Shown here one piece after another: positions 1-64,000 of a stretch of 64,000 bases of DNA; position 1 is the stretch's first letter, and each line of letters opens with the position of its first letter. Made by a program: the position numbers and the translations under genes. The stretch covers positions 1 to 64,000 of the forward strand of contig JAFEFO010000041.1 in the NCBI GenBank assembly GCA_018240565.1, in the 5' to 3' direction. The stretch comes from Pseudomonadota bacterium (lineage in GTDB: Bacteria > Pseudomonadota > Gammaproteobacteria > Xanthomonadales > Rhodanobacteraceae). The notes beneath the pieces were generated by a model. The model saw only the letters and a list, made by a program, of their open reading frames with translations, did not search any database and was not told the DNA's origin.

Positions 1-174
1 GGCGAGTTGAAGATTCTCGAACTGCGCCAGCTCGCCGAGAAGGAACTCGGCGCGAAATTCGACATCCGCAAGTTCCACGACGCGGTGCTGGAAACCGGCT
101 CAGTGCCGCTGCCGGTGCTGGAGGAGCACATCAAGGCGTTTATCGCCACGCAACAACAAGCCGCGGCAGGTTGA
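1..174 (+). CDS. DUF885 family protein, C-terminal end (partial)
   Basis: An open frame enters from the left edge and stops at 172-174. The 57 visible residues include a GELKILELRQLAEKELG stretch followed by FDIRKFHDAVLETGSVPLPVLEEHI. This matches what I recall of the C-terminus of DUF885 proteins, a family of secreted or periplasmic proteins with a metallopeptidase-like helical fold. The catalytic part lies outside the window, so function cannot be judged here. The assignment rests on one conserved end only. Confidence 0.6.
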   Translation, partial: GELKILELRQLAEKELGAKFDIRKFHDAVLETGSVPLPVLEEHIKAFIATQQQAAAG

Positions 175-190
175 CCGGGTTCCCGACAAT

Positions 191-220
191 TTGCCGGCCC
201 GGGCGCCGCGCCGCTATACT
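191..220 (+). promoter_or_regulatory. putative sigma-70 promoter of the cytochrome gene
   Basis: TTGCCG at 191-196 and TATACT at 215-220 are separated by 18 bp and lie about 45 bp upstream of the ATG at 266. The -10 box matches the consensus at five of six positions. This is inferred from sequence only. Confidence 0.4.
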
Positions 221-265
221 TCGCGGCCGTAATCCGGCCTTTGCGGCCGCATCAGGACGATTCCC

Positions 266-805
266 GTGAGCGATACCGTCAACAGTACCGACAAGGTTTT
301 CCTGCGCCATTTCTCGATGGTGATCGGCTTTCTGGTGCTGGTCATGATCGGCCTGATCCTGCTGGCCATGCATATCTACAGCAACCATCCGGCGCCGCCG
401 CGTCCGGAAGCGCAGCAGGAAATCGCCGCGCGCATCGCACCGGTCGCTGGCGTGTATGCGGGCGATACCGGCCGCGCCGCGTTGCTCGCGGCGCAGGAAG
501 CGGCCAACAAGGCGGCCGCGTCGCAAGTCGCCTACGGTGGCACGCTCGACGGCAAGACCATCTTCGACAACCTGTGCACGACCTGCCACACCAATGCCGC
601 CACCGGCGCCCCGGACATCCACAACAAGGCCTCCTGGGCGCCGCGCGTGGCGCAGGGCCTGGATACCCTGGTCAAGCATGCGATCGACGGTTATTCGGGC
701 GCGGATGGCAAGGGCGCCCTGATGCCGGCCAAGGGCGGCAATCCGTCGCTGACCGATGCGCAGGTCAAGGCGACCGTTGAGTGGATGCTGTCGCAAGTCA
801 AATAA
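266..805 (+). CDS. membrane-anchored c-type cytochrome (cytochrome c5-like)
   Basis: The 179-residue product has one N-terminal membrane segment (about residues 15-36), a spacer rich in Ala, and a C-terminal class I cytochrome c domain. The single heme-binding motif is CTTCH (about residue 105), and a Met in LMPAKGGNP near residue 153 is the expected sixth heme ligand. This is the layout of a cytochrome c5-type electron carrier anchored in the inner membrane facing the periplasm, probably serving the respiratory chain. It stands alone between the DUF885 gene and a palindromic repeat. The partner oxidase or reductase cannot be named from the context. Confidence 0.88.
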   Translation: MSDTVNSTDKVFLRHFSMVIGFLVLVMIGLILLAMHIYSNHPAPPRPEAQQEIAARIAPVAGVYAGDTGRAALLAAQEAANKAAASQVAYGGTLDGKTIFDNLCTTCHTNAATGAPDIHNKASWAPRVAQGLDTLVKHAIDGYSGADGKGALMPAKGGNPSLTDAQVKATVEWMLSQVK

Positions 806-809
806 GATT

Positions 810-934
810 TGCGTCATTCCGGCAGGAACTACCGGAATCCAGAAGCCAAGAAAGGCGCGCCGAGTGGCGGAATGCCGCCGGCAAAATCCGCATCCATGCA
901 GTCTGGATCCCGGCACTCCCTGCCGGGATGACGA
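810..934. repeat. intergenic palindromic (BIME/MITE-like) repeat element
   Basis: The left arm (about 810-840) reads GTCATTCCGGCAGG and onward to CCGGAATCCAG. The right arm (about 902-933) is its imperfect reverse complement, CTGGATCCCGGCA to GCCGGGATGACG. The arms flank about 60 bp. The same arm sequence recurs at 9549-9580. The element fills the gap between the cytochrome stop and the hydrolase start. It has no reading frame of its own and looks like a non-autonomous dispersed repeat. Confidence 0.7.
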
Positions 935-947
935 GCCGAGAGGTGCC

Positions 948-1619
948 ATGACCTCGCCTGCAACATTTCCTGTTTTTGCCACGCCACTGACGCTCCCCGG
1001 CCCGGCCGGCGCGCTCGAGGCCGCGGTCGATCTGCCCGTTGCCGGCGACGCGCGCGCAGGCGTGGCGATCATCTGCCACCCGCATCCGCAGCACGGCGGC
1101 ACCATGCACAACAAGGTCGTGACCATGCTCGAGCGCAGCTTGCGCGAATCGGGCCTGGCCACGGTGGTGTTCAACTTCCGCGGCGTCGGCGCATCGGCCG
1201 GAACCTATGACGACGGCCGCGGCGAAACCGACGACCTGCTGGCCGTCGCCGCGTGGGTGCAGAGCACGCGGCCGGATGACGCCTTGTGGCTGGCCGGGTT
1301 TTCCTTCGGCTCGTATGTCGCCGCGCGTGCCGCGGCGCAATTGCCGGTTCGGCAGATGATTTCCGTGGCGCCGCCGGTGTCGCGCTGGGACTTTGCTCAC
1401 CTCGCGCATCCGCTGTGCCCGTGGCTGGTGATCCAGGGCGAGGCCGACGAGGTTGTCGATCCCGCGGCCGTGTTCGCCTGGGTCGCCGCGCAAGCCGAAC
1501 CGCCGACGCTGGTGCGCATGCCCGATACCGGGCATTTCTTCCATCGCCGGCTGATGGATTTGCGCGGCGCGGTCAAGAACGGCGTGCGCAATAATCTTCC
1601 ACCGTTGCGCGTCGCATGA
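948..1619 (+). CDS. alpha/beta hydrolase
   Basis: The 223-residue protein has the small alpha/beta hydrolase fold. It shows an HPHPQHGG oxyanion region near residue 44, the nucleophile elbow GFSFG near residue 115, a candidate acid in GEADEVVD and a terminal His in DTGHFFH. This is the short cytosolic group with the HPHP signature, whose substrates are mostly unknown. The ATG at 948 starts directly after the palindromic repeat. An upstream in-frame extension would run through the repeat and is rejected. Its stop overlaps the zapE start (ATGA at 1616-1619), so the two are probably co-translated. Confidence 0.85.
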   Translation: MTSPATFPVFATPLTLPGPAGALEAAVDLPVAGDARAGVAIICHPHPQHGGTMHNKVVTMLERSLRESGLATVVFNFRGVGASAGTYDDGRGETDDLLAVAAWVQSTRPDDALWLAGFSFGSYVAARAAAQLPVRQMISVAPPVSRWDFAHLAHPLCPWLVIQGEADEVVDPAAVFAWVAAQAEPPTLVRMPDTGHFFHRRLMDLRGAVKNGVRNNLPPLRVA

Positions 1620-2704
1620 GCGCGGCGCAAGCGCCCAGCATCCTGTACGCACTGGGCGTGGCGCAAAAGCGCTGGGAGGATGATCCCGCGCAACGTGAAA
1701 TCTTGCCGGCTCTGGATCGTATCCGTTCCGGAATCCTGGGCGCGTCGAACCATGGCTGGCGGCGCTGGTTCGGCGCTGCGGCGCCCGCGCCGCGCGGATT
1801 GTACCTGTGGGGCGCGGTCGGCCGCGGCAAGACGTTTCTATGCGATCTGCTGGTCGAATCGCTGCCGCCCGAGCACGTGCTGCGCCTGCATTTCCACCGT
1901 TGCATGGGTCGCGTGCAGGCGCAGTTGAAGTCCCTGCAGGGGCACGCCGATCCGCTGCGCGAGGTCGCCGCCGCATTCGCCGCAGAAGCGAGGTTGTTAT
2001 GCCTGGACGAGTTCTTCGTCAGCGACATTGGCGATGCGATGATTCTCGCCGGCCTGCTGCAACACCTGTTCGAACAGGGCGTGACCCTGGTGACGACGTC
2101 GAACATCGCGCCATCCGGCTTGTATCGCGACGGCTTGCAACGCGCGCGTTTCCTGCCTGCGATTGCCTTGCTCGAGCAGCATTGCGAAGTGCGCGAGCTG
2201 GTCTCGCCGCAAGACTACCGGCTGCGTGCGCTGACCCACGCCGGCGTCTATTTCACGCCGCTGGGCGAACACGCCGATCACGAACTCGGCGCGTGTTTTG
2301 CACGCATCGCGCCCGGCGCGCATCGCGATGACGCGAGCATCCGCATCAATGATCGCGACATTGCGATCCGCCGTCGCGGCGACGGTGCGGTCTGGTTCGA
2401 CTTTGCCGCGCTGTGCGAAGGTCCGCGCGCGGTGGCCGACTACATCGACCTGGCGCAGCGCTTCAACACGGTCTTCATCTCCGACGTGCCGCAATTCACG
2501 CCGCAAACCGAAGACGCCGCGCGACGCTTCGTCAACCTCGTCGATGAGTTCTACGACCGTGGCGTGAAACTGGTGCTGTCGGCGGCGACGGCCGTCACCG
2601 AGCTGTACGACGGCGAGCGGCTGCGCGCCGAGTTCGCGCGAACCCAGAGCCGGCTTATCCAGATGCAAAGCGCGCAATACCTGGCCATGGCCCATCGTCA
2701 CTGA
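1616..2704 (+). CDS. zapE: cell division protein ZapE (AFG1-like ATPase)
   Basis: The 362-residue protein has a Walker A motif GAVGRGKTF near residue 66 and a Walker B CLDEFFVSD near residue 128. This is the standard layout of the AFG1/ZapE family of AAA+ ATPases. In Escherichia coli ZapE acts on the FtsZ ring during constriction, especially under low oxygen. Its length is normal for the family. It overlaps the preceding hydrolase by 4 bp. Confidence 0.93.
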   Translation: MSAAQAPSILYALGVAQKRWEDDPAQREILPALDRIRSGILGASNHGWRRWFGAAAPAPRGLYLWGAVGRGKTFLCDLLVESLPPEHVLRLHFHRCMGRVQAQLKSLQGHADPLREVAAAFAAEARLLCLDEFFVSDIGDAMILAGLLQHLFEQGVTLVTTSNIAPSGLYRDGLQRARFLPAIALLEQHCEVRELVSPQDYRLRALTHAGVYFTPLGEHADHELGACFARIAPGAHRDDASIRINDRDIAIRRRGDGAVWFDFAALCEGPRAVADYIDLAQRFNTVFISDVPQFTPQTEDAARRFVNLVDEFYDRGVKLVLSAATAVTELYDGERLRAEFARTQSRLIQMQSAQYLAMAHRH

Positions 2705-2813
2705 AACACGACGGGTACATAATGACGTCCGGCCCATTGCATCGGGGACCACCGACCTATATCATGACCGACCGGTTCGCTAAATCATGCGCAACCCGAC
2801 GAAGGACTCGTTT

Positions 2814-3981
2814 ATGCGATTTCGCGTTTCCCCCGCCCCCCTCCTGATTTTTGCGCTCGCCGCCATCGGTTGCAGCAAGGCACCGCAGCAGGCGCAGATG
2901 CCGACGCCGGAAGTCGGCGTGATCGTGGCCAAGGCGCAGTCGGTGCCCTTGACCCGCGACCTGGTCGGTCGCTTGTCCGCCACGCGCACTGCGGACGTGC
3001 GCGCGCGCGTGGCCGGCGTGCTGCAAAAGCGCGTGTATACCGAAGGCAGCGACGTCAAGCAGGGCCAGTTGCTGTTCCAGATCGATCCGGCGCCGCTCAA
3101 GGCCGCGCTGAATGCGCAAACTGGCCAATCTGGCCGCGGCCAAGGCCACCTACACGAACAACCATGTCGCCGCCGAACGCGCACGCTCGGTCGCCGACAA
3201 GGGGCTGTTGTCGAAAACCGATCTGGACAATGCGCTGGCGGCCGAACGCACCGCCGCCGCCGCCGTGCAGCAGGCGCAGGCGACGGTGGAAACCGCGCGC
3301 ATCAACCTGGGCTATGCGAGCGTCACCGCGCCGATCGATGGCCGCGCCGGCCAGCAGCAGGTGACCGAAGGCGCGCTGGTCGGGCAGAGCGAGGCGACCT
3401 TGCTGACCACGGTCGAGCAGATCGATCCGATCTACGTGAATTTCAGCCAGGCGGTCGGTGAGCTCGATGCCCTGCGCCGCGCCCAGGCCGGCGGACACGT
3501 GAGCCTGGAACAGGCCAACAAGGCCAAGGTCGACATCGTGCTGCCCGATGGCACGGCGTATACGCATCCGGGCACACTGGATTTTTCCGACACTTCAGTC
3601 GATGCCGCCACCGGCGCGGTCAGCCTGCGCGGCATCGTGCCCAACCCTGACCATCAATTGTTGCCCGGCATGTATGTCAGTGTGCGCTTGACCCTTGGCG
3701 AAATCACGCATGCGTTCCTGGTTCCACAGGCAGCACTGCAACGCGATCCGGGCGGCGCCTACCTGCTCGTCGTCGGCGCCGATGGCAAGGTCGTGCAGAA
3801 GCACGTCACCGCCGACGCGCAGCAAGGCAGCGATTTCGTGGTCACATCGGGATTGTCCGATGGCGACCAGGTGATCGTCTCCGGCGTGCAGCACGTGCGA
3901 CCCGGCGCCCCGGCCAAGGCCGTGCCCTGGAAAGCGGAAGCCGCCAAGGCCCCGGCCGCGACGGCGGCGTCCACACACTAA
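2814..3981 (+). pseudogene. RND efflux periplasmic adaptor (MFP) lipoprotein, frameshifted
   Basis: The start at 2814 is preceded by GAAGGA with 7 bp spacing. The product begins with a lipoprotein signal ending AAIGC and then the biotin-lipoyl-like half. The frame breaks at 3118-3120. Upstream the frame reads AALNAQ; the rest of the protein (LANLAAAKATYTNN to the C-terminus at 3981) is in the next frame. Removing one A from the AAA run restores a continuous AcrA/MexA/AdeA-type adaptor of about 388 residues, with hairpin, lipoyl, beta-barrel and membrane-proximal domains. The adaptor links the inner-membrane pump at 3996 to an outer-membrane channel; no channel gene follows here. This may be a recent loss of function or a sequencing error. 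Confidence 0.8.
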
Positions 3982-3995
3982 GCGCGGCCCAAGCC

Positions 3996-6900
3996 ATGTC
4001 GAACTTTTTCATCGACCGCCCCATCTTCGCATGGGTCATCGCCATCCTGATCGCGCTCGGCGGCATCATCGCGCTGACCAATCTGGGCGTGGAATCGTAT
4101 CCGGCGATTGCGCCGCCGCAGGTCGTCGTCAACGCCAACTATCCTGGCGCCGATGCGGCGACGGTGGAAAAAAGCGTCACCCAGGTCATTGAGCAGACGC
4201 TCACCGGCATCGACCACCTTATGTATTTCAGCTCGACCTCCAGCGGCAACGGCGGAGCGAGCATCACGCTCACCTTCGAGCCCGGCACCGATGCGGACAC
4301 TGCCGCGGTGCAAACCCAGAACAAGGTCACGCTGGCCACGCCACGCCTGCCCGCCGAGGTGGTGCAGCAGGGCGTGACCGTCAACAAGTCCAATCCCGAC
4401 TTCCTGATGTTCTTGGCGTTGCGATCCAAGGACGGTAGCCTGGATTCATACCGGCTCAACAATCTGTTGTCGTCGGGCATCCTGGATCAGATCGCGCGCC
4501 TGCCCGGCGTGAGCAACACGTTTCAAGTCGGCGCCGAATACGCGATGCGCATCTGGCTCGATCCGGACAAGCTGCACGGCTACCGACTGTCCGCCGCGGA
4601 TGCGCTCGCCGCCGTAAGAGCACAGAACGTACAGGTGGCTGCCGGTTCCATCGGCGCCGAACCGGCGCTGCCGGGCACCGGCATCACCGCGACGGTGCGT
4701 GCCGAAGGTCGCTTCTCCACGCCGGAACAATTCGGCAACATCATCCTGCGTGCGAATGCCGACGGCACCACCGTGCGCCTGAAGGATGTCGCGCGCATCG
4801 CTCTGGGTCCCGCCAGTTACGGGCAGCGCGCCGTATTCAACAACGTACCGGTGACTGGTGCCGGCGTGCAGCTCGTCAGCGGCGCCAACGCGCTGACCGT
4901 GGCGCAGGAGGTCAAGGACAAACTCACCGAACTGCAATCGAGCTTCCCGCCCGGCGTGGAGTGGTTCATTCCTTACGATTCCACCACCTTCGTGCGCGTG
5001 GCGATCACCGAGGTGGTCGATACGCTGGTGATCGCCTTCGTGCTGGTGTTCCTGGTGATGCTGGTGTTCCTGCAGAACCTGCGCGCCACCCTGATCGCCA
5101 CGCTGGTGATTCCCACCGCCCTGCTCGGTGGTTTCCTCGCGCTGTGGGGTCTGGGTTTCACGATCAACCAGCTGTCGCTGTTCGCCATGGTGCTGGCGAT
5201 CGGCATCGTCGTCGACGACGCCATCGTGGTGATCGAAAACGTCGAACGCATCATGAGCGAGGAAGGCCTGCCGCCGCGCGAAGCGACGCGCAAGGCGATG
5301 GGCCAGATTTCCGGCGCCGTGGTTGCCATCGCCCTGGTGCTGATGGCGGTGTTCATGCCCAGCGCACTGCAGAGCGGATCCGTGGGCGCCATCTATCGCC
5401 AGTTCGCGCTGACCATCGCGCTGTCCACCGCGTTTTCCGCATTCCTCGCCCTGGCCTTCACCCCGGCCCTGTGCGCTACGTTGATCCGCGCCACGCACGA
5501 GGATCACAAGAATCGCTTCTTCGTCTGGTTCAACAAGACCTTTGACTGGACCCGCCATACCTACACCGGCCACGTGCGCAGCGCCGTGCGCCACGCGCCG
5601 CGCTGGATGGCGGCCTTCGCGGTTGTCGCGGTGATCTGCGGTTTGCTGTTCTGGAAACTGCCGTCGAGCTTCGTGCCGGACGAGGACCAGGGCTACGCGC
5701 TGGCGATCGTCTCGTTGCCGGCCGGCGCCACCATTGCCCGCACCAACGCGGTGATGGACCAGGTCAGCGACGTCATTCGCACCAACCCGGAAGTCGAGCG
5801 CGTGTTCGCAATGTCCGGCTTCAGCTTCGTCGGCAATGGCGAGAACGTCGGCATGGCCTTCATCGGGTTCAAGCCTTGGGGTGAGCGCAAGGACAACATC
5901 GTCACGCTGATTCCTCGCCTGCAGGGCCAATTGTTCGCCAAGGTCAAGGACGCACAGGTGTTCGTCGCCAACCTGCCGACGATCCGCGGACTCGGCCGCT
6001 TCGGTGGTTTCGACATGTTCCTGCAGGATCGCAGCGGCCAGGGCCACGAAGCACTGATGCAGGCGCGCAACATGCTGCTCGGCGCGGCTGCCAAGCACCC
6101 GGACACCCTCGTCGGCGTGCGGCCAAACGCGCTGGAAGATGCACCGCAATTGAAGATGACGGTGGATCGCGTGCAGGCGCAGTCGATGGGGCTATCCCTT
6201 TCGGACGTCTATACCGCCATCCAGCTGATGCTGGCGCCGGTCTACGTGGACGACTTCGACTACGGCGGCCGCGTGCTGCGCGTGATCATGCAGGCCGATG
6301 CGCCATTCCGCACCAGCCTCGACGCGTTGCGCCACTTCTACGTCGCCGGCAAGGCGCCCGCATCCGGCGGGCCCGCGCCGATGATCCCGTTGTCGAACGT
6401 GGTGCACGCGGACTGGACGCTGGCTGCGCCGAGCCTGGCGCGCTACAACGGCTACGAGGCGATCGACATCGTCGGCAGCCAGGCGCCGGGCAAGAGTACC
6501 GGCCAGGCCATGGACCTGATGAAGACCTTGGTCGACAACGATCTGCCGCGCGGTTTCGGCTTCGAGTGGACCGGCCAGAGCCTGCAGGAAATCCTGTCCG
6601 GCCAGCAGGCGCCAATCCTGTTCGGGCTCTCGGTGCTGATCGTGTTCCTGTGCCTGGCGGCGCTGTACGAAAGCTGGTCGATCCCGGTGTCGGTGATGCT
6701 GGTCGTGCCGCTCGGCCTGACCGGCGCGCTCGCCGCGACCTGGGCGCGCGGCTTGTCCAACGACGTGTTCCTCAAGGTCGGACTCATCACCATCATCGGC
6801 CTGGCGGTGAAAAATGCGATCCTGATTGTCGAGTTCGCGGTGCAGGAACAAAAGCGCGGGCGGCCGTTGGGCGTGGCCGTGGTCGATGCAGCGCGCCTGC

Positions 6901-7154
6901 GCCTGCGCCCGATCCTGATGACCAGCTTCGCCTTCATCCTCGGCGTGATGCCGCTGGTGGTTTCCACCGGCGCCGGCGCCAACGCACGCCACGCCATTGG
7001 CACCGGCGTGGTCGGTGGCATGCTGGTCGCCACCTTTCTCGGCGTGCTGTTGATCCCGGTGTTCTACGTCACGATCCGCCGCCTGCTCGGCGACAAGCTC
7101 GAGTCCGAGGCCGAAACCCTGGCGCAGACACAGGACGAGCACGTGCACGGTTGA
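3996..7154 (+). CDS. RND multidrug efflux permease (HAE1 family, AcrB/AdeB-like)
   Basis: The 1052-residue protein is full length for hydrophobe/amphiphile efflux pumps. It opens with [16 protein letters not shown], the first of twelve membrane helices, and has two large periplasmic loops. The proton relay is intact: an Asp pair in [10 protein letters not shown] near residue 406 and a Lys in [13 protein letters not shown] in the second half. It starts 14 bp after the adaptor gene and clearly forms one operon with it. The trimer would export drugs or detergents from the inner membrane and periplasm using proton influx. The adaptor frameshift would disable the pump unless another adaptor substitutes. 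Substrates cannot be predicted. Confidence 0.95.
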
Positions 7155-7219
7155 ACGGACGCGCAGTCGCGTCTGCCAGTGGCTACAATAGGCGGATCGA
7201 ATCCGATCCGGGAGATCAC

Positions 7220-8479
7220 ATGAGCGCATTCACGCCCACGCCGCCGACTGGTGGCGAGAAGATCCGCATCGCCGACGGCAAGCTCAACGTGCCGGATCGG
7301 CCGATCATTCCGTTCATCGAGGGCGACGGCACCGGCCCGGATATCTGGCGCGCCTCGGTGCGCGTGCTCGATGCAGCCGTGAAGAAGGCCTATGGCGGCA
7401 AGCGCCAGCTCATGTGGATGGAAGTGCTCGCCGGCGAGAAGGCGTTCAATAGCAGCGGCAACTGGCTGCCGGATGAAACCGTCGCGGCCTGCCGCGATTA
7501 TCTGGTCTCGATCAAGGGCCCGCTGACCACGCCGGTCGGCGGCGGCATCCGCTCGCTCAATGTCGCGCTGCGCCAGATGCTCGATTTGTACTGCTGCGTG
7601 CGTCCGGTGCGCTACTTCGCCGGCGTGCCATCGCCGGTGAAGAAACCCGAAGACGTGGACATGGTGATCTACCGCGAGAACACCGAGGACATCTACGCCG
7701 GCATCGAATTCCAGCAAGGAACCGAAGATGCGGCGAAGTTCAGGAAGCTGATGCAGGAGAATTTCCCCAAGCAGTTCGCCAAGGTGCGTTTCCCGGACTC
7801 TTCCGGTTTCGGCATCAAGCCGGTGTCGGTGGAAGGCACGCAGCGCCTGGTGCGCGCGGCCATGCATTACGCCATCGACAACGATCGTGCCTCGGTGACG
7901 CTCGTGCACAAGGGCAACATCATGAAGTTCACCGAAGGCGCGTTCCGCGACTGGGGTTATCAACTCGCGAAGGACGAGTTCGGTGCGGTGGAATTGGACG
8001 GCGGGCCTTGGTGCACGTTCAAGAATCCCAAGACCGGCCGTGACATCGTGGTCAAGGACGTGATCGCCGACGCGTTCCTGCAGCAGATCCTCACGCGCGC
8101 GAAGGAATACGACGTGATCGCCACGTTGAACCTGAATGGCGATTACGTATCCGACGCGCTGGCTGCGGAAGTCGGCGGCATCGGCATCGCGCCGGGTGCC
8201 AACATCAACTACGTCACCGGCCATGCCGTGTTCGAAGCCACGCACGGAACTGCGCCCAAGTATGCCGGTCAGGACAAGGTGAATCCGGGTTCGGTGATCC
8301 TCTCCGGCGAGATGATGCTGCGCTACATGGGCTGGACGGAAGCGGCCGACGCGATCATCAAGTCGATGGACGCGACCATTGCCGCCAGGACCGTGACCTA
8401 CGATTTCGCGCGCATGATGCAAGGCGCGAAGCTGCTCAAATGTTCGGAATTCGGCGATGCGCTCATCGCCGCCATGTGA
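7220..8479 (+). CDS. icd: isocitrate dehydrogenase (NADP+)
   Basis: The 419-residue enzyme oxidatively decarboxylates isocitrate to 2-oxoglutarate in the TCA cycle, with NADP+. It is the dimeric E. coli-type form. It has [10 protein letters not shown] near the N-terminus and the substrate loop [13 protein letters not shown] with the serine (about residue 112) that IDH kinase phosphorylates in enterics. It also has [13 protein letters not shown] and [17 protein letters not shown]; the Lys-Tyr pair there marks NADP rather than NAD use. The ATG at 7220 follows GGGAGA. A longer frame upstream overlaps the RND gene and is rejected. A TACAAT box at 7184-7189 may be its -10. Confidence 0.96.
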
Positions 8480-8489
8480 GGTGACCACC

Positions 8490-9439
8490 ATGAAAATGCA
8501 CACAGTAGCCATTTCCGTTTTTGCGCTGGCGTTGTCGGCTTGCTCTGCTTCGCAGGCGCCGGCTCCGGCAGCGGCTCCGCCGCCGCCGCGCGCGGCCGAC
8601 CAGCCGGCCAATCCGCCGCCGCCGGTCAGCGCCGAGCAGGCATTCGCCACCAAACTCGATGGCGTGCTCGCCGGTGACTGGCGCGAAGCGGCGAACAAGG
8701 CACGCGATCAGTATCGCCATCCCAAGGCCACGCTGGAGTTCTTCGGCCTCAAGCCCGGCATGAGCCTGATCGAGATCACTCCCGGCGGCGGTTGGTACGC
8801 GGAAATTCTCGCTCCCCTGATGAAGGGTGACGGCAGCTACACCGCCGCGCTCACCATTCCGAAGAAGCCCGAGGGCGAAGCCGCGCAGGACAAGAGCGCG
8901 CTGGAAAAAATGTTCGCCGCTGATGCCGCGCAGTACGGCGATGCCAAGGTCGTGCAATTCGATCCGAAGGCACCGAACTTCGGTGCGCCTGCTTCGGCGC
9001 GCCTGCTTCGGCGGACATGGTCGTGACCTTCCGCAACGTGCACAACTGGGTGATGGGCGACTACGCGCCGGGCATGTTCAAGGCGTTCTTCGAGGTGCTC
9101 AAGCCCGGTGGCGTGCTCGGCGTCGCCGACCATCGCGCGACAGCCGGCGCGGACCTGGCCAAGATCAAGGATTCGGGTTATCTGCCCGAGGACTACGTGA
9201 TCAAGCTCGCCACCGACGCCGGCTTCAAGCTCGAAGGCAAGAGCGAGATCAATGCCAACCCGAAGGACGATCACGATCATCCCAAGGGTGTGTGGACGTT
9301 GCCGCCGACGCTGGCGCTGAAGGATGTCGATCGTGACAAGTACCTCGCCATCGGCGAATCTGATCGCATGACGCTGCGCTTCGTCAAACCGGCGGCCGAC
9401 AAGATTTTTGCCGCGCCCGCTGACAATTCGGGAAAGTAA
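8490..9439 (+). pseudogene. class I SAM methyltransferase-like lipoprotein, frameshifted
   Basis: The start at 8490 follows GAGGTGA. The N-terminus is a lipoprotein signal (ALALSACSA) and then a Pro/Ala-rich linker. The body has a methyltransferase-like fold: LKPGMSLIEITPGGGWYAEILAP, then MVVTFRNVHNWV and FFEVLKPGGVLGVADHR. Exported methyltransferase-like proteins of this kind are known in proteobacteria but their substrate is not. An exact 14-bp tandem duplication (8985-9012) shifts the frame and brings an early stop at 9024-9026. Removing one copy restores GAPASADMVVTF and a protein of about 312 residues. The 3' part stays open to 9439. It lies 10 bp downstream of icd. Confidence 0.8.
8985..9012 (+). 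repeat. 14-bp exact tandem duplication causing a frameshift
   Basis: The unit GCGCCTGCTTCGGC occurs twice in direct succession (8985-8998 and 8999-9012). Fourteen is not a multiple of three, so the second copy shifts the reading frame of the methyltransferase-like gene. One copy gives an uninterrupted protein. Confidence 0.95.
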
Positions 9440-9450
9440 ATAGCAGCATT

Positions 9451-9580
9451 CTGTCGTCCCGGCATGGTCGAAGCCCGCGACAGCGGGCTGAGGGGGACCC
9501 AGACCACATGGATGTGAACAGCACTGATGAGCCTGCCATCCATGGCATCTGGATTCCGGCATTCCCTGCCGGAATGACGA
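9451..9580. repeat. intergenic palindromic repeat element (same family as 810-934)
   Basis: The right arm CTGGATTCCGGCATTCC to CCGGAATGACGA (9549-9580) matches the arms of the element at 810-934. The left end begins GTCGTCCCGGCATG at 9453, with an inner inverted pair AGCCCGCG/CAGCGGGCT. It fills the space between the broken methyltransferase gene and rluE. Confidence 0.65.
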
Positions 9581-9586
9581 GCAACG

Positions 9587-10132
9587 ATGCTCATCGCCCT
9601 CAACAAACCCTTCAACGTGCTGTGCCAGTTCACCGACCACACGGTGCCGCCACGGCGCACGCTGGCGGAGTTCGTGACGGTTCCCGACGTCTATCCGGCG
9701 GGCCGCCTCGACTACGATTCCGAAGGCTTGTTGCTGCTGACCGACGACGGCAAGCTCGCGCAACGCCTGACCGATCCGCGCCACGAGACCGCCAAGACGT
9801 ACCTGGTGCAAGTCGAGGGCAAGCCAACGGATGCGCAGATTGCGCAGTTGTGCAAAGGTGTACAACTGAACGATGGCCCGACCTTGCCTGCGCAGGCTCG
9901 CCGATTGGATGCCGCACCGGATTGGCTGTGGCCACGCGATCCGCCGGTACGGTTTCGCAAGTCCGTGCCGGATGCGTGGCTCGAACTGACGATCCGCGAA
10001 GGCCGCAACCGCCAGGTGCGGCGCATGACCGCCGCGGTCGGCTTGCCGACGCTGCGCCTGATCCGTGTACGCATCGGCGATGTTGCGCTGGATGGTTTGG
10101 AGCCCGGGCAAACCCGGGTCTTGCGGCCGTGA
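9587..10132 (+). CDS. rluE: 23S rRNA pseudouridine synthase, RsuA/RluE family
   Basis: The 181-residue protein lacks an S4 domain and is the short RluE type, which in E. coli makes pseudouridine 2457 in 23S rRNA. The catalytic motif is [17 protein letters not shown] near residue 39, with the nucleophilic Asp in RLDYDSEG. The family motifs KPFNVLCQF and [10 protein letters not shown] near residue 137 are present. The start lies 6 bp beyond the palindromic element, so its promoter may be inside or upstream of the repeat. Confidence 0.92.
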
Positions 10133-10194
10133 ACTCGCCAAATGATTCGCCTTAGCGGATAATGAGTGTCCGTTCTGGCGAAAGGCGATATCCC

Positions 10195-10446
10195 ATGAAA
10201 TTCGGTGAACTGATTCTTTCCAAACGCGAACAACGCAAGCTCAGCGTGCGCCAGGTCGCCGTGCAGGTCGGCACGACGGCAAGTTACCTGTACGAACTCG
10301 AGCAGGGCAAGACGGTGAATATCCGCCTGCCGCTGGCCGCCAAGTTGAGCCAGGTGCTCAAGGTGCCGATGGCTACGCTTGCCGCCGCCGCGTTGGCGGA
10401 AGAAGAACGCAACGCCCGGGCAGCCAAGCGCCGCAAGCGCAAGTAA
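10195..10446 (+). CDS. small XRE-family helix-turn-helix protein
   Basis: This is an 83-residue protein with one HTH of the Cro/C1 type (about residues 7-60: RQVAVQVGTTASYLYELEQG) and a basic tail ending in KRRKRK. The ATG at 10195 is preceded by AAAGGCG. It has no neighbour on the same strand downstream and is convergent with the MotB-like gene. It is probably a DNA-binding regulator; its target is unknown. Confidence 0.85.
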   Translation: MKFGELILSKREQRKLSVRQVAVQVGTTASYLYELEQGKTVNIRLPLAAKLSQVLKVPMATLAAAALAEEERNARAAKRRKRK

Positions 10447-10456
10447 GCGCCACGGC

Positions 10457-11542
10457 TCAGCGATTGGTCAGCTGGATCTCGATGCGCCGGTTCTTCGCGT
10501 AGGCTTCGGGCGTGTCGGCGGGATCCAGCGGCTGGAACTGGCCGAAGCCGTTCGCCGACAGGCGATTGGCGGGGATGCCCTGCACGACGAGGTATTTGAC
10601 GATGGCCACCGCGCGCGCGGTCGATAGCTCCCAGTTCGATGCAAACTGCGCGGTATGGATCGGACGCTTGTCGGTGTGGCCATCGATGCGCACGATCCAG
10701 TCCAGGTTCGAGGGAATTTCCGCCGCGACCTGATTGAGCGTCTGCGCGAGCTTTTTCATCTGCACCTGCGCGGCCGGACTCAAGTCCGCCGAACCGGAAT
10801 CGAACAGGATGTCCGTCGGAACCACGAAGCGGTCGCCGACGACGTGGATGTCCGCGCGATCGCCGAGCGCCGCGCGCAGCTTGCCGAAGAATTCCGAGCG
10901 GTATTTTTCCAGCTGGTTGACCTTGTTCGCGAGCGCGAGATTGAGCTGCGCGCCAAGGTCGGCGATCTTGCGATCCTTGTCCTTGACGTTGGCGTTGGCA
11001 AGATCGAGCGCGGCAGAAACCTTGTTCAACTGCTCGCGCAGTGCGGCAAGCTGGCGGTTGAGCAATTCAACCTGCGCGGCGGATTTCGCGTTCAGGTCGG
11101 TGGCAACGACGAGGTTCTTCTTCGAGGTATCCAGTTCCGCGCCAAGGCTCGCCACCTGCTGTTCGAGCTGGGCCTTGAGCGCGGAAAGCGCGGCGATGTC
11201 GGCATCGAGCCTGGCGGCTTGCGCGGTCGCGGCATCGAGTTGGGTTTTCACCGCGTCGCGCTCGTTCGTGGCCGTGCCCAGCGACGCCGAAAGCTCGTTC
11301 ACCCGGGTATTGAGTGCGGCGTTGCTGTCTTGCGCCAGCGACAAGGTTTTCGCCAGTTGCGCGATCTGCGCGTTGAGATCGGCGAGTGCGCGATTCTTGC
11401 CGGCGATGGTCTGCGACAGCACGAACTGGCCGATCGCGAAGATCAGCAACACGAACACCATCACCAGGATCAGCGACGACAGCGCGTCGACGAATCCCGG
11501 CCAAATGTCGAGCGCACGACGGCGGCGAGCGAGCGAATTCAT
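10457..11542 (-). CDS. MotB/OmpA-like peptidoglycan-binding stator protein
   Basis: The 361-residue protein has one N-terminal membrane helix (about residues 18-43). Just ahead of it is GFVDALSSL, whose Asp is placed like the proton-binding Asp of MotB. A coiled coil follows (about 45-220). The C-terminal OmpA domain has FDSGSADLSP, DGHTDKRPI and NRRIEIQ, the peptidoglycan-binding signature. Its start overlaps the stop of the MotA-like gene by 4 bp, so the two form a unit. No flagellar genes are near. Proton-driven MotAB-like pairs outside flagella occur in gliding, envelope and defence machines such as Zorya; which applies is not shown here. Confidence 0.85.
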   Translation of the reverse strand: MNSLARRRRALDIWPGFVDALSSLILVMVFVLLIFAIGQFVLSQTIAGKNRALADLNAQIAQLAKTLSLAQDSNAALNTRVNELSASLGTATNERDAVKTQLDAATAQAARLDADIAALSALKAQLEQQVASLGAELDTSKKNLVVATDLNAKSAAQVELLNRQLAALREQLNKVSAALDLANANVKDKDRKIADLGAQLNLALANKVNQLEKYRSEFFGKLRAALGDRADIHVVGDRFVVPTDILFDSGSADLSPAAQVQMKKLAQTLNQVAAEIPSNLDWIVRIDGHTDKRPIHTAQFASNWELSTARAVAIVKYLVVQGIPANRLSANGFGQFQPLDPADTPEAYAKNRRIEIQLTNR

Positions 11543-12600
11543 TGCACGCCCGCGCGCTTGCCATCGACCGCAGCCGCAATCGTGCGCGAGAGCAGGCGCA
11601 GTTCGCCACGCAGGTCGTCGGACAGGCGTTCGCCGCCATTCGGCGCGGCGGCAAGGGTCTTGAGCGCGTTCTTCAATTCTTCCTGGGTTTCGGCAAGGCC
11701 GCGGAATTCGCGGGTTTCACGCGTGAGCAGATCGGCGAGCCGTCCCAGTTGCGTGTTCAATTCGCCCAGTTGTTCGCTGCCGCCGCGCCGCTCGCGTTCG
11801 GATTCGGTGAGCGCGCGCTGCATGCGTTCCAGCCCGTCGGCGGTCTGCTCGAGCAGCGCCTGCACGTAGGCCGGCACGCTCGCTTCGCCGTCGCCGTGCA
11901 AGGCGCCGGAGGACAAGCGCGTCATGCTCGAGAGCCAGTCTTCCAGCTCGTTGTAGAAGCGGTTCTGCGCATGGCCGGATTGCAGATCGAGGAATCCGAG
12001 CACGAGCGACGAGGCGAGACCGAACAACGACGTGGAGAAACTCGTCGACATGCCGGCGAGCGGTTCGCGCAATTGTTCCTTGAGCGTGTTGAACATGGCT
12101 GCGGGATCGGTGCCGACGCCGAGCGAGCCGATGATGTCGGCGACCGAGCGGATGGTGACGAGCAAGCCCCAGAACGTGCCGAGCAGACCAAGAAATATCG
12201 CAAGTCCCACGAGGTAGCGCGACAGGTCGCGCGATTCCTCCAGGCGCAAATAGACGCTGTCCAGCACCGAGCGCAACGATTGCGTGGACAGCGAGAACTT
12301 CGCGCGCTCGCGGCCGGCGAACATGCGCGCCATCGGTGCGAGCAGGCGCGGCTTGACCGGCACGGGACGATCCGGTGGCGAGCGCCTGAACGCCTCGATC
12401 CATTCGACTTCGCGCGCCAGCAGCAGCACCTGGCGCAGGTTGGCGAAGATGCCGAACGCGAGCACGGCGAGGATCACGCCGTTGAAAAACGGATTGGCCT
12501 GGAAGTTCGCGGCCAGTCGCGTCGCCAGCAATACGGCGAGCACGGCGACGGCGGCGAGGAAGCTGAGCATCCAGACGAGGGTTTGCGAAGGTTTGGTCAT
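11539..12600 (-). CDS. MotA/TolQ/ExbB-like proton channel protein
   Basis: The product of about 353 residues has four predicted membrane segments: two near the N-terminus, then LVGLAIFLGLLGTFWGLLVTI and SLFGLASSLVLGFLDLQ, the MotA/TolQ-type pair. A cytoplasmic C-terminal helical tail of about 120 residues follows. It would form a proton channel with the MotB-like protein encoded 4 bp downstream. ATG at 12600 is chosen; a TTG at 12609 is possible. The pair is read in the same direction as hrpB, after a gap of 80 bp. Confidence 0.83.
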   Translation of the reverse strand: MTKPSQTLVWMLSFLAAVAVLAVLLATRLAANFQANPFFNGVILAVLAFGIFANLRQVLLLAREVEWIEAFRRSPPDRPVPVKPRLLAPMARMFAGRERAKFSLSTQSLRSVLDSVYLRLEESRDLSRYLVGLAIFLGLLGTFWGLLVTIRSVADIIGSLGVGTDPAAMFNTLKEQLREPLAGMSTSFSTSLFGLASSLVLGFLDLQSGHAQNRFYNELEDWLSSMTRLSSGALHGDGEASVPAYVQALLEQTADGLERMQRALTESERERRGGSEQLGELNTQLGRLADLLTRETREFRGLAETQEELKNALKTLAAAPNGGERLSDDLRGELRLLSRTIAAAVDGKRAGVQ

Positions 12601-12680
12601 GGCGGACAATGCTTATCGATGCGATCGGGATTGGACTGGTTGCCTGCGCAATGGTTCCACGCGCAAGTGGCGCAATTGTG

Positions 12681-15197
12681 TCAACGCCGAGGCTTCGCGC
12701 GCGCCGTCGGCGTCGCGGTCCACGGGTCGTCCGGCCAGTGCTGGCGCGGATAGCGGCCCTTGAGTTCCTTTTTCACGTCCGGATAGGTGCGTTCCCAGAA
12801 ACTGCGCAGGTCCTGCGTGACCTGGATCGGACGCTGCGCGGGCGAAAGCAGGTGCAGGACCACCGCCGCCTTGCCGCGGGCGATGCGCGGCGTATCGGCC
12901 AGGCCGAACAATTCCTGCAACTTGACCGCCAGCACCGGCGGCTTGCCCGGCTCGTAGTGCAGGCGCTTGTGGCTGCCGCTGGGAACGGTGAGCGATTCCG
13001 GCGCGAGCTCGTCGACGAGTTTGCGTTGGGCATGCGTCAGGCGCGATGCCAGCGCCTCGCCGAGGATCGTCGGCGACAGCGCATCCAGCCGCGTCTTGCC
13101 GGCAAGATACGGCGCCAGCCAGTCTTCCAGTGAATCGAGCAGGGCCGCGTCGGTGAGATCGGGCAATTCCAGTTCCGGGCACCACTCGCGCAGGCAGGCC
13201 ACGCGCCCGCGCAGGGCGAGCGCGTGATCGCTCCACGGCAGTGTGGCGAGTCCGATATCACGCACGGCGCACAGCAAGGCTGGCAGCGCATCTTCCGGCT
13301 TGGCGGGAACGCCGCGGCGCTCGAGTACGAGCTGCGCGAAACGGCGTTCCTCGAATGTTTCCACCGCGCGCTTGTAGGGATTCCACCGGGAAGCTCGTTC
13401 GCGCGCAAAGCTCGCGGAGAAATCACGTTCGAGAACATCCGCATCGAACGGCGCGGCGGCCAGGATCAGACTATCGCGTTCGTCGAAGCGCAGGTCGGTC
13501 ACCACCAGCCATGGTTCGCCATAGAGTTGCGTGTTCGGATGCAGGTGCGCGCCGCGGCCATTGCTCAAGCGATAGCGATGCGGGTCATTGCCATCTTGTT
13601 TGGCAACGCGATCGGGGAAGGCATGCACGAACAGGTTGCCGAGCGCGAGCCTGTCGTGGCTATTCGGTGCCGCGGATTTCGCGTCGAAACGCCGTCGCCA
13701 GCCGGAAGCGGCCTGGTCGATCGCAGCCAGCGCACCAGGATCGGCCCCGGCATGACGCGCGCCGCGCTTGTCGCTGCGCCAGGCATGCAGCACAGCCACG
13801 CGCGCACGAAAGTCGTCGTTGCGCCCACCATCGCCGCGCAGCGGATTGCGCGCTTCGATCAGTGCGATCAGATCACACGCGAGGGCACGCTGTGCGTCGG
13901 GTGCGCGCAAGGCCATCGCGGTAAGCCGCGGCGCGGCGCCGGTGGTGAGCATGCGGCGGCCGAGGCTGGTCACGCGCGCGTTTGCATCCAGTGCCCCGAG
14001 CAAGACCAGCAGATCGCGCGCGCTGGCGAGCGCACCTTGCGGCGGTGCATCCAGCCAGTGCAGGTCCGGCGATCCCCAGGCGGCGAGTTCCAGCGCCAGT
14101 GCGGACAATTCCACCTGTGCGATTTCCGCGCGGCGCGCCGGTTCCAGGCGCAGGCTCTGCGGCCACAGCCGATACGCAATGCCTTCCGCCACGCGACCGG
14201 CGCGGCCGGCGCGCTGATCGGCGGATGCCTGCGATATGTTGACGGTTTGCAGGCGCGAAAAGCCCGAATTCGGATCGAAACGCGGCTCGCGCGCAAGGCC
14301 GGAATCGATCACCGCGCGAATGCCTGGCAGGGTGACCGAGGATTCGGCCACGTTCGTCGCCAGCACGATGCGTCGCGTGCCCGCGCGCGTGGGCGCCAGT
14401 GCGGCGTGCTGCTCGGCGAGCGCGAGTTCGCCGTGCAGCGCGAGTATTTGTACTCCCTCCCCCAACCCTCTCCCCCGCCGGCTGTCGGGGGAGAGGGCAT
14501 TGCTTGCCTGCTCGATCTCGCGCCGTCCCGGCAGGAACGCGAGGATGTCGCCATCGGTTTCACGCAACGCCACTTCCACCACGCGGCGCAAATGAAACGG
14601 CCAATCCTCGTTGGCCTTCGCCGTCGGATACTCGATGCGCACCGGAAAACTGCGGCCGGCGGAGGTGATGCGCGGCGCGTCGAACCAGCGCGCGATGCGC
14701 TCGCCGTCGAGCGTGGCCGACATGATGGCGAGGCGCAAGTCCGGTCGCAGTGTCGATTGCACCTCGAGCGCGAGCGCCGCGCCCAGATCGCCGTGCAGAT
14801 GGCGCTCGTGGAATTCGTCGAAGAGTATCGCGCCAATGCCGGGCAATTCCGGATCGGACTGGATCAGGCGCGTGAGGATGCCTTCGGTCACGACCTCGAT
14901 GCGTGTGCGTGCGGACGTCTTCGCTTCGAAGCGGATGCGGTAGCCGACAGTAGCGCCAACTTCCTGGCCGAGCTGTGCGGCCATGAACTCCGCCGCCGCG
15001 CGCGCGGCGATGCGGCGCGGTTCGAGGACGAGGATTTTCTTGTCTCCCAGCCAATCCGCGTCGAGCAGGGCCAGCGGCACCTGCGTGGTCTTGCCCGCGC
15101 CGGGCGGCGCTTCCAGCACCAGGCGCGGGTGTTGCGCGAGGCTGGCCAGGATTTCCGGCAAGACCTCATGGATGGGGAAATGTGTACTTTTCATCAT
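12681..15197 (-). CDS. hrpB: ATP-dependent helicase HrpB
   Basis: The 838-residue DEAH-type helicase carries Walker A APPGAGKTTQ near residue 31, DEFHERHLHGD (DEFH box) near residue 126, SATLDG, and QRAGRAGR in the second RecA domain. The long C-terminal HrpB-specific region is present. The family acts on RNA; its exact role in bacteria is still poorly defined. Between the two RecA domains about 18 residues (roughly NALSPDSRRGRGLGEG) are encoded by a palindromic repeat inserted in frame. Confidence 0.94.
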   Translation of the reverse strand: MMKSTHFPIHEVLPEILASLAQHPRLVLEAPPGAGKTTQVPLALLDADWLGDKKILVLEPRRIAARAAAEFMAAQLGQEVGATVGYRIRFEAKTSARTRIEVVTEGILTRLIQSDPELPGIGAILFDEFHERHLHGDLGAALALEVQSTLRPDLRLAIMSATLDGERIARWFDAPRITSAGRSFPVRIEYPTAKANEDWPFHLRRVVEVALRETDGDILAFLPGRREIEQASNALSPDSRRGRGLGEGVQILALHGELALAEQHAALAPTRAGTRRIVLATNVAESSVTLPGIRAVIDSGLAREPRFDPNSGFSRLQTVNISQASADQRAGRAGRVAEGIAYRLWPQSLRLEPARRAEIAQVELSALALELAAWGSPDLHWLDAPPQGALASARDLLVLLGALDANARVTSLGRRMLTTGAAPRLTAMALRAPDAQRALACDLIALIEARNPLRGDGGRNDDFRARVAVLHAWRSDKRGARHAGADPGALAAIDQAASGWRRRFDAKSAAPNSHDRLALGNLFVHAFPDRVAKQDGNDPHRYRLSNGRGAHLHPNTQLYGEPWLVVTDLRFDERDSLILAAAPFDADVLERDFSASFARERASRWNPYKRAVETFEERRFAQLVLERRGVPAKPEDALPALLCAVRDIGLATLPWSDHALALRGRVACLREWCPELELPDLTDAALLDSLEDWLAPYLAGKTRLDALSPTILGEALASRLTHAQRKLVDELAPESLTVPSGSHKRLHYEPGKPPVLAVKLQELFGLADTPRIARGKAAVVLHLLSPAQRPIQVTQDLRSFWERTYPDVKKELKGRYPRQHWPDDPWTATPTARAKPRR
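14453..14498. repeat. palindromic repeat element inside hrpB, in frame
   Basis: CCCTCTCCCCCG (14466-14477) and CGGGGGAGAGGG (14486-14497) form a perfect 12-bp stem with an 8-bp loop, flanked by CCCTCCCCCAAC. This is the typical core of xanthomonad-type repeats. It lies inside hrpB without breaking its frame. Confidence 0.8.
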
Positions 15198-15209
15198 CGT
15201 ATAAACAAC

Positions 15210-15232
15210 GATCCCGCCACGCGGGCGGGATC
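15210..15232 (-). terminator. hairpin terminator after the secreted-protein gene
   Basis: GATCCCGCC (15210-15218) and GGCGGGATC (15224-15232) form a 9-bp stem with a 5-nt loop. On the minus strand it is followed by GTTGTTTAT, a weak T-rich tract. It separates the gene ending at 15256 from hrpB. Confidence 0.55.
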
Positions 15233-15255
15233 GAAGCGTTGCGTGCAGCCGCAGT

Positions 15256-16443
15256 TTACTGGCAAGTCAGGCCGTTCATCTGCGACAGCCGCGTCCAGGT
15301 CTTGCTGCCTTTGCCGGTCGGTACGCCGGTTGGCAGGCCCGCTGCCGACTGGTAGCTGAATTGCATCGTATTGCAGTCCGGGAACTGAACGTTGAACGTA
15401 CCCCATAACTGCGGGGCCTGGGCGACCGCACCACTGCCGGCAAAGCTGCCCCCATAGGAATAGGCCAGTTGCAGTGGGACCGACGTCGCGCCCGCATTGA
15501 AGATTCCGGTACCAAAGAGCCAATAGGGCACGCCGTCGGAATCGAAGGTGTACCAGGCGATGTTGATGAATCGCGGCAGGTTGTTGCCGCTGCCTTGCAG
15601 CTCGCCAACCTCGACTTGGATGCCCTCGCCGCTGTGCGCCTTGTCGTACCAGTTGCCCGTCATATAGCCGCTGATCGGCAGCGGTTGCGAAGCGGCCGCG
15701 TATAGCGATGGGTTGTAGGCCGGCAGGTTGAAATTGGTGTAGCGGTTCGGATCGGCCTGGTTGAGCGTATCGACGGTAAGTGTCAGCGCGTTGTTGTAAT
15801 TGAGTTGAATCGAACCGCCATAGAAATTTTCCAGCACGAACACATCGCTGTTCACCAGCGGATTGAGCGCGTAGGTGGTAGAGAAGAATGTATTTGGATC
15901 GTTCGCCATTCGAACGTAGAGGGTATTGCCGCCCTGCGTCACCGACACGCCCGGAACCGTCGGATACAGGCTCGTGTTGCCTTCCATGTTCGAGGGCCGG
16001 TCGATTTCCATCAGGGTTGCGGACAAGCCACTGGTGCAGACGACACGAAACACGTAAATCTTGACGGTTTCACTATAAGTCGCTTCATTGCCGCCGGCAT
16101 AGGGATCGCCGATGAGCCTGATCTGTGCATAGCGTGCAAGCGGATCGTTCTGCCACAAGCCCAGTGGAATCGGCGAATTCAGGCAGCTCGGTGGATAGGC
16201 ACGGTCGGGATTGGCGAACATCTCGCCAGCCGTTGCGCCGCCCGGTTTGGCCCCGGCGACCGCTTTTGCGCCGGCCATGGCCTTGCCACCAATGATCTGC
16301 GCCTGCATTTGCGCGCGTATTTGTTGGGCCTGCGCCAGATCCAGTTGCGCTCCGGCAGCCGAGGGGCCGGCCGCCTGTGCGAGCGTCGCGGCGGCCAGCG
16401 CGAACGTGGCCAGGCCGCAGAAAAAAATCGTCGAGTGCTTCAT
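15256..16443 (-). CDS. secreted protein of unknown function
   Basis: The 395-residue protein has a signal peptide (FFCGLATFALAAATLAQAAG). A low-complexity Ala/Gly/Lys stretch follows (about 50-70), then two domains. The C-terminal part contains SGYMTGNWYDKAHSGEGIQVEV and NIAWYTFDSDGVPYWLFGTG. This WY/SGEG/AWYTFD/PYWL pattern recurs in many secreted proteins of Rhodanobacteraceae, but I know no function for it. It is probably periplasmic or extracellular. It has its own terminator downstream, and a 12-bp palindrome lies about 50 bp upstream of the start. Confidence 0.75.
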   Translation of the reverse strand: MKHSTIFFCGLATFALAAATLAQAAGPSAAGAQLDLAQAQQIRAQMQAQIIGGKAMAGAKAVAGAKPGGATAGEMFANPDRAYPPSCLNSPIPLGLWQNDPLARYAQIRLIGDPYAGGNEATYSETVKIYVFRVVCTSGLSATLMEIDRPSNMEGNTSLYPTVPGVSVTQGGNTLYVRMANDPNTFFSTTYALNPLVNSDVFVLENFYGGSIQLNYNNALTLTVDTLNQADPNRYTNFNLPAYNPSLYAAASQPLPISGYMTGNWYDKAHSGEGIQVEVGELQGSGNNLPRFINIAWYTFDSDGVPYWLFGTGIFNAGATSVPLQLAYSYGGSFAGSGAVAQAPQLWGTFNVQFPDCNTMQFSYQSAAGLPTGVPTGKGSKTWTRLSQMNGLTCQ

Positions 16444-16489
16444 TTCAATCTCCCAAAGCGAATCCCCGTGCGTGCAGACTGTGGCGCTG

Positions 16490-16501
16490 CCGGTTAACCG
16501 G
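16490..16501. promoter_or_regulatory. perfect palindrome upstream of the secreted-protein gene
   Basis: CCGGTTAACCGG is a 12-bp perfect palindrome in the 118-bp divergent gap between the secreted-protein gene and tatD. Its position fits an operator, but no regulator can be named. Confidence 0.25.
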
Positions 16502-16561
16502 TCGTGAACGCACGCCGCGAGGGATTGGCATAATGCCAGACCTCATCAACAACGCGCGACC

Positions 16562-17356
16562 ATGCAACTCGTCGACATCGGCGCCAACCTAACCCACGAA
16601 TCCTTCCGTCACGACTTTGCGGACGTGCTCGCGCGCGCGCGCGCGGCGGGCGTGGCGCAACTCGTCGTCACCGGCGCGTCCTTGCAGGGCGCGCGCGATG
16701 CGCTGGACCTGGCGCGTGCGCATCCGGGCGCGCTGTTCGCGACCGCTGGCGTGCATCCGCACCATGCCAGTGACTTCGACGCGGACACCGAAGCCGGCTT
16801 GCGCGAATTGCACGCGCAGCCCGAAGTCGTCGCCGTCGGCGAAACCGGCCTGGACTACTTCCGCGACTTCTCGCCGCGCGAGGCACAGTTGTTCGCCTTC
16901 GAACGCCAGCTCGAACTCGCGGCGGATTGCGGCAAGCCGTTGTTCCTGCACCAGCGCGATGCGCATGCCGATTTCATCGCCTGCATGGACAACGTGCGTG
17001 GTCGGATCCAACGTGCCGTCGTGCACTGCTTCACCGGCACGCGCGAAGAATTGTTCGACTACCTCGACCGCGACTTCCACATCGGCATCACCGGCTGGAT
17101 CTGCGACGAGCGCCGCGGCACGCATCTGCGCGAACTGGTCAAGGCCATTCCCGCCAACCGCCTGATGCTGGAAACCGATGCGCCGTACCTGTTGCCGCGC
17201 ACGGTCAAACCCGCGCCTTCGCACCGGCGCAATGAGCCGATGTACCTTGCGCACATCTGCACCGAAGTCGCGCGTGATCGCGGCGAGGAAGCGGGCATCA
17301 CGGCCGCGAACACGACGGCGACGGCGCGCGAATTCTTTTCGTTGCCGCACGCGTGA
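16562..17356 (+). CDS. tatD: TatD family metal-dependent DNase
   Basis: The 264-residue TIM-barrel hydrolase carries the family metal-site motifs: DIGANLTH at the N-terminus, TAGVHPHHA near residue 61, VGETGLDYFRDFS near residue 92, HQRDAHADF, HCFTGTREEL and ETDAPYLLPR. Overall it closely follows E. coli TatD, including the CDERRG loop. TatD proteins are Mg2+-dependent 3'-5' exonucleases linked to DNA repair and DNA clearance. It stands alone and ends about 95 bp before the first winged-helix regulator. Confidence 0.94.
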   Translation: MQLVDIGANLTHESFRHDFADVLARARAAGVAQLVVTGASLQGARDALDLARAHPGALFATAGVHPHHASDFDADTEAGLRELHAQPEVVAVGETGLDYFRDFSPREAQLFAFERQLELAADCGKPLFLHQRDAHADFIACMDNVRGRIQRAVVHCFTGTREELFDYLDRDFHIGITGWICDERRGTHLRELVKAIPANRLMLETDAPYLLPRTVKPAPSHRRNEPMYLAHICTEVARDRGEEAGITAANTTATAREFFSLPHA

Positions 17357-17449
17357 TGGCGGGGCGGCGGCCGATTGCGCCACCTGCGTCACAAGCACGC
17401 GATGCCGTTGTGGCATTATTGGCTGCCGACGGTAGGGATGGATTGACGC

Positions 17450-19447
17450 GTGACGGACGGCACAAACAACACGACCACGGGCTGGATCGTGTTCGACCAG
17501 GTCGAGATCGACCTCGCCGGCCGGCGCCTGCTGGTTGCTGGTACGCAGGCGGCGCTCGAACCCAAGGCATTCGCCGTGCTGGCGCTGTTCGCACGGCATC
17601 CCGGGCGCGCGTTCTCGCGCGATGAAATCCTCGATGCGGTGTGGGGTCATCGCCATGTAACACCCGGTGTGCTCAACCGCATCATCACGCTGTTGCGCCA
17701 GGCGCTCGGCGAGGGCGCGCAGCACGCGCAGTACATCGCCACCTTGCATGGCGTGGGCTATCGTTTCGATGCAGCCACGCAATGGCGGGCGCAGCGCGAG
17801 GGCGAAGCCGCACCGGCGATCGATCCGCCGGCACCGTCTGCGGCAACCCTCGATGCGCAAGCGCCGTTGCCAGGCGTGACGCAAGCGCCGGCGCAAACGG
17901 CACCGCGCGGGTTCCGGTATGCGGCAGCATGGCTGGCCGTGCTGCTGGCCGTTGTCATCGCGGCGTGGACGTTCTGGCCGCAGCCGCGCCCCGCGGAAAA
18001 CGCGCCGACCGAGACGCAGAGTGTCGCGGTGTTGCCGCTGGTCAATGCGACGGGCGATGCGAACCAGCAGTATTTCGCCGACGGCATCGCGGAAAACCTG
18101 ATCGGCACCTTGTCGCAATACGATGCGCTGCGCGTTATCGGCCGCAGCTCGTCATTTCTTTTTCGCGACAGCCGCGAAGGCGCCAAGGCGATCGGCGCCA
18201 GGCTCGGCGTGTCGCACCTGATCGAAGGCAGTGTGCGCCGCGACGGCGACACCATTCGCGTCGGCATCGAATTGAATCGTGTGGTTGACGGCAGCACGAT
18301 ATGGACACAGAAGTTCGACCGTCCCTACAAGGACCTGTTCGCCTTGCAGGACGAAATCGCGCTCGCCGTGGCCGGCGCACTGCAGGTGAAATTGCTGCAC
18401 GCCATGCCCGGTGCGGTCTACACCGGCCGTCCGAGCACCGGCAATCTCGATGCGTACAACGCGTATTTGCGCGGTACGTCATTGATGATGGGCCCGGATC
18501 TGCAAAAGGCCATCGAGGAATTCTCGCACGCCACGCAAATCGATCCGGCTTACGCGCAAGCCTGGTCGTGGCTGGGTTTCATGCGGACCCAGTATGCGCG
18601 CTTCAATCTCAGCGGCGACGACGAGCGCAGCGCCTTCACGCAAGCGCGCGAGGAAATCGACACCGCGCTGCGCTTGCAACCGAATTTTGGTCAGGCTCAT
18701 GCCATCCGCGCGAATTGGTTGTGGGCGGCCAACCATGACTGGAACGGCGCGCTCGCGGAGTTTCGCATTGCCCTGCCCCTGGTGCCGGAAACCGATCCCA
18801 CGCACGGCGCGATCAGCCGTCTGTTGTCGACGCTCGGACGCATCGACGAAGCCATCATCGAGCGGCGCAAATACATCGATGGCGATCCTTTGGGCACATT
18901 TGCCTTCATCTTATTGGCCAATTTGCAAGCCAGTATTGGGCGTCTGGACGAGGCCCACGCGAGCCTGCAAAAGGCCGCACAAGTGCAGCCGGATCAAACG
19001 GACTTATACGCCAGCGAGCGCAGCGAGTTTGCCGTCCTGCGTGGCGATGCCGGCAAGGCGCTGGCCGAAGCAACGAGCATGTCGAGCGGATATCGGCGCG
19101 ACCGCACGCTCGCATTCGCCTTGCAGATGGGTGGCGATCGCGAGGCGGCCGATGCGGCACTGCAAAGACTGATCGACGCCTACGGCCAGTCCAAGGGCGA
19201 TGCGTACATCATTACCCGTGTGTATGCCTTGCGCGGCGACGCAGACAAAACGTTCGAATGGCTGCAACGCGACTGGGATCGTGGCGCTACGGCCGCGCAT
19301 TACATCCTGTTCGATCCGCTGCTGCTGCGCTTTCGCAACGATCCGCGTTTTGCGGCGTATTGCCAGCGCGCCGGCTTGCCGCCGCCATCGGCGAGCGAGG
19401 CGTTGAGCCTGGATCGCATTCGTACGATGGTGGCGACAAAAGGCTGA
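17450..19447 (+). CDS. CadC-like winged-helix/TPR regulator, copy 1
   Basis: The 665-residue protein has an N-terminal OmpR-type winged helix (about 10-105: LEPKAFAVLALFARHPGRAFSR and VLNRIITLLRQALGEG). A Pro/Ala linker, one membrane helix (about 157-177) and a periplasmic TolB-N-like domain (YFADGIAENLIGTL, GSVRRDGDTIRVGIEL) follow. The rest is TPR repeats. CadC/ToxR-type proteins bind DNA while anchored in the inner membrane and sense periplasmic signals without phosphorylation. GTG at 17450 is the start. A paralogue follows 102 bp downstream; some segments of the two are nearly identical at DNA level. Confidence 0.88.
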   Translation: MTDGTNNTTTGWIVFDQVEIDLAGRRLLVAGTQAALEPKAFAVLALFARHPGRAFSRDEILDAVWGHRHVTPGVLNRIITLLRQALGEGAQHAQYIATLHGVGYRFDAATQWRAQREGEAAPAIDPPAPSAATLDAQAPLPGVTQAPAQTAPRGFRYAAAWLAVLLAVVIAAWTFWPQPRPAENAPTETQSVAVLPLVNATGDANQQYFADGIAENLIGTLSQYDALRVIGRSSSFLFRDSREGAKAIGARLGVSHLIEGSVRRDGDTIRVGIELNRVVDGSTIWTQKFDRPYKDLFALQDEIALAVAGALQVKLLHAMPGAVYTGRPSTGNLDAYNAYLRGTSLMMGPDLQKAIEEFSHATQIDPAYAQAWSWLGFMRTQYARFNLSGDDERSAFTQAREEIDTALRLQPNFGQAHAIRANWLWAANHDWNGALAEFRIALPLVPETDPTHGAISRLLSTLGRIDEAIIERRKYIDGDPLGTFAFILLANLQASIGRLDEAHASLQKAAQVQPDQTDLYASERSEFAVLRGDAGKALAEATSMSSGYRRDRTLAFALQMGGDREAADAALQRLIDAYGQSKGDAYIITRVYALRGDADKTFEWLQRDWDRGATAAHYILFDPLLLRFRNDPRFAAYCQRAGLPPPSASEALSLDRIRTMVATKG

Positions 19448-19549
19448 TCGACGCATGCCGCACCTGTAGGCTGCTGCCATCAGCATCGCAAGAACTCCGG
19501 CAAGGCGCAGTGAATCGCGTTACAGTCTTCGAAAACGTACAAGGATCGG

Positions 19550-21550
19550 GTGTTGAAGGACGCAGTGGAAAAAGCGACTACCGGTTGGATCGTCTTCGAC
19601 CGCATTGAAATCGACCTTGCGGGCCGCCGCCTGTTCGTGGCGGACGCGCAACTGGCGCTCGAACCGAAGGCATTCGCGGTGCTGGTGCTGTTCGCGCAGC
19701 ATCCCGGGCGCGCGTTTGCTCGCGACGAGATCCTCGACGCGGTGTGGGGTCATCGCCATGTGACGCCCGGCGTGCTCAACCGCATCATCACCTTGCTGCG
19801 GCAGGCGCTGGGCGAGGGCGCGCAGCACGCGCAGTACATCGCCACCTTGCATGGCGTGGGTTATCGTTTCGATGCAGCCACGCAATGGCGGGCGCAGCGC
19901 GAGGGCGAAGCCGCACCGGCGATCGCTCCGCCGGCACCGCCCGCGGCAACCGTCGATGCGCAAGTGCCGTTGCCGGGCGTGACGCAAGCACCGGCGCAAA
20001 CGGCACCGCGCAAATTTTCCTATGTGGCGGTCGCCATGGCCGTACTGGTGGCCATTGCAATCACAGGATGGAAATTCTGGCCGCACACGCGCACCGCCGA
20101 AAACGCGCCGGTCGAGGCGCAAAGCGTCGCCGTGCTGCCGCTGGTCAATGCCACGGGCGACGCCAGCCAACAATTTTTCACGGACGGCATATCCGAAAAC
20201 CTGATCGCCACCTTGTCGCAGTACGAAGGCCTGAAAGTCATCGGTCGCAGTTCGGCATTTCATTTTCGCAACAGCCGCGAAGGCGCCAAGGCCATTGGCG
20301 CGAAACTCGGGGTGACGCACCTGATCGACGGCAGCGTGCAACGCGATGGCGAGGACGTGCGCATCGGCATCGAGCTGACTCGCACCAACGATGGCACGAC
20401 GGTGTGGACACGGGTTTTTGACCGGCCGCACAAGGAGCTGTTCGCGTTACAGGACGAAATCGCGCTCGCCGTGGCCGGTGCACTGCAGGTGAAATTGCTT
20501 CACGCCATGCCCGGTGCGGTCTACACCGGCCGTCCGAGCACCGGCAATCTCGATGCGTACAACGCGTTTTTGCGCGGTACGTCGTTCATGGCCGCCGGGG
20601 ACATGCGCAAGTCCATGGAACAATTCACGCTGGCGACGCAGATCGACCCGGCCTACGCCCAGGCATGGGCGTGGCTGGGCCTGCGGCGTACGGTATACAC
20701 ACTCGACGAGTTGCAAGGCGATGCGGCACGCAGCTCGTACCAGCAGGCGCGCGAGGAAATCGACACGGCCCTGCGTCTGCAGCCGAACTTCGGCCAGGCG
20801 CACGCCATCCTTGCGAATTGGTTGAGAACCGCCAGCCACGATTGGAACGGCGCGCTGGCCGAGTTCCGCATCGCTCTGCCACGGGTGCCGGACAACGACC
20901 CTTCGCACGGCGCCTACAGCATCCTGCTGTCCGCGATGGGCCGCGTCAACGAAGCCATCGCCGAGCGGCGCAAGTACATCGATGGTGATCCACTTGCCGC
21001 CTACGGATACATGTACCTGGTCAACATGCAGGCCAGCCTCGGTCGGCTGGACGAAGCCGAAGCCAGTCTGGGCGACGCCGAAAAGCTCGATCCTTCCGCA
21101 ACCGATTGGCATGCCGTCAAACGCAGCGAAATCGCCCTGCTGCGCGCAGACACGGACAAGGCATTGGCGGCGGCGGCGAGCATGTCGGCCGGCGAGTGGC
21201 GCGACATGACACGCGCGCTCGCCTTGCAAGCCGGCCGCGACCGCAAGGCTGCAGACGCCGCACTGCGGAACTTGACCGTGTCTGCGGGGGATTTCAATCG
21301 CAAGGCTTACCTCATCGCCCGCATGCATGCCTTGCGCGGCGACGCCGACAAGACCTTCGAGTGGCTGCAACACGACTGGGAGCACGGCGCTGCAGCCGTG
21401 CACTACGTGCTGTTCGATCCATTCCTGTTGCGTTTCCGCAATGATCCGCGTTTCGCCGCGTATTGCCAGCGTGCCGGCCTGCCGCCGCCGTCGGCGAGCG
21501 AGGCGCTGAGCCTGGACGAGATCCGCGCCCGGGTTGACGCCAAGTCGTGA
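19550..21550 (+). CDS. CadC-like winged-helix/TPR regulator, copy 2
   Basis: The 666-residue paralogue of the preceding gene has the same order: winged helix, linker, membrane helix (YVAVAMAVLVAIAITGWKFW), TolB-N-like domain and TPRs. It ends with the same SASEALSLD tail. GTG at 19550 is preceded by AAGGATCG. The DNA for the end of the winged helix plus linker (about 19742-20003) and the segment at 20455-20570 are almost identical to copy 1. The TPR region is clearly more diverged, which suggests duplication followed by gene conversion. Its targets are not proven; phased 11-bp repeats before nearby secreted-protein genes are candidates. Confidence 0.88.
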   Translation: MLKDAVEKATTGWIVFDRIEIDLAGRRLFVADAQLALEPKAFAVLVLFAQHPGRAFARDEILDAVWGHRHVTPGVLNRIITLLRQALGEGAQHAQYIATLHGVGYRFDAATQWRAQREGEAAPAIAPPAPPAATVDAQVPLPGVTQAPAQTAPRKFSYVAVAMAVLVAIAITGWKFWPHTRTAENAPVEAQSVAVLPLVNATGDASQQFFTDGISENLIATLSQYEGLKVIGRSSAFHFRNSREGAKAIGAKLGVTHLIDGSVQRDGEDVRIGIELTRTNDGTTVWTRVFDRPHKELFALQDEIALAVAGALQVKLLHAMPGAVYTGRPSTGNLDAYNAFLRGTSFMAAGDMRKSMEQFTLATQIDPAYAQAWAWLGLRRTVYTLDELQGDAARSSYQQAREEIDTALRLQPNFGQAHAILANWLRTASHDWNGALAEFRIALPRVPDNDPSHGAYSILLSAMGRVNEAIAERRKYIDGDPLAAYGYMYLVNMQASLGRLDEAEASLGDAEKLDPSATDWHAVKRSEIALLRADTDKALAAAASMSAGEWRDMTRALALQAGRDRKAADAALRNLTVSAGDFNRKAYLIARMHALRGDADKTFEWLQHDWEHGAAAVHYVLFDPFLLRFRNDPRFAAYCQRAGLPPPSASEALSLDEIRARVDAKS

Positions 21551-21583
21551 GTGGGAGGCGTGGCGTGGCATCCGCCTGCGACT

Positions 21584-22999
21584 TCAGGCCGGCACGATGT
21601 CGAACGCGATGGTCAGGCGCGTGGCTTGCGCGGTGCCGGCAAACGGCACGGTGCCGTGCCACATCCATGACGGAAACAGCACCAGCAGGCCCGGTTCGGG
21701 TTTGACGAAGTATTCGGCGCCAAGCGCCGTCGTCGGCAGGACCGGTTCGCCGAACTTGATCCATCCGTCGCCATTGCCGGTGCCGATCGATTCGGGAAGA
21801 TCGATATAGCACGCCGAGGATATCCAGCCCTGGCCGTGAAAGTGATTGAAGTGGAAGCCGTTGGCGCGCAGCAGTACCGACCACATGCCATTGCAGCGCC
21901 AGCGTCCCTGGTTGCGGCGACGCAAGGCATCCGCGCCCGGCCCCAGCATGCGCAGATAGCGGTCGATGGGCCCGGCGATGGCTTGTGCAAAGGCACGTAG
22001 CGCGGGGTCTTGTGCGTGCTCGGGATACAACTCGATCTGGCTGCCGCCTTGCAGGGTCTGGTCGAGCGGATGGAACCGCGCGCCATGCATGCCGCGCAGG
22101 CATCGTGAAAGATCGCGCAGATAGGCGGGCAAGTCCGCCCATCCGGCAGGCGTGTCGATGGGCTGCGCGTGGACGAACCGCGTGTAATCGTACAGTTCAC
22201 GATAGCGCGGATCGCCCGACAGGCGCCACGCGCTGGCCTGCAGGGCGAGCGCGTGGCCATCATGGCCATCGACTTGCAGCAGCTGCGCCGCCACGGCGGC
22301 AGCGTCTGCGGCGCGCCCGTTCGCGAGCAAGGCATCGCCGTACAGTGCATACGCACCCTTGTCGCGCGGCGCGGCGCGCACGGCGGTCAGCGCGTGATCG
22401 AGGGCACGCGCGGGAGCGCAGAACATCGCGGCACGCGCGGCACCCAGGCGCAAGGCGAGGCTTGCGGGTGCCCGTTCCAGTTCCTGCTCGAGCATGCCAA
22501 GTTCGCCCGCATGTCCGCGCGCCTGCCGCGCCAGCTTGGCCAGAAGCAGTACGAGTTCTGGTGGGTGTATCGGCGCGATGGTGGCAATGGTCGTCGCCGC
22601 GAGATCGGCGTCGCCGGTGCGTTGCCATACGGATTCGCCGAGGCCGGCGAGCGCCGGCATGTGGCTCGGTTCCAGTTGCAGGACATGGCGGAACGCCGCA
22701 TCGGCTTCATCGTGGCGGCGCTGTCCGAACAGGCTGCGCGCCAGCACATAGCGCGCGCCGGCGTTGTCGTAGCCTTTGCCGATGGCTTTGCGTGCCGCGC
22801 GTTCGGCGGCCGCATCGTCGCCGCATTGTCCACAGGCGACCGCCAGCCCGAGTTCGGCGATACCGAGTGTCGGCGCCAACGCGATCACGCGCCGGAATTC
22901 GCCGATGGCCGCGTGCGCGCGGCCTTGGGCGAGCAGTTCCTGGGCCTGGCGCAGCAAATCTTCAGGGCGCACGACGCCATCGGCGAGCGTGATCGTCAT
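21584..22999 (-). CDS. TPR protein with C-terminal 2OG-Fe(II) oxygenase domain
   Basis: The product of about 471 residues opens with TPR-like helical repeats (about 1-280). It ends in a putative 2-oxoglutarate/Fe(II) dioxygenase domain of the type with NHFHGQGWISSACYIDLPE and LVLFPSWMWHGTVPF, where the two His are likely iron ligands. Such proteins may hydroxylate a protein bound by the TPRs, but no substrate is known. The ATG at 22999 has GGGGAA 7 bp upstream. A longer frame to 23062 lacks such a site. It converges with the second regulator gene. Confidence 0.82.
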   Translation of the reverse strand: MTITLADGVVRPEDLLRQAQELLAQGRAHAAIGEFRRVIALAPTLGIAELGLAVACGQCGDDAAAERAARKAIGKGYDNAGARYVLARSLFGQRRHDEADAAFRHVLQLEPSHMPALAGLGESVWQRTGDADLAATTIATIAPIHPPELVLLLAKLARQARGHAGELGMLEQELERAPASLALRLGAARAAMFCAPARALDHALTAVRAAPRDKGAYALYGDALLANGRAADAAAVAAQLLQVDGHDGHALALQASAWRLSGDPRYRELYDYTRFVHAQPIDTPAGWADLPAYLRDLSRCLRGMHGARFHPLDQTLQGGSQIELYPEHAQDPALRAFAQAIAGPIDRYLRMLGPGADALRRRNQGRWRCNGMWSVLLRANGFHFNHFHGQGWISSACYIDLPESIGTGNGDGWIKFGEPVLPTTALGAEYFVKPEPGLLVLFPSWMWHGTVPFAGTAQATRLTIAFDIVPA

Positions 23000-23068
23000 C
23001 GGCAGATTCCCCGGCATGGATGCGAGTGAAAGAGGCCCGCGCCAGAACGCTGGCGCGGGCAAGGATCG

Positions 23069-25318
23069 CTACTCGAATCCGTCCTTGAAAATCGTGTCGC
23101 CGATGTAGTCGAGTGTGATGCCGTCGAACCAGGCGCTTAGGCTGTGCGGGTTAGAGACTGCACCAGAGTGAGCGACGAGCATTAGCTTGATCGACAAATC
23201 GTTGCCATACTGCGCCTGGGGCAGGTCGATGCTTGCCGGTTGCGCGGGATGGCCCCACGAAGTTCCGCTGCCAAGCGTCAATTGCCCGGACTGCACCACA
23301 CCGCCCTGACAGGTCGGCAACGTGTTTTTTCGAACTTCCCATTTCACGATCGCATAGTCGCGCGTGAGCACGGTACCGCCGCCGCCCTTGCCCCAACCCG
23401 TGAGCGAGTAACTTCCCGGAGCGGGTAGGACAATGCACTGTTCTGCAACGACAACGTCAACCGCGCTGGTGCTGCCGATACTGTACTTCCACGAGCCCGA
23501 ATTGTTGCCGCCGACAATGTTCTGCGTACCGTCCCAAGCGCCGTCAAACTTTGTCCACAGGCGCAGATCGGAATAGTCGAAATCGGCATTAAGTACCAGC
23601 GGCTGCAGGGCCGGGCGTTCGAGTGCGCCGATGTCGCGCGGACCCGGCGTGTTGGAGTTGGGCAAGTCGATATCGCGCGTGCGGCCAAGGGCGTCGCGTT
23701 CGTTGCCGGGAATCGCGGGCGCATAGTCGATTGCAGGCGAGCCGGCGCGCAAGCCGTAGTCGCCGTGTGCGGGGTCGATGAAAAGCGGGTCCAAGGCAGT
23801 AGCGAAAAACGAGCCTCCCAGGCTGGTGTTTTCCCAAGCATCCACGCGATAGACGGAAAGCGTGCCGCCGCTGCGCGAAAGCGACGTGCGGCCCGGTTGC
23901 CACAGTATCGAGCGTTGCAGGTCGATGGCGCTGTTCGTTGCGCTCAGGATGGCGTTGCCAACTGCGATCGTATTGCCGGCAATGGTGGAGTCGGCAATCG
24001 TGAGCGGCTGGCCCGACTGTTGGATCACGGCGGCACTGGTCGTATTGTCGCTGATCACCGAGCGATTGATTATCGTGCTTGCCGCACCGCCAAAGACCGA
24101 TCCGGACGTGTTGTATTGGACAAACACGCCGCCGCGCGCATCATCCGGCGGAAAAAGCGGCTGATATCCGAGCATGATCGTGGAATCGCTTTCACCGTAC
24201 ACAATGGATCCAGGGTTGCTGCCGGTATCAGCGGTATTGTGGGTGATGCGTCCGCAATCGCTGCCGACGGTGCAAGGCACGGCCGGCGCAGGCAAGACGC
24301 CGAGATTGATGTACAGCGTCGATTTGTTTGCCATGTAGATGGCGCCGCCGTTGGGAGCAAAATTGCTGTCGAGCCCGGTGTTCCAAAGTCGCGCCTTCGA
24401 TCTGGACGAACTGGCATATATGCCACCGCCTTGTTTCGTCGCCGAATTACCTATGATTTGAGTCTTGAGTCCTGCGTCGGTGGCGTAGAGCTGCAATTCC
24501 GCTGCGTAGCTACCCGTGCTGAAGATTGCCACGCCACCGCCATAGAGCGCGGTATTGCCATAGAACGCGCCAAACAGTCCACCGCTGCCGATGTAACCGT
24601 AACTGGGTCGATCTTCGGCATAGATGAACAGGCCGCCACCGTAGCCGCCGTTGCCGCCCTTGCCCAGCGCCTTGTTGTTCAGGATGCCGGTGTTCAGATC
24701 GAGCATCGACATTTCGACTCCCTTCGCCATCACCCCGCCACCGTTATAGGCGGCCGTGTTTCTGCTGATAGCCGTATTTGCGCCGATGATCAGTTCCGTG
24801 TGTGATCCAGTGCCTTCGATATAGATGCCGGCACCCGCGCCGGCCTTGTTCAGCTCGATGGTGCTTTCGACGATTTCGAGGATGCCATCGCCCTTGAAGT
24901 AGATGCCGCCGCCTGCGCCAGTGTCATCGACATCGCCTCCACTGATCGTGAGCCGGCGTATGCGCACTATCACGTCAGTCGGCGCTTTGATCGTGAATAC
25001 CGGTGCGTGTACGCCGCCGGCACCGCTGACGATCGTCCTGGTGGAGTCCGGGCTGGCCTGATCGCAGGTGGCATAGCCACCCTCGACAGTGATCTCCTTC
25101 GTCGTATCGATCGTGTTCGCTTCCGGTTCGTAGGTGAGCGAGCGGGTCAGGCGGATGATGCTGTCAGTGCCTGAATTTTTGGCGGCATTGATTGCGCCCT
25201 GGATGCTGCCATGCGTGCAAGTGACGCCGCTGCCGACTGTGAAAATGGCAGCCTGGGTTGCATTGGCCAGCAGGCCGAAGAGTGCGAGCGCGATGAAACG
25301 CAAGTAGGTGTGTGACAT
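23069..25318 (-). CDS. secreted right-handed beta-helix protein with IFKDGFE tail
   Basis: The 749-residue protein has a signal peptide (LRFIALALFGLLANATQA) and a CSLP-like N-terminal part (SIQGAINAAKNSGTDSIIRL). A long parallel beta-helix of polymorphic-outer-membrane-protein type follows, with repeated GGGIY/GGGV and NTA elements. After it comes a C-terminal beta-sandwich of about 150 residues. It ends in GDTIFKDGFE. The same kind of tail ends the delta-60 protein encoded at 26601. It starts 25 bp after the PD40 gene and is probably co-transcribed with it. GGGAGAACACACC precedes the ATG at 25318. A surface or extracellular role is likely; any ligand is unknown. Confidence 0.82.
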   Translation of the reverse strand: MSHTYLRFIALALFGLLANATQAAIFTVGSGVTCTHGSIQGAINAAKNSGTDSIIRLTRSLTYEPEANTIDTTKEITVEGGYATCDQASPDSTRTIVSGAGGVHAPVFTIKAPTDVIVRIRRLTISGGDVDDTGAGGGIYFKGDGILEIVESTIELNKAGAGAGIYIEGTGSHTELIIGANTAISRNTAAYNGGGVMAKGVEMSMLDLNTGILNNKALGKGGNGGYGGGLFIYAEDRPSYGYIGSGGLFGAFYGNTALYGGGVAIFSTGSYAAELQLYATDAGLKTQIIGNSATKQGGGIYASSSRSKARLWNTGLDSNFAPNGGAIYMANKSTLYINLGVLPAPAVPCTVGSDCGRITHNTADTGSNPGSIVYGESDSTIMLGYQPLFPPDDARGGVFVQYNTSGSVFGGAASTIINRSVISDNTTSAAVIQQSGQPLTIADSTIAGNTIAVGNAILSATNSAIDLQRSILWQPGRTSLSRSGGTLSVYRVDAWENTSLGGSFFATALDPLFIDPAHGDYGLRAGSPAIDYAPAIPGNERDALGRTRDIDLPNSNTPGPRDIGALERPALQPLVLNADFDYSDLRLWTKFDGAWDGTQNIVGGNNSGSWKYSIGSTSAVDVVVAEQCIVLPAPGSYSLTGWGKGGGGTVLTRDYAIVKWEVRKNTLPTCQGGVVQSGQLTLGSGTSWGHPAQPASIDLPQAQYGNDLSIKLMLVAHSGAVSNPHSLSAWFDGITLDYIGDTIFKDGFE

Positions 25319-25343
25319 GGTGTGTTCTCCCGGATAGTGACGG

Positions 25344-26405
25344 TCAGGACTTGCGAGCCGCACACCAGCGCCCGAACCACGCGCTTGTGCCCAGCAATGC
25401 GGCAAGCAGGGCGAGCAGGGGCCAGCCGAGCGCGGGCGTTGACGCAACACCGCCTGCGGCCTGTACGACTGCGCGCGTGGCGACGAAGACATCGCCCGGA
25501 TCGGTGCTGTCCACCTTGCGTCCGAAGTACAAGCGCGTGCCGTCGGCCGACAGGGACGAGCGTGTTTCCGAACCGCTGGTATTGATGTTGGCGTTCGGAA
25601 TCGGCTTCGGCGCCGACCAAGGCGAGGAGGTGTTCGGTCGCGTGGCGCTGTAGATGTCCATGTTTCCGCCGCGGTTGGAGCTGAACACGATCTCCAGTCC
25701 GTCGCTGCGCACGTTCGGCATGCGATCATCCGCGGCGCTGGACAGTTCGGCCACGCGCACGCCGGCGCCGAACGTGCCGTTGCCGGCCTGCTGGCTCATG
25801 TAGATGTCCTGGCCCTGGCTGTCGGGATAGCCATTGCTGGAGAAGAACAGGAAGGTGCCCTGCGCGGTGGTCACCAGCGACGGGCTGTACTCCGCGCCCG
25901 CGGTATTCGGCCCGTTCGGGTAGCAGCCGAGGTTCGTCGGCGTCGACCAGGTGTTGGAACCGGTTTCCGTGCTCAGGAAGATGTCGCCATCCGCGGGGGC
26001 GCCGGGCGCCGGCGTGGGCGGCGTGTTGCCGGGATAGCAGTCGTCGCCCGTCTGCTGCGAGCTGACGAACAACAAGCGATTGCCGGAAATCGGCGTCGGG
26101 CAGTAGTCGAACTCGGGCGAGTTCACCGGCGCGGCAAGGTTTTCCGCGGTTCCCCAGGCCGACTGCGTCGTGGCACGGAACGCGCGCCAGATATCCTGCT
26201 TGCCCAGTCCGCCCGTGCGGCTGGAGGCAAAGTACAGCCCAAGGCCGTTCGGCGTCTCGATCGGGCAGCCCTCGGCGGCAGCGGTATTGATGTCGGTCAC
26301 GGCCACCGGATCGCTCCACGGGCCGAAGTTCTGGGCACAGGCGCTGCCCAGTCCGGCGGTGAACACGGCAATGGCGGCGCAAACGGGTCGAAGTGCGAGA
26401 TGCAT
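25344..26405 (-). CDS. secreted PD40 beta-propeller protein with C-terminal membrane anchor
   Basis: The 353-residue protein has a signal peptide ending SACAQ. TolB-like PD40 propeller blades follow (LYFASSRTGG, FVSSQQTG, FFSSNGYPD, VFSSNRGGNMDIY, LYFGRKVDS). It ends with a C-terminal hydrophobic segment and basic tail (STPALGWPLLALLAALL, then RWCAARKS). The tail resembles sorting signals of the IPTL-CTERM kind, though the motif is not exact. GAGGAAAATTCC precedes the ATG at 26405. It heads a two-gene unit with the beta-helix gene, behind the phased repeats at 26507-26557. Confidence 0.78.
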   Translation of the reverse strand: MHLALRPVCAAIAVFTAGLGSACAQNFGPWSDPVAVTDINTAAAEGCPIETPNGLGLYFASSRTGGLGKQDIWRAFRATTQSAWGTAENLAAPVNSPEFDYCPTPISGNRLLFVSSQQTGDDCYPGNTPPTPAPGAPADGDIFLSTETGSNTWSTPTNLGCYPNGPNTAGAEYSPSLVTTAQGTFLFFSSNGYPDSQGQDIYMSQQAGNGTFGAGVRVAELSSAADDRMPNVRSDGLEIVFSSNRGGNMDIYSATRPNTSSPWSAPKPIPNANINTSGSETRSSLSADGTRLYFGRKVDSTDPGDVFVATRAVVQAAGGVASTPALGWPLLALLAALLGTSAWFGRWCAARKS

Positions 26406-26487
26406 GGAATTTTCCTCGTCGTGGCGAACCTGTTGTCGCACCCGCGTGGGGCGCGCTCGCATCGGCGATGCGATGGCGCAAGGCTCG

Positions 26488-26557
26488 CCCGCGCCTGCCC
26501 CAAGGTCTTTAGGGCAGGCGCGGGAAGTGCTTGGGGAAAGCTTGGGGCAGGCTTGGG
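26488..26557 (-). promoter_or_regulatory. 11-bp phased GCTTGGG repeats and 13-bp hairpin before the PD40/beta-helix unit
   Basis: GCTTGGG stands at 26529, 26540 and 26551, exactly 11 bp apart. Weaker copies GCGCGGG (26518) and CTTTAGG (26507) keep the same phase. A 13-bp perfect inverted repeat, CCCGCGCCTGCCC (26488-26500) with GGGCAGGCGCGGG (26512-26524), encloses AAGGTCTTTA. The same AGGTCTTTAGGGCAG and GCTTGGG repeats occur at 29190-29232. Direct repeats at 11 bp are typical of OmpR/PhoB-type winged-helix binding sites. Confidence 0.55.
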
Positions 26558-26600
26558 AAGCCCGCCGCGACGCCGTTTTCGATGCGTCGGCGGCGCGTGG

Positions 26601-29126
26601 TTATTCGAAACCGTCTCGGAAGATGCGATCGTCGCGCCAGACGCGGCGAACGCTTTCGACCATGCCCTGCGACGCATTGCTTTCGCCGCCACTGGTGCGG
26701 CCTTCGGCGCGCAGCCAGTAGAACTGGCCGATCGGTGCAGGCACGTTGCTGCGCTGCCAGCCGCCGGCGATGCGCGTCATCGGCCCGAGTGCGGTGTAGC
26801 TGGCGCCGTTGGCGGAGTAGTACAAGGTCGGTTGGGCCGCCAGTTCCGGGCCGGCACCTGCCCGGCGCCAGGTCACCGTGCCGTCCTGCACGTCCAGCGA
26901 CTGCAAGGCCGCGTCCGGCGTGGACAGACGCGCCAAGGCAGCGCGTTGCTCTCCACCGACCGTGAGGAACCAGCCGCCGACCATGACCTTGCCATCGGGC
27001 TGCGTTGCCAGGGCGTATACCAGGTTGTCCGCAACGGGATCGCCAAATGTCGAATCGAGGCTGCCATTCGCGTTCAGGCGCGCGATGCGCGCGCGCGCTT
27101 GATGGCTCATCGTGATGAACGCGCCACCCACCAATATTTTGCCGTCCGGCTGCACGGCCAACGAGAAGATGTCAGCGTTCGAGCCGGGATCGGCGAAGCT
27201 CGTATCGAGGCTGCCGTCCGCATTCAGACGCGCCACGGCACTGCGCGGTTCAATGCCGATTGCACCGAAGCCGCCGGCGATCAGCACCTTGCCATCCGGC
27301 TGCATCGCCAGCGCGTAGACCCTGCTGTTTGCGCCGGGATCGATAAAGCCCGTATCCAGGCTGCCATCGGCGTTCAGGCGCGCGACATGGTTGCGCGACT
27401 GTCCGTCAATCTGGGTAAAGTTGCCGCCCACCAGCACCTTGCCGTCGGGCTGCAAGGCCAGCGCGTAGACCTCGTCGTTTGCGCTGGCATTGGCGAAGGT
27501 CGTGTCCAGGCCACCAGCCGGGTTCAGGCGCGCGATGCGGCTGCGCGCCTGCCCGCCGATCGTGGTGAACGCGCCACCGACCAGTACTTTGCCGTCCGCC
27601 TGCACGGCCAGGGTACGAACCAAATCGTCGGCACCGGGATCGACGAAGCTTGTATCGAGACTGCCGTTCGCGTTCAGGCGCGCCACGCGGGTACGCGTCA
27701 ACCCACCGATTTCGCTGAAGTTGCCACCGACCATTACCTTGCCATCCGCTTGCACTGCCAGTGCATGGATCGCATTGTTAGCGGCAGGGTTGGCGAAGCC
27801 CGTGTCGAGGTCGCCATTCGCGTTCACACGCCCCAGATTCTGGCGAATCTGTCCACCCAGCATGCTGAAGCTTCCGCCGACCAGCACCTTGCCGCCGGGC
27901 TGCTCGGCCAACACATAAACCGTGCCATTTGCGCCGGAGCCGGCCAGCGTCGCATCAAGGTTGCCATCTGGGTTGAGTCGCGCCATGCCGTGGCGTGTCT
28001 GCCCGCGAATCGTGGTGAATACGCCGCCGAGCAGCACCCTGCCGTCCGGCTGCACCGCCAACGCGAAAACGCCCCAACCATCCGAGCCCGGATCGGCGAA
28101 ACTCGTGTCGAGGCTACCGTCCGCATTCAGGCGCGCCGCACCCTTGCGCGACTGGCCGCCGGTCACGGTGAACCAGCCACCGATCAGCACCTTCCCATCC
28201 GGCTGCAAGGCCAGCGCTTCGACCCACAGGTTTGCGCCGGCATCGGCGAATCCAGCATCCAGGCTGCCGTTCGTGTTCAGTCGCGCGACGTATTTGCGCG
28301 TCTGGCCGTCGAACGTGGTGAAGTTGCCACCCGCCAGCACCTTGCCATCCGGCTGCACCGCCAACGCGATGATCACGTCGTTCGCGCCAGCATTCACGAA
28401 GCGCGTGTCGACGCTGCCGTTGGCGTTCAGACGCACGATGCGATTGCGCGCCTGCCCGCCGACCAGAGTGAACCAGCCACCGACCAGCACCTTGCCGTCC
28501 GCCTGCACGGCCAGCGAACGGACGGAGTCGTTCAGGCCGGGATCCGCGAAACCCGCGTCGAAGCTGCCATTGGCATTGAGGCGTGCGATACCCTTGCGCG
28601 ACTGGCCGCCAATGGTGTTGAAGGCTCCGCCGACCAGCACTTTGCCATCCGCCTGCACCGCCAATGCGAAGATCTGGGCGTCCGCTGCGGGATCGGCGAA
28701 CGTCATGTCGATACTGCCGTCCGCGTTCAGGCGCGCCAGCCGGCTGCGGAGCTGTCCACCGATCAGCGTGAACCAGCCGCCGACCAGAATGCGGCCGTCG
28801 GACTGCACGGCAATCGTTTCGACCATGATGTCAATATTCGGATTGGCGAACGTCGAATCCACCGTACCGTCCGCCAGCAGGCGGCAGACGCGGATGCAAG
28901 GCTGGCCGTTGACCGTGGTGAAGTCGCCGCCGATCACCGCTTTGCCATCTGGCTGCACGGCCATGTCCCATACCGCGCCATTGATCGACGGTCCCCATAC
29001 CGGACCATAGACAGACGGCGCATAGCCGTCGTTGGCGTCTTGCGCGGTCGCGGAGGCGACGCCGATCAACAGCAACAAACAGGCTGCCGCGCGAAGAGTC
29101 GCGGCAAGAAACTGACGTGATTTCAT
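26601..29126 (-). CDS. secreted delta-60 repeat protein with IFRDGFE tail
   Basis: The 841-residue protein has a signal peptide (LRAAACLLLLIGVASATAQ). Fourteen tandem repeats of about 50 residues follow, with consensus ALAVQPDGKVLVGGxF and then GQxRxxIARLNANGSLDTSF, i.e. the delta-60 repeat, probably a beta-propeller-like fold. A C-terminal region of about 90 residues ends in RDDRIFRDGFE. It is likely extracellular or surface attached; function unknown. ATG at 29126 is placed at the signal peptide. It has its own upstream phased repeats at 29194-29232. Confidence 0.86.
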   Translation of the reverse strand: MKSRQFLAATLRAAACLLLLIGVASATAQDANDGYAPSVYGPVWGPSINGAVWDMAVQPDGKAVIGGDFTTVNGQPCIRVCRLLADGTVDSTFANPNIDIMVETIAVQSDGRILVGGWFTLIGGQLRSRLARLNADGSIDMTFADPAADAQIFALAVQADGKVLVGGAFNTIGGQSRKGIARLNANGSFDAGFADPGLNDSVRSLAVQADGKVLVGGWFTLVGGQARNRIVRLNANGSVDTRFVNAGANDVIIALAVQPDGKVLAGGNFTTFDGQTRKYVARLNTNGSLDAGFADAGANLWVEALALQPDGKVLIGGWFTVTGGQSRKGAARLNADGSLDTSFADPGSDGWGVFALAVQPDGRVLLGGVFTTIRGQTRHGMARLNPDGNLDATLAGSGANGTVYVLAEQPGGKVLVGGSFSMLGGQIRQNLGRVNANGDLDTGFANPAANNAIHALAVQADGKVMVGGNFSEIGGLTRTRVARLNANGSLDTSFVDPGADDLVRTLAVQADGKVLVGGAFTTIGGQARSRIARLNPAGGLDTTFANASANDEVYALALQPDGKVLVGGNFTQIDGQSRNHVARLNADGSLDTGFIDPGANSRVYALAMQPDGKVLIAGGFGAIGIEPRSAVARLNADGSLDTSFADPGSNADIFSLAVQPDGKILVGGAFITMSHQARARIARLNANGSLDSTFGDPVADNLVYALATQPDGKVMVGGWFLTVGGEQRAALARLSTPDAALQSLDVQDGTVTWRRAGAGPELAAQPTLYYSANGASYTALGPMTRIAGGWQRSNVPAPIGQFYWLRAEGRTSGGESNASQGMVESVRRVWRDDRIFRDGFE

Positions 29127-29169
29127 GGCGATCTGCCCCGGATGCGCCGGCCAGTCCGGCACGGCGATC

Positions 29170-29232
29170 CTCGCGCGCGCTCGCGCGCGAGGTCTTTAGG
29201 GCAGCGTTAGGATTGCTTGGGAAATGCTTGGG
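29170..29232 (-). promoter_or_regulatory. phased GCTTGGG repeats before the delta-60 gene
   Basis: GCTTGGG stands at 29215 and 29226 (11 bp apart), with GCGTTAG at 29204 in phase and CTTTAGGGCAG from 29194. A 10-bp perfect inverted repeat CTCGCGCGCG/CGCGCGCGAG (about 29172-29193) lies on the gene-proximal side. The arrangement copies that at 26488-26557, also about 70-100 bp before a secreted-protein gene. Confidence 0.5.
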
Positions 29233-29252
29233 GCGGGCGAAACAGCGCCAAA

Positions 29253-30044
29253 TCAGGAGCGCAACCCCACGCCGCGGTGCAGCAGGGTCAGGCAGATCGC
29301 GCCGAGGCCGGCGACGAAGGCGAGCATCACCAGGTACGCCCAGCGCAGGTCGATGTCGGTCACGCCGAGCAGGCCGTAACGGAACGCGTTGACCATGTAC
29401 AGGATCGGGTTGGCGTAGGAGATTTCCTTCCATGGCGCCGGCAATTGCGCGACGTTGTAGAACACGCCGCCGAGATACGTGAGTGGGGTGAGCACGAAGG
29501 TGGGGATGATGGCGATGTCGTCGAACTTGCGCGCGAAGATCGCATTGACGAAACCGAGCAGGGCGAAGATCGTCGCGGCGAGCACGAACGTGCTGAGCGT
29601 GACGAGCGGGTGATACAGGTGAATCTTGGTGAAGAACAGCGAGATGCCGAGCACGAGCACGCCGACCATGAAGCCGCGCAACACCGCGCCGGCGATGTAG
29701 CCGGTGAGGATGGTCCAGCTCGGCATCGGCGAGACCAGCATTTCCTCGACGAAACGCTGAAACTTGGCGCCGAAGAAGGAACTGGTGATGTTGCCGTAGG
29801 CATTCTGGATCACCGCCATCATCACCAGGCCCGGCGCGATGTACTCGATGTACGAGATCGCGCTGCCATCGGGCGCGTGCGCGATGGTGCCGATGCGGCT
29901 GCCGACCAGGGTGCCGAAGATGATGAAGTACAGCGTCATCGTGATCGCCGGCGGCAGCAGGGTCTGCGTCCAGATGCGCAGGATGCGGTTCACCTCGCGG
30001 CGCACGATGGTGTAGAGCGCGATCAGCACGGCGTGGCGGTTCAT
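29253..30044 (-). CDS. yadH: ABC-2 type transporter permease (YadH-like)
   Basis: The 263-residue permease has six predicted membrane segments. It shows the ABC-2 family pattern, with FQRFVEEMLVSPMPSWTILTGYIAGAVLRG in the middle. It closely fits YadH, the permease partner of YadG. The start overlaps the ATPase stop by 4 bp. The substrate of YadGH-type transporters is not established. Confidence 0.9.
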   Translation of the reverse strand: MNRHAVLIALYTIVRREVNRILRIWTQTLLPPAITMTLYFIIFGTLVGSRIGTIAHAPDGSAISYIEYIAPGLVMMAVIQNAYGNITSSFFGAKFQRFVEEMLVSPMPSWTILTGYIAGAVLRGFMVGVLVLGISLFFTKIHLYHPLVTLSTFVLAATIFALLGFVNAIFARKFDDIAIIPTFVLTPLTYLGGVFYNVAQLPAPWKEISYANPILYMVNAFRYGLLGVTDIDLRWAYLVMLAFVAGLGAICLTLLHRGVGLRS

Positions 30045-30985
30045 GCGGCCACCTTGTCGTTGGCGTCGATCAGGCGCACGAACAATTCCTCAAGGCGGTT
30101 GGCCTTGTTGCGCATCGAGGTCACGGTGATGCCTTGCGCGGTCAGCGTGGCGAACAGGGAATTCAGATCGTGCGCGCGCGACATTTCCGCTTCCAGCGTG
30201 CGCTCGTCGATGCGCGTCAATTTCACGTCGGCAACGACCGGCAGTTGCGCGCAGGGCGCCGCCAGATCGAGCACGAAGGCTTCGACGTCGAGTTTCGACA
30301 GCAGCGTTTTCATCGCCGTGTTTTCGATGATGCGGCCGTGGTCGATGATGGCGATGTTGCGGCACAAGGACTCGGCTTCTTCCAGGTAGTGCGTGGTCAG
30401 GATCACCGTGGTGCCGGCGGCATTGATGCCCTGGATGAACTTCCACATCGAGCGGCGGATTTCGATGTCGACGCCGGCGGTGGGTTCGTCCAGGATCAGC
30501 AATTTCGGCTCGTTCATCATCGCGCGTGCGATCAGCAGGCGCCGCTTCATGCCGCCGGACAAGGTGCGCGAGACCACGAAAGCCTTGTCCCACAACGCGA
30601 GTTGCTTCAGGTATTTTTCCGCGCGTTCGGCGGCGACCGTGCGCGGCACGCCATAGAAACCCGCCTGGTTCATGCAGATCTGGAACGGGTTGTCGAACAT
30701 GTTGAAATTGATTTCCTGCGGCACCAGCCCGAGCATCGCCATGGCCTGGCTGCGCTGGTTGCGCACGGAGCAACCGAACACCCGCGCGTCGCCCGTGCTG
30801 GCATTCACCAGCGAAGACACGATGCCGATCAGGGTGGACTTGCCGGCACCGTTGGGGCCGAGCAGGGCGTAGAAATCGCCGGGCGCGACGGCGAGCGAAA
30901 TGCCCTTGAGCGCCTGCACGCCGTTGGAATAGGTCTTGACGAGATCGCTGACTTCCAACGCGGGAATGGCGCTCATAAGCTGCAT
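30041..30985 (-). CDS. yadG: ABC transporter ATP-binding protein (YadG-like)
   Basis: The 314-residue ATPase has Walker A LLGPNGAGKSTLIG near residue 40, signature LSGGMKRRLLIARAM, Walker B LLILDEPTAGVD and switch HYLEEAESL. A C-terminal extension of about 85 residues is typical of YadG-type subunits. It is encoded directly before and overlapping the permease gene. ATG at 30985 is used; ATG at 30976 (MSAIPALEV) is equally possible since neither has a strong ribosome site. Confidence 0.92.
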   Translation of the reverse strand: MQLMSAIPALEVSDLVKTYSNGVQALKGISLAVAPGDFYALLGPNGAGKSTLIGIVSSLVNASTGDARVFGCSVRNQRSQAMAMLGLVPQEINFNMFDNPFQICMNQAGFYGVPRTVAAERAEKYLKQLALWDKAFVVSRTLSGGMKRRLLIARAMMNEPKLLILDEPTAGVDIEIRRSMWKFIQGINAAGTTVILTTHYLEEAESLCRNIAIIDHGRIIENTAMKTLLSKLDVEAFVLDLAAPCAQLPVVADVKLTRIDERTLEAEMSRAHDLNSLFATLTAQGITVTSMRNKANRLEELFVRLIDANDKVAA

Positions 30986-31038
30986 GACGGGGGCAAGGCG
31001 GTTAGTATAGCGGGCCTTTCGTCCGTCCGATTTTCGCC

Positions 31039-31782
31039 GTGCCCGAACACTTCCCGCTTCGCCTTGCCGCCAGCCGCATGCTGGCGCCCGCCATCCGCCA
31101 CATGGAGTTTGAACGCGCCGATGGCGCGCCGTTCGCCTTCATTCCCGGTCAGTTCGTGCAGATCCATTTCACCTATGCGGATGGCAAGCCGACCAAGCGC
31201 AGTTATTCGGTGGCGACGATCGGCGACGGCAGCGGCGCGGTGCCGCGCATCGAGATCGCGGTGTCCTATGTCGAAGGCGGCGCGGCGACCAACCTGCTCG
31301 CCAACCTGCCCGAAGGCGGCACGATCGACGCCAGCGGTCCATACGGGCGTTTTTGCCTGGACGAAAAAGACGCCAACCGACGCTATCTTCTTGTTGCCAC
31401 CGGCACCGGCGTGACGCCGTATCGCGCCATGCTGCCGCATCTGGAAAAACTCGGCCAGCGCGGTGCCGAAGTCGCGCTCGTCTACGGCGCGCGCAACGAA
31501 TCCGAGCTGCTCTACGGCGAGGAGTTCGAAGCCTTCGCGCGGACGCATCCGCACTTCCGCTTCTACGCCTGTTTCAGTCGCGCCGCACGCGCGCAGCCAC
31601 GCGCGCACGATCGCGCCGGTCGCGTGCACGTCGCGTTGAGCGAACTCAAGCCGGATGCCGAACACGATATCGCCTATCTGTGCGGCAACCCGGAAATGGT
31701 CGACCAGGCGTTCGCGCTGCTCAAGGACGCCGGCCTGCCGGTGCCGCACATCCGGCGCGAGAAATACGTCTCGTCGCGCTAG
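31039..31782 (+). CDS. fpr: ferredoxin--NADP+ reductase-like flavoprotein
   Basis: The 247-residue protein has the FNR fold: FAD-binding RSYSVAT near residue 55, NAD(P)-binding ATGTGVTPYRAM near residue 116, and CGNPEMVDQAF near residue 214. The C-terminus REKYVSSR is of the bacterial subclass. It would move electrons between NAD(P)H and a ferredoxin or flavodoxin. GTG at 31039 is the start. It is divergent from yadG. Confidence 0.82.
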   Translation: MPEHFPLRLAASRMLAPAIRHMEFERADGAPFAFIPGQFVQIHFTYADGKPTKRSYSVATIGDGSGAVPRIEIAVSYVEGGAATNLLANLPEGGTIDASGPYGRFCLDEKDANRRYLLVATGTGVTPYRAMLPHLEKLGQRGAEVALVYGARNESELLYGEEFEAFARTHPHFRFYACFSRAARAQPRAHDRAGRVHVALSELKPDAEHDIAYLCGNPEMVDQAFALLKDAGLPVPHIRREKYVSSR

Positions 31783-31787
31783 TCGGT

Positions 31788-31852
31788 TGTAAAGGATGCT
31801 TGACATGCCGTGAAGCGACGGGTAGATTGGCACTTGTCAAGGATACTTGACA
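31788..31852 (+). promoter_or_regulatory. promoter with two operator palindromes before the XRE operon
   Basis: Two near-identical 18-bp palindromes occur: TGTAAAG-GATG-CTTGACA (31788-31805, one mismatch) and TGTCAAG-GATA-CTTGACA (31835-31852, perfect). TTGACA at 31800-31805 with a 17-bp spacer to TAGATT at 31823-31828 makes a good sigma-70 promoter. The first operator thus covers the -35 and the second covers the expected transcription start. This is what an autoregulating repressor needs; the XRE gene at 32475 is the obvious candidate. Confidence 0.75.
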
Positions 31853-31872
31853 TAACGAAAGTCCGAACGCCA

Positions 31873-32478
31873 ATGACCAACCAAGCCCAAAAGCGCTATC
31901 AGATTCGCATCCTGCTCGCCATGGCGATTTACGTTGTCGTGCTGCTGAGTGTTTGGCCGCTGGCAAAATCCACCGTCGAGGTGTGGCTCAAGGCGCTGTA
32001 CGCGCTGGCGCCCGTGCCACCGATCCTGTACGTGATCTGGTTGATGGCGCGACGTGTTCTCGCCAGCGATGAACTCGAACAACGCACGCACCTGATCGGC
32101 CTTGGCGTGGCCGCGGCGGTGGTTTCGGTGTTCGGCATCGTCAGCGGTTTTCTGGCCGCCGCGCACGTGCTGCCGCCGGATGGCGCGGCGGCGATGCTGG
32201 TGTGGATCTTTCCGCTGATGATCGTGGTGTACAGCATCGCGCAGGGCTACGCGGCGCGACGTTACGGCAGCAGCATCTGTTTCGAGGAAGGCCTGCCGCT
32301 GGCGTTGCGCTTCTTGTATGCGGTGGCGATTTGCGCCGCCGTCGCCGCGTATCTGTATTGGCGCAAGGGTGACATGGAGGGCGCCGGCACAGCCTTGGGC
32401 ATGGCAACTGGCGTCGTGCTTGGCGGCGCCCTTTTCGCGTTGCTCAAGTGGTGGCGCAAGCGCTCGGCGCACGAATGA
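31873..32478 (+). CDS. integral membrane protein of unknown function
   Basis: This 201-residue protein has about six hydrophobic helices. Residues 1-130 carry four (ILLAMAIYVVVLLSVWPLA; LAPVPPILYVIWLMA; GLGVAAAVVSVFGIVSGFL; AAMLVWIFPLMIVVY) and residues 135-201 two more. The two parts look like separate small families joined together. It is the first gene of the operon behind the operator pair and overlaps the XRE gene (ATGA at 32475-32478). A pairing of a small membrane protein with an XRE regulator is common. Function unknown. Confidence 0.75.
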   Translation: MTNQAQKRYQIRILLAMAIYVVVLLSVWPLAKSTVEVWLKALYALAPVPPILYVIWLMARRVLASDELEQRTHLIGLGVAAAVVSVFGIVSGFLAAAHVLPPDGAAAMLVWIFPLMIVVYSIAQGYAARRYGSSICFEEGLPLALRFLYAVAICAAVAAYLYWRKGDMEGAGTALGMATGVVLGGALFALLKWWRKRSAHE

Positions 32479-32678
32479 AAAACCACGTACGCGAATTGCG
32501 CGAGAAACATGGCTGGTCGCAGGGTGATCTCGCGGACCAGCTTGGCGTATCGCGGCAAACCGTGAATGCGATCGAGACTGGCAAGTACGACCCCAGCCTG
32601 CCGCTGGCGTTCAAGATCGGCAGATTGTTCGGACATAGGATCGAAACGCTGTTCGAGTTCGACGAGGAGAAGAGATGA
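32475..32678 (+). CDS. XRE-family transcriptional regulator, likely autorepressor
   Basis: The 67-residue protein is little more than a Cro/C1-type HTH: LREKHGWSQGDLADQLGVSRQTVNAIETGKYDPSLPLAFKIGRLFG, then an acidic end. It belongs to the compact YgzD-like group of repressors. Both ends overlap the neighbouring genes by 4 bp (ATGA), so it is translated as part of the operon. The TGTCAAG-N4-CTTGACA palindromes upstream are its likely operators. Confidence 0.9.
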   Translation: MKNHVRELREKHGWSQGDLADQLGVSRQTVNAIETGKYDPSLPLAFKIGRLFGHRIETLFEFDEEKR

Positions 32679-34240
32679 AACTGGACAAACGAATCGCCTT
32701 GCGCATCGCGGTCGCCATCGCCGCCGCGGCGTATCTTGGCTGGCACGCGTTCAAGCCAAAGGCGGGCGCAGCGCCCGAATCGCTTGCGGCGCCGATTGCC
32801 GCGAATGCCAGGGCATTCGACCTGGGCACGCTGCACTTCACGGCCTGTGAATTGGCGCAGAAACATTCCGGTGCGACGACCAGTGCTTTCTGTTCGCCGT
32901 TCTCGGTGCCGGAAAATCGCGTCGAGAATCAGCGCTCGGATGCGAACGGCCGCAAGATCGACCTGCGCATGGCGCTGATCAAGTCCGACGCCACTGCGGC
33001 CGACCGCGACATCGTCGTGTTCCTCGCCGGCGGCCCGGGACAGTCCGCCATCGACACCTGGCCGCAGATCGCGCCGGCATTCGCGCATCTGCTCGAACAC
33101 CATCACGTGTTGCTGCTCGACCAGCGCGGCACCGGTGGTTCCAATGCGCTGGAGTGCATGGGCGGCGACGATGCGGATGATGCAAACGGCCCGACCGGTT
33201 TCGACGCCGACAAGGTGCGCGCGCGAACGCAACAATGCCTGGCCGATGTCGGCAAGCACGCCGACCCGCGTTTCTACACGACAACCGACGCGGTCGCCGA
33301 CCTGGAGGCCGTGCGCCAGGCGTTGGGCGCGCCGCCGTTCGACCTCGTCGGCGTGTCCTACGGCACGCGCATGGCGCAGCAATACGCGATGCGCCATCCG
33401 GATGGCGTGCGCAGCATCGTGCTCGACAGCGCGGTGCCGAACGAGCTGGTGCTCGGCCAGGACTTCGCCGAGAACCTCGACAACGCACTCAAGCTGCAGT
33501 TCGCCCAATGTGAGCAGACGCCAGCCTGCAAGAAAGCATTCGGCGATCCCATGGCGAGCCTGTACATGCTGCGAGATGCGTTGCGCGCGCATCCGCAGGA
33601 TTACAGCTATCGCGACCCGGTCACGTTCGAGGGGAGCCGCAAGCGGCTTACGGGCGCCTCCCTGGTGGGCCTGGTGCGCATGTTCGCCTACACACCGGAA
33701 ACCGCCGCGCTGCTGCCGCTGTCGATCGCCGAGGGCCTCAAGGGCGACTACGCGCCGCTCGCGGGCCAGACCAAGGTCCTGACCGGCGACATGACCGATC
33801 TGTCGGAAAACGCGATGCAGTTGTCGGTGGTGTGCAGCGAAGACGCGGACCTGCTCGCTTCGCGCGCGCAGGACGCGAACACCCTGCTCGGCAATCATCT
33901 GGTAGATGGCATCAAGGCAGCGTGCGAGGTGTGGCCGCATGAGCCGCGCCCGGCGGATTTCCACGCGCCGCTGAAAACCGATATACCCGTCCTGATCCTG
34001 GAAGGCGCGTTCGATCCGGTCACGCCGCCGCGCTACGGCGAGCAGATCCTCAAGGGCCTGGGCAACGCGCGACTGCTGATCGCCAAGGGCCAGGGCCACA
34101 ACGTCATCGGGCGCGGCTGCATGCCGAAGCTGGTCGGCGAATTCGTCGACAAGCTCGATCCGAAAACCCTCGATGCGAAGTGCGTGGATCGCCTCGGCCC
34201 GATGCCGGCGTTCCTCAATTTCAATGGAGCTGCCCCGTGA
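32675..34240 (+). CDS. TAP-like alpha/beta hydrolase (proline iminopeptidase-like)
   Basis: The 521-residue protein has an N-terminal membrane or signal segment. An alpha/beta hydrolase core of the tripeptidyl aminopeptidase group follows: FLAGGPGQSAIDTW, LLDQRGTGGSN, nucleophile GVSYGTRMAQQYA, and a C-terminal TAP-like lid with PVLILEGAFDPVTPPRYGE. The terminal His is in GQGHNVIGRGC. It would cleave N-terminal peptides or esters in the periplasm. It overlaps the XRE gene and the ABC ATPase gene by 4 bp on each side. Confidence 0.86.
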   Translation: MKLDKRIALRIAVAIAAAAYLGWHAFKPKAGAAPESLAAPIAANARAFDLGTLHFTACELAQKHSGATTSAFCSPFSVPENRVENQRSDANGRKIDLRMALIKSDATAADRDIVVFLAGGPGQSAIDTWPQIAPAFAHLLEHHHVLLLDQRGTGGSNALECMGGDDADDANGPTGFDADKVRARTQQCLADVGKHADPRFYTTTDAVADLEAVRQALGAPPFDLVGVSYGTRMAQQYAMRHPDGVRSIVLDSAVPNELVLGQDFAENLDNALKLQFAQCEQTPACKKAFGDPMASLYMLRDALRAHPQDYSYRDPVTFEGSRKRLTGASLVGLVRMFAYTPETAALLPLSIAEGLKGDYAPLAGQTKVLTGDMTDLSENAMQLSVVCSEDADLLASRAQDANTLLGNHLVDGIKAACEVWPHEPRPADFHAPLKTDIPVLILEGAFDPVTPPRYGEQILKGLGNARLLIAKGQGHNVIGRGCMPKLVGEFVDKLDPKTLDAKCVDRLGPMPAFLNFNGAAP

Positions 34241-34983
34241 TTGAAGTCAAGAATCTGCACAAGGCCTTCGGCAAGGGCGCCAAGCGCGTCGCCGCGGTGG
34301 ATGGCGTGTCCTTCCTCGCGCGCGATGGCGAGATCACCGGCCTGCTCGGACCGAACGGCGCCGGCAAGACGACGACACTGCGCTGTTTGTATACATTGAT
34401 GCAGCCCGATTCCGGCCAGGTGCTGGTCGACGGCATCGATGCCGCCGTCGACCCGGTCGCGGTGCGCCGGCGCCTAGGCGTGCTGCCCGACGCACGCGGC
34501 CTGTACAAGCGCCTGACTGCGCGCGAGAACATCGATTACTTCGCACGCCTGCACGGCATCGAATCGCAGACCATGCATCAGCGCCGCGAAGCACTGGCCG
34601 ATGCGCTGGAGATGCGCGACATCCTGGATCGCCGCACCGAAGGCTTCTCGCAGGGCCAGCGCGTAAAGACCGCGATCGCGCGCGCACTGGTGCACGATCC
34701 GAAGAACGTGATCCTCGATGAGCCGACCAACGGACTTGATGTCATGTCCACGCGCGCGATGCGCGCCTTCCTCAAGTCGATGAAGGCGGAAGGCCGCTGC
34801 GTTTTGTTTTCCAGCCACATCATGCAGGAGGTCGCCGCGTTGTGCGATCGCATCGTCGTGATCGCGCGCGGCCGCGTCGTCGCCGACGAATCGCCCGATG
34901 CGCTGCGCGCGCAGACCGGCGAGGCGAACCTGGAAGACGCGTTCGTGAAATTGATTGGGACCGATGAAGGACTCGCCGCATGA
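34237..34983 (+). CDS. ABC transporter ATP-binding protein (NatA-like)
   Basis: The 248-residue ATPase has Walker A LLGPNGAGKTTTL near residue 36, signature FSQGQRVKTAIARAL (Q in place of the usual second G), Walker B NVILDEPTNGLD and SSHIMQEVAALCD. It resembles NatA, the ATPase of Na+ exporters, but the substrate is uncertain. The GTG start at 34237 overlaps the hydrolase stop; a GGAG lies 9 bp upstream. Confidence 0.9.
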   Translation: MIEVKNLHKAFGKGAKRVAAVDGVSFLARDGEITGLLGPNGAGKTTTLRCLYTLMQPDSGQVLVDGIDAAVDPVAVRRRLGVLPDARGLYKRLTARENIDYFARLHGIESQTMHQRREALADALEMRDILDRRTEGFSQGQRVKTAIARALVHDPKNVILDEPTNGLDVMSTRAMRAFLKSMKAEGRCVLFSSHIMQEVAALCDRIVVIARGRVVADESPDALRAQTGEANLEDAFVKLIGTDEGLAA

Positions 34984-35159
34984 AGGAGCCGCTGAACAAG
35001 CTGCAGCGCTCGACATCTTGCGCGCCGGCGGTGCTCGGAATCCTCATGTACCTCGCACGTACACTCCGGTTCCTGCGCTCCGGCGACGCGCAACCTGTCT
35101 TCGCTCGCGACGCTTGTTCACGGCTCCTTGAACACTTTCCGGAGCAAACATTGCAATGA
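34980..35159 (+). CDS. small ORF between the ABC ATPase and permease genes
   Basis: A 59-codon frame opens at 34980 and closes at 35157-35159. It overlaps both neighbours by 4 bp (ATGA at both ends), as the other genes of this operon do. The peptide is basic and has a short hydrophobic stretch (AVLGILMYLA). I recognise no family. Against it being a gene: no clear ribosome site. In favour: the exact double ATGA overlap. Confidence 0.35.
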   Translation: MKEPLNKLQRSTSCAPAVLGILMYLARTLRFLRSGDAQPVFARDACSRLLEHFPEQTLQ

Positions 35160-36331
35160 ACTCTTCACTGGTCGTTTTCCTCAAAGAAGTCCGCGAAAAC
35201 ATCCGCGACCGCCGCACCGTGATCAACACGCTGCTGGTCGGCCCGCTGATGGCGCCGCTGATCTTCGTGCTGTTGATCAACACCCTGGTGACGCGCGAAT
35301 TGTCCAAGGCCGAAAAACCGCTGTCGCTGCCGGTTGCCGGCGCGCAGTACGCGCCAAACCTGATCGCCGCGCTCAAGCAGAGCAATGTCGAGATCAAGGA
35401 GGCGCCGGCCGATCCGGAGGCCGCCGTGCGCAACCAGGACGCCGACGTCGTGCTGCGCATCGGTGCGGACTTCGCCAAGGCCTGGGACAAGGGCGAACCG
35501 GCGCAGGTGGAGATGATCTACGACGCCTCGCAGCAGGACGCGCGCGGGCCGACCGAACGCCTGAAGAAATTGATCGAGGCCTACGCCCAGCGCACCGGCG
35601 CATTGCGCCTGCTCGCGCGCGGACTCTCGCCGTCGATCCTCAAGCCGGTGGCCATCGCCGAACGCGACCAGTCCACGCCGCAGAGTCGCGCTGGACTCAT
35701 GTTCGCCATGCTGCCGTACTTTTTCATCCTCGGTGGCTTCATCGGCGGCATGGCATTGGCTATCGATACAACAGCCGGAGAGCGCGAGCGCCAGTCGCTG
35801 GAACCCCTGCTTGCCAATCCGGTGCCGCGCTGGAAGATTCTCGGCGGCAAGCTGATGGCGACAACGGCGTTTGCGATCACCACCGTGCTGCTGTCGATCC
35901 TTGCGTTCGCCGTGGTCGGCCAGTTCATGCCAACGGCCAAGATCGGCATGACATTGACGCTCGGCGCGCGCTTCGTCGCCGCAACGCTGTTCGTGATGCT
36001 GCCGTTGGCGGCGTTGCTCGCCGCCCTGCAGACCCTGGTTGCCGCCTTCGCCAAGAGCTACCGCGAGGCGCAGACCTACCTGTCGCTGCTGATGTTCGTG
36101 CCGATCATCCCGACCTTGCTGTTGTCGGTCATGCCGATCAAGACGCAACTGTGGATGTATGCGGTGCCGCTGATGGGCCAGCAGGTGACGATCATCCGCC
36201 TGATGCGCGGCGATGCGGTGCCCGATTCCGCCTTGGCGATCAGCTTCGTCTGCACGGCCATCGCGGCGTTCATCGCTTGCGCGATCACGGCGCGGATCTA
36301 TCGCAGCGAGAGGTTGGCGATTTCGGCGTAA
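35156..36331 (+). CDS. ABC transporter permease (NatB-like)
   Basis: The 391-residue permease has one N-terminal helix and a large extracytoplasmic domain (about 55-175). Five or so C-terminal helices follow, containing ERERQSLEPLLANPVPRWKILGGK, the NatB/ABC-2 hallmark. It pairs with the ATPase at 34237. NatAB-type transporters export Na+ or antimicrobials; here they are tied to a TAP-like peptidase and an XRE repressor, which suggests a stress or peptide-related signal. It is the last gene of the operon before the low-GC island. Confidence 0.9.
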   Translation: MNSSLVVFLKEVRENIRDRRTVINTLLVGPLMAPLIFVLLINTLVTRELSKAEKPLSLPVAGAQYAPNLIAALKQSNVEIKEAPADPEAAVRNQDADVVLRIGADFAKAWDKGEPAQVEMIYDASQQDARGPTERLKKLIEAYAQRTGALRLLARGLSPSILKPVAIAERDQSTPQSRAGLMFAMLPYFFILGGFIGGMALAIDTTAGERERQSLEPLLANPVPRWKILGGKLMATTAFAITTVLLSILAFAVVGQFMPTAKIGMTLTLGARFVAATLFVMLPLAALLAALQTLVAAFAKSYREAQTYLSLLMFVPIIPTLLLSVMPIKTQLWMYAVPLMGQQVTIIRLMRGDAVPDSALAISFVCTAIAAFIACAITARIYRSERLAISA

Positions 36332-36339
36332 GCCAGAAA

Positions 36340-36663
36340 TCAGACTGAATGGTAGGCCATCCAGCCGGAACGAAAAAATTCACCAAGAGCCAATTCACCG
36401 AGTTTCGCGTTGATTTCGTTCCTTACTGCATATGAAGTCGGCTCACCGAATTCGACGAATACAATATTATTCGATACGGGTACACCAAAATTTACACTCA
36501 TTCGGATATCAACCAGCGCATTCGGAAAGCGTTTCTGTAGATAAGCACTCCACGCTGAAGATGTTCGCGTAGCAAGTCGATCTGCCGATTGCACGACGTC
36601 AACCGAAGAGGCTTCGTTAAAAAGATCAGCGGCGTTAATCGTATTGCTAACACGAATCAGCAT
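36340..36663 (-). CDS. hypothetical protein in low-GC island
   Basis: A 107-residue product (MLIRVSNTINAADLFNEAS and onward) with no recognisable domain, signal peptide or membrane segment. The ATG at 36663 is chosen over 36690 because GGAG lies 6 bp before it. Base composition is clearly lower in GC than in flanking genes, which suggests transfer. It is the last of three same-strand genes ending 8 bp from the permease gene on the other strand. Confidence 0.6.
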   Translation of the reverse strand: MLIRVSNTINAADLFNEASSVDVVQSADRLATRTSSAWSAYLQKRFPNALVDIRMSVNFGVPVSNNIVFVEFGEPTSYAVRNEINAKLGELALGEFFRSGWMAYHSV

Positions 36664-36736
36664 AAGGTTCTCCGCTGCATGTGATGACATACCAGCGGCA
36701 TCTTAGTCAATATTTGCCGATGCCTGTCCATATGCG

Positions 36737-37102
36737 CTACCAGCTATTCTTTACCAAACGTTTGATGCATTGCCGACCAGGTTTAAGCAAATTGGCGGGC
36801 CCGCCATTCAGCGCGGCAACGCGTACGGAATAAGTACCCGAAGCCACTAGGCGGTAGAGTTCGCTCTCGTCTTCAATTTCACGCCCTTCGGCCTTTGTGT
36901 TTCCCCTTGATGAAATGCGGAAAGTCAGCTTTCCGGTGTCCCGATTTCGCATACGCACGGGGTACAAGCGTGCGCCAGAACTGTGCTCAAGGTAGAAGCT
37001 GTATCCAAAACGATCATTGGTCTGATCAATTGGCCGCTCCGCCTGCAGAGCTATTTTGGGTGGCTTGCTTCGTGACCGTGGGTCGAGGATAGTTTTTGGC
37101 AC
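36737..37102 (-). CDS. hypothetical protein in low-GC island
   Basis: A 121-residue basic product with GTG start at 37102, three bases after the stop of the upstream gene, so translation is coupled. Beta-rich segments (FGYSFYLEHSSGARLYPVRMRN; GTYSVRVAALNG) suggest a small beta fold. I recognise no family. The tight coupling to the gene at 37106 suggests a shared function. Confidence 0.6.
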   Translation of the reverse strand: MPKTILDPRSRSKPPKIALQAERPIDQTNDRFGYSFYLEHSSGARLYPVRMRNRDTGKLTFRISSRGNTKAEGREIEDESELYRLVASGTYSVRVAALNGGPANLLKPGRQCIKRLVKNSW

Positions 37103-37105
37103 GAC

Positions 37106-37828
37106 TCAGGCGGCCATTCCGAAAGCAGATTGCGCCAACCATCGCTTGTATCCTTGACCAGTGCTTGCGTCACCTTCTGCCCACTCGTTGAAATGGCCAT
37201 TTCCGCCAGCTGGATGCGCGGAAAAGATCCACGTACGCCCGATCGCAGTGAACGACATCTTGTTTAGATCGCGGTAGTCCACGAACACTGAAGCCATCAA
37301 TTTCTTTACACGTAGCACATACTCATCTGCATTACCAAGAAGCAAAATTCGCTGAACACTGCTGGGCATGTGCGACAAAAGATGGGAACGCACACAACGT
37401 TCCATAACGTCTCGACTCCATTTGTCACTCATCGCTTTCACCATAACCGGCCCACTGGTGATGAGCTTGTCGTGCTTATCAAGGGAGATACCGCACCGGA
37501 TAAGCGAAGCGACCCCGATTCCTTTACCTGAAGCGGTTAGCGCCTGATCCAAGGTCTGCCCATGCAAAGACACGCCCATAACATCGAGAATCTTACCTAG
37601 GCGAACGCGAGCCTTCGCAAAGGCAACGCGATCAAAGGTTCCAGACTCTGACGCTTGAAGTTGGTTTGCTCCCTTTGAAAACCCGAGTATCAACACTTCA
37701 GGCTTTGAATCACCCCAATAGCCAGGGTTGGCGCGAAGATGCCAGTTGTCATGTCTGGTAACGAGCATGTTCGGCGCATGGCAATTTCGACAAACTTGCC
37801 AGCCATGTGAATAACTTGTTGGATACAT
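37106..37828 (-). CDS. hypothetical protein, possibly uracil-DNA glycosylase-like fold
   Basis: The 240-residue product starts at ATG 37828, which has GGAG 6 bp before it; an ATG at 37840 has none. The N-terminus has CRNCHAP. Then PEVLILGFSKGANQ, ASLIRCG, QRILLLGNADEYV and WIFSAHPAGGNGHFNEW follow in the order seen in uracil-DNA-glycosylase superfamily proteins (nucleotide-binding loop, core strand, HP-loop). The match is by pattern only and the usual catalytic residues are not certain. It heads a three-gene low-GC unit next to comM. Confidence 0.55.
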   Translation of the reverse strand: MYPTSYSHGWQVCRNCHAPNMLVTRHDNWHLRANPGYWGDSKPEVLILGFSKGANQLQASESGTFDRVAFAKARVRLGKILDVMGVSLHGQTLDQALTASGKGIGVASLIRCGISLDKHDKLITSGPVMVKAMSDKWSRDVMERCVRSHLLSHMPSSVQRILLLGNADEYVLRVKKLMASVFVDYRDLNKMSFTAIGRTWIFSAHPAGGNGHFNEWAEGDASTGQGYKRWLAQSAFGMAA

Positions 37829-37870
37829 TTGGTACTCCATCGCATTCGGGATTCGAACGAAGAGTGCCGA

Positions 37871-37921
37871 TGCCGCGCATGCTTTGCAAGGAAATTCGTT
37901 AGGCGAATTGTTGGCGCGGCA
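37871..37921. repeat. nested inverted repeats at the comM/island junction
   Basis: TGCCGCGC (37871-37878) pairs with GCGCGGCA (37914-37921). Inside lies AATTCG-TTAGG-CGAATT (37893-37909). The structure sits between the comM stop and the first island gene. It could be a terminator-like fold or the remains of a recombination site. Confidence 0.5.
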
Positions 37922-37941
37922 TTTTCGGGATCAGCAAACTT

Positions 37942-39471
37942 TCAGCACACAGCACAGCCAAGCGCTCGCCGGTACTGGATCGCCTCGGTCAAATGCGCGG
38001 TGGCGACGCGCTCGGCGCCATCCAGATCGGCGATCGTGCGCGCCACGCGCAGCACGCGATGGTAGGCGCGGGCGGACAGGCCGAGTTTGTCCAGCGCGCG
38101 TTCGAGCAGGCTGCGATCAGTGGACGTGAGTGCGCAGTCGCGCTGGATTTCGCGGTTGGACAGGCGCGAATTGGCGCGGCCGGCGCGTTGCAACTGGCGC
38201 TCGCGCGCGGCGACCACGCGCGCGCGCACGACGGCGCTGGTTTCACCGCCCGGCGCGGCATCGCCCAATTCCGCGAGCGGTACGCGCGGCACGGCGATCT
38301 GCAGGTCGATGCGATCGAGCAACGGGCCGGAAACGCGTGCCCGATAGCGTCGGATTGCTTCCGGCGTGCAGACGCAACGCCCGGATGGATCGCCGGCATA
38401 GCCGCACGGGCAGGGATTCATCGCCGCGACGAGCTGGAATGCGGCGGGAAATTCCGCCTGGCGCGCGGCGCGCGAAATCGCGATATGGCCGGATTCGAGC
38501 GGCTCGCGCAGCACTTCGAGCACGCGCCGGTCGAACTCGGGCAGTTCATCCAGGAACAGTACGCCGCGATGCGCGAGCGAGATCTCGCCGGGTCGAGGCA
38601 CCGAGCCGCCACCGACGAGGGCGACCGCGGACGCGGTGTGATGCGGCGCGCGGAAAGGGCGCATTTTCCACGTGTGGAAATCAATACCGCAGCCGGCGAC
38701 GGAGCGTATCGCTGCCGCCTCGAGTGCCTCGGCCTCGGTCAGCGGCGGCAGGATGCCGGGCAGGCGGCTCGCCAGCATGGTCTTGCCGGTGCCGGGTGGA
38801 CCGACGAAAAGTGCATGGTGATTGCCGGCGGCGGCGATCTCCAGCGCGCGCCGCGCATGCGGTTGGCCGCGCACCTCGGCCAGATCCAGGTCCAGCCGCG
38901 ACGCGTCGATGCTGGCGTCGCCGGCGCCAGGGGTGGGCGCCACCGCGACAGGCAATTGCGCCGCGCCACGCAGGAACGCACACACATCCAGAAGCGATGC
39001 GGCACCGTGCGCGCTGACCTCGCCCACGAGCGCCGCCTCGGCGCCGTTGTCGCGCGGCACGATCAGGGTGCGCCCGGTCTTGGCCACCTTGATCGCGGCG
39101 GGCAGCACGCCGGTCACCGGGCGCAATTCGCCCGACAACGCGAGTTCGCCAAGGAATTCGTACTGCGCGAGCGCTTCCTTCGGCAGATGGCCTTGCGCGG
39201 CAAGAATCCCTAGCGCGATCGGCAAGTCGAAGCGGCCGCCATCTTTCGGCAAATCCGCCGGTGCGAGACTGACCGTGACGCGCCGCGCCGGATATTCGAG
39301 TTGCGCATTCTGGATCGCCACGCGCACGCGGTCGCGGGCTTCTTTGACGGCGGCCTCGGGCAGACCGACGATGCTGGTTCCCGGCAGGCCGCCGGAAAGG
39401 TGCACTTCCACCGTGACGGGCGGCGCGCTGACACCTTCCTGCGCGCGCGAGTGAACGATGGCAAGACTCAT
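37942..39471 (-). CDS. comM: ComM/YifB family Mg-chelatase-like AAA+ ATPase
   Basis: The 509-residue protein has an N-terminal Lon-like domain (VEVHLSGGLPGTSIVGLPEAAVKEARDRV). The AAA+ core has Walker A GPPGTGKTM near residue 220, Walker B GVLFLDELPEF and a CPCGYAGDPSGRC zinc-like insert. The C-terminal Mg-chelatase domain is complete. ComM is a hexameric helicase that promotes branch migration during natural transformation. ATG at 39471 has GGAG nearby. In other genera comM is a known island insertion locus; here a low-GC island abuts its 3' end. Confidence 0.94.
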   Translation of the reverse strand: MSLAIVHSRAQEGVSAPPVTVEVHLSGGLPGTSIVGLPEAAVKEARDRVRVAIQNAQLEYPARRVTVSLAPADLPKDGGRFDLPIALGILAAQGHLPKEALAQYEFLGELALSGELRPVTGVLPAAIKVAKTGRTLIVPRDNGAEAALVGEVSAHGAASLLDVCAFLRGAAQLPVAVAPTPGAGDASIDASRLDLDLAEVRGQPHARRALEIAAAGNHHALFVGPPGTGKTMLASRLPGILPPLTEAEALEAAAIRSVAGCGIDFHTWKMRPFRAPHHTASAVALVGGGSVPRPGEISLAHRGVLFLDELPEFDRRVLEVLREPLESGHIAISRAARQAEFPAAFQLVAAMNPCPCGYAGDPSGRCVCTPEAIRRYRARVSGPLLDRIDLQIAVPRVPLAELGDAAPGGETSAVVRARVVAARERQLQRAGRANSRLSNREIQRDCALTSTDRSLLERALDKLGLSARAYHRVLRVARTIADLDGAERVATAHLTEAIQYRRALGCAVC

Positions 39472-39533
39472 GCGTAACTCCAGACAAAATCCGCCCGTGC
39501 CGCGGCAGCGGCAAATGATTCGTAAAGCGAAAG

Positions 39534-40270
<737 letters not shown>

Positions 40271-40273
40271 CGA

Positions 40274-40669
40274 TTACGGCGCGTCGAAGACGTAGTCGAA
40301 CTCATAGCTGTGCGCGCCTCCCGGTGCGATGACGATATTCATCTTGCCGGTCAGTCCGGTCAGTTCCGCGGTTCCGGAGCCGGGTACGACGACGATATTC
40401 ATGTACGGCGCGCCAAGGGTCATCGTGGCGTTGTGCATCAGCGCGAAGCTGCCTTTGCGTCCGTCGAGGGCGCCGGTCACGCGCTCCATCGCCACATAGC
40501 CGGCCGACCCTTTCGGATCACCGGCGCTGAGCATTTCGCCCACGCTCGTCGCCTCGAGGCCGCCGTGAAATCGCTTGTCGATCGACATGCGCGCTAGCGC
40601 GGCATCGCCGTCGTATGCGGCGAGCGGCTTGAGTTTGACCTCGAAGGGTCCGGTGGCACGCTGGGTCAT
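40274..40669 (-). CDS. DUF3224 family protein
   Basis: The 131-residue protein has the allene-oxide-cyclase-like barrel pattern of DUF3224: FEVKLKPL, ARMSIDKRFHGGLEATSVGEML, GYVAMERVTGALDGRKGSF and a GTAELTGLTGKM strand. ATG at 40669 follows GGAGAATCCGCA. Function is unknown. It ends 3 bp from the PII stop on the opposite strand. Confidence 0.85.
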   Translation of the reverse strand: MTQRATGPFEVKLKPLAAYDGDAALARMSIDKRFHGGLEATSVGEMLSAGDPKGSAGYVAMERVTGALDGRKGSFALMHNATMTLGAPYMNIVVVPGSGTAELTGLTGKMNIVIAPGGAHSYEFDYVFDAP

Positions 40670-40763
40670 TGCGGATTCTCCGGAAAGGGGGGTCAGCATA
40701 CACGTGCCCGGATCGCCATGAAGCGACTGATAGAATAGGCGACCGCAATTCGGTTGGCCTCCC

Positions 40764-43700
40764 ATGTCCGTCCCCGCCGCCAAGCTCGATCTCGACTACA
40801 CCCTGGAACACAAGTACACGCGCGAGTCCGGGCGTATTTACCTTTCCGGCGTACAGGCGCTGGTGCGACTGCCGCTGATGCAGCAGATGCGCGATCGCGC
40901 GGCGGGCTTGAAGACGGCGGGATTCATCTCCGGCTATCGCGGCTCGCCGCTCGGCGGCTTCGACCTGGAATTGTGGAAGGCGAAGAAGCATCTCGCCGCG
41001 TCCAGCATCGAGTTTCAGCCCGGCTTGAACGAAGACCTCGGCGCGACCATGGTCTGGGGCACACAGCAGGCCAATCTTTTCCCCGGCGCCAAATACGACG
41101 GCGTGTTTTCGATGTGGTACGGCAAGGGCCCCGGGGTCGATCGCTGTGGCGACGTGTTCAAGCATGGCAATGCGGCGGGCACGTCGAAACATGGCGGTGT
41201 GCTTGCGCTCGCGGCGGACGACCACGCCTGTCGCTCTTCCACCTTGCCGCACGGATCGGAGCTCGAATTCGTCTCGGCGATGATGCCGATCCTCAATCCG
41301 GCCGGCGTGCAGGACATCCTCGACATGGGCCTGCTCGGCTGGGCGATGAGTCGCTTTACCGGACGCTGGGTCGGCTTCAAGACAAATGCGGAAACGGTGG
41401 AGTCGTCGGCTTCGGTCAACGTCAATCCGCATCAGCTCGACATCGTGATTCCAACCGATTTCGAACTGCCGCCGGGTGGTTTGAATATCCGTTGGCCCGA
41501 TCCGCCGCTGGATCAGGAAATGCGCCTGCACCGCTACGCCGTCGCGGCCGCGTGTGCGTTCGCGCGCGCGAACGGCATCGATCGCGTGGTGCTGGATTCG
41601 CCCAAGGCGCGGCTCGGCATCGTCACCACCGGCAAGAGTTATCTCGACGTCTTGCAGGCGCTGGAATACCTCGGCATCAGCGAACGCGATGCGCGCGAAA
41701 TAGGAATACGCGTCTACAAGGTCGGCATGACCTGGCCGCTGGAACCACTCGGCATCCGCGAGTTCGCGCGTGGGCTCGAAGACATCATCGTGGTCGAAGA
41801 GAAGCGCTCCTTCATCGAATCGCAGATGAAGGAATACATGTTCAACTGGGACACTCGTCCGCATATCGTCGGCAAGTACGACGAGGACGGCAACTGGATC
41901 CTGCCGTCGACGAACGAACTCACGCCGGCGATGATCGCGCTGGTGATCGCCAAGCGTCTGTCGCGTTTTTTCACCAGCGAGGCGATGACGGCGCGCGTGG
42001 CGTGGATCGCCGAGAAGGAACACGAGCTGACCCTGCCGCGCGCGAACTTCCCGCGCGTGCCGCATTATTGTTCCGGCTGCCCGCACAACACCTCGACCAA
42101 TGTGCCGGAGGACTCGCGCGCACTTGGTGGCATCGGTTGCCACTACATGGTGACGTGGATGGATCGGCGCACCGACACGTTCACGCAGATGGGCGGCGAA
42201 GGCGCAACCTGGTGCGGGCAGGCGCCGTTCACGAACACGAAGCATGTGTTCCAGAATCTCGGCGACGGCACGTATTTCCATTCCGGCTCGCTCGCGATCC
42301 GGCAGGCGGTCGCCGCCCGCGTCAACATCACCTACAAGATCCTGTACAACGACGCGGTCGCCATGACCGGCGGCCAACCGGTGGATGGAAAGTTGTCGGT
42401 ACCCGACATCGCGCACCAGGTGCGCAGCGAGGGCGTACAAACCATCGTCGTGATGAGCGACGATATCGAGAAGTGGTCGGATGCCTCGATCTTTCCGAGC
42501 AATGTGGAATTCATCCATCGCGATGAACTGGATGCCGTGCAAAAGCGCCTGCGCGACGTCGAAGGCGTGTCGGTGTTGATTTACGATCAGACTTGCGCGA
42601 CGGAAAAGCGCCGCCGGCGCAAGCGCGGCAAGATGGAAGACCCGAAAAAGCGCGTGTTCATCAATTCGCTGGTGTGCGAAGGCTGCGGCGACTGCGGCAA
42701 GGAATCGTTCTGCGTTTCCGTACTGCCGAAAGAAACCGAATTCGGCCGCAAGCGCGAGATCGACCAATCGAGCTGCAACAAGGATTTTTCCTGCGTCAAG
42801 GGCTTCTGCCCGAGCTTCGTCACCGTGCATGGCGGCGGCTTGAAGAAGCGCAAACCCGGCAGCGTAAAAGTGGATTTTTCCAGCTTGCCGCAACCGCAGT
42901 TTGCCAGCGATCTGGCGCAGCCGTGGAACATCCTCGTCACCGGCATAGGCGGTACGGGCGTGGTCACCATTGGCGCGTTGATCGGCATGGCCGCGCATCT
43001 GGAAGGCAAGGGCAGTACCGTGCTCGACCAGACCGGACTCGCGCAAAAAGGCGGCGCGGTGACCTGCCATCTGCGCATCGCCAAGACGCCGGCCGACATC
43101 CACGCCGTGCGCATCGCCGCGGGCGAGGCCGATGCCGTGCTCGGCTGCGACATGGTCGTGGTCAACGATTACTGGTCGCTGTCGAAGATTCGCGCCGGGC
43201 GTTCGCGCGTGCTGCTCAATTCGTATGAGGCGATGCCCGGCAGCTTCACCATGAAGCCGGACATGCAGTTTCCGGCGAACGGCATCGTCGATGCGGTGAA
43301 AACCGCGCTCGGCGGGCAGATGCCGGAAATCGTCGATGCGACGGATCTGTCGGTGAAACTGCTCGGCGATTCCATCGGCGCCAATCTTTTCATGCTCGGT
43401 TATGCGTGGCAAAAGGGCTGGGTACCGTTGTCGCAGGACGCGCTGATGCGCGCGGTGGAGTTGAACGGCGCGGCGATCGAAATGAACAAGTCCGCGTTCA
43501 ACTGGGGGCGCATGGCGGCGCAGGACATCGCGCGCGTGCGCGAGGCGGCCGGTGGCAACAATGTCGATGCGACAGCGCCGATCGCACTCGACGACTCGCG
43601 CCTGAGCACGACGCTCGACGAGCGTATCGCCCGCCGCGTCGCATTCCTCACCGACTACCAGAACGCCGCTTACGCCGCGAAATACAAGTCACTGGTGGAC

Positions 43701-44264
43701 AAGGTGCGCAACGCCGAGGCTGCGAAGGTGCCGGGTTCGAGCGCATTGACTGAAGCCGTCGCGCGCTATGCGTTCAAACTGATGGCCTACAAGGACGAAT
43801 ACGAAGTCGCGCGCCTGTACACCTCGGGCGATTTCGAAAAACGCATTCGCGAACAATTCGACGGCGACTTCAAGCTGCATTTCCACCTCGCCCCGCCGCT
43901 GCTCGCGCACCGCGACTCCGAGGGCAAGTTGCGCAAGGGCGAATACGGAGCGTGGGTATTCGGCGCGTTCAAGTTGCTGGCAAAGTTGCGCGGCCTGCGC
44001 GGTGGCGCGTTCGACATCTTTGGCTACACCGCCGAACGCAGGTCCGAACGCGCCCTGATCGACGAATACTTCGCAACAATCGAAGAACTGTTGTCCAAAC
44101 TCGATCGCGAAAATCTTGCGCTCGCCGTCGATATTGCCTCAGTGCCCGAACACATCCGCGGCTACGGTCACATCAAGCACGCGCATCTGGAAAAGGCGCA
44201 GGCGCGGCGCGAACAACTACTCGGCGCGTGGCGCAATCCGCAGGCAGCGAAAGCGGCGGCGTGA
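40764..44264 (+). CDS. indolepyruvate ferredoxin oxidoreductase, fused subunits
   Basis: The 1166-residue protein joins the IorA-like half (thiamine diphosphate binding; SGYRGSPLGGFD near the start, and GGEGATWCGQAPF with a TPP-site region) to the IorB-like half (TGIGGTGVVTIGALIG near residue 725). Between them lies a Cys-rich cluster region (CEGCGDCGKESFC, CNKDFSCVKGFCPSF, about residues 637-690) for 4Fe-4S clusters. It oxidatively decarboxylates aryl 2-oxo acids such as indolepyruvate to acyl-CoA, passing electrons to ferredoxin. The single-chain form is usual in aerobic proteobacteria. A TAGAAT box at 40731-40736 may be its -10. Confidence 0.93.
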   Translation: MSVPAAKLDLDYTLEHKYTRESGRIYLSGVQALVRLPLMQQMRDRAAGLKTAGFISGYRGSPLGGFDLELWKAKKHLAASSIEFQPGLNEDLGATMVWGTQQANLFPGAKYDGVFSMWYGKGPGVDRCGDVFKHGNAAGTSKHGGVLALAADDHACRSSTLPHGSELEFVSAMMPILNPAGVQDILDMGLLGWAMSRFTGRWVGFKTNAETVESSASVNVNPHQLDIVIPTDFELPPGGLNIRWPDPPLDQEMRLHRYAVAAACAFARANGIDRVVLDSPKARLGIVTTGKSYLDVLQALEYLGISERDAREIGIRVYKVGMTWPLEPLGIREFARGLEDIIVVEEKRSFIESQMKEYMFNWDTRPHIVGKYDEDGNWILPSTNELTPAMIALVIAKRLSRFFTSEAMTARVAWIAEKEHELTLPRANFPRVPHYCSGCPHNTSTNVPEDSRALGGIGCHYMVTWMDRRTDTFTQMGGEGATWCGQAPFTNTKHVFQNLGDGTYFHSGSLAIRQAVAARVNITYKILYNDAVAMTGGQPVDGKLSVPDIAHQVRSEGVQTIVVMSDDIEKWSDASIFPSNVEFIHRDELDAVQKRLRDVEGVSVLIYDQTCATEKRRRRKRGKMEDPKKRVFINSLVCEGCGDCGKESFCVSVLPKETEFGRKREIDQSSCNKDFSCVKGFCPSFVTVHGGGLKKRKPGSVKVDFSSLPQPQFASDLAQPWNILVTGIGGTGVVTIGALIGMAAHLEGKGSTVLDQTGLAQKGGAVTCHLRIAKTPADIHAVRIAAGEADAVLGCDMVVVNDYWSLSKIRAGRSRVLLNSYEAMPGSFTMKPDMQFPANGIVDAVKTALGGQMPEIVDATDLSVKLLGDSIGANLFMLGYAWQKGWVPLSQDALMRAVELNGAAIEMNKSAFNWGRMAAQDIARVREAAGGNNVDATAPIALDDSRLSTTLDERIARRVAFLTDYQNAAYAAKYKSLVDKVRNAEAAKVPGSSALTEAVARYAFKLMAYKDEYEVARLYTSGDFEKRIREQFDGDFKLHFHLAPPLLAHRDSEGKLRKGEYGAWVFGAFKLLAKLRGLRGGAFDIFGYTAERRSERALIDEYFATIEELLSKLDRENLALAVDIASVPEHIRGYGHIKHAHLEKAQARREQLLGAWRNPQAAKAAA

Positions 44265-44303
44265 TGCCGGTTTCTGCTACGCCAGTGGAAATTGGTTCAT
44301 GTA

Positions 44304-44434
44304 TCTATTCAATATTTGACCGGGTACTTCCGGAACACTTGCTGGGTACCTATTCAAGTTATTGAAAATACACACTTAGACATATTTTCGATGTCACATT
44401 GTGTATTGACAATGTATTCATGAATCTATTCAAT
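44304..44434 (+). promoter_or_regulatory. AT-rich promoter with three TCTATTCAA-type repeats
   Basis: YCTATTCAA occurs at 44304-44312, 44349-44357 and 44425-44433. TTGACA at 44406-44411 and TTCAAT at 44429-44434 (17-bp spacer) form a candidate promoter, with the last repeat over the -10. The gap is much more AT-rich than its surroundings. The HTH of the following gene is a natural candidate to bind here. Confidence 0.5.
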
Positions 44435-44441
44435 GTGCCTC

Positions 44442-45821
44442 ATGAACGAGGCTCGTTGCGATCAATTGGAAGCCCTGCTACGCCGTCGTGGGGTATTACC
44501 GGCGACGGCCATCGCGGCTGAGTTGGGTGTCAGCCAGCCAACCGTATCGCGCCTGCTCGCGCAGGCGAGTGGGCAAATCGTTCGCATCGGACGAGCACGC
44601 GCAGCACGCTATGCGCTCGCCCGCGACGTCGCGGGCATGGGCAATCGCTGGCCGGTGTATCGCATCGATGCGCAAGCGCGATCCGCATGCATTGGCGTTT
44701 TGCACGCCCTGCATGGCGACGGATTTTTCTTTGCTCCCGTAGGGGAGCGACCCGCGTTGACGCACGGGGATTTCGCGACGGGACTGTATCCGGGCTTGCC
44801 GTGGTTCCTCGACGAGCAGCGCCCACAAGGCTTTCTCGGTCGCGCGTTTGCACGGCGCATCGCTGCCGATATCGGGGCGCGCGATGACATTGCATTGTGG
44901 CGCAGCGACGACGTGGTGCTGGCCTTGCTGCGTTACGGCGAGGATCAGCCCGGCGATCTGGTGCTTGGCGAAGCCGCCTTGCAGCGCGCGATGCGGCAAA
45001 TCCACGATCCGGCGGATACGCTCGCGGTCGGCGATCGCGCAACGCGCTATCCACTGCTGGCAATGAGCGCGCTGGCTGGCGAGGCGGTGGGTTCGTCGGC
45101 CGCGGGCGAACAGCCGAAGTTTGCGATCACGTTGCGTTGCGACGACAGCTTCACGCCGGTGATCGTCAAGTTCAGCGATCGCATCGACTCGCCCGCCGGC
45201 CGTCGCTGGGCCGATCTTCTGATTGCCGAGCACCACGCGTGCGTACAGTTAAGCGCGTGCGGACTGCCGGCGGCGGAAAGCGAGATTTTCGAAATCGATG
45301 GACGCGTATTCCTGCAATCCACGCGCTTCGATCGCACGCGTACGCTGGGCCGCCACGGACTCGTCTCGCTGGCCGCGCTCGATGCCGCGTTCTACGGCCA
45401 CGGACGCATCGACTGGTACGTATTCGCCGTTCAGCTCGAACGCGACGGCTGGCTGTCCGTCGACGATGCGCAGCGCCTGCGCCGGATCGGCTGGTTCGGC
45501 GCCTTGATCGCGAATGCCGACATGCATCTGGGCAATGCGAGCGTGCAGTTGCGCGATCGCGGGCCGCTGCCATTGGCGCCCGCCTACGACATGTTGCCGA
45601 TGCGCTTTCGACCGCTGGCCAGCGGCGAGGTTATCGCGCAGCGCTACGAAATCGCACTACCACTGCCGGAGCAGCGAGCCGACTGGAGCAACGCCGCGCA
45701 CGCCGCCCTCAAGTACTGGCAGCGGGTCGGCGCCGATGCGCGTATCTCCACCGAATTTCGCACCATCGCGGCCGATGCGGCGGCCGAGATCGCGCGTGCG
45801 CGCGATCGTCACGGTGTTTGA
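44442..45821 (+). CDS. yjjJ: HipA-family kinase-like toxin with fused HTH (YjjJ/HipH-like)
   Basis: The 459-residue protein joins an N-terminal winged HTH (about 5-60: LEALLRRRGVLPATAIAAELGVSQPTVSRLLAQ) to a HipA-type kinase domain. The kinase part has GSSAAGEQPKFAI for the nucleotide loop, VIVKFSD with the catalytic-fold Lys, and LIANADMHLGNASVQL followed by LAPAYDMLPM for the catalytic and Mg-binding Asp. HipA proteins phosphorylate tRNA synthetases or relatives and slow growth. No separate HipB gene is present; the HTH is built in. ATG at 44442 fits a possible leaderless transcript; ATG at 44433 is an alternative. Neither has a ribosome site. Confidence 0.85.
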   Translation: MNEARCDQLEALLRRRGVLPATAIAAELGVSQPTVSRLLAQASGQIVRIGRARAARYALARDVAGMGNRWPVYRIDAQARSACIGVLHALHGDGFFFAPVGERPALTHGDFATGLYPGLPWFLDEQRPQGFLGRAFARRIAADIGARDDIALWRSDDVVLALLRYGEDQPGDLVLGEAALQRAMRQIHDPADTLAVGDRATRYPLLAMSALAGEAVGSSAAGEQPKFAITLRCDDSFTPVIVKFSDRIDSPAGRRWADLLIAEHHACVQLSACGLPAAESEIFEIDGRVFLQSTRFDRTRTLGRHGLVSLAALDAAFYGHGRIDWYVFAVQLERDGWLSVDDAQRLRRIGWFGALIANADMHLGNASVQLRDRGPLPLAPAYDMLPMRFRPLASGEVIAQRYEIALPLPEQRADWSNAAHAALKYWQRVGADARISTEFRTIAADAAAEIARARDRHGV

Positions 45822-45852
45822 AGCCCCGGGAGATTGCGCGCCAATCGTTTGA

Positions 45853-47352
45853 TCAACGCACCCCGTACAACCTCATCGCATCCGCGCGCAGTTCGGACTG
45901 GCTGTCCGGGCGCGCATAGAACATGTGGCCGCCGGCATATTCCTTGACCTGCACGCGGGTCGCGTCGCCCATCGCCGGCATCTGGTCGACGATCAGCACC
46001 GAAGCCATGAACGGGCAGGACAGATCGTCCCAGCCATGCGCGATCAGCACGCGCAGGCCCGGATCGTTCGCCACCGCTTCGCGCAGTTGCTTGACCGAAC
46101 CCAGGTTCGCGTCTTCGTCCTCGTGCCACAGGCGGTTCACCTGGTAGCTCAGCGCGTTGTAACGCGCGTCGATCTTCCAGCCGACGACACGCGTGACGAA
46201 GTCGACCATCGCCGTGGTGGTCGGCGCGATGATGCCGTTCAAGATCGGATCGCCAGTCATCTGGTGCGGCGCGAACGGGAACGGATCCCAGGCGGTGACG
46301 TTGGAATCGTAGCGGCTACCGAGCTTGCCTTGCGCACGGTAGATCTCGCGCAAATAGGCTTGCGTTTCGATGCGGCCGCCGGAGCGTTTCACGAACACGG
46401 GATCAAGGCCGGTCAGTTCGGTAACCTTGGCGATCATCGCGTCGGTCGCGGCGGGGTCGCTGCGGCCCTTCATCAGGGTTTGCGCATAGGTCGTGCGCGT
46501 GTAGTCGATGACCGACGCCATGGTCTGCGCATCGAGCTTGTGCTGGCGTTCGAGGTTCGCCGCGGCGATCGAGGGCAGGGTCAGCATCCATGGCAGCGGC
46601 GAGACATTGCCATCCTCGAATGCGGCCGGGTCCAGGTACGGCGAGAGCAGCACCACGCCGTTCATCGCCACGCCCAATTGCGTTTGCAGATATTCGGTGA
46701 TGCGCGGACCGCGGAAACCGCCATAACTTTCGCCGATCAGGTATTTGCGCGCCTGCATGCGGCCGTTCTGCACCAGCCAGTCGTAGATGATGCGCGACAG
46801 GTAGTGGATGTCGGAATTGGTGCTGTAGAAATCCGCTGTCGCCTGCTTGTCGTCGACCAGGGCGCGGCTGAAGCCGGTGCCGACCGGATCGATGAACACA
46901 AGATCGGTAAAGCCAAGCCAGGTGCCGGGATTGTCATGCAGCGTCGCCGGCTCCGAGGGGCTGTCGCCTTCTTCGCCGAAGCGCACTTTCTTCGGTCCGA
47001 TCGCGCCGAAGTTCAGGTACACCGAGGACGCGCCAGGGCCACCATTAAGCGCGAACGTGACCGGGCGATCCTTGCCGGCCATCGTGTACGCGGTGAACAC
47101 GACTTCGGCGATCTTCTTGCCCTTGGCATCGCGCACCGGCAAGGAGCCGACCGTGGCGGTGTAGTTGAGCGTGCGGCCGTCGACCGACACCGACTGCGCG
47201 ACATGCGCATCCTTCGGCAACGGCGGCAAATTGAATTCGGATTTCTCGCCGGCGTCGGCCGGTGCTCCCGGCTTGTGTGGCGCGTCGGCGGCAAACGCCG
47301 CGGCCGCGGTCAGCGAAAGCGCGAGTACGGCAACCAGGGGATAGATGCGCAT
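45853..47352 (-). CDS. S10 family serine carboxypeptidase
   Basis: The 499-residue exported protein has a signal peptide (LVAVLALSLTAAAAFAAD). It carries LNGGPGASSVYLNFGAIGP for the oxyanion hole, nucleophile GESYGGFRGP near residue 208, an Asp in AHGWDDLSCPF and a His in YAGGHMFYARPDSQ, the complete S10 triad. It removes C-terminal residues from peptides in the periplasm. It stands alone on its strand, convergent with the HipA-like gene. Confidence 0.92.
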   Translation of the reverse strand: MRIYPLVAVLALSLTAAAAFAADAPHKPGAPADAGEKSEFNLPPLPKDAHVAQSVSVDGRTLNYTATVGSLPVRDAKGKKIAEVVFTAYTMAGKDRPVTFALNGGPGASSVYLNFGAIGPKKVRFGEEGDSPSEPATLHDNPGTWLGFTDLVFIDPVGTGFSRALVDDKQATADFYSTNSDIHYLSRIIYDWLVQNGRMQARKYLIGESYGGFRGPRITEYLQTQLGVAMNGVVLLSPYLDPAAFEDGNVSPLPWMLTLPSIAAANLERQHKLDAQTMASVIDYTRTTYAQTLMKGRSDPAATDAMIAKVTELTGLDPVFVKRSGGRIETQAYLREIYRAQGKLGSRYDSNVTAWDPFPFAPHQMTGDPILNGIIAPTTTAMVDFVTRVVGWKIDARYNALSYQVNRLWHEDEDANLGSVKQLREAVANDPGLRVLIAHGWDDLSCPFMASVLIVDQMPAMGDATRVQVKEYAGGHMFYARPDSQSELRADAMRLYGVR

Positions 47353-47429
47353 GGCGGTGTCCTGTGGGAAATCCCGCCTACTCTAACAGTACGGCCGCCG
47401 TGCACCTGTGCCCAAAGGCATGGCCGTGC

Positions 47430-48113
47430 TCACGCCGGGATCAGATCGACGTACTGGAAGCGCCCGTCGCGCAGCACGCGCTCGCCGCGCGTTAATCCGA
47501 TCGGCGCGGAAAACAGCGGACTGGCGTGCACGCAGGTGTGGAACTCGCCGTTCTCGCCGCAGGGATCGCAGGACGCAGGTAGATCGGCCAGTAGTGTCGT
47601 GTCATAGTCGCGGCCACAGAATCCGGCATCCAGTTGCTGCGTATCCACGCAGGTCAGGATCGCGCGATGACCGCAGTCGATGAAATGCCGAGCCAGTTTC
47701 GCCGTGTCCTCGCCCCACAACGGATATGCACCGTGCCAGCCAAGGCGGCCCAGCATGGCTTCACGATACGCGCGCACATCGGCCAGATACAGATCGCCGA
47801 ACGCGATGTGCGCAAGGCCCGGCTCGCGCGCGCGTGCCCGCGTCAGCGCGCGTGCGAACGTTTCCTCGTAGATTTCATTGGAGGCCTGCGCCGGGATTTC
47901 CGCTTCGAACAGGGGCAAGCCGAGTGCGGCGGCTTGCGCATGCAAAACCGCGCGGCGCACGCCGTGGATCGCGATGCGCTCGTACTGCGCGGTCACCGTG
48001 GTCAGCAGTCCTGTCACGCGCCAATGCGCATCGCCGAGCAGGCGCTCGAGCGCCAGCGTGGAGTCCTTGCCGCCGCTCCAGGCGAGCAGGACGGGAATCG
48101 ACAAGTCGCTCAT
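47430..48113 (-). CDS. Dph6-like ATP pyrophosphatase
   Basis: The 227-residue protein has the PP-loop SGGKDSTLALERL near residue 14 and HIAFGDLYLADVRAYRE, typical of the diphthine-ammonia-ligase-like group of adenine-nucleotide alpha hydrolases. It also has DPCGENGEFHTCVHASPLF with conserved Cys and His. In bacteria the true substrate is unknown because diphthamide is absent. ATG at 48113 is used. Confidence 0.86.
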   Translation of the reverse strand: MSDLSIPVLLAWSGGKDSTLALERLLGDAHWRVTGLLTTVTAQYERIAIHGVRRAVLHAQAAALGLPLFEAEIPAQASNEIYEETFARALTRARAREPGLAHIAFGDLYLADVRAYREAMLGRLGWHGAYPLWGEDTAKLARHFIDCGHRAILTCVDTQQLDAGFCGRDYDTTLLADLPASCDPCGENGEFHTCVHASPLFSAPIGLTRGERVLRDGRFQYVDLIPA

Positions 48114-48211
48114 CCGGGAATTTTGCCATGTGATGGCGATTGCGCATTGCCCAAGGTTCAAAGCCGAAGAGGTTGCGCAAGCAACCACCGCACGCACCGT
48201 CGATTTTTTCC

Positions 48212-48245
48212 GTGATTACGCATGTTATAATCACATCTGGAGGTA
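48212..48245 (+). promoter_or_regulatory. promoter/operator of the AbrB-Doc toxin-antitoxin module
   Basis: A perfect TATAAT stands at 48226-48231, inside the palindrome GTGATTA (48212-48218) - N9 - TAATCAC (48228-48234). A GGAGGT ribosome site follows at 48239-48244, 6 bp before the ATG. Overlap of operator and -10 fits autorepression by the AbrB-type antitoxin. Confidence 0.65.
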
Positions 48246-48250
48246 ACGTC

Positions 48251-48475
48251 ATGCGCTTGAAAATCACAACAGTCGGCAATTCGGCTGGCGTCGTGCTGCC
48301 GAAGGAATTGCTCGCGCGCCTGCGCCTGGAAAAGGGTGACTCGTTGTTCGTCAGCGAACTGCCGGACGGCATCAAGCTGATGCCCTACGATCCCACGTTT
48401 GAACAGCAAATGGCCGTGGCCGAGCGCATCATGCGCGAGCGCCGTACGTTGCTGCGCAAATTGGCCGATAGCTGA
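48251..48475 (+). CDS. AbrB/MazE-type antitoxin
   Basis: The 74-residue protein begins with the swapped-hairpin DNA-binding fold (LKITTVGNSAGVVLPKELLARLRLEKGDSLFV) and has a charged C-terminal tail that would bind the toxin. A strong ribosome site precedes ATG 48251. The stop overlaps the toxin start by one base. It likely represses its own promoter at the overlapping palindrome. Confidence 0.9.
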   Translation: MRLKITTVGNSAGVVLPKELLARLRLEKGDSLFVSELPDGIKLMPYDPTFEQQMAVAERIMRERRTLLRKLADS

Positions 48476-48936
48476 TGATCGTCTGGATCGATATCCAGGT
48501 TGTTATCGGACTGCATGATCGGCAACTTGCCGAGTATGGAGGCAGCCCGGGCGTACGTGACGCGAACCTGCTCGAATCCGCCCTGGGTCGACCGCAACAG
48601 CTCTATGCGTACGGCGATCCGCGACCGGATCTTGCCGACCTCGCCGCAAGCCTTGCGTTTGGCCTGGCGCGCAACCACCCCTTTGTCGATGGCAACAAGC
48701 GCACGGCAGCGGTTTCTTGCGAAACCTTCATCGTACTCAATGGCGCGCGCCTGCCTGCAAGCGACGCTGAGCTGTATGTACTTTTTCTTGCCCTCGCCGA
48801 AGGCAAGCTCGCCGAGCGCGAATTCGCTGCATGGTTGCGCGCGCATATCGAAATGCCAAAGCGACATCGGGTGCAGGAGCCGCCACCGCCAAGCATGAAG
48901 CGCAAGCTGGCCAAAGCGACGAAAAAACGCGGCTGA
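48475..48936 (+). CDS. doc: Doc-type Fic toxin (death on curing)
   Basis: The 153-residue protein has the Doc core motif HPFVDGNKRTAA near residue 67, the Fic site for ATP-dependent modification; Doc itself phosphorylates EF-Tu. It also has SPGVRDANLLESALGRPQQ near residue 23. A basic C-terminal extension (MKRKLAKATKKRG) makes it longer than P1 Doc (126 residues). ATG 48475 overlaps the antitoxin stop. Partnership with an AbrB/MazE-type rather than Phd-type antitoxin is a less usual pairing. Confidence 0.9.
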   Translation: MIVWIDIQVVIGLHDRQLAEYGGSPGVRDANLLESALGRPQQLYAYGDPRPDLADLAASLAFGLARNHPFVDGNKRTAAVSCETFIVLNGARLPASDAELYVLFLALAEGKLAEREFAAWLRAHIEMPKRHRVQEPPPPSMKRKLAKATKKRG

Positions 48937-48943
48937 AGAAACC

Positions 48944-49897
48944 TCAGGCCCTTGCGTTGCCCAACAATCGTCCCGGCAACGAGCGGATGCGGTTGAGTAT
49001 TGCCGCGGGCAGGCGCAGGGCGGAGGTGGTGCTTTCGGCGTTCGGTGCGGCAGCAACATAACGCCGTGCAGCCTGCGGGTTCTGCTTGAGTTGCCAATAG
49101 CGGCCGATGGCCGAATCCACGCTCAACCGGCAAGTGCCCATGCGCACCGGTTTGATCAGCATGCGGTAGACCTGGCCTTCGTTGATCAGCTCGATCGCGG
49201 TGGAAGCATTCGCGCGCTCGGTGACGACCACGGTGGCGATGTGCGGATGGTGCAGTTTCAGCGCTTTGAGCAGGCCGGTCAGGTCGTGCCGCCCGGCTTC
49301 GGTTTCGGAAATCACCACGCCGGTTTCCTGTTGTTCCATGATCTGCAGCGCGCGTTCGGCGTTGTTGGCGAAGTTGACCTTGTAATACGGCTGCAGGATT
49401 TCGCGCAGGCGCTGCTGCACGGTGGTGTCATCCTCGATCACGAGCACGCCAACCTGGGTGCGGGCGCGGTCGTGTTCGGCCTGCGGCAGCACGTCGCGCG
49501 CGATCACCGGCGCCTCGCGTGCGATCGCACCGGCGTTGGCGACGAGCGTCTTCAGCTCGGCATTGTTCCAGGGCTTGTTGACGAAGCGGAACACCTCGCC
49601 TTCATTCACCGAGCCGAGCACGGCCTTGAGGTCCGAGTAGCCGGTGAGCAGGATGCGCAGCGCGCGCGGATGCGTTTCCTTGATCTCGCGGAGCACGTCC
49701 ACGCCGGTTTTTTCCGGCATGCGCTGGTCGCAGATGACGACATCGACGTCGTGTTGTTTCGCCAACGCCGCGGCTTCCAGCGGATCGGTAGTCTGGTACG
49801 TGGTGTAGTCGCGCAGCAGCGCCTTGAGCGCGCGCAGGATGCGCGACTCGTCGTCGACCATCAGGATGCGCAGCGGTGCGTCGGGCGTGTCGGTCAT
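48944..49897 (-). CDS. response regulator with two receiver domains, no classic output domain
   Basis: The product of about 317 residues has two REC domains. The first (about 6-125) is complete: VDDES, CDQRMPE with the phospho-Asp, LLTGYSD and NKPW. The second (about 145-260) has IEDDT, VTERA and IKPV, but the phospho-acceptor place reads VVISETEAG, with Glu instead of Asp. That may imitate constant phosphorylation. A short basic tail follows. It lies just downstream of the histidine kinase gene. ATG at 49897 is chosen; 49912 overlaps the kinase stop. Confidence 0.86.
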   Translation of the reverse strand: MTDTPDAPLRILMVDDESRILRALKALLRDYTTYQTTDPLEAAALAKQHDVDVVICDQRMPEKTGVDVLREIKETHPRALRILLTGYSDLKAVLGSVNEGEVFRFVNKPWNNAELKTLVANAGAIAREAPVIARDVLPQAEHDRARTQVGVLVIEDDTTVQQRLREILQPYYKVNFANNAERALQIMEQQETGVVISETEAGRHDLTGLLKALKLHHPHIATVVVTERANASTAIELINEGQVYRMLIKPVRMGTCRLSVDSAIGRYWQLKQNPQAARRYVAAAPNAESTTSALRLPAAILNRIRSLPGRLLGNARA

Positions 49898-49901
49898 GGA
49901 G

Positions 49902-50918
49902 TCAGGCGGCATCGGCCGCGCTCGGGCCGCTGCCGTTGACCGGCAGGCTAACCGTGAACGTGGAGCCTTTCCTTGGCGTCGTTCGCACTTTGATCGATCC
50001 GCCGTGGCCCTTGATTATCTTGTGCACGATGGAAAGTCCCAGTCCGGTGCCTTCGCCAACCGGCTTGGTGGTGAAGAACGGATCGAAGATCTTCGGCAGC
50101 ACGTCGTCGGGAATGCCGCTGCCGGTGTCGGTGAAGTCCATCAGCACCTGGCTACCTTCCACCCGGCTGTCGATGGTCAGGGTACCGTCGCCGTCGATGG
50201 CTTGCGCGGCGTTGGTGATCAGGTTCAGGAAAACCTGGTTCATCTGCGACGGCATGCAACGCACCTTGGGCAGCGGTTGCAGGTGCTTGACCACTTTCAC
50301 GCGATCGCGCAACTGGTGCTGGGCAATGGTCAGCGCGCATTCGATGCCTTCGTTCAAATCCATCGAATCCATGCCGTCGCGGTCCACGCGCGAAAAGCCC
50401 TTGAGGTTCTGCACCAGGCCCGACAACTGCGTCAGGCCCTCGCTGGCATCGCCGAGCAGTTCCTTGGCATCGTTGAGCAGTGGGCTCTTCTCCACCGCCG
50501 CGCGCGCCTCGAACAGCTTGCGCCGCGCGTCCTCGACATGCTTGACCAGCTTGTCGAGGCTGGCCTTGTCGGCGTTGAAGATCAGGTCCACCGGCTGCAG
50601 GCACACTTGCACGGCGGCATCGTATTGCTTGACCAGCTTGCGGTAGTCGTCGAGCAGGTCGCCGACGACTTCCACATTGCTCTTGACGAAACCGAGCGGC
50701 GTGTTGATCTCGTGCGCCACGCCCGCGACCATCTGCCCGAGCGAAGCCAGTTTGGTGGTGTGGATGACCTGCGACTGGGTCGATTGCAGGCGCTTGAGCT
50801 CGGCTTCGGACTCGGCATTGCCGGCACGCAGGGCCAGGTTCGCGCGACGCAGGCGCAGCATTTCGAAACCGAGCCAGGCGCAGGCGGCAAGCAGGACGAG
50901 CGCAACGATGAGCAGCAT
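49902..50918 (-). CDS. sensor histidine kinase
   Basis: The 338-residue kinase has one N-terminal membrane helix (LLIVALVLLAACAWLGF), a coiled coil and the H-box LASLGQMVAGVAHEINTPLGFVKSN. A long helical insert lies between the H-box and the ATPase. N-box NQVFLNLITNAAQAID, G1 DTGSGIPDD, F-box FDPFFTTKPVGEGTGLGLS and G2 complete the catalytic domain. No extracytoplasmic sensor domain is present, so it may sense through the membrane or through partners. It is paired with the double-receiver regulator. Confidence 0.92.
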   Translation of the reverse strand: MLLIVALVLLAACAWLGFEMLRLRRANLALRAGNAESEAELKRLQSTQSQVIHTTKLASLGQMVAGVAHEINTPLGFVKSNVEVVGDLLDDYRKLVKQYDAAVQVCLQPVDLIFNADKASLDKLVKHVEDARRKLFEARAAVEKSPLLNDAKELLGDASEGLTQLSGLVQNLKGFSRVDRDGMDSMDLNEGIECALTIAQHQLRDRVKVVKHLQPLPKVRCMPSQMNQVFLNLITNAAQAIDGDGTLTIDSRVEGSQVLMDFTDTGSGIPDDVLPKIFDPFFTTKPVGEGTGLGLSIVHKIIKGHGGSIKVRTTPRKGSTFTVSLPVNGSGPSAADAA

Positions 50919-51042
50919 GGGGGCTTCCTCGTTCGGCGGCCAAAGTATACACAGTCCCGGGTTGGCGCTACTTTAAGCACATGCTCGCTGCCCTGCCGGC
51001 GAGCGACGCTCTGCCGGATCCGTCCATTTTCGGGGAATCGCC

Positions 51043-52392
51043 ATGAAGACCGTTGTCGCCGCCTTGCTGACGACCTTGTTGCTATGCCTTTGCACATTGC
51101 CGGCGGTTGCCGCCAGCGGGGCGACGGATGCGCGTGATTTGCCGCCGGGCCTGCAGATTCCCACGGCGGCGCGGCCGGGCCCCGCTTTCGATGTGGACAA
51201 GGCCACCGAGGCCTATCTGGACCTGCTCTCGCCGGAACAGCGTGCTCGCTCCGATGCCTATTTCGAGGGTGGCTACTGGCTGCAACTGTGGGATTTCGTC
51301 TATGGGCTTGTCGTCGCAGGCATCTTGTTGTGGGGTGGCATTTCGCGGCGTCTGCGCGATCTGGCCCGGCGCCTCAGTGCGCGGCCCTGGCTCTACACAT
51401 GGGCTTACGCGCTCTTGTTCGTGCTCGCGTACTTCGTTCTCACGCTGCCATGGTCGATCTACACCGATTTCTTCCGCGAGCATCAGTATGGCCTGGCCAC
51501 GCAGGATTTTTCCGGCTGGTTCGGCGATGCGCTGAAGAGCCTGCTGGTCAGCGCGATCGTGTTGCCGCTCGTGCTGGTCGTCGTGTATGCCGCTGTGCGC
51601 CGCGCTGGCGCGCGCTGGTGGATCTGGGCCGGCGGCATTGCCTTCGTCTTCATCGTGTTCTCGATCATGCTCGCGCCGGTGTATGTCGAGCCGCTGTTCA
51701 ACACCTACAAGCCGCTGCGCGATAGCCCGGCACGCGAAGCCGTGCTGTCGCTCGCCCGCGCCAACGGTATTCCTACCGATCACGTCGTCGAGTTCGACGC
51801 CTCGCGCCAGACCACGCGCATCAGCGCCAACGTCGCCGGTTTCGCCGGCACCACGCGCGTGGCGCTCAACGACAACCTGCTGGACAAGACTTCGCTGCCG
51901 GAAATCAAGGCCGTGCTCGGCCACGAGATGGGCCACTACGTGCTCAACCACCACCTGCGCATCACGATCTATTTCAGCCTTGTACTCGTGTTCGGGTTCT
52001 GGTTCACGCAGCGGTTGTTTGATTGGTCGCTTGCGCGCTGGGGCGGGCGCCTGAAGCTGGAAGGTCGCGCCGATCCCGCGGCCTTGCCTCTGGCGTTCGC
52101 GATCCTGTCGATCTTCTTGTTGCTCGCCACGCCTGTGGCGAATTCGATCGTGCGCCAGATGGAAGCCGAAGCCGATGCCTTCGGCCTGAATGCCGCGCGC
52201 GAACCGAACGGATTCGCCATGGTGGCGATGCGCTTGTCGACCTACCGCAAGATCCATCCCGGCCCGCTCGAGGAGACCATCTTCTACGATCATCCAAGCG
52301 GATATACGCGGGTCCACGCGGCGATGACCTGGCTCAAGGAAAACCAGGACAATCCGACCGCGAACGCGCCTTTGCCCCCGCCGGCAGGCTGA
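51043..52392 (+). CDS. M48 family metallopeptidase (Ste24/CAAX protease-like)
   Basis: The 449-residue membrane protease has a signal or first helix, several membrane helices and the zinc motif LGHEMGHYVLNH near residue 291. The third ligand Glu is in EAEADAFGLNAAREP. VEPLFNTYKPL before the active site is typical of Ste24-type CAAX proteases. In bacteria these probably degrade membrane proteins. ATG at 51043 follows GGGGAA. It precedes aceF by 81 bp. Confidence 0.92.
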   Translation: MKTVVAALLTTLLLCLCTLPAVAASGATDARDLPPGLQIPTAARPGPAFDVDKATEAYLDLLSPEQRARSDAYFEGGYWLQLWDFVYGLVVAGILLWGGISRRLRDLARRLSARPWLYTWAYALLFVLAYFVLTLPWSIYTDFFREHQYGLATQDFSGWFGDALKSLLVSAIVLPLVLVVVYAAVRRAGARWWIWAGGIAFVFIVFSIMLAPVYVEPLFNTYKPLRDSPAREAVLSLARANGIPTDHVVEFDASRQTTRISANVAGFAGTTRVALNDNLLDKTSLPEIKAVLGHEMGHYVLNHHLRITIYFSLVLVFGFWFTQRLFDWSLARWGGRLKLEGRADPAALPLAFAILSIFLLLATPVANSIVRQMEAEADAFGLNAAREPNGFAMVAMRLSTYRKIHPGPLEETIFYDHPSGYTRVHAAMTWLKENQDNPTANAPLPPPAG

Positions 52393-52473
52393 CAAAGGAG
52401 CCCCCGCGCCGCCGGGCTGGGGTCCACCCGGCCCCGTGCTTGGATTATCATGGCGTTCTACGCGGGAGGACGC

Positions 52474-53868
52474 ATGGCGCAGGTCAAGCAAGCCACGGTG
52501 CCGGACATCGGCAACTACACCAACATCCCGGTGATCGAAATCCTGGTCAAGCCGGGCGACACGGTCGCCAAGGACCAGGGCTTGGTCACGCTCGAATCGG
52601 ACAAGGCGACGATGGAAGTGCCGGCGCCGTTCGCCGGCGTAGTGAAAGAGCTCAAGGTCAAGGTCGGCGACGAGGTGTCGGAAGGCAGCGTGGTTGCGCT
52701 GATTGAGGACGGCACTGCCGCCGCTGTTCCTTCCCCTGCGCGCGGCGCGGGGGAAGGTGCCCCGAAAGGGGCGGAAGGGGGCCAAGGCACCGCGCCAGCA
52801 AAAGCGCCACCTGCAGCCGCGGCCGCGGCAGCTCCCTCCGCAAGCGCGGGGAGCGAAAGCAAAGCGCCCCCTGTTTCCGCCGCCAGCAACGCGACATCGA
52901 CTCAGCGATCGCCGCCCATCGCCTTCGGTACTGACACCGTCCTGCCCGGCAAGGTGCCGCTGGCCAGTCCCGTGGTGCGCCTGATCGCGCGCGAGCTGGG
53001 TGTGGACCTGGCCCAGGTCACCGGCAGCGAACGCAATGGCCGCATCACCAAGCAGGACGTGCGCGCTTACGTCAAACGCATCCTCGAAGGCGGCGGTCCG
53101 GCGCGAGCTGCCGGCAGCGGTGGCGGTGGGTTGAACCTGCTGCCGTGGCCGAGCGTGGATTTCTCCAAATTCGGCGAAATCGAAACGCGGGCATTGTCGA
53201 AGATCAAGAAAATTTCCGGTGCGAACCTGGCGCGCAACTGGGCGATGATCCCGCATGTCACGCAGCACGACGAGGCCGACATCACCGACCTGGAAGCGTT
53301 GCGCGTGGCGCTCAACAAGGAGCATGAGAAGGCGGGAATCAAGTTCACCATGCTCGCCTTCATCATCAAGGCGATGGTTGCGGCGCTCAAGAAGTATCCG
53401 GATTTCAACGCTTCGCTCGATGCCTCTGGCGAAAACCTGATCCTGAAGAAATATTTCCACGTCGGCTTCGCCGCCGATACGCCAAATGGTCTGGTTGTTC
53501 CGGTGCTCAAGAATGCGGATCAGAAGGGCTTGGTCGAGATCGCGCAGGAATCGAGCGAATTGGCAAAGAAAGCGCGCGACGGCAAGCTCGGTCCGGCCGA
53601 CATGTCCGGCGGCTGCATTTCGATTTCCTCGCTCGGCGGCATCGGCGGCACGGCGTTCACGCCCATCGTCAATGCGCCGGAGGTGGCGATCCTGGGCGTG
53701 TCCAAGTCCGCGATCAAACCGGTGTGGGACGGCAAGGCGTTTGCGCCGCGCCTGATGCTGCCGCTGTCGCTGAGTTACGATCATCGCGTCATCGACGGCG
53801 CCGCGGCGGCGCGCTTTGCCGCGCATCTGGCGGCGTTGCTTGCGGACATGCGCCGCAGCCTGCTCTGA
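52474..53868 (+). CDS. aceF: pyruvate dehydrogenase E2, dihydrolipoyl acetyltransferase
   Basis: The 464-residue protein has one lipoyl domain (ESDKATMEVP, Lys near residue 43). A long Ala/Pro linker, the E3-binding domain (ASPVVRLIARELGVDLAQVTGSERNGRITKQDV, about 170-205) and the catalytic domain ending in SLSYDHRVIDGAAAARF follow. It transfers acetyl groups from E1-bound intermediate to CoA. ATG at 52474 has GGGAGGA upstream. Part of the linker (PSPARGAGEGAPKGAEGG) is encoded by a palindromic repeat. aceE is not adjacent. Confidence 0.94.
   Translation: MAQVKQATVPDIGNYTNIPVIEILVKPGDTVAKDQGLVTLESDKATMEVPAPFAGVVKELKVKVGDEVSEGSVVALIEDGTAAAVPSPARGAGEGAPKGAEGGQGTAPAKAPPAAAAAAAPSASAGSESKAPPVSAASNATSTQRSPPIAFGTDTVLPGKVPLASPVVRLIARELGVDLAQVTGSERNGRITKQDVRAYVKRILEGGGPARAAGSGGGGLNLLPWPSVDFSKFGEIETRALSKIKKISGANLARNWAMIPHVTQHDEADITDLEALRVALNKEHEKAGIKFTMLAFIIKAMVAALKKYPDFNASLDASGENLILKKYFHVGFAADTPNGLVVPVLKNADQKGLVEIAQESSELAKKARDGKLGPADMSGGCISISSLGGIGGTAFTPIVNAPEVAILGVSKSAIKPVWDGKAFAPRLMLPLSLSYDHRVIDGAAAARFAAHLAALLADMRRSLL
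52729..52781. repeat. palindromic repeat element inside aceF, in frame
   Basis: CCTTCCCC (52729-52736) pairs with GGGGAAGG (52750-52757), and GCCCC-GAAA-GGGGC (52759-52772) forms a second hairpin, followed by GGAAGGGG. This matches the layout of dispersed intergenic repeats known in xanthomonads. It encodes linker residues without disrupting the frame. Confidence 0.75.
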
Positions 53869-53878
53869 TTCGACCGGC

Positions 53879-54484
53879 ATGGACGAGTTCACCGACATCG
53901 TCATCGTCGATCTGGACGTGAACCGCACGACCTGGTCGCGCGTGCATTCGTCCATGCGCACCCTGCACCTGAAGCTCAACCGCGATCCGAATCCGGAATG
54001 GACGCGTTTGTTTTTCGAGGAACGCAATTCGCGCGTCGAGCTCAAGCGCCACGGCCTGTGGATCGAGGATGGCTACATCGTCTTCGATTGCCTGTTGATC
54101 GACGTCGACGATTACCATCTGCCTGATATTCGCCAGTCGATCGATTACGCGAACGCGCGTTCGCGCGTGCTGGTCGAAGAACGCCACGCCGAAGTCGAGC
54201 GTCTGCGTGGCGAAGCGCGGACCGAGCAGCACATGCTCACGGCATTGCGCGCCGGCATTCGCCACACCCGCGAAGCGGCGCCGGATTTGCCGGCGGTGGA
54301 CGCGCCGGAACCGGAGCCGATCGCCGAAGCGGCGGTACCGATGCAGGCATCGCTCGAACACGCCGATCCGATGCCGCCGCAAGCGGTCGTCGATCCATTG
54401 CATGTCGAACGCGAAACCGTGCTCGAAGCCCGGCGTGGCGATTGGCGCGCACGTTTTCGCGCCGCGTTTCATCGCAACAAATAA
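53879..54484 (+). CDS. conserved hypothetical protein between aceF and lpdA
   Basis: The 201-residue product starts at ATG 53879, 10 bp after the aceF stop, and ends 11 bp before lpdA. Residues 1-95 form a mixed alpha/beta region (DIVIVDLDVNRTTWSRVHSSM; WIEDGYIVFDCLLIDVDDYH). A charged helical, probably coiled-coil, part (95-130) and a Pro/Glu-rich tail with a basic end follow. I recognise no family. Its position inside the pyruvate dehydrogenase unit suggests co-expression with the complex. Confidence 0.75.
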   Translation: MDEFTDIVIVDLDVNRTTWSRVHSSMRTLHLKLNRDPNPEWTRLFFEERNSRVELKRHGLWIEDGYIVFDCLLIDVDDYHLPDIRQSIDYANARSRVLVEERHAEVERLRGEARTEQHMLTALRAGIRHTREAAPDLPAVDAPEPEPIAEAAVPMQASLEHADPMPPQAVVDPLHVERETVLEARRGDWRARFRAAFHRNK

Positions 54485-54495
54485 AGGAGCACGCC

Positions 54496-56316
54496 GTGGC
54501 GACGACGGAAGTCAAGGTTCCGGATATCGGCAACTACAGCAACATTCCCGTAATCGAAGTCCTGGTCAAACCCGGTGACGTGGTGAAGAAGGACCAGGGC
54601 CTGGTCACGCTCGAGTCGGACAAGGCGACGATGGAAGTGCCATCGAGCGTTGGTGGTGTGGTGCGTGAGTTGAAAGTGAAGCTCGGCGACGAGGTGTCGG
54701 AAGGGCATGTGGTGGCGGTGATCGAGGTACAAGGCGCCGCTAAATCACCTCTCCCGCTGGCGGGAGAGGTCGCGGCGCGTAGCGCCGCGGGTGAGGGTGG
54801 AGCCAAACCTGTTGCACCACCCTCACCCCAGCCCTCTCCCGCCAGCGGGAGAGGGGGACAAAGCGCCGCACCGCAGGCCGCCGCCGCATCGACCGGCCGC
54901 AAGGCCGACATCGAATGCCAGGTCGTCGTGCTCGGATCAGGCCCCGGCGGTTACACCGCGGCATTTCGCGCTGCGGATCTCGGATTGAATACGGTATTGG
55001 TCGAGCGTTACGCCACGCTTGGCGGCGTGTGCCTGAATGTCGGGTGCATTCCATCCAAGGCGCTGCTGCATGCGGCCAAGGTGATCGACGAGGCTGCGCA
55101 CGCGGCGGATATCGGCATCGACTTCGGCAAGCCGAAGATCGACATCGGCAAATTGCGCGGTTTCAAGGAAAAAGTCGTCGCGCAGCTCACCGGCGGCCTT
55201 GCCGGCATGAGCAAGCAACGCAAGGTCACGACGGTGCAAGGCGTGGGAAAATTCGCCTCGCCGAACGAGATCGAAGTCGAGAGCAAGGACGGCAAGAAGC
55301 TCGTACGCTTCGAACACGCCATCATCGCGGCCGGTTCGCAGGCGGTGAAGCTGCCCGGATTCCCCTGGGACGATCCGCGCATGATGGATTCCACCGACGC
55401 GTTGCTGCTCGGTGACGTGCCCAAGAAACTGCTCGTGGTCGGCGGCGGCATCATTGGTCTGGAAATGGCCTGTGTGTACGACGCGCTCGGCAGCGAAGTC
55501 ACCGTGGTCGAACTGCTCGATCAGCTCATGCCCGGCGCGGATGTCGACTTGGTCAAGCCGTTGGCGACACGATTGGGCAAACGCTACGCCGGTATCCATC
55601 TGAAAGTGAAGGTCGCCAAGGTCGAAGCGACCAAAGCGGGGCTCAAGGCCACGTTCGAGGGCGAGAAAGCTCCCGAGCCACAGGTTTACGACCGCGTGCT
55701 CGTCGCCGTGGGACGTTCACCGAACGGAAGGAAAATCGACGCCGACAAGGCGGGAGTGAACGTCACCGAGCGCGGCTTCATTCCGGTCGACAAGCAGATG
55801 CGCACCAATGTGCCGCACATCTTCGCCATCGGCGACATCGTCGGCAACCCGATGCTCGCGCACAAGGCCACGCACGAAGGCAAGGTTGCTGCCGAAGTGT
55901 GCGCCGGGAAAAAGAGCGAATTCGTCGCGCGTGTGATTCCATCGGTCGCCTATACCGATCCGGAAATCGCTTGGGTCGGCGTCACCGAGACCGAAGCGAA
56001 ACAGCAGGGACTGAAATACGGCGTCGGCAAATTCCCGCATGCTGCCTCCGGCCGCGCGATTGGCATCGCGCGCACCGAAGGTTTCACCAAGCTCATTTTC
56101 GACGAGGCCACGCATCGCATCATCGGCGCCGGCGTCACCTGTCCGAATGCGGGCGAGCTGGTCTCCGAACTCGCGCTGGCCATCGAGATGGGCTGCGAAG
56201 CCGGCGACATCGGCCTCACCGTGCATCCGCATCCGACGCTGTCCGAATCCGTCGGCATGGCCGCCGAAGTCTACGAAGGCACGATCACGGATTTGTATAT
56301 TCCGAAGCGCAAGTAG
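54496..56316 (+). CDS. lpdA: dihydrolipoyl dehydrogenase (E3) with N-terminal lipoyl domain
   Basis: The 606-residue protein has an N-terminal lipoyl domain (LESDKATMEVPSSVG, Lys near residue 44), a linker, then a full flavoprotein E3. The E3 has GSGPGGYTAAFRAADLG for FAD, redox disulphide CLNVGCIPSKALLH near residue 180, VGGGIIGLEMA for NAD and HPHPTLSESV with the catalytic His. It reoxidises the E2 lipoyl groups. GTG at 54496 follows AAAGGAG. The linker (about residues 84-121) is encoded by a 110-bp palindromic repeat. Lipoylated E3 proteins occur in Neisseria and xanthomonads. Confidence 0.95.
   Translation: MATTEVKVPDIGNYSNIPVIEVLVKPGDVVKKDQGLVTLESDKATMEVPSSVGGVVRELKVKLGDEVSEGHVVAVIEVQGAAKSPLPLAGEVAARSAAGEGGAKPVAPPSPQPSPASGRGGQSAAPQAAAASTGRKADIECQVVVLGSGPGGYTAAFRAADLGLNTVLVERYATLGGVCLNVGCIPSKALLHAAKVIDEAAHAADIGIDFGKPKIDIGKLRGFKEKVVAQLTGGLAGMSKQRKVTTVQGVGKFASPNEIEVESKDGKKLVRFEHAIIAAGSQAVKLPGFPWDDPRMMDSTDALLLGDVPKKLLVVGGGIIGLEMACVYDALGSEVTVVELLDQLMPGADVDLVKPLATRLGKRYAGIHLKVKVAKVEATKAGLKATFEGEKAPEPQVYDRVLVAVGRSPNGRKIDADKAGVNVTERGFIPVDKQMRTNVPHIFAIGDIVGNPMLAHKATHEGKVAAEVCAGKKSEFVARVIPSVAYTDPEIAWVGVTETEAKQQGLKYGVGKFPHAASGRAIGIARTEGFTKLIFDEATHRIIGAGVTCPNAGELVSELALAIEMGCEAGDIGLTVHPHPTLSESVGMAAEVYEGTITDLYIPKRK
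54747..54855. repeat. 110-bp composite palindromic repeat inside lpdA, in frame
   Basis: Four perfect inverted pairs follow each other: ACCTCTCCCGC/GCGGGAGAGGT (54747-54770), CGCGGCGC/GCGCCGCG (54771-54789), GGTGAGGGTGG/CCACCCTCACC (54790-54827) and CCCTCTCCCGC/GCGGGAGAGGG (54832-54855). The end units mirror each other. The element encodes the linker between lipoyl and E3 domains. Confidence 0.85.
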
Positions 56317-59300
56317 TGCGCGCGATCTTGCTGGTGTTGCTGATGGCCACGAGTTGGCCAGGCGTCGTGCGCGCAACGGACGTCGCCACCATGGCGGGAC
56401 CTGCGCCGACCGCGGAATTCGGCTTCCGCACCTTCGGCAGCGACCGGCCCTTCCAGGCGGAAATCATCACCGAGGTGATGTTCGACCGCATCGGTTTCAT
56501 GTGGATCGGCACGCGCGAGGGCCTCTACCTCTACGACGGCCAGCGCTTCCGCAAATTCCAGCACGAGGTGCAGAATCCGGAATCGCTTTCCAGCAATGGC
56601 ATACGCGGCGTGTTCGAAGACAACCGTGGCCGCTTGTGGGTCAACACCATCAGCGGCGGCCTCAACCTGCTCGATCGCGCCACCTGGCGATTCCACAACT
56701 GGCGACATCAACGCAACGATCCGGAAAGCATCGCACACGATGGCGTGTTCGCCCTGGCGGACGCGCCCGACGGCCGGCTATGGGTCGGCACGCAGGCGGG
56801 ACTGGATCTGTTCGATCCGGACACCGGCAAATTCGCACACCAGATCCTCGCCACCGGCGGTGAGTTTGTCATCGCCTTGCTCAAGGCGCGTGACGGTCGG
56901 CTGTGGGCCGCAACCCTGGGCCAGGGATTGTTTCGCCAGCGCGTCGACGGCAGCGGCTTCGATCCCGTGCCGGGAACCGGAAGAGCCGCGCCATTGGACA
57001 TTTTCTCGTTGGCACAGGCGGCCGACGGCACAATCTGGGTCGGTGCGCGCGATGGTTTGTACCGGGTTGAGTCGGCAACCGGTGGCATCGTGCCTTCCGG
57101 TCTGGCGTCGGTCGGAACAGCGGACAAATTGAACATGGTCACGGCATTGCTGTCTGGCAATGACGGCGGGTTGTGGATCGGCACGTTCGGCAACGGACTG
57201 TACCGACTGGAGCCGAACGCTTCGGGCGCGGTTCGCGTCATGCTGGGACCGGATGGAACGGGAGCACAACAGATCGACTCCGGCGCAATGGCGCTCGATC
57301 GCGACGGCAATCTTTTCGTCGGCACCTTTGGCGCTGGCATGTGGCGAACCGGTGCCCGCGTTGCTGGTTTGCAATCCTGGCAGACAGCTCAGGGTCATCG
57401 GCCCGGGCTTGCCGCCCTGGACGTCTACGCGCTGCGCGTCCAACCTGCCCGAACTCCCGACAAGGATCGCCTGCTGGTGGGTAGTTTCGGCGGTGGCATC
57501 GACGAAATCGCCTTGGCGGATGGTGCCGTCACGCATGCGACTCTGCCGGTCCCCGAGGCCTTGAACCAGCATCTGGGCGGCATTACCGATCTGCTGTTGA
57601 CGCGCGAAGGAGAAATCTGGGCAACGACGAACGAAGGCGTGTTCCGATGGAATCGCGGCAGCGGATATTTTCACTACTATCCGCCCGGCCAACCCGCCAG
57701 CGCCAGCACCAATCCGGATTACAGCTTTTCCTTGTTGCAGGATCGCCGGGGCCGCATCTGGGTCGGCAGTGCCGGCGGCGGCCTGTATTTGTACCAGCCT
57801 GATAGCGACACTTTCCGGAACTTCCGTCCCCGGCGAGCGGCACCGCATTCCCTGCCGGATGACTTCGTGACCGATCTCATCGAAGACCGCCGTGGCCGGC
57901 TATGGGTCGCGACGCGCTCGGGTGGCATCGGCGTGTGCCGCTATGACGGCGATCTGGATTGCCTGCACATCGTGGCCGGCAACGCTGCGCAGCAGATCAG
58001 CCACGATCAGGTCACGGCGCTGCTCGAAGCGCGCGACGATGCGGTCTGGGCGGCAACCGCGGGCGGCGGCCTGGACCGGTTGGTCGTGGACGCGTCCGAC
58101 GACGTGGCATCAGTACAGCGCTGGACGCACGATGAAGGCCTGGATGACGACAACGTCATGGCCATGGTCTACGGACCGGATGATGCGCTTTGGTTCACCA
58201 CGCATGGCGGCGTCTCGCGTCTGGACTTGGCAACCCACCAGGTGACGAACCTGGCACCCGCCGACGGTTTGCCGACTGCGATCTTCAATCCCAAGGCGGC
58301 GGTCGTCTACGGCAGGCGATTGTATTTCGGTTCGGCCAAGGGCGTGGTTTCGATCGATCCGCAGCAGGTGCCACGGCGCGGCGCGGCGCCACCAACCGTG
58401 GTGGAAGCCGTATCCGGCCTGGATGCGGTGCACATGCCCACGCGACCTGCCTGGCAACTGGCATCGTTGAGCGTGCCTTGGCGCACGCCGTTCTCGCTGG
58501 AATTCGCCGTGTTGGGCTACGACGCCGGGTCGCCGCGATTCCAGTACCGGCTTCGCCATGCCGACGCCTGGACCGAGCTGGGCGATCGTGCGCAACTGAC
58601 CCTGCATGCACTGGAGCCTGGTCGGCATCGCCTCGAGGTCCGCGGCCGGCGCGCAGGTTATGACTGGACGCTGGCGCCACCATTGGTGCTCGACATCGTA
58701 CCGCCGTGGTGGCGCAAGCCGGCCACGCAAATCGCTGCGGCGGCTCTATTGTTGATGGTCCTGCTTGGCGGTTTCTACTGGCGTGTGCGCGAACTGCACA
58801 TGCGCAATCGCGCCTTGCGCCACATGACCATGCGCCTGGAAGCGGCCAAGGAAGACGAACGCCGGCATCTTGCGCGTGAGCTGCACGATGAGTTTGGTCA
58901 GGCGCTGACGTCGGCCAAGATCAATCTCGGTCTGGCGCTGGCAAGGCCGCCATCGACGGACGGCGCTGCGCGCATCAGCGACACCATCGCAGTGATCGAT
59001 GGATTGCTCGGCCAGGTGCGCGCCCTGTCGCTGGACTTGCGCCCGCCCTTGCTCGACGAGATGGGATTGGTGCCCGCGCTGGAAGGTTATCTGAATGCGG
59101 TGTCCGCGCGCAGTGGCCTGGTCTTGCGCCAGCGACTCGATGCGCAGGCCGAATGGGTTGCCTTGGATCGTGAAATCACCGTGTTTCGCATTGTCCAGGA
59201 AGCCGTGACCAATGCCGTGCGCCACGCCGGAGCGCGCACACTCGACGTGAGCCTGATCGCCCGAGATGGCGGCGTCGCCATCAGCGTGCGTGATGATGGC

Positions 59301-59471
59301 AAGGGATTCGATGCCGGCACAACACTCGCGGCGGGCGGACCGGGATTGGGCCTGTTTGGCATGCGCGAGCGCGCCCTTGACCTGGGCGGATCCTGGGCGG
59401 TGGAATCGGGTCCTGGACGCGGTACGCTGGTCACGGCGTTTGTCCCGGCGCAAGCCGCAGTCAACCGTTGA
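56316..59471 (+). CDS. propeller-type sensor histidine kinase (Reg_prop/Y_Y_Y, NarL-class)
   Basis: The 1051-residue protein has a signal peptide. A long periplasmic sensor of two-component-regulator-propeller repeats follows (MWIGTREGLYLYDG, LWVNTISGGLNLLD, LWVGTQAGLDLFD, IWVGARDGLYR, LWIGTFGNGLYRLE and more). Then come a Y_Y_Y-like domain and one membrane helix (IAAAALLLMVLLGGFYW). The HisKA_3/HATPase part has ARELHDEFGQALTSAKINL (His near residue 855) and DDGKGFD. Such sensors often detect polymers or sugars. GTG at 56316 overlaps the lpdA stop by one base; ATG at 56343 is an alternative. The LuxR-type regulator follows. Confidence 0.92.
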   Translation: MRAILLVLLMATSWPGVVRATDVATMAGPAPTAEFGFRTFGSDRPFQAEIITEVMFDRIGFMWIGTREGLYLYDGQRFRKFQHEVQNPESLSSNGIRGVFEDNRGRLWVNTISGGLNLLDRATWRFHNWRHQRNDPESIAHDGVFALADAPDGRLWVGTQAGLDLFDPDTGKFAHQILATGGEFVIALLKARDGRLWAATLGQGLFRQRVDGSGFDPVPGTGRAAPLDIFSLAQAADGTIWVGARDGLYRVESATGGIVPSGLASVGTADKLNMVTALLSGNDGGLWIGTFGNGLYRLEPNASGAVRVMLGPDGTGAQQIDSGAMALDRDGNLFVGTFGAGMWRTGARVAGLQSWQTAQGHRPGLAALDVYALRVQPARTPDKDRLLVGSFGGGIDEIALADGAVTHATLPVPEALNQHLGGITDLLLTREGEIWATTNEGVFRWNRGSGYFHYYPPGQPASASTNPDYSFSLLQDRRGRIWVGSAGGGLYLYQPDSDTFRNFRPRRAAPHSLPDDFVTDLIEDRRGRLWVATRSGGIGVCRYDGDLDCLHIVAGNAAQQISHDQVTALLEARDDAVWAATAGGGLDRLVVDASDDVASVQRWTHDEGLDDDNVMAMVYGPDDALWFTTHGGVSRLDLATHQVTNLAPADGLPTAIFNPKAAVVYGRRLYFGSAKGVVSIDPQQVPRRGAAPPTVVEAVSGLDAVHMPTRPAWQLASLSVPWRTPFSLEFAVLGYDAGSPRFQYRLRHADAWTELGDRAQLTLHALEPGRHRLEVRGRRAGYDWTLAPPLVLDIVPPWWRKPATQIAAAALLLMVLLGGFYWRVRELHMRNRALRHMTMRLEAAKEDERRHLARELHDEFGQALTSAKINLGLALARPPSTDGAARISDTIAVIDGLLGQVRALSLDLRPPLLDEMGLVPALEGYLNAVSARSGLVLRQRLDAQAEWVALDREITVFRIVQEAVTNAVRHAGARTLDVSLIARDGGVAISVRDDGKGFDAGTTLAAGGPGLGLFGMRERALDLGGSWAVESGPGRGTLVTAFVPAQAAVNR

Positions 59472-59475
59472 GACC

Positions 59476-60138
59476 ATGACGATGCGAGTGATCCTGGCCG
59501 ATGATCATCAATTGGTGCGCGCCGGACTGCGCAGCCTATTGCAGTCGTTCCCCAACGTGCAGGTGCTGGCCGAATGCAGCGACGGCCATGCAGCACTGGA
59601 GCATGTCGAAGAGTTGCGACCGGATGTCCTGTTGCTCGACATCACCATGCCCGGCCTGAATGGACTGGAGGTCGCCCGGCGCGTGCCGGCGATAAGTCCC
59701 TCGACCAAAGTGCTCGTGTTGTCGATGCATGTCGGCCCCGAATACGTGACCCAGGCCTTGCGCGCCGGCGTCTCCGGCTACCTGATCAAGGACGCGGCCG
59801 TCGAGGAATTGCACCAGGCACTGGATGCGCTGGCCATGGGCAAGGCGTATCTGAGTCCGGCGATCTCGCAGTCCGTGCTGCATGAATTCCTGCGCACCGG
59901 CAAGGCAGATCCGGATGCGGACAGCCAGCTGCAGAAACTGACTGCGCGACAACGCGAGATACTGCAATTGCTGGCGGAGGGCCACGCGACCCGCGAGATC
60001 GCGGCACGGCTGTCGCTGAGCGCCAAGACGGTTGAAAGCCATCGCAGCCAATTGATGGATCGCCTGGACATCCACGATGTGCCGGGACTCGTGCGATTTG
60101 CGATACGCGTCGGCCTGGTGTCGGCGGACCTGATCTGA
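59476..60138 (+). CDS. LuxR/NarL-type response regulator
   Basis: The 220-residue protein has a receiver domain (LADDHQLVR; phospho-Asp in VLLLDITMPGLNG near residue 56; Lys in YLIKDAA) and a C-terminal LuxR HTH (LTARQREILQLLAEGHATREIAARLSLSAKTVESHRSQLMDRL). It is encoded 4 bp after the propeller-type kinase gene and is surely its partner. The two secreted-protein genes downstream are likely targets. Confidence 0.93.
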   Translation: MTMRVILADDHQLVRAGLRSLLQSFPNVQVLAECSDGHAALEHVEELRPDVLLLDITMPGLNGLEVARRVPAISPSTKVLVLSMHVGPEYVTQALRAGVSGYLIKDAAVEELHQALDALAMGKAYLSPAISQSVLHEFLRTGKADPDADSQLQKLTARQREILQLLAEGHATREIAARLSLSAKTVESHRSQLMDRLDIHDVPGLVRFAIRVGLVSADLI

Positions 60139-60180
60139 TCGATCCGGCGCGGAAGCGCTGCGGCTTGCCGCGAACTCAGG

Positions 60181-60223
60181 TTTTCCCCTAGTTCAAATTG
60201 CGGATACGCCTCATTGTGGGCGT
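60181..60223 (+). promoter_or_regulatory. candidate regulatory region before the secreted-protein pair
   Basis: The 164-bp gap after the response regulator gene holds TTTTCCCCTAGTTCAAATTG (60181-60200), followed by an inverted repeat ACGCC (60206-60210) - 8 bp - GGCGT (60219-60223), about 80 bp before the next start. A LuxR-type site would fit. No clear -10/-35 pair is seen. Confidence 0.3.
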
Positions 60224-60302
60224 TGCCATGGCGCAATACGGTTGGCGGGCCGCACGTTGCAGGGGTGGCGGCAACCGTTTTCATCATCCGCGGGGATTCC
60301 TC

Positions 60303-60938
60303 ATGAATGTGTCCAAGTTGTGCAAACGGCTGCTCGTGGCTGCCGTCATGGCTCTGACGTTGGCGGTCGCCAATGTCGACGACGCGCGCGCCAGCGTGCA
60401 ACACCAGAACATCGTCCAGCTCATCGCAAGTTCGCAAAGCATCGTTGCCGGTACCGTGAGCAAGGTCACCGATGGCGTTGACGCCAATGGCCTGCCATAC
60501 ACCGAGGTCACCATTGCCGTGGGCATGAGCCCGAAGGGCAGGATCGAACGTGGCGAATACACGTTCCGTCAATTCGGCTTGATCAAGCCGCGCAAGATGG
60601 CCAATGGACACAGCATGCTGATGGTGACGCCGGCGGAATTCCCGCGCTGGCATGAAAACGAGTACGTCGTGGCCTTCCTGTACCACCCGGCGGCGAAAAC
60701 CGGATTGCAGACGACGGCGGGCCTGGCGCAAGGCAAGCTGGTGATGGTCAACAACAAGCTGTCGAACCAGTTTGACAACGCCGGTCTGTTCGACAACGTC
60801 AAGGTTGCCGCTGGCGCACTGCCCGCGGCCGAGCAGAAGTTGTTCGAGTCGCGCGGCCCGGTCGAGGCGCAGACGCTGTTGAGCATGATCAAGCACGTCG
60901 TGCAGGGGCAACTGATCGAGAAAGGGAAAATCAAATGA
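60303..60938 (+). CDS. exported protein of unknown function
   Basis: The 211-residue protein has a signal peptide (LLVAAVMALTLAVANVDDARA). One compact domain follows, starting QNIVQLIASSQSIVAGTVSKVTDGVDANGLPYTEVTIAV. This beta-barrel-like pattern (a secreted 'GTV..V' strand, then FRQFG and a region around WHENEYVVAFLYHP) is seen in small proteins next to zincin-like secreted proteins. I do not know its function. It overlaps the next gene by 4 bp (ATGA at 60935-60938). Confidence 0.75.
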   Translation: MNVSKLCKRLLVAAVMALTLAVANVDDARASVQHQNIVQLIASSQSIVAGTVSKVTDGVDANGLPYTEVTIAVGMSPKGRIERGEYTFRQFGLIKPRKMANGHSMLMVTPAEFPRWHENEYVVAFLYHPAAKTGLQTTAGLAQGKLVMVNNKLSNQFDNAGLFDNVKVAAGALPAAEQKLFESRGPVEAQTLLSMIKHVVQGQLIEKGKIK

Positions 60939-63457
60939 GCAAGACGATCAAACTCCCACTGCTGCTTGGCCTGGTGATTGCGGCTGCGTCCGCGCAGGCT
61001 GCCGGACCGCTGATCATCAGTGACGAAACCGGTACCCTCAAACCGCTGGTGTGGGACACCGGCAATGGCCCGATTCCGGTATACACCGATGGCGGCCCCG
61101 CGTTCACGTTCAATTTCGACGGCGTGACGCCGTTCGTCACCATTGATCGCGCCAACACGATCACCGCCAACGCATTCGCGCAATGGAGCCAGGTGCCGAC
61201 CTCGACATTCCGTGCCGCCATCGCAGGCACGATCGAATCGCAAACCGGCGATGCCGACGTGACCGCGGACAACGTGGCCAACTACATCGGCGTCGAGAAT
61301 GGCCCGGGCTTCTGGGTCATCTACGACACCGACGGCAGCATCATGGAGAACTTCTTCGGCGTCGACAAATATTCGGTGCTCGGTATTTCCTCGCCGGAAT
61401 TCGGCGACGGCAATGGTCACATCACGGAATCGTGGACGGTGTTGAACGGTTATGCGGTAGGCATCAGCGACAACGGTGGTGACGGTTCGGACGATCCGGA
61501 TGTCATCCTGCGCAACGGCTTCGAAGAGAACCGGCGCGGTTCGGAATTCGCCGGCGTGTTCACCCACGAGATCGGCCATGCCATCAACCTGTCGCATTCG
61601 CAGGTCAACGGCCCGATGGCGTACCAGAGCTACACCTTCTATCCGCAGTACCCGGGCGTACCCGGCTGCGTGAGTCCGCTGTTCAGCTACTACGATTATT
61701 CCGCCGATCCTGCGCAAATGATCGATGCGGCCGCGATCGAAACGATGTTTCCGTTCATCGATCCGTACGGCAAGGGCGGCGAGGAGCAGTCCAGTGTGAA
61801 TGTTTCCGACGACATCACCGGCATCTCCAACCTGTATCCGACGGCGGCCTACCTGGCGAACACCGGTACCATCAATGGCGTGTTGCATCTGAAGGACGGC
61901 ACGACGCCGTACAGCGGCATCAACGTGATTGCGCGCAATGTCGCCAATCCGCTGTTGGATGCGGTGTCGGACATGACCGGCAGTGCCACGCAGGGGCTGC
62001 TGGGACCGGATGGTCGCTTCAGCATCCGCGGCTTGACCCCGGGCGCGCAGTATCAGGTCTACATCGAAGCGATCACTTCGGGTGGCTACCCGACCGCGCA
62101 GCAGATGATGTTGTCGGAAGGCGAGTACTGGAATGTTGGCGAAAGCGCCGATCCGGTTTCCGACTCGGCCTGCAAGGTGACCCCGATCACGGCCGTGGCG
62201 GCGACCGCCGCGCAGGCGGATATCACCTACAACGGCTACAGTGATGGCGTGCAGCTCACGCCCCTGGTCAATGCCTACATGACCTCGCTGTCCTTTGACG
62301 GTACCAAGGCGGGTGGCTCGACCGCTGGCGGCAACCGCGCCGTTTACTGGGACAAGGTGGCCGGCCCGCAGTTGCTGCCGGTGTGGCTGGGTACGTTCAA
62401 CGGCAATATCGACGGACCCGGTGCGCACATGGCGGTGCAGGTTGATCCGGACGGCAATGGCATCAAGGAGCCGGCGATCTGGTCCTTGAACGGGCACCTG
62501 GATTATCTGGGCGACTTGAACGGCAACACCTGCGGCGGCGACAGCCAGACCGGCAAGAACAGCGCCGTGGCGATGGGCATGGACAAGTCGGCGTTGAAGG
62601 TCGTGGGCCTGGCGTATCGGGACAACGACCACAACGGGACCTGCCAGGGCCCCGGTGATGTCGTGCCGTTCATCTGGGACAAGACTGGCGGCATGCGCAC
62701 GCTCGACTATGACCCCGGCCAGTACTGGACGCGCGCCAACGCGATATCCGGCAATGGTCGCGTGGTCGTGGGTACGTCCAACCTGCAACAAGCCTGGGCC
62801 TGGGTGGACGAAGGTTTGCGCATAGACCTCAGCGCCGTCACGGGCGCCTGGGATGTCAATGGCGTCAACTACAACGGCAGTGTGGTGGCGATGAACAGCA
62901 TGGACATGAACACGTATCGGAATACCGGCGTCGTGCAGTGGGATGCGCGCACCGGTAGTACCGATCCAAGTCTGTTCACCAATGTCGACAGCCTGCGCTT
63001 CTGCGTCGACATGCCTTACTACGATTTTTTCGGTGACAACCAGTGCCTGACCATGACGGCGCAGGAAGTCTACGATCAGGTGGGCTCGGTGCCGGTCAAT
63101 GTGTTCGGCATCAACGATGCGGGAACCGTCATGGTCGGCCGCGCCGGCGACTTCTTCACCGGCACCGCGGGCGCGATCTGGGTCAAGGACATCGGCTGGA
63201 TGGTGATCAATGACTTCCTGAAAAAGCAGGGTGTGATCGAAGCGGCAAACTTCTCGATCGACAGCCCGTTCGCGATCAGCGGCGACAGCGACACGATCAT
63301 CGGCGGCATCGCCGGCCTGGAGTTCTCCTGGCTGATCGACCTGCATCAGGTGTATGTGTGCAAGAACGGCGCCTCGATCGCGACCACGTTCCCCGACGGG
63401 TTGCGTACCGAAGTCGCCAACGGCGCGCAGTTCGGCCGTTGCGACTTCATCAACTGA
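60935..63457 (+). CDS. secreted zincin-like protein with HAF-type repeats
   Basis: The 840-residue protein has a signal peptide ending SAQAA. A zincin-like domain follows with FTHEIGHAINLSHSQVNG near residue 210; the motif HEIGHAINLSH resembles HExxHxxGxxH but has Asn in place of Gly. A carboxypeptidase-regulatory-like Ig fold (GTINGVLHLKDGTTPYSGINV) comes next, then a C-terminal region of HAF-like beta-propeller repeats (AISGNGRVVVGTS; GINDAGTVMVGRAGDFF; AISGDSDTIIGGIAG). It is likely an extracellular metalloprotease or adhesin. It ends at a strong terminator and may be controlled by the kinase/regulator pair upstream. Confidence 0.82.
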   Translation: MSKTIKLPLLLGLVIAAASAQAAGPLIISDETGTLKPLVWDTGNGPIPVYTDGGPAFTFNFDGVTPFVTIDRANTITANAFAQWSQVPTSTFRAAIAGTIESQTGDADVTADNVANYIGVENGPGFWVIYDTDGSIMENFFGVDKYSVLGISSPEFGDGNGHITESWTVLNGYAVGISDNGGDGSDDPDVILRNGFEENRRGSEFAGVFTHEIGHAINLSHSQVNGPMAYQSYTFYPQYPGVPGCVSPLFSYYDYSADPAQMIDAAAIETMFPFIDPYGKGGEEQSSVNVSDDITGISNLYPTAAYLANTGTINGVLHLKDGTTPYSGINVIARNVANPLLDAVSDMTGSATQGLLGPDGRFSIRGLTPGAQYQVYIEAITSGGYPTAQQMMLSEGEYWNVGESADPVSDSACKVTPITAVAATAAQADITYNGYSDGVQLTPLVNAYMTSLSFDGTKAGGSTAGGNRAVYWDKVAGPQLLPVWLGTFNGNIDGPGAHMAVQVDPDGNGIKEPAIWSLNGHLDYLGDLNGNTCGGDSQTGKNSAVAMGMDKSALKVVGLAYRDNDHNGTCQGPGDVVPFIWDKTGGMRTLDYDPGQYWTRANAISGNGRVVVGTSNLQQAWAWVDEGLRIDLSAVTGAWDVNGVNYNGSVVAMNSMDMNTYRNTGVVQWDARTGSTDPSLFTNVDSLRFCVDMPYYDFFGDNQCLTMTAQEVYDQVGSVPVNVFGINDAGTVMVGRAGDFFTGTAGAIWVKDIGWMVINDFLKKQGVIEAANFSIDSPFAISGDSDTIIGGIAGLEFSWLIDLHQVYVCKNGASIATTFPDGLRTEVANGAQFGRCDFIN

Positions 63458-63485
63458 GCACGGAACAAGATTGAATGCGTGTCGC

Positions 63486-63514
63486 AGAGGCGGGGGAAAC
63501 CCCGCCTCTTTTTT
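63486..63514 (+). terminator. rho-independent terminator
   Basis: AGAGGCGGGG (63486-63495) and CCCCGCCTCT (63500-63509) form a perfect 10-bp stem with a 4-nt loop, followed by five T. It ends the secreted-protein operon. The T-tract overlaps the stop codon of the opposite-strand gene. Confidence 0.92.
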
Positions 63515-63866
63515 ATGCCGGGTTGGGTTTTCCGCGCTCCGCCTCGCCAGCGTACGGCGACGCAATTTGCTCGGCCACCTCGTAGTGCCGTACCAGTGGC
63601 TCCATGTCGAGCAGGTAACTCTCGTCTTCGGGATAGTAGACCGACTTGTCGGCATTCTCGCCGGCGAACGCGCGCACGGCGTCCATCGAATCCCACAGCG
63701 AAATCAGCATGAATTCACAGTGCTCGCCTTGTTCGCGGCGCAACACGTTGACGCCACGGTTGCCGGGCGTCTTGGCGTAATCCTTGATGCCGGTTTCCTG
63801 CAGATAGGCCAGGTAATCGTCAGCCTTGTCTTTCTGCGTGATACCGCGCCAGATGCGAGCGATCAT
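63513..63866 (-). CDS. antibiotic biosynthesis monooxygenase-fold protein
   Basis: The 117-residue product has a dimeric alpha-beta barrel pattern: MIARIWRGITQKDKADDYLAYLQETG, GVNVLRREQGEHCEFMLISLWDSMDAVRAFAG and VYYPEDESYLLDMEPLVRHYEV. It is close to ABM-like small enzymes of unknown substrate. ATG at 63866 follows GGGAGGTGCCC, so it is preferred to an upstream start at 63881. Confidence 0.83.
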   Translation of the reverse strand: MIARIWRGITQKDKADDYLAYLQETGIKDYAKTPGNRGVNVLRREQGEHCEFMLISLWDSMDAVRAFAGENADKSVYYPEDESYLLDMEPLVRHYEVAEQIASPYAGEAERGKPNPA

Positions 63867-63927
63867 GGGCACCTCCCGCAAGGATGCGAGCGCAGCATAC
63901 CCGAGCGCGCGTAAGTTTGTGTTGGCG

Positions 63928-64000
63928 TCAGGCTTCGGCGATTCCCGCGCGGCCGCGCAGGATCGCGGCGAGCACGTCCGGCGCGTAGTCGAAGGAATCG
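63928..64000 (-). CDS. C-terminal end of an unidentified protein (partial)
   Basis: A minus-strand frame enters from the right edge and stops at 63928-63930. Only 24 residues are visible, ending DYAPDVLAAILRGRAGIAEA. This is too short to identify the family. Confidence 0.5.
   Translation of the reverse strand, partial: DSFDYAPDVLAAILRGRAGIAEA

Follow-up and report, generated by a model that had tools for sequence, protein, structure and literature searches.

An 11-bp-phased direct repeat before secreted-protein genes as the probable operator of CadC/ToxR-like winged-helix/TPR regulators in a Rhodanobacteraceae bacterium

Genes and sequence features of the locus

The DNA analysed, hereafter called the window, is a stretch of 64,000 nucleotides from a member of the Rhodanobacteraceae (order Xanthomonadales; contig JAFEFO010000041.1). 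The genes and putative operators relevant here are the following.

17450..19447, plus strand: regA, a CadC-like regulator with a Trans_reg_C winged helix-turn-helix (wHTH), one hydrophobic segment and a TPR domain
19550..21550, plus strand: regB, a paralogue of regA with an identical recognition helix
21584..23062, minus strand: TPR and 2OG-Fe(II) oxygenase gene, third in an apparent operon, start codon uncertain
23069..25318, minus strand: secreted beta-helix protein, second gene of the apparent operon
25344..26405, minus strand: PD40 propeller protein with a signal peptide, first gene after operator A
26503..26557, minus strand: putative operator A, half-sites CCCAAGC, CCCAAGC, CCCAAGC, CCCGCGC and CCTAAAG, phased at 11 bp
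26601..29126, minus strand: secreted DUF5122 (delta-60 repeat) propeller protein, the gene after operator B
29190..29232, minus strand: putative operator B, half-sites CCCAAGC, CCCAAGC, CCTAACG and CCTAAAG, phased at 11 bp except for a single step of 10 bp

As in CadC/ToxR-like regulators, the predicted products of regA and regB carry at the N-terminus a Trans_reg_C winged helix (E ~1e-18), which matches the structures of PhoB, KdpE, CadC and ToxR and is followed by a hydrophobic stretch, FRYAAAWLAVLLAVVIAAW, at residues ~155-173. The two genes lie 5-9 kb from the operators, behind tatD and without an operator of their own. Many other Trans_reg_C-TPR homologues are encoded in the same genome, and across the winged helix only regA and regB match closely. 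At the DNA level regA and regB are 92-98 % identical at gene positions ~180-420, which take in part of the winged helix as well as a linker that is normally variable, and again at 900-1020, and mostly 50-85 % identical elsewhere, suggesting gene conversion between them.

The DUF5122 protein (26601-26630) and the beta-helix protein (23069-23100) both terminate in IF[RK]DGFE, and a beta-helix homologue in another genome (locus L103) has a similar end, VIFADDFEAP. This end is possibly a short C-terminal sorting or secretion motif.

Anatomy of the repeat array

The three perfect GCTTGGG units at 11-bp steps reported in the earlier note were confirmed, with plus-strand starts at 26529, 26540 and 26551, and the two weaker in-phase units were also present, giving five units from 26557 down to 26503. 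Because the surrounding genes are on the minus strand, the natural reading of the half-site is CCCAAGC, and on that strand the units from 26557 to 26503 are CCCAAGCCTGC, CCCAAGCTTTC, CCCAAGCACTT, CCCGCGCCTGC and CCTAAAGACCT. The earlier placing of the array before PD40 and beta-helix genes held for the PD40 gene, which is directly behind it; the beta-helix gene is the second of the apparent operon.

Single copies of GCTTGGG were not in excess in the window (10 against 9.2 expected), whereas pairs at 11 bp with at most two mismatches were (6 against 0.74 expected). Three exact 7-mers at period 11 occurred once in the window and in none of 60 second-order Markov simulations, and no such triple was found in the window at periods 7-10 or 12-16. 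The 11-bp repeat is thus real and far above chance. Its units are direct, not inverted, with a period of ~11 bp, as in the tandem operators of OmpR/PhoB-type regulators, and operator A resembles the operators of homologous regulators in other genomes.

A second putative operator and the search of the genome

A second copy, overlooked in the earlier note, was found at 29215/29226, where it precedes the next gene upstream. The genome scan for paired GCTTGGG that the note had proposed returned matches only before two secreted-protein genes: in pattern searches across the 2.99-Mb genome, the exact pair GCTTGGG-N4-GCTTGGG was present only at operators A and B, as were the three-unit pattern with one mismatch allowed and TGCCCTAAAGACC with one mismatch allowed (two copies). 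Across the genus, GCTTGGG-N4-GCTTGGG had no match outside this genome, since the relatives carry CCTAAG or CCCAAGG variants.

Putative core promoters behind the operators

Each operator is followed by a putative core promoter.

26504..26513, minus strand: CCTAAAGACC, the last half-site of operator A, overlapping the -35-like hexamer AAGACC (26509-26504)
26481..26486, minus strand: -10-like hexamer GAGCCT, 17 bp after AAGACC (promoter A)
29167..29196, minus strand: core promoter B, with AAGACC (29196-29191), 18 bp and GAGGAT (29172-29167)

The element CCTMAAGACC, of which the window's genome has two copies only, is kept in about 40 loci of the genomes compared. It lies downstream of the core pair of half-sites by 32-33, 42-44, 52-53 or 63-64 bp, or, in one locus, by 66 bp; with that one exception the distances are whole helical turns. 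A conserved CC is found 11 bp before it. In 33 of 33 element-bearing loci a GANNCT-like hexamer, its second position A and its sixth T, follows AAGACC after 17 or 18 bp; the background frequency of A-N3-T at this distance is 2.8 %. Together, CCTMAAGACC and GANNCT would make a sigma70-like promoter whose -35 is covered by one half-site; at the level of sequence the repeats sit on the -35 or immediately before it, as in OmpR/PhoB-type operators. A consensus promoter scan gave no match, so the promoter appears to be weak, as expected if it depends on an activator. A FliA-type reading of CCTMAAG was rejected, as the expected -10 was absent and the 17-18-bp, sigma70-like spacing fitted all 33 sites.

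By eye, GTATCC was seen on the opposite strand of many divergent loci, ~22 nt beyond the core pair; it is likely the -10 of the regulator gene. It is absent at the window sites, as expected because no regulator gene is present there.

Perfect inverted repeats are present in the -35/-10 regions at 26488-26524 (13-bp arms, the longest in the window) and 29169-29192 (11-bp arms); they were not seen in the relatives.

The repeat beside regulator homologues in other genomes

In other genera, a CCYAAG pair with 11-bp spacing lies just upstream of the regA homologues, in the interval separating each from a divergent gene. The window and a few relatives supplied the sequences for a strict motif, CCYAAGCWTTYCCYAAGS, which includes a WTTY spacer. 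Searched across 398 genomes of the order, this motif gave 17 matches and the reversed pattern one. Twelve of these had not been used in building the motif, and 11 of the 12 were just upstream of a regulator homologue of the wHTH-TM-TPR type, with CCYAAG facing away from the regulator in all 11. The remaining match (L119/L131) lies before the gene of a secreted protein, and such a regulator (L127) is present in that genome too. This stand-alone match, at L131:6327 on the minus strand, lies before a gene for a 438-amino-acid protein without a Pfam match, possibly a distant member of the regulon; a reading of L119/L131 as a haloperoxidase had no support from Pfam. The loose pattern CCYAAGS-N4-CCYAAGS was not enriched genome-wide over the family (26 matches, below the reversed control), and enrichment was seen only in the form with the WTTY spacer.

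A scan by protein covered 80 named loci from Rhodanobacter, Rudaea, Dokdonella, Pseudoxanthomonas, Lysobacter, Luteimonas, Stenotrophomonas and other genera, in genomes that partly overlap those of the motif search. Spacing was assessed in the 67 upstream regions of regulators that reach 60 % identity in the winged helix. Perfect CCYAAG pairs were found 29 times at 11 bp, three times each at 9 and 10 bp and at no other spacing, and none had the opposite orientation; near-perfect or better pairs at 11 bp numbered 39. Shuffled upstream regions gave 0.0 perfect and 0.05 near-perfect pairs. Exact 7-mer repeats, counted independently of any motif, also peaked at a lag of 11 (59, from 19 loci, with 19 as the next highest count). 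As the loci share descent, they cannot be counted as independent events. No operator was found upstream of the regulators in the window's own clade (the window and L135), so the evidence from adjacency stems from the relatives.

Half-site sequence and recognition helix

The sequence of the half-site varies in step with the recognition helix of the adjacent regulator. Regulators with the helix sequence TPGVLNR, the closest class, had a CCYAAG pair in 27 of 43 cases, as opposed to 2 of 35 of the others (Fisher p 9e-8); most of the 16 TPGVLNR regulators without the exact pair had near matches. CCT triples at exactly 11 bp were found with 9 of 12 TQSVLNR regulators, compared with 2 of 43 in the TPGVLNR class, their half-sites being CCTGCGA, CCTCACGA and CCTAACGA. 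CCTCA pairs accompanied 6 of 7 TPGVLTR regulators; in L106, L202, L203 and L209, of this class, CCTCATGA or CCTCACG is repeated at 11 bp, another half-site in the same frame. Because the half-site covaries with the helix, the wHTH-TM-TPR proteins, and not another regulator, are the predicted binders.

Divergent genes and a small secreted protein

The divergent gene of 17 loci, which lies 117-160 bp beyond the motif, codes for a hitherto undescribed small secreted protein of ~100 residues (L125:6432-6740 and 16 further loci, alignment A1), with invariant C37, P43, N56, R64, R73 and C75, two of them cysteines. It had no significant match in Pfam or NCBIfam. The model of the mature protein contains a confident beta-alpha-alpha-beta unit, for which a fold search gave no match in the PDB. 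The gene after that of the small protein codes for a PD40 protein in L088 and L143 and a DUF5122 protein in L133 and L140. Elsewhere the divergent gene itself codes for a PD40 (L162, L171), DUF5122 (L191) or beta-helix (L103) protein. PD40 homologues are divergent from the regulator in about ten named loci and DUF5122 homologues in L191 and L140, and the beta-helix homologue of L103 is directly behind the motif.

No copy of the small protein was found in the window genome. In the simplest history, the divergent arrangement would be ancestral and the lineage of the window would have separated the regulators from the operators and lost the small gene. A wider reading, to which we give slightly less than even weight, is that these proteins form a novel family of Xanthomonadales winged-helix/TPR membrane regulators with the divergent small secreted protein as periplasmic partner, and that the half-sites (CCYAAGC, CCTGCGA/CCTCACGA, CCTCATGA) diversified alongside the recognition helix while the 11-bp frame and the -35 half-site were kept. 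If so, the regulator subfamilies would offer a natural series in which the code of DNA recognition by OmpR/PhoB-type domains could be read.

Proposed function of the array and alternative explanations

The array is very probably a tandem-repeat operator through which the CadC/ToxR-like regA and regB products activate a local gene set. The suggestion of the earlier note, that CadC-like regulators encoded 5-9 kb away act here and control secreted proteins, is supported by the same 11-bp repeat lying between a regulator homologue and a divergent secreted-protein gene in other genomes, by this gene often being a PD40 or DUF5122 homologue and by the half-site tracking the recognition helix. The occurrence of the repeats before secreted-protein genes, on which the note had staked its reading, was borne out in the window's genome and in the relatives. 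From these patterns we infer that RegA and RegB bind directly, that they activate rather than repress and that they sense a signal.

Each regulator would have a cytoplasmic OmpR/PhoB-type winged helix, one transmembrane segment and a TPR domain outside. The winged-helix domains would dock head to tail on a single face of the DNA, one per 11-bp unit, the unit consisting of the 7-bp half-site CCYAAGC and a 4-bp spacer that is often A/T-rich. PhoB sites likewise have two 7-bp direct repeats and a 4-bp A/T-rich stretch, with one monomer per repeat (PMC4971064), and both the alignment of RegA/RegB along one DNA face and the recruitment of polymerase are proposed by analogy with PhoB. The last unit, CCTAAAGACC, would lie over the -35 of a weak sigma70-type promoter with GAGCCT (A) or GAGGAT (B) as its -10, and because of this overlap the bound regulator would most likely recruit RNA polymerase and activate. 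The units activated would be the PD40/beta-helix/oxygenase genes and the DUF5122 propeller gene. In the relatives the regulator gene is divergent across the operator and probably autoregulated.

The main rival is that the regulators bind yet repress, the half-site at the -35 blocking polymerase until a signal relieves the block. The overlap of the last half-site with a -35-like hexamer in the conserved sites would suit such a block, but the core promoter is weak, with no match in the consensus scan, and the array lies whole helical turns upstream, fitting contact between an activator and polymerase, although the spacing alone is also compatible with repression; we consider repression unlikely. 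It is less probable still that the array, as an operator of OmpR/PhoB type, serves a soluble two-component response regulator instead of RegA/RegB. Its spacing and 7+4 layout agree with PhoB-type sites, and both kinds of protein have the winged-helix fold, but the motif matches elsewhere adjoin wHTH-TM-TPR genes and the half-site varies with their helix.

The 13-bp perfect inverted repeat at 26488-26524 brings to mind a transcribed element, either a structured leader RNA or a terminator for the DUF5122 gene. Such an element seems highly improbable, as there is no T-run and no Rfam match, and the hairpin is not seen in the relatives, where the 11-bp repeats are. A chance repeat in GC-rich DNA would agree with the lack of enrichment of GCTTGGG alone in the window, but the failure of all 60 simulations to yield such an array, the second copy and the conservation across genera leave it a negligible prospect, already refuted by the comparative data. 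Activation by RegA and RegB accounts best for the observations.

Relation to known regulatory systems

The type of operator, PhoB-like, and the type of receptor are already known; the regulon, the promoter layout, the putative secreted partner protein and the series of specificity classes had no counterpart in the literature searched and appear to be new. Like the Pho box, the operators consist of 7 + 4 bp direct repeats with an 11-bp period near a weak sigma70 promoter, read by the same fold; unlike it, they have CCYAAGC as half-site, up to five units and a putative membrane regulator without a receiver domain. RegA and RegB resemble CadC and ToxR in the N-terminal winged helix and, if the hydrophobic stretch spans the membrane, would also share the single transmembrane segment and the outside sensor domain; their matches include the NCBIfam CadC model and PDB entries of CadC/ToxR. 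They differ in that the outside part is a TPR domain and the half-site is GC-rich, and against the NCBIfam CadC equivalog they score 67 and 71 bits, far below the cut-off of 400.

ToxR/ToxS and VtrA/VtrC are co-component systems (PMC9214523), and the present family is similar to them in the genetic linkage of a membrane winged-helix regulator to a small exported protein (PMC9214523). Here, unlike in those cassettes, the gene of the small protein is divergent rather than directly downstream in the regulator operon, and it is absent from the window genome; the modelled fold is a short beta-alpha-alpha-beta unit and not a lipocalin, and the protein is a predicted partner only.

TPR-bearing CadC/ToxR-like regulators are numerous in these genomes, where the scored homologues often number 10-20 or more in each. 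In the literature searched, outside which most subscription journals lie, no binding site or target was found for the CadC-like/TPR regulators of the order. A regulator family for which no published target was found thereby gains a predicted operator, promoter layout, targets and a specificity helix that covaries with the half-site, predictions that can be tested in cultured Rudaea cellulosilytica or Pseudoxanthomonas species. A conserved family of small secreted proteins without a Pfam or NCBIfam model has also been brought to light.

Elsewhere in the window, similar inverted repeats of the form CCCTCTCCC...GGGAGAGGG are present at 14466-14497, 54747-54770 and 54832-54855, and are possibly a dispersed REP-like element.
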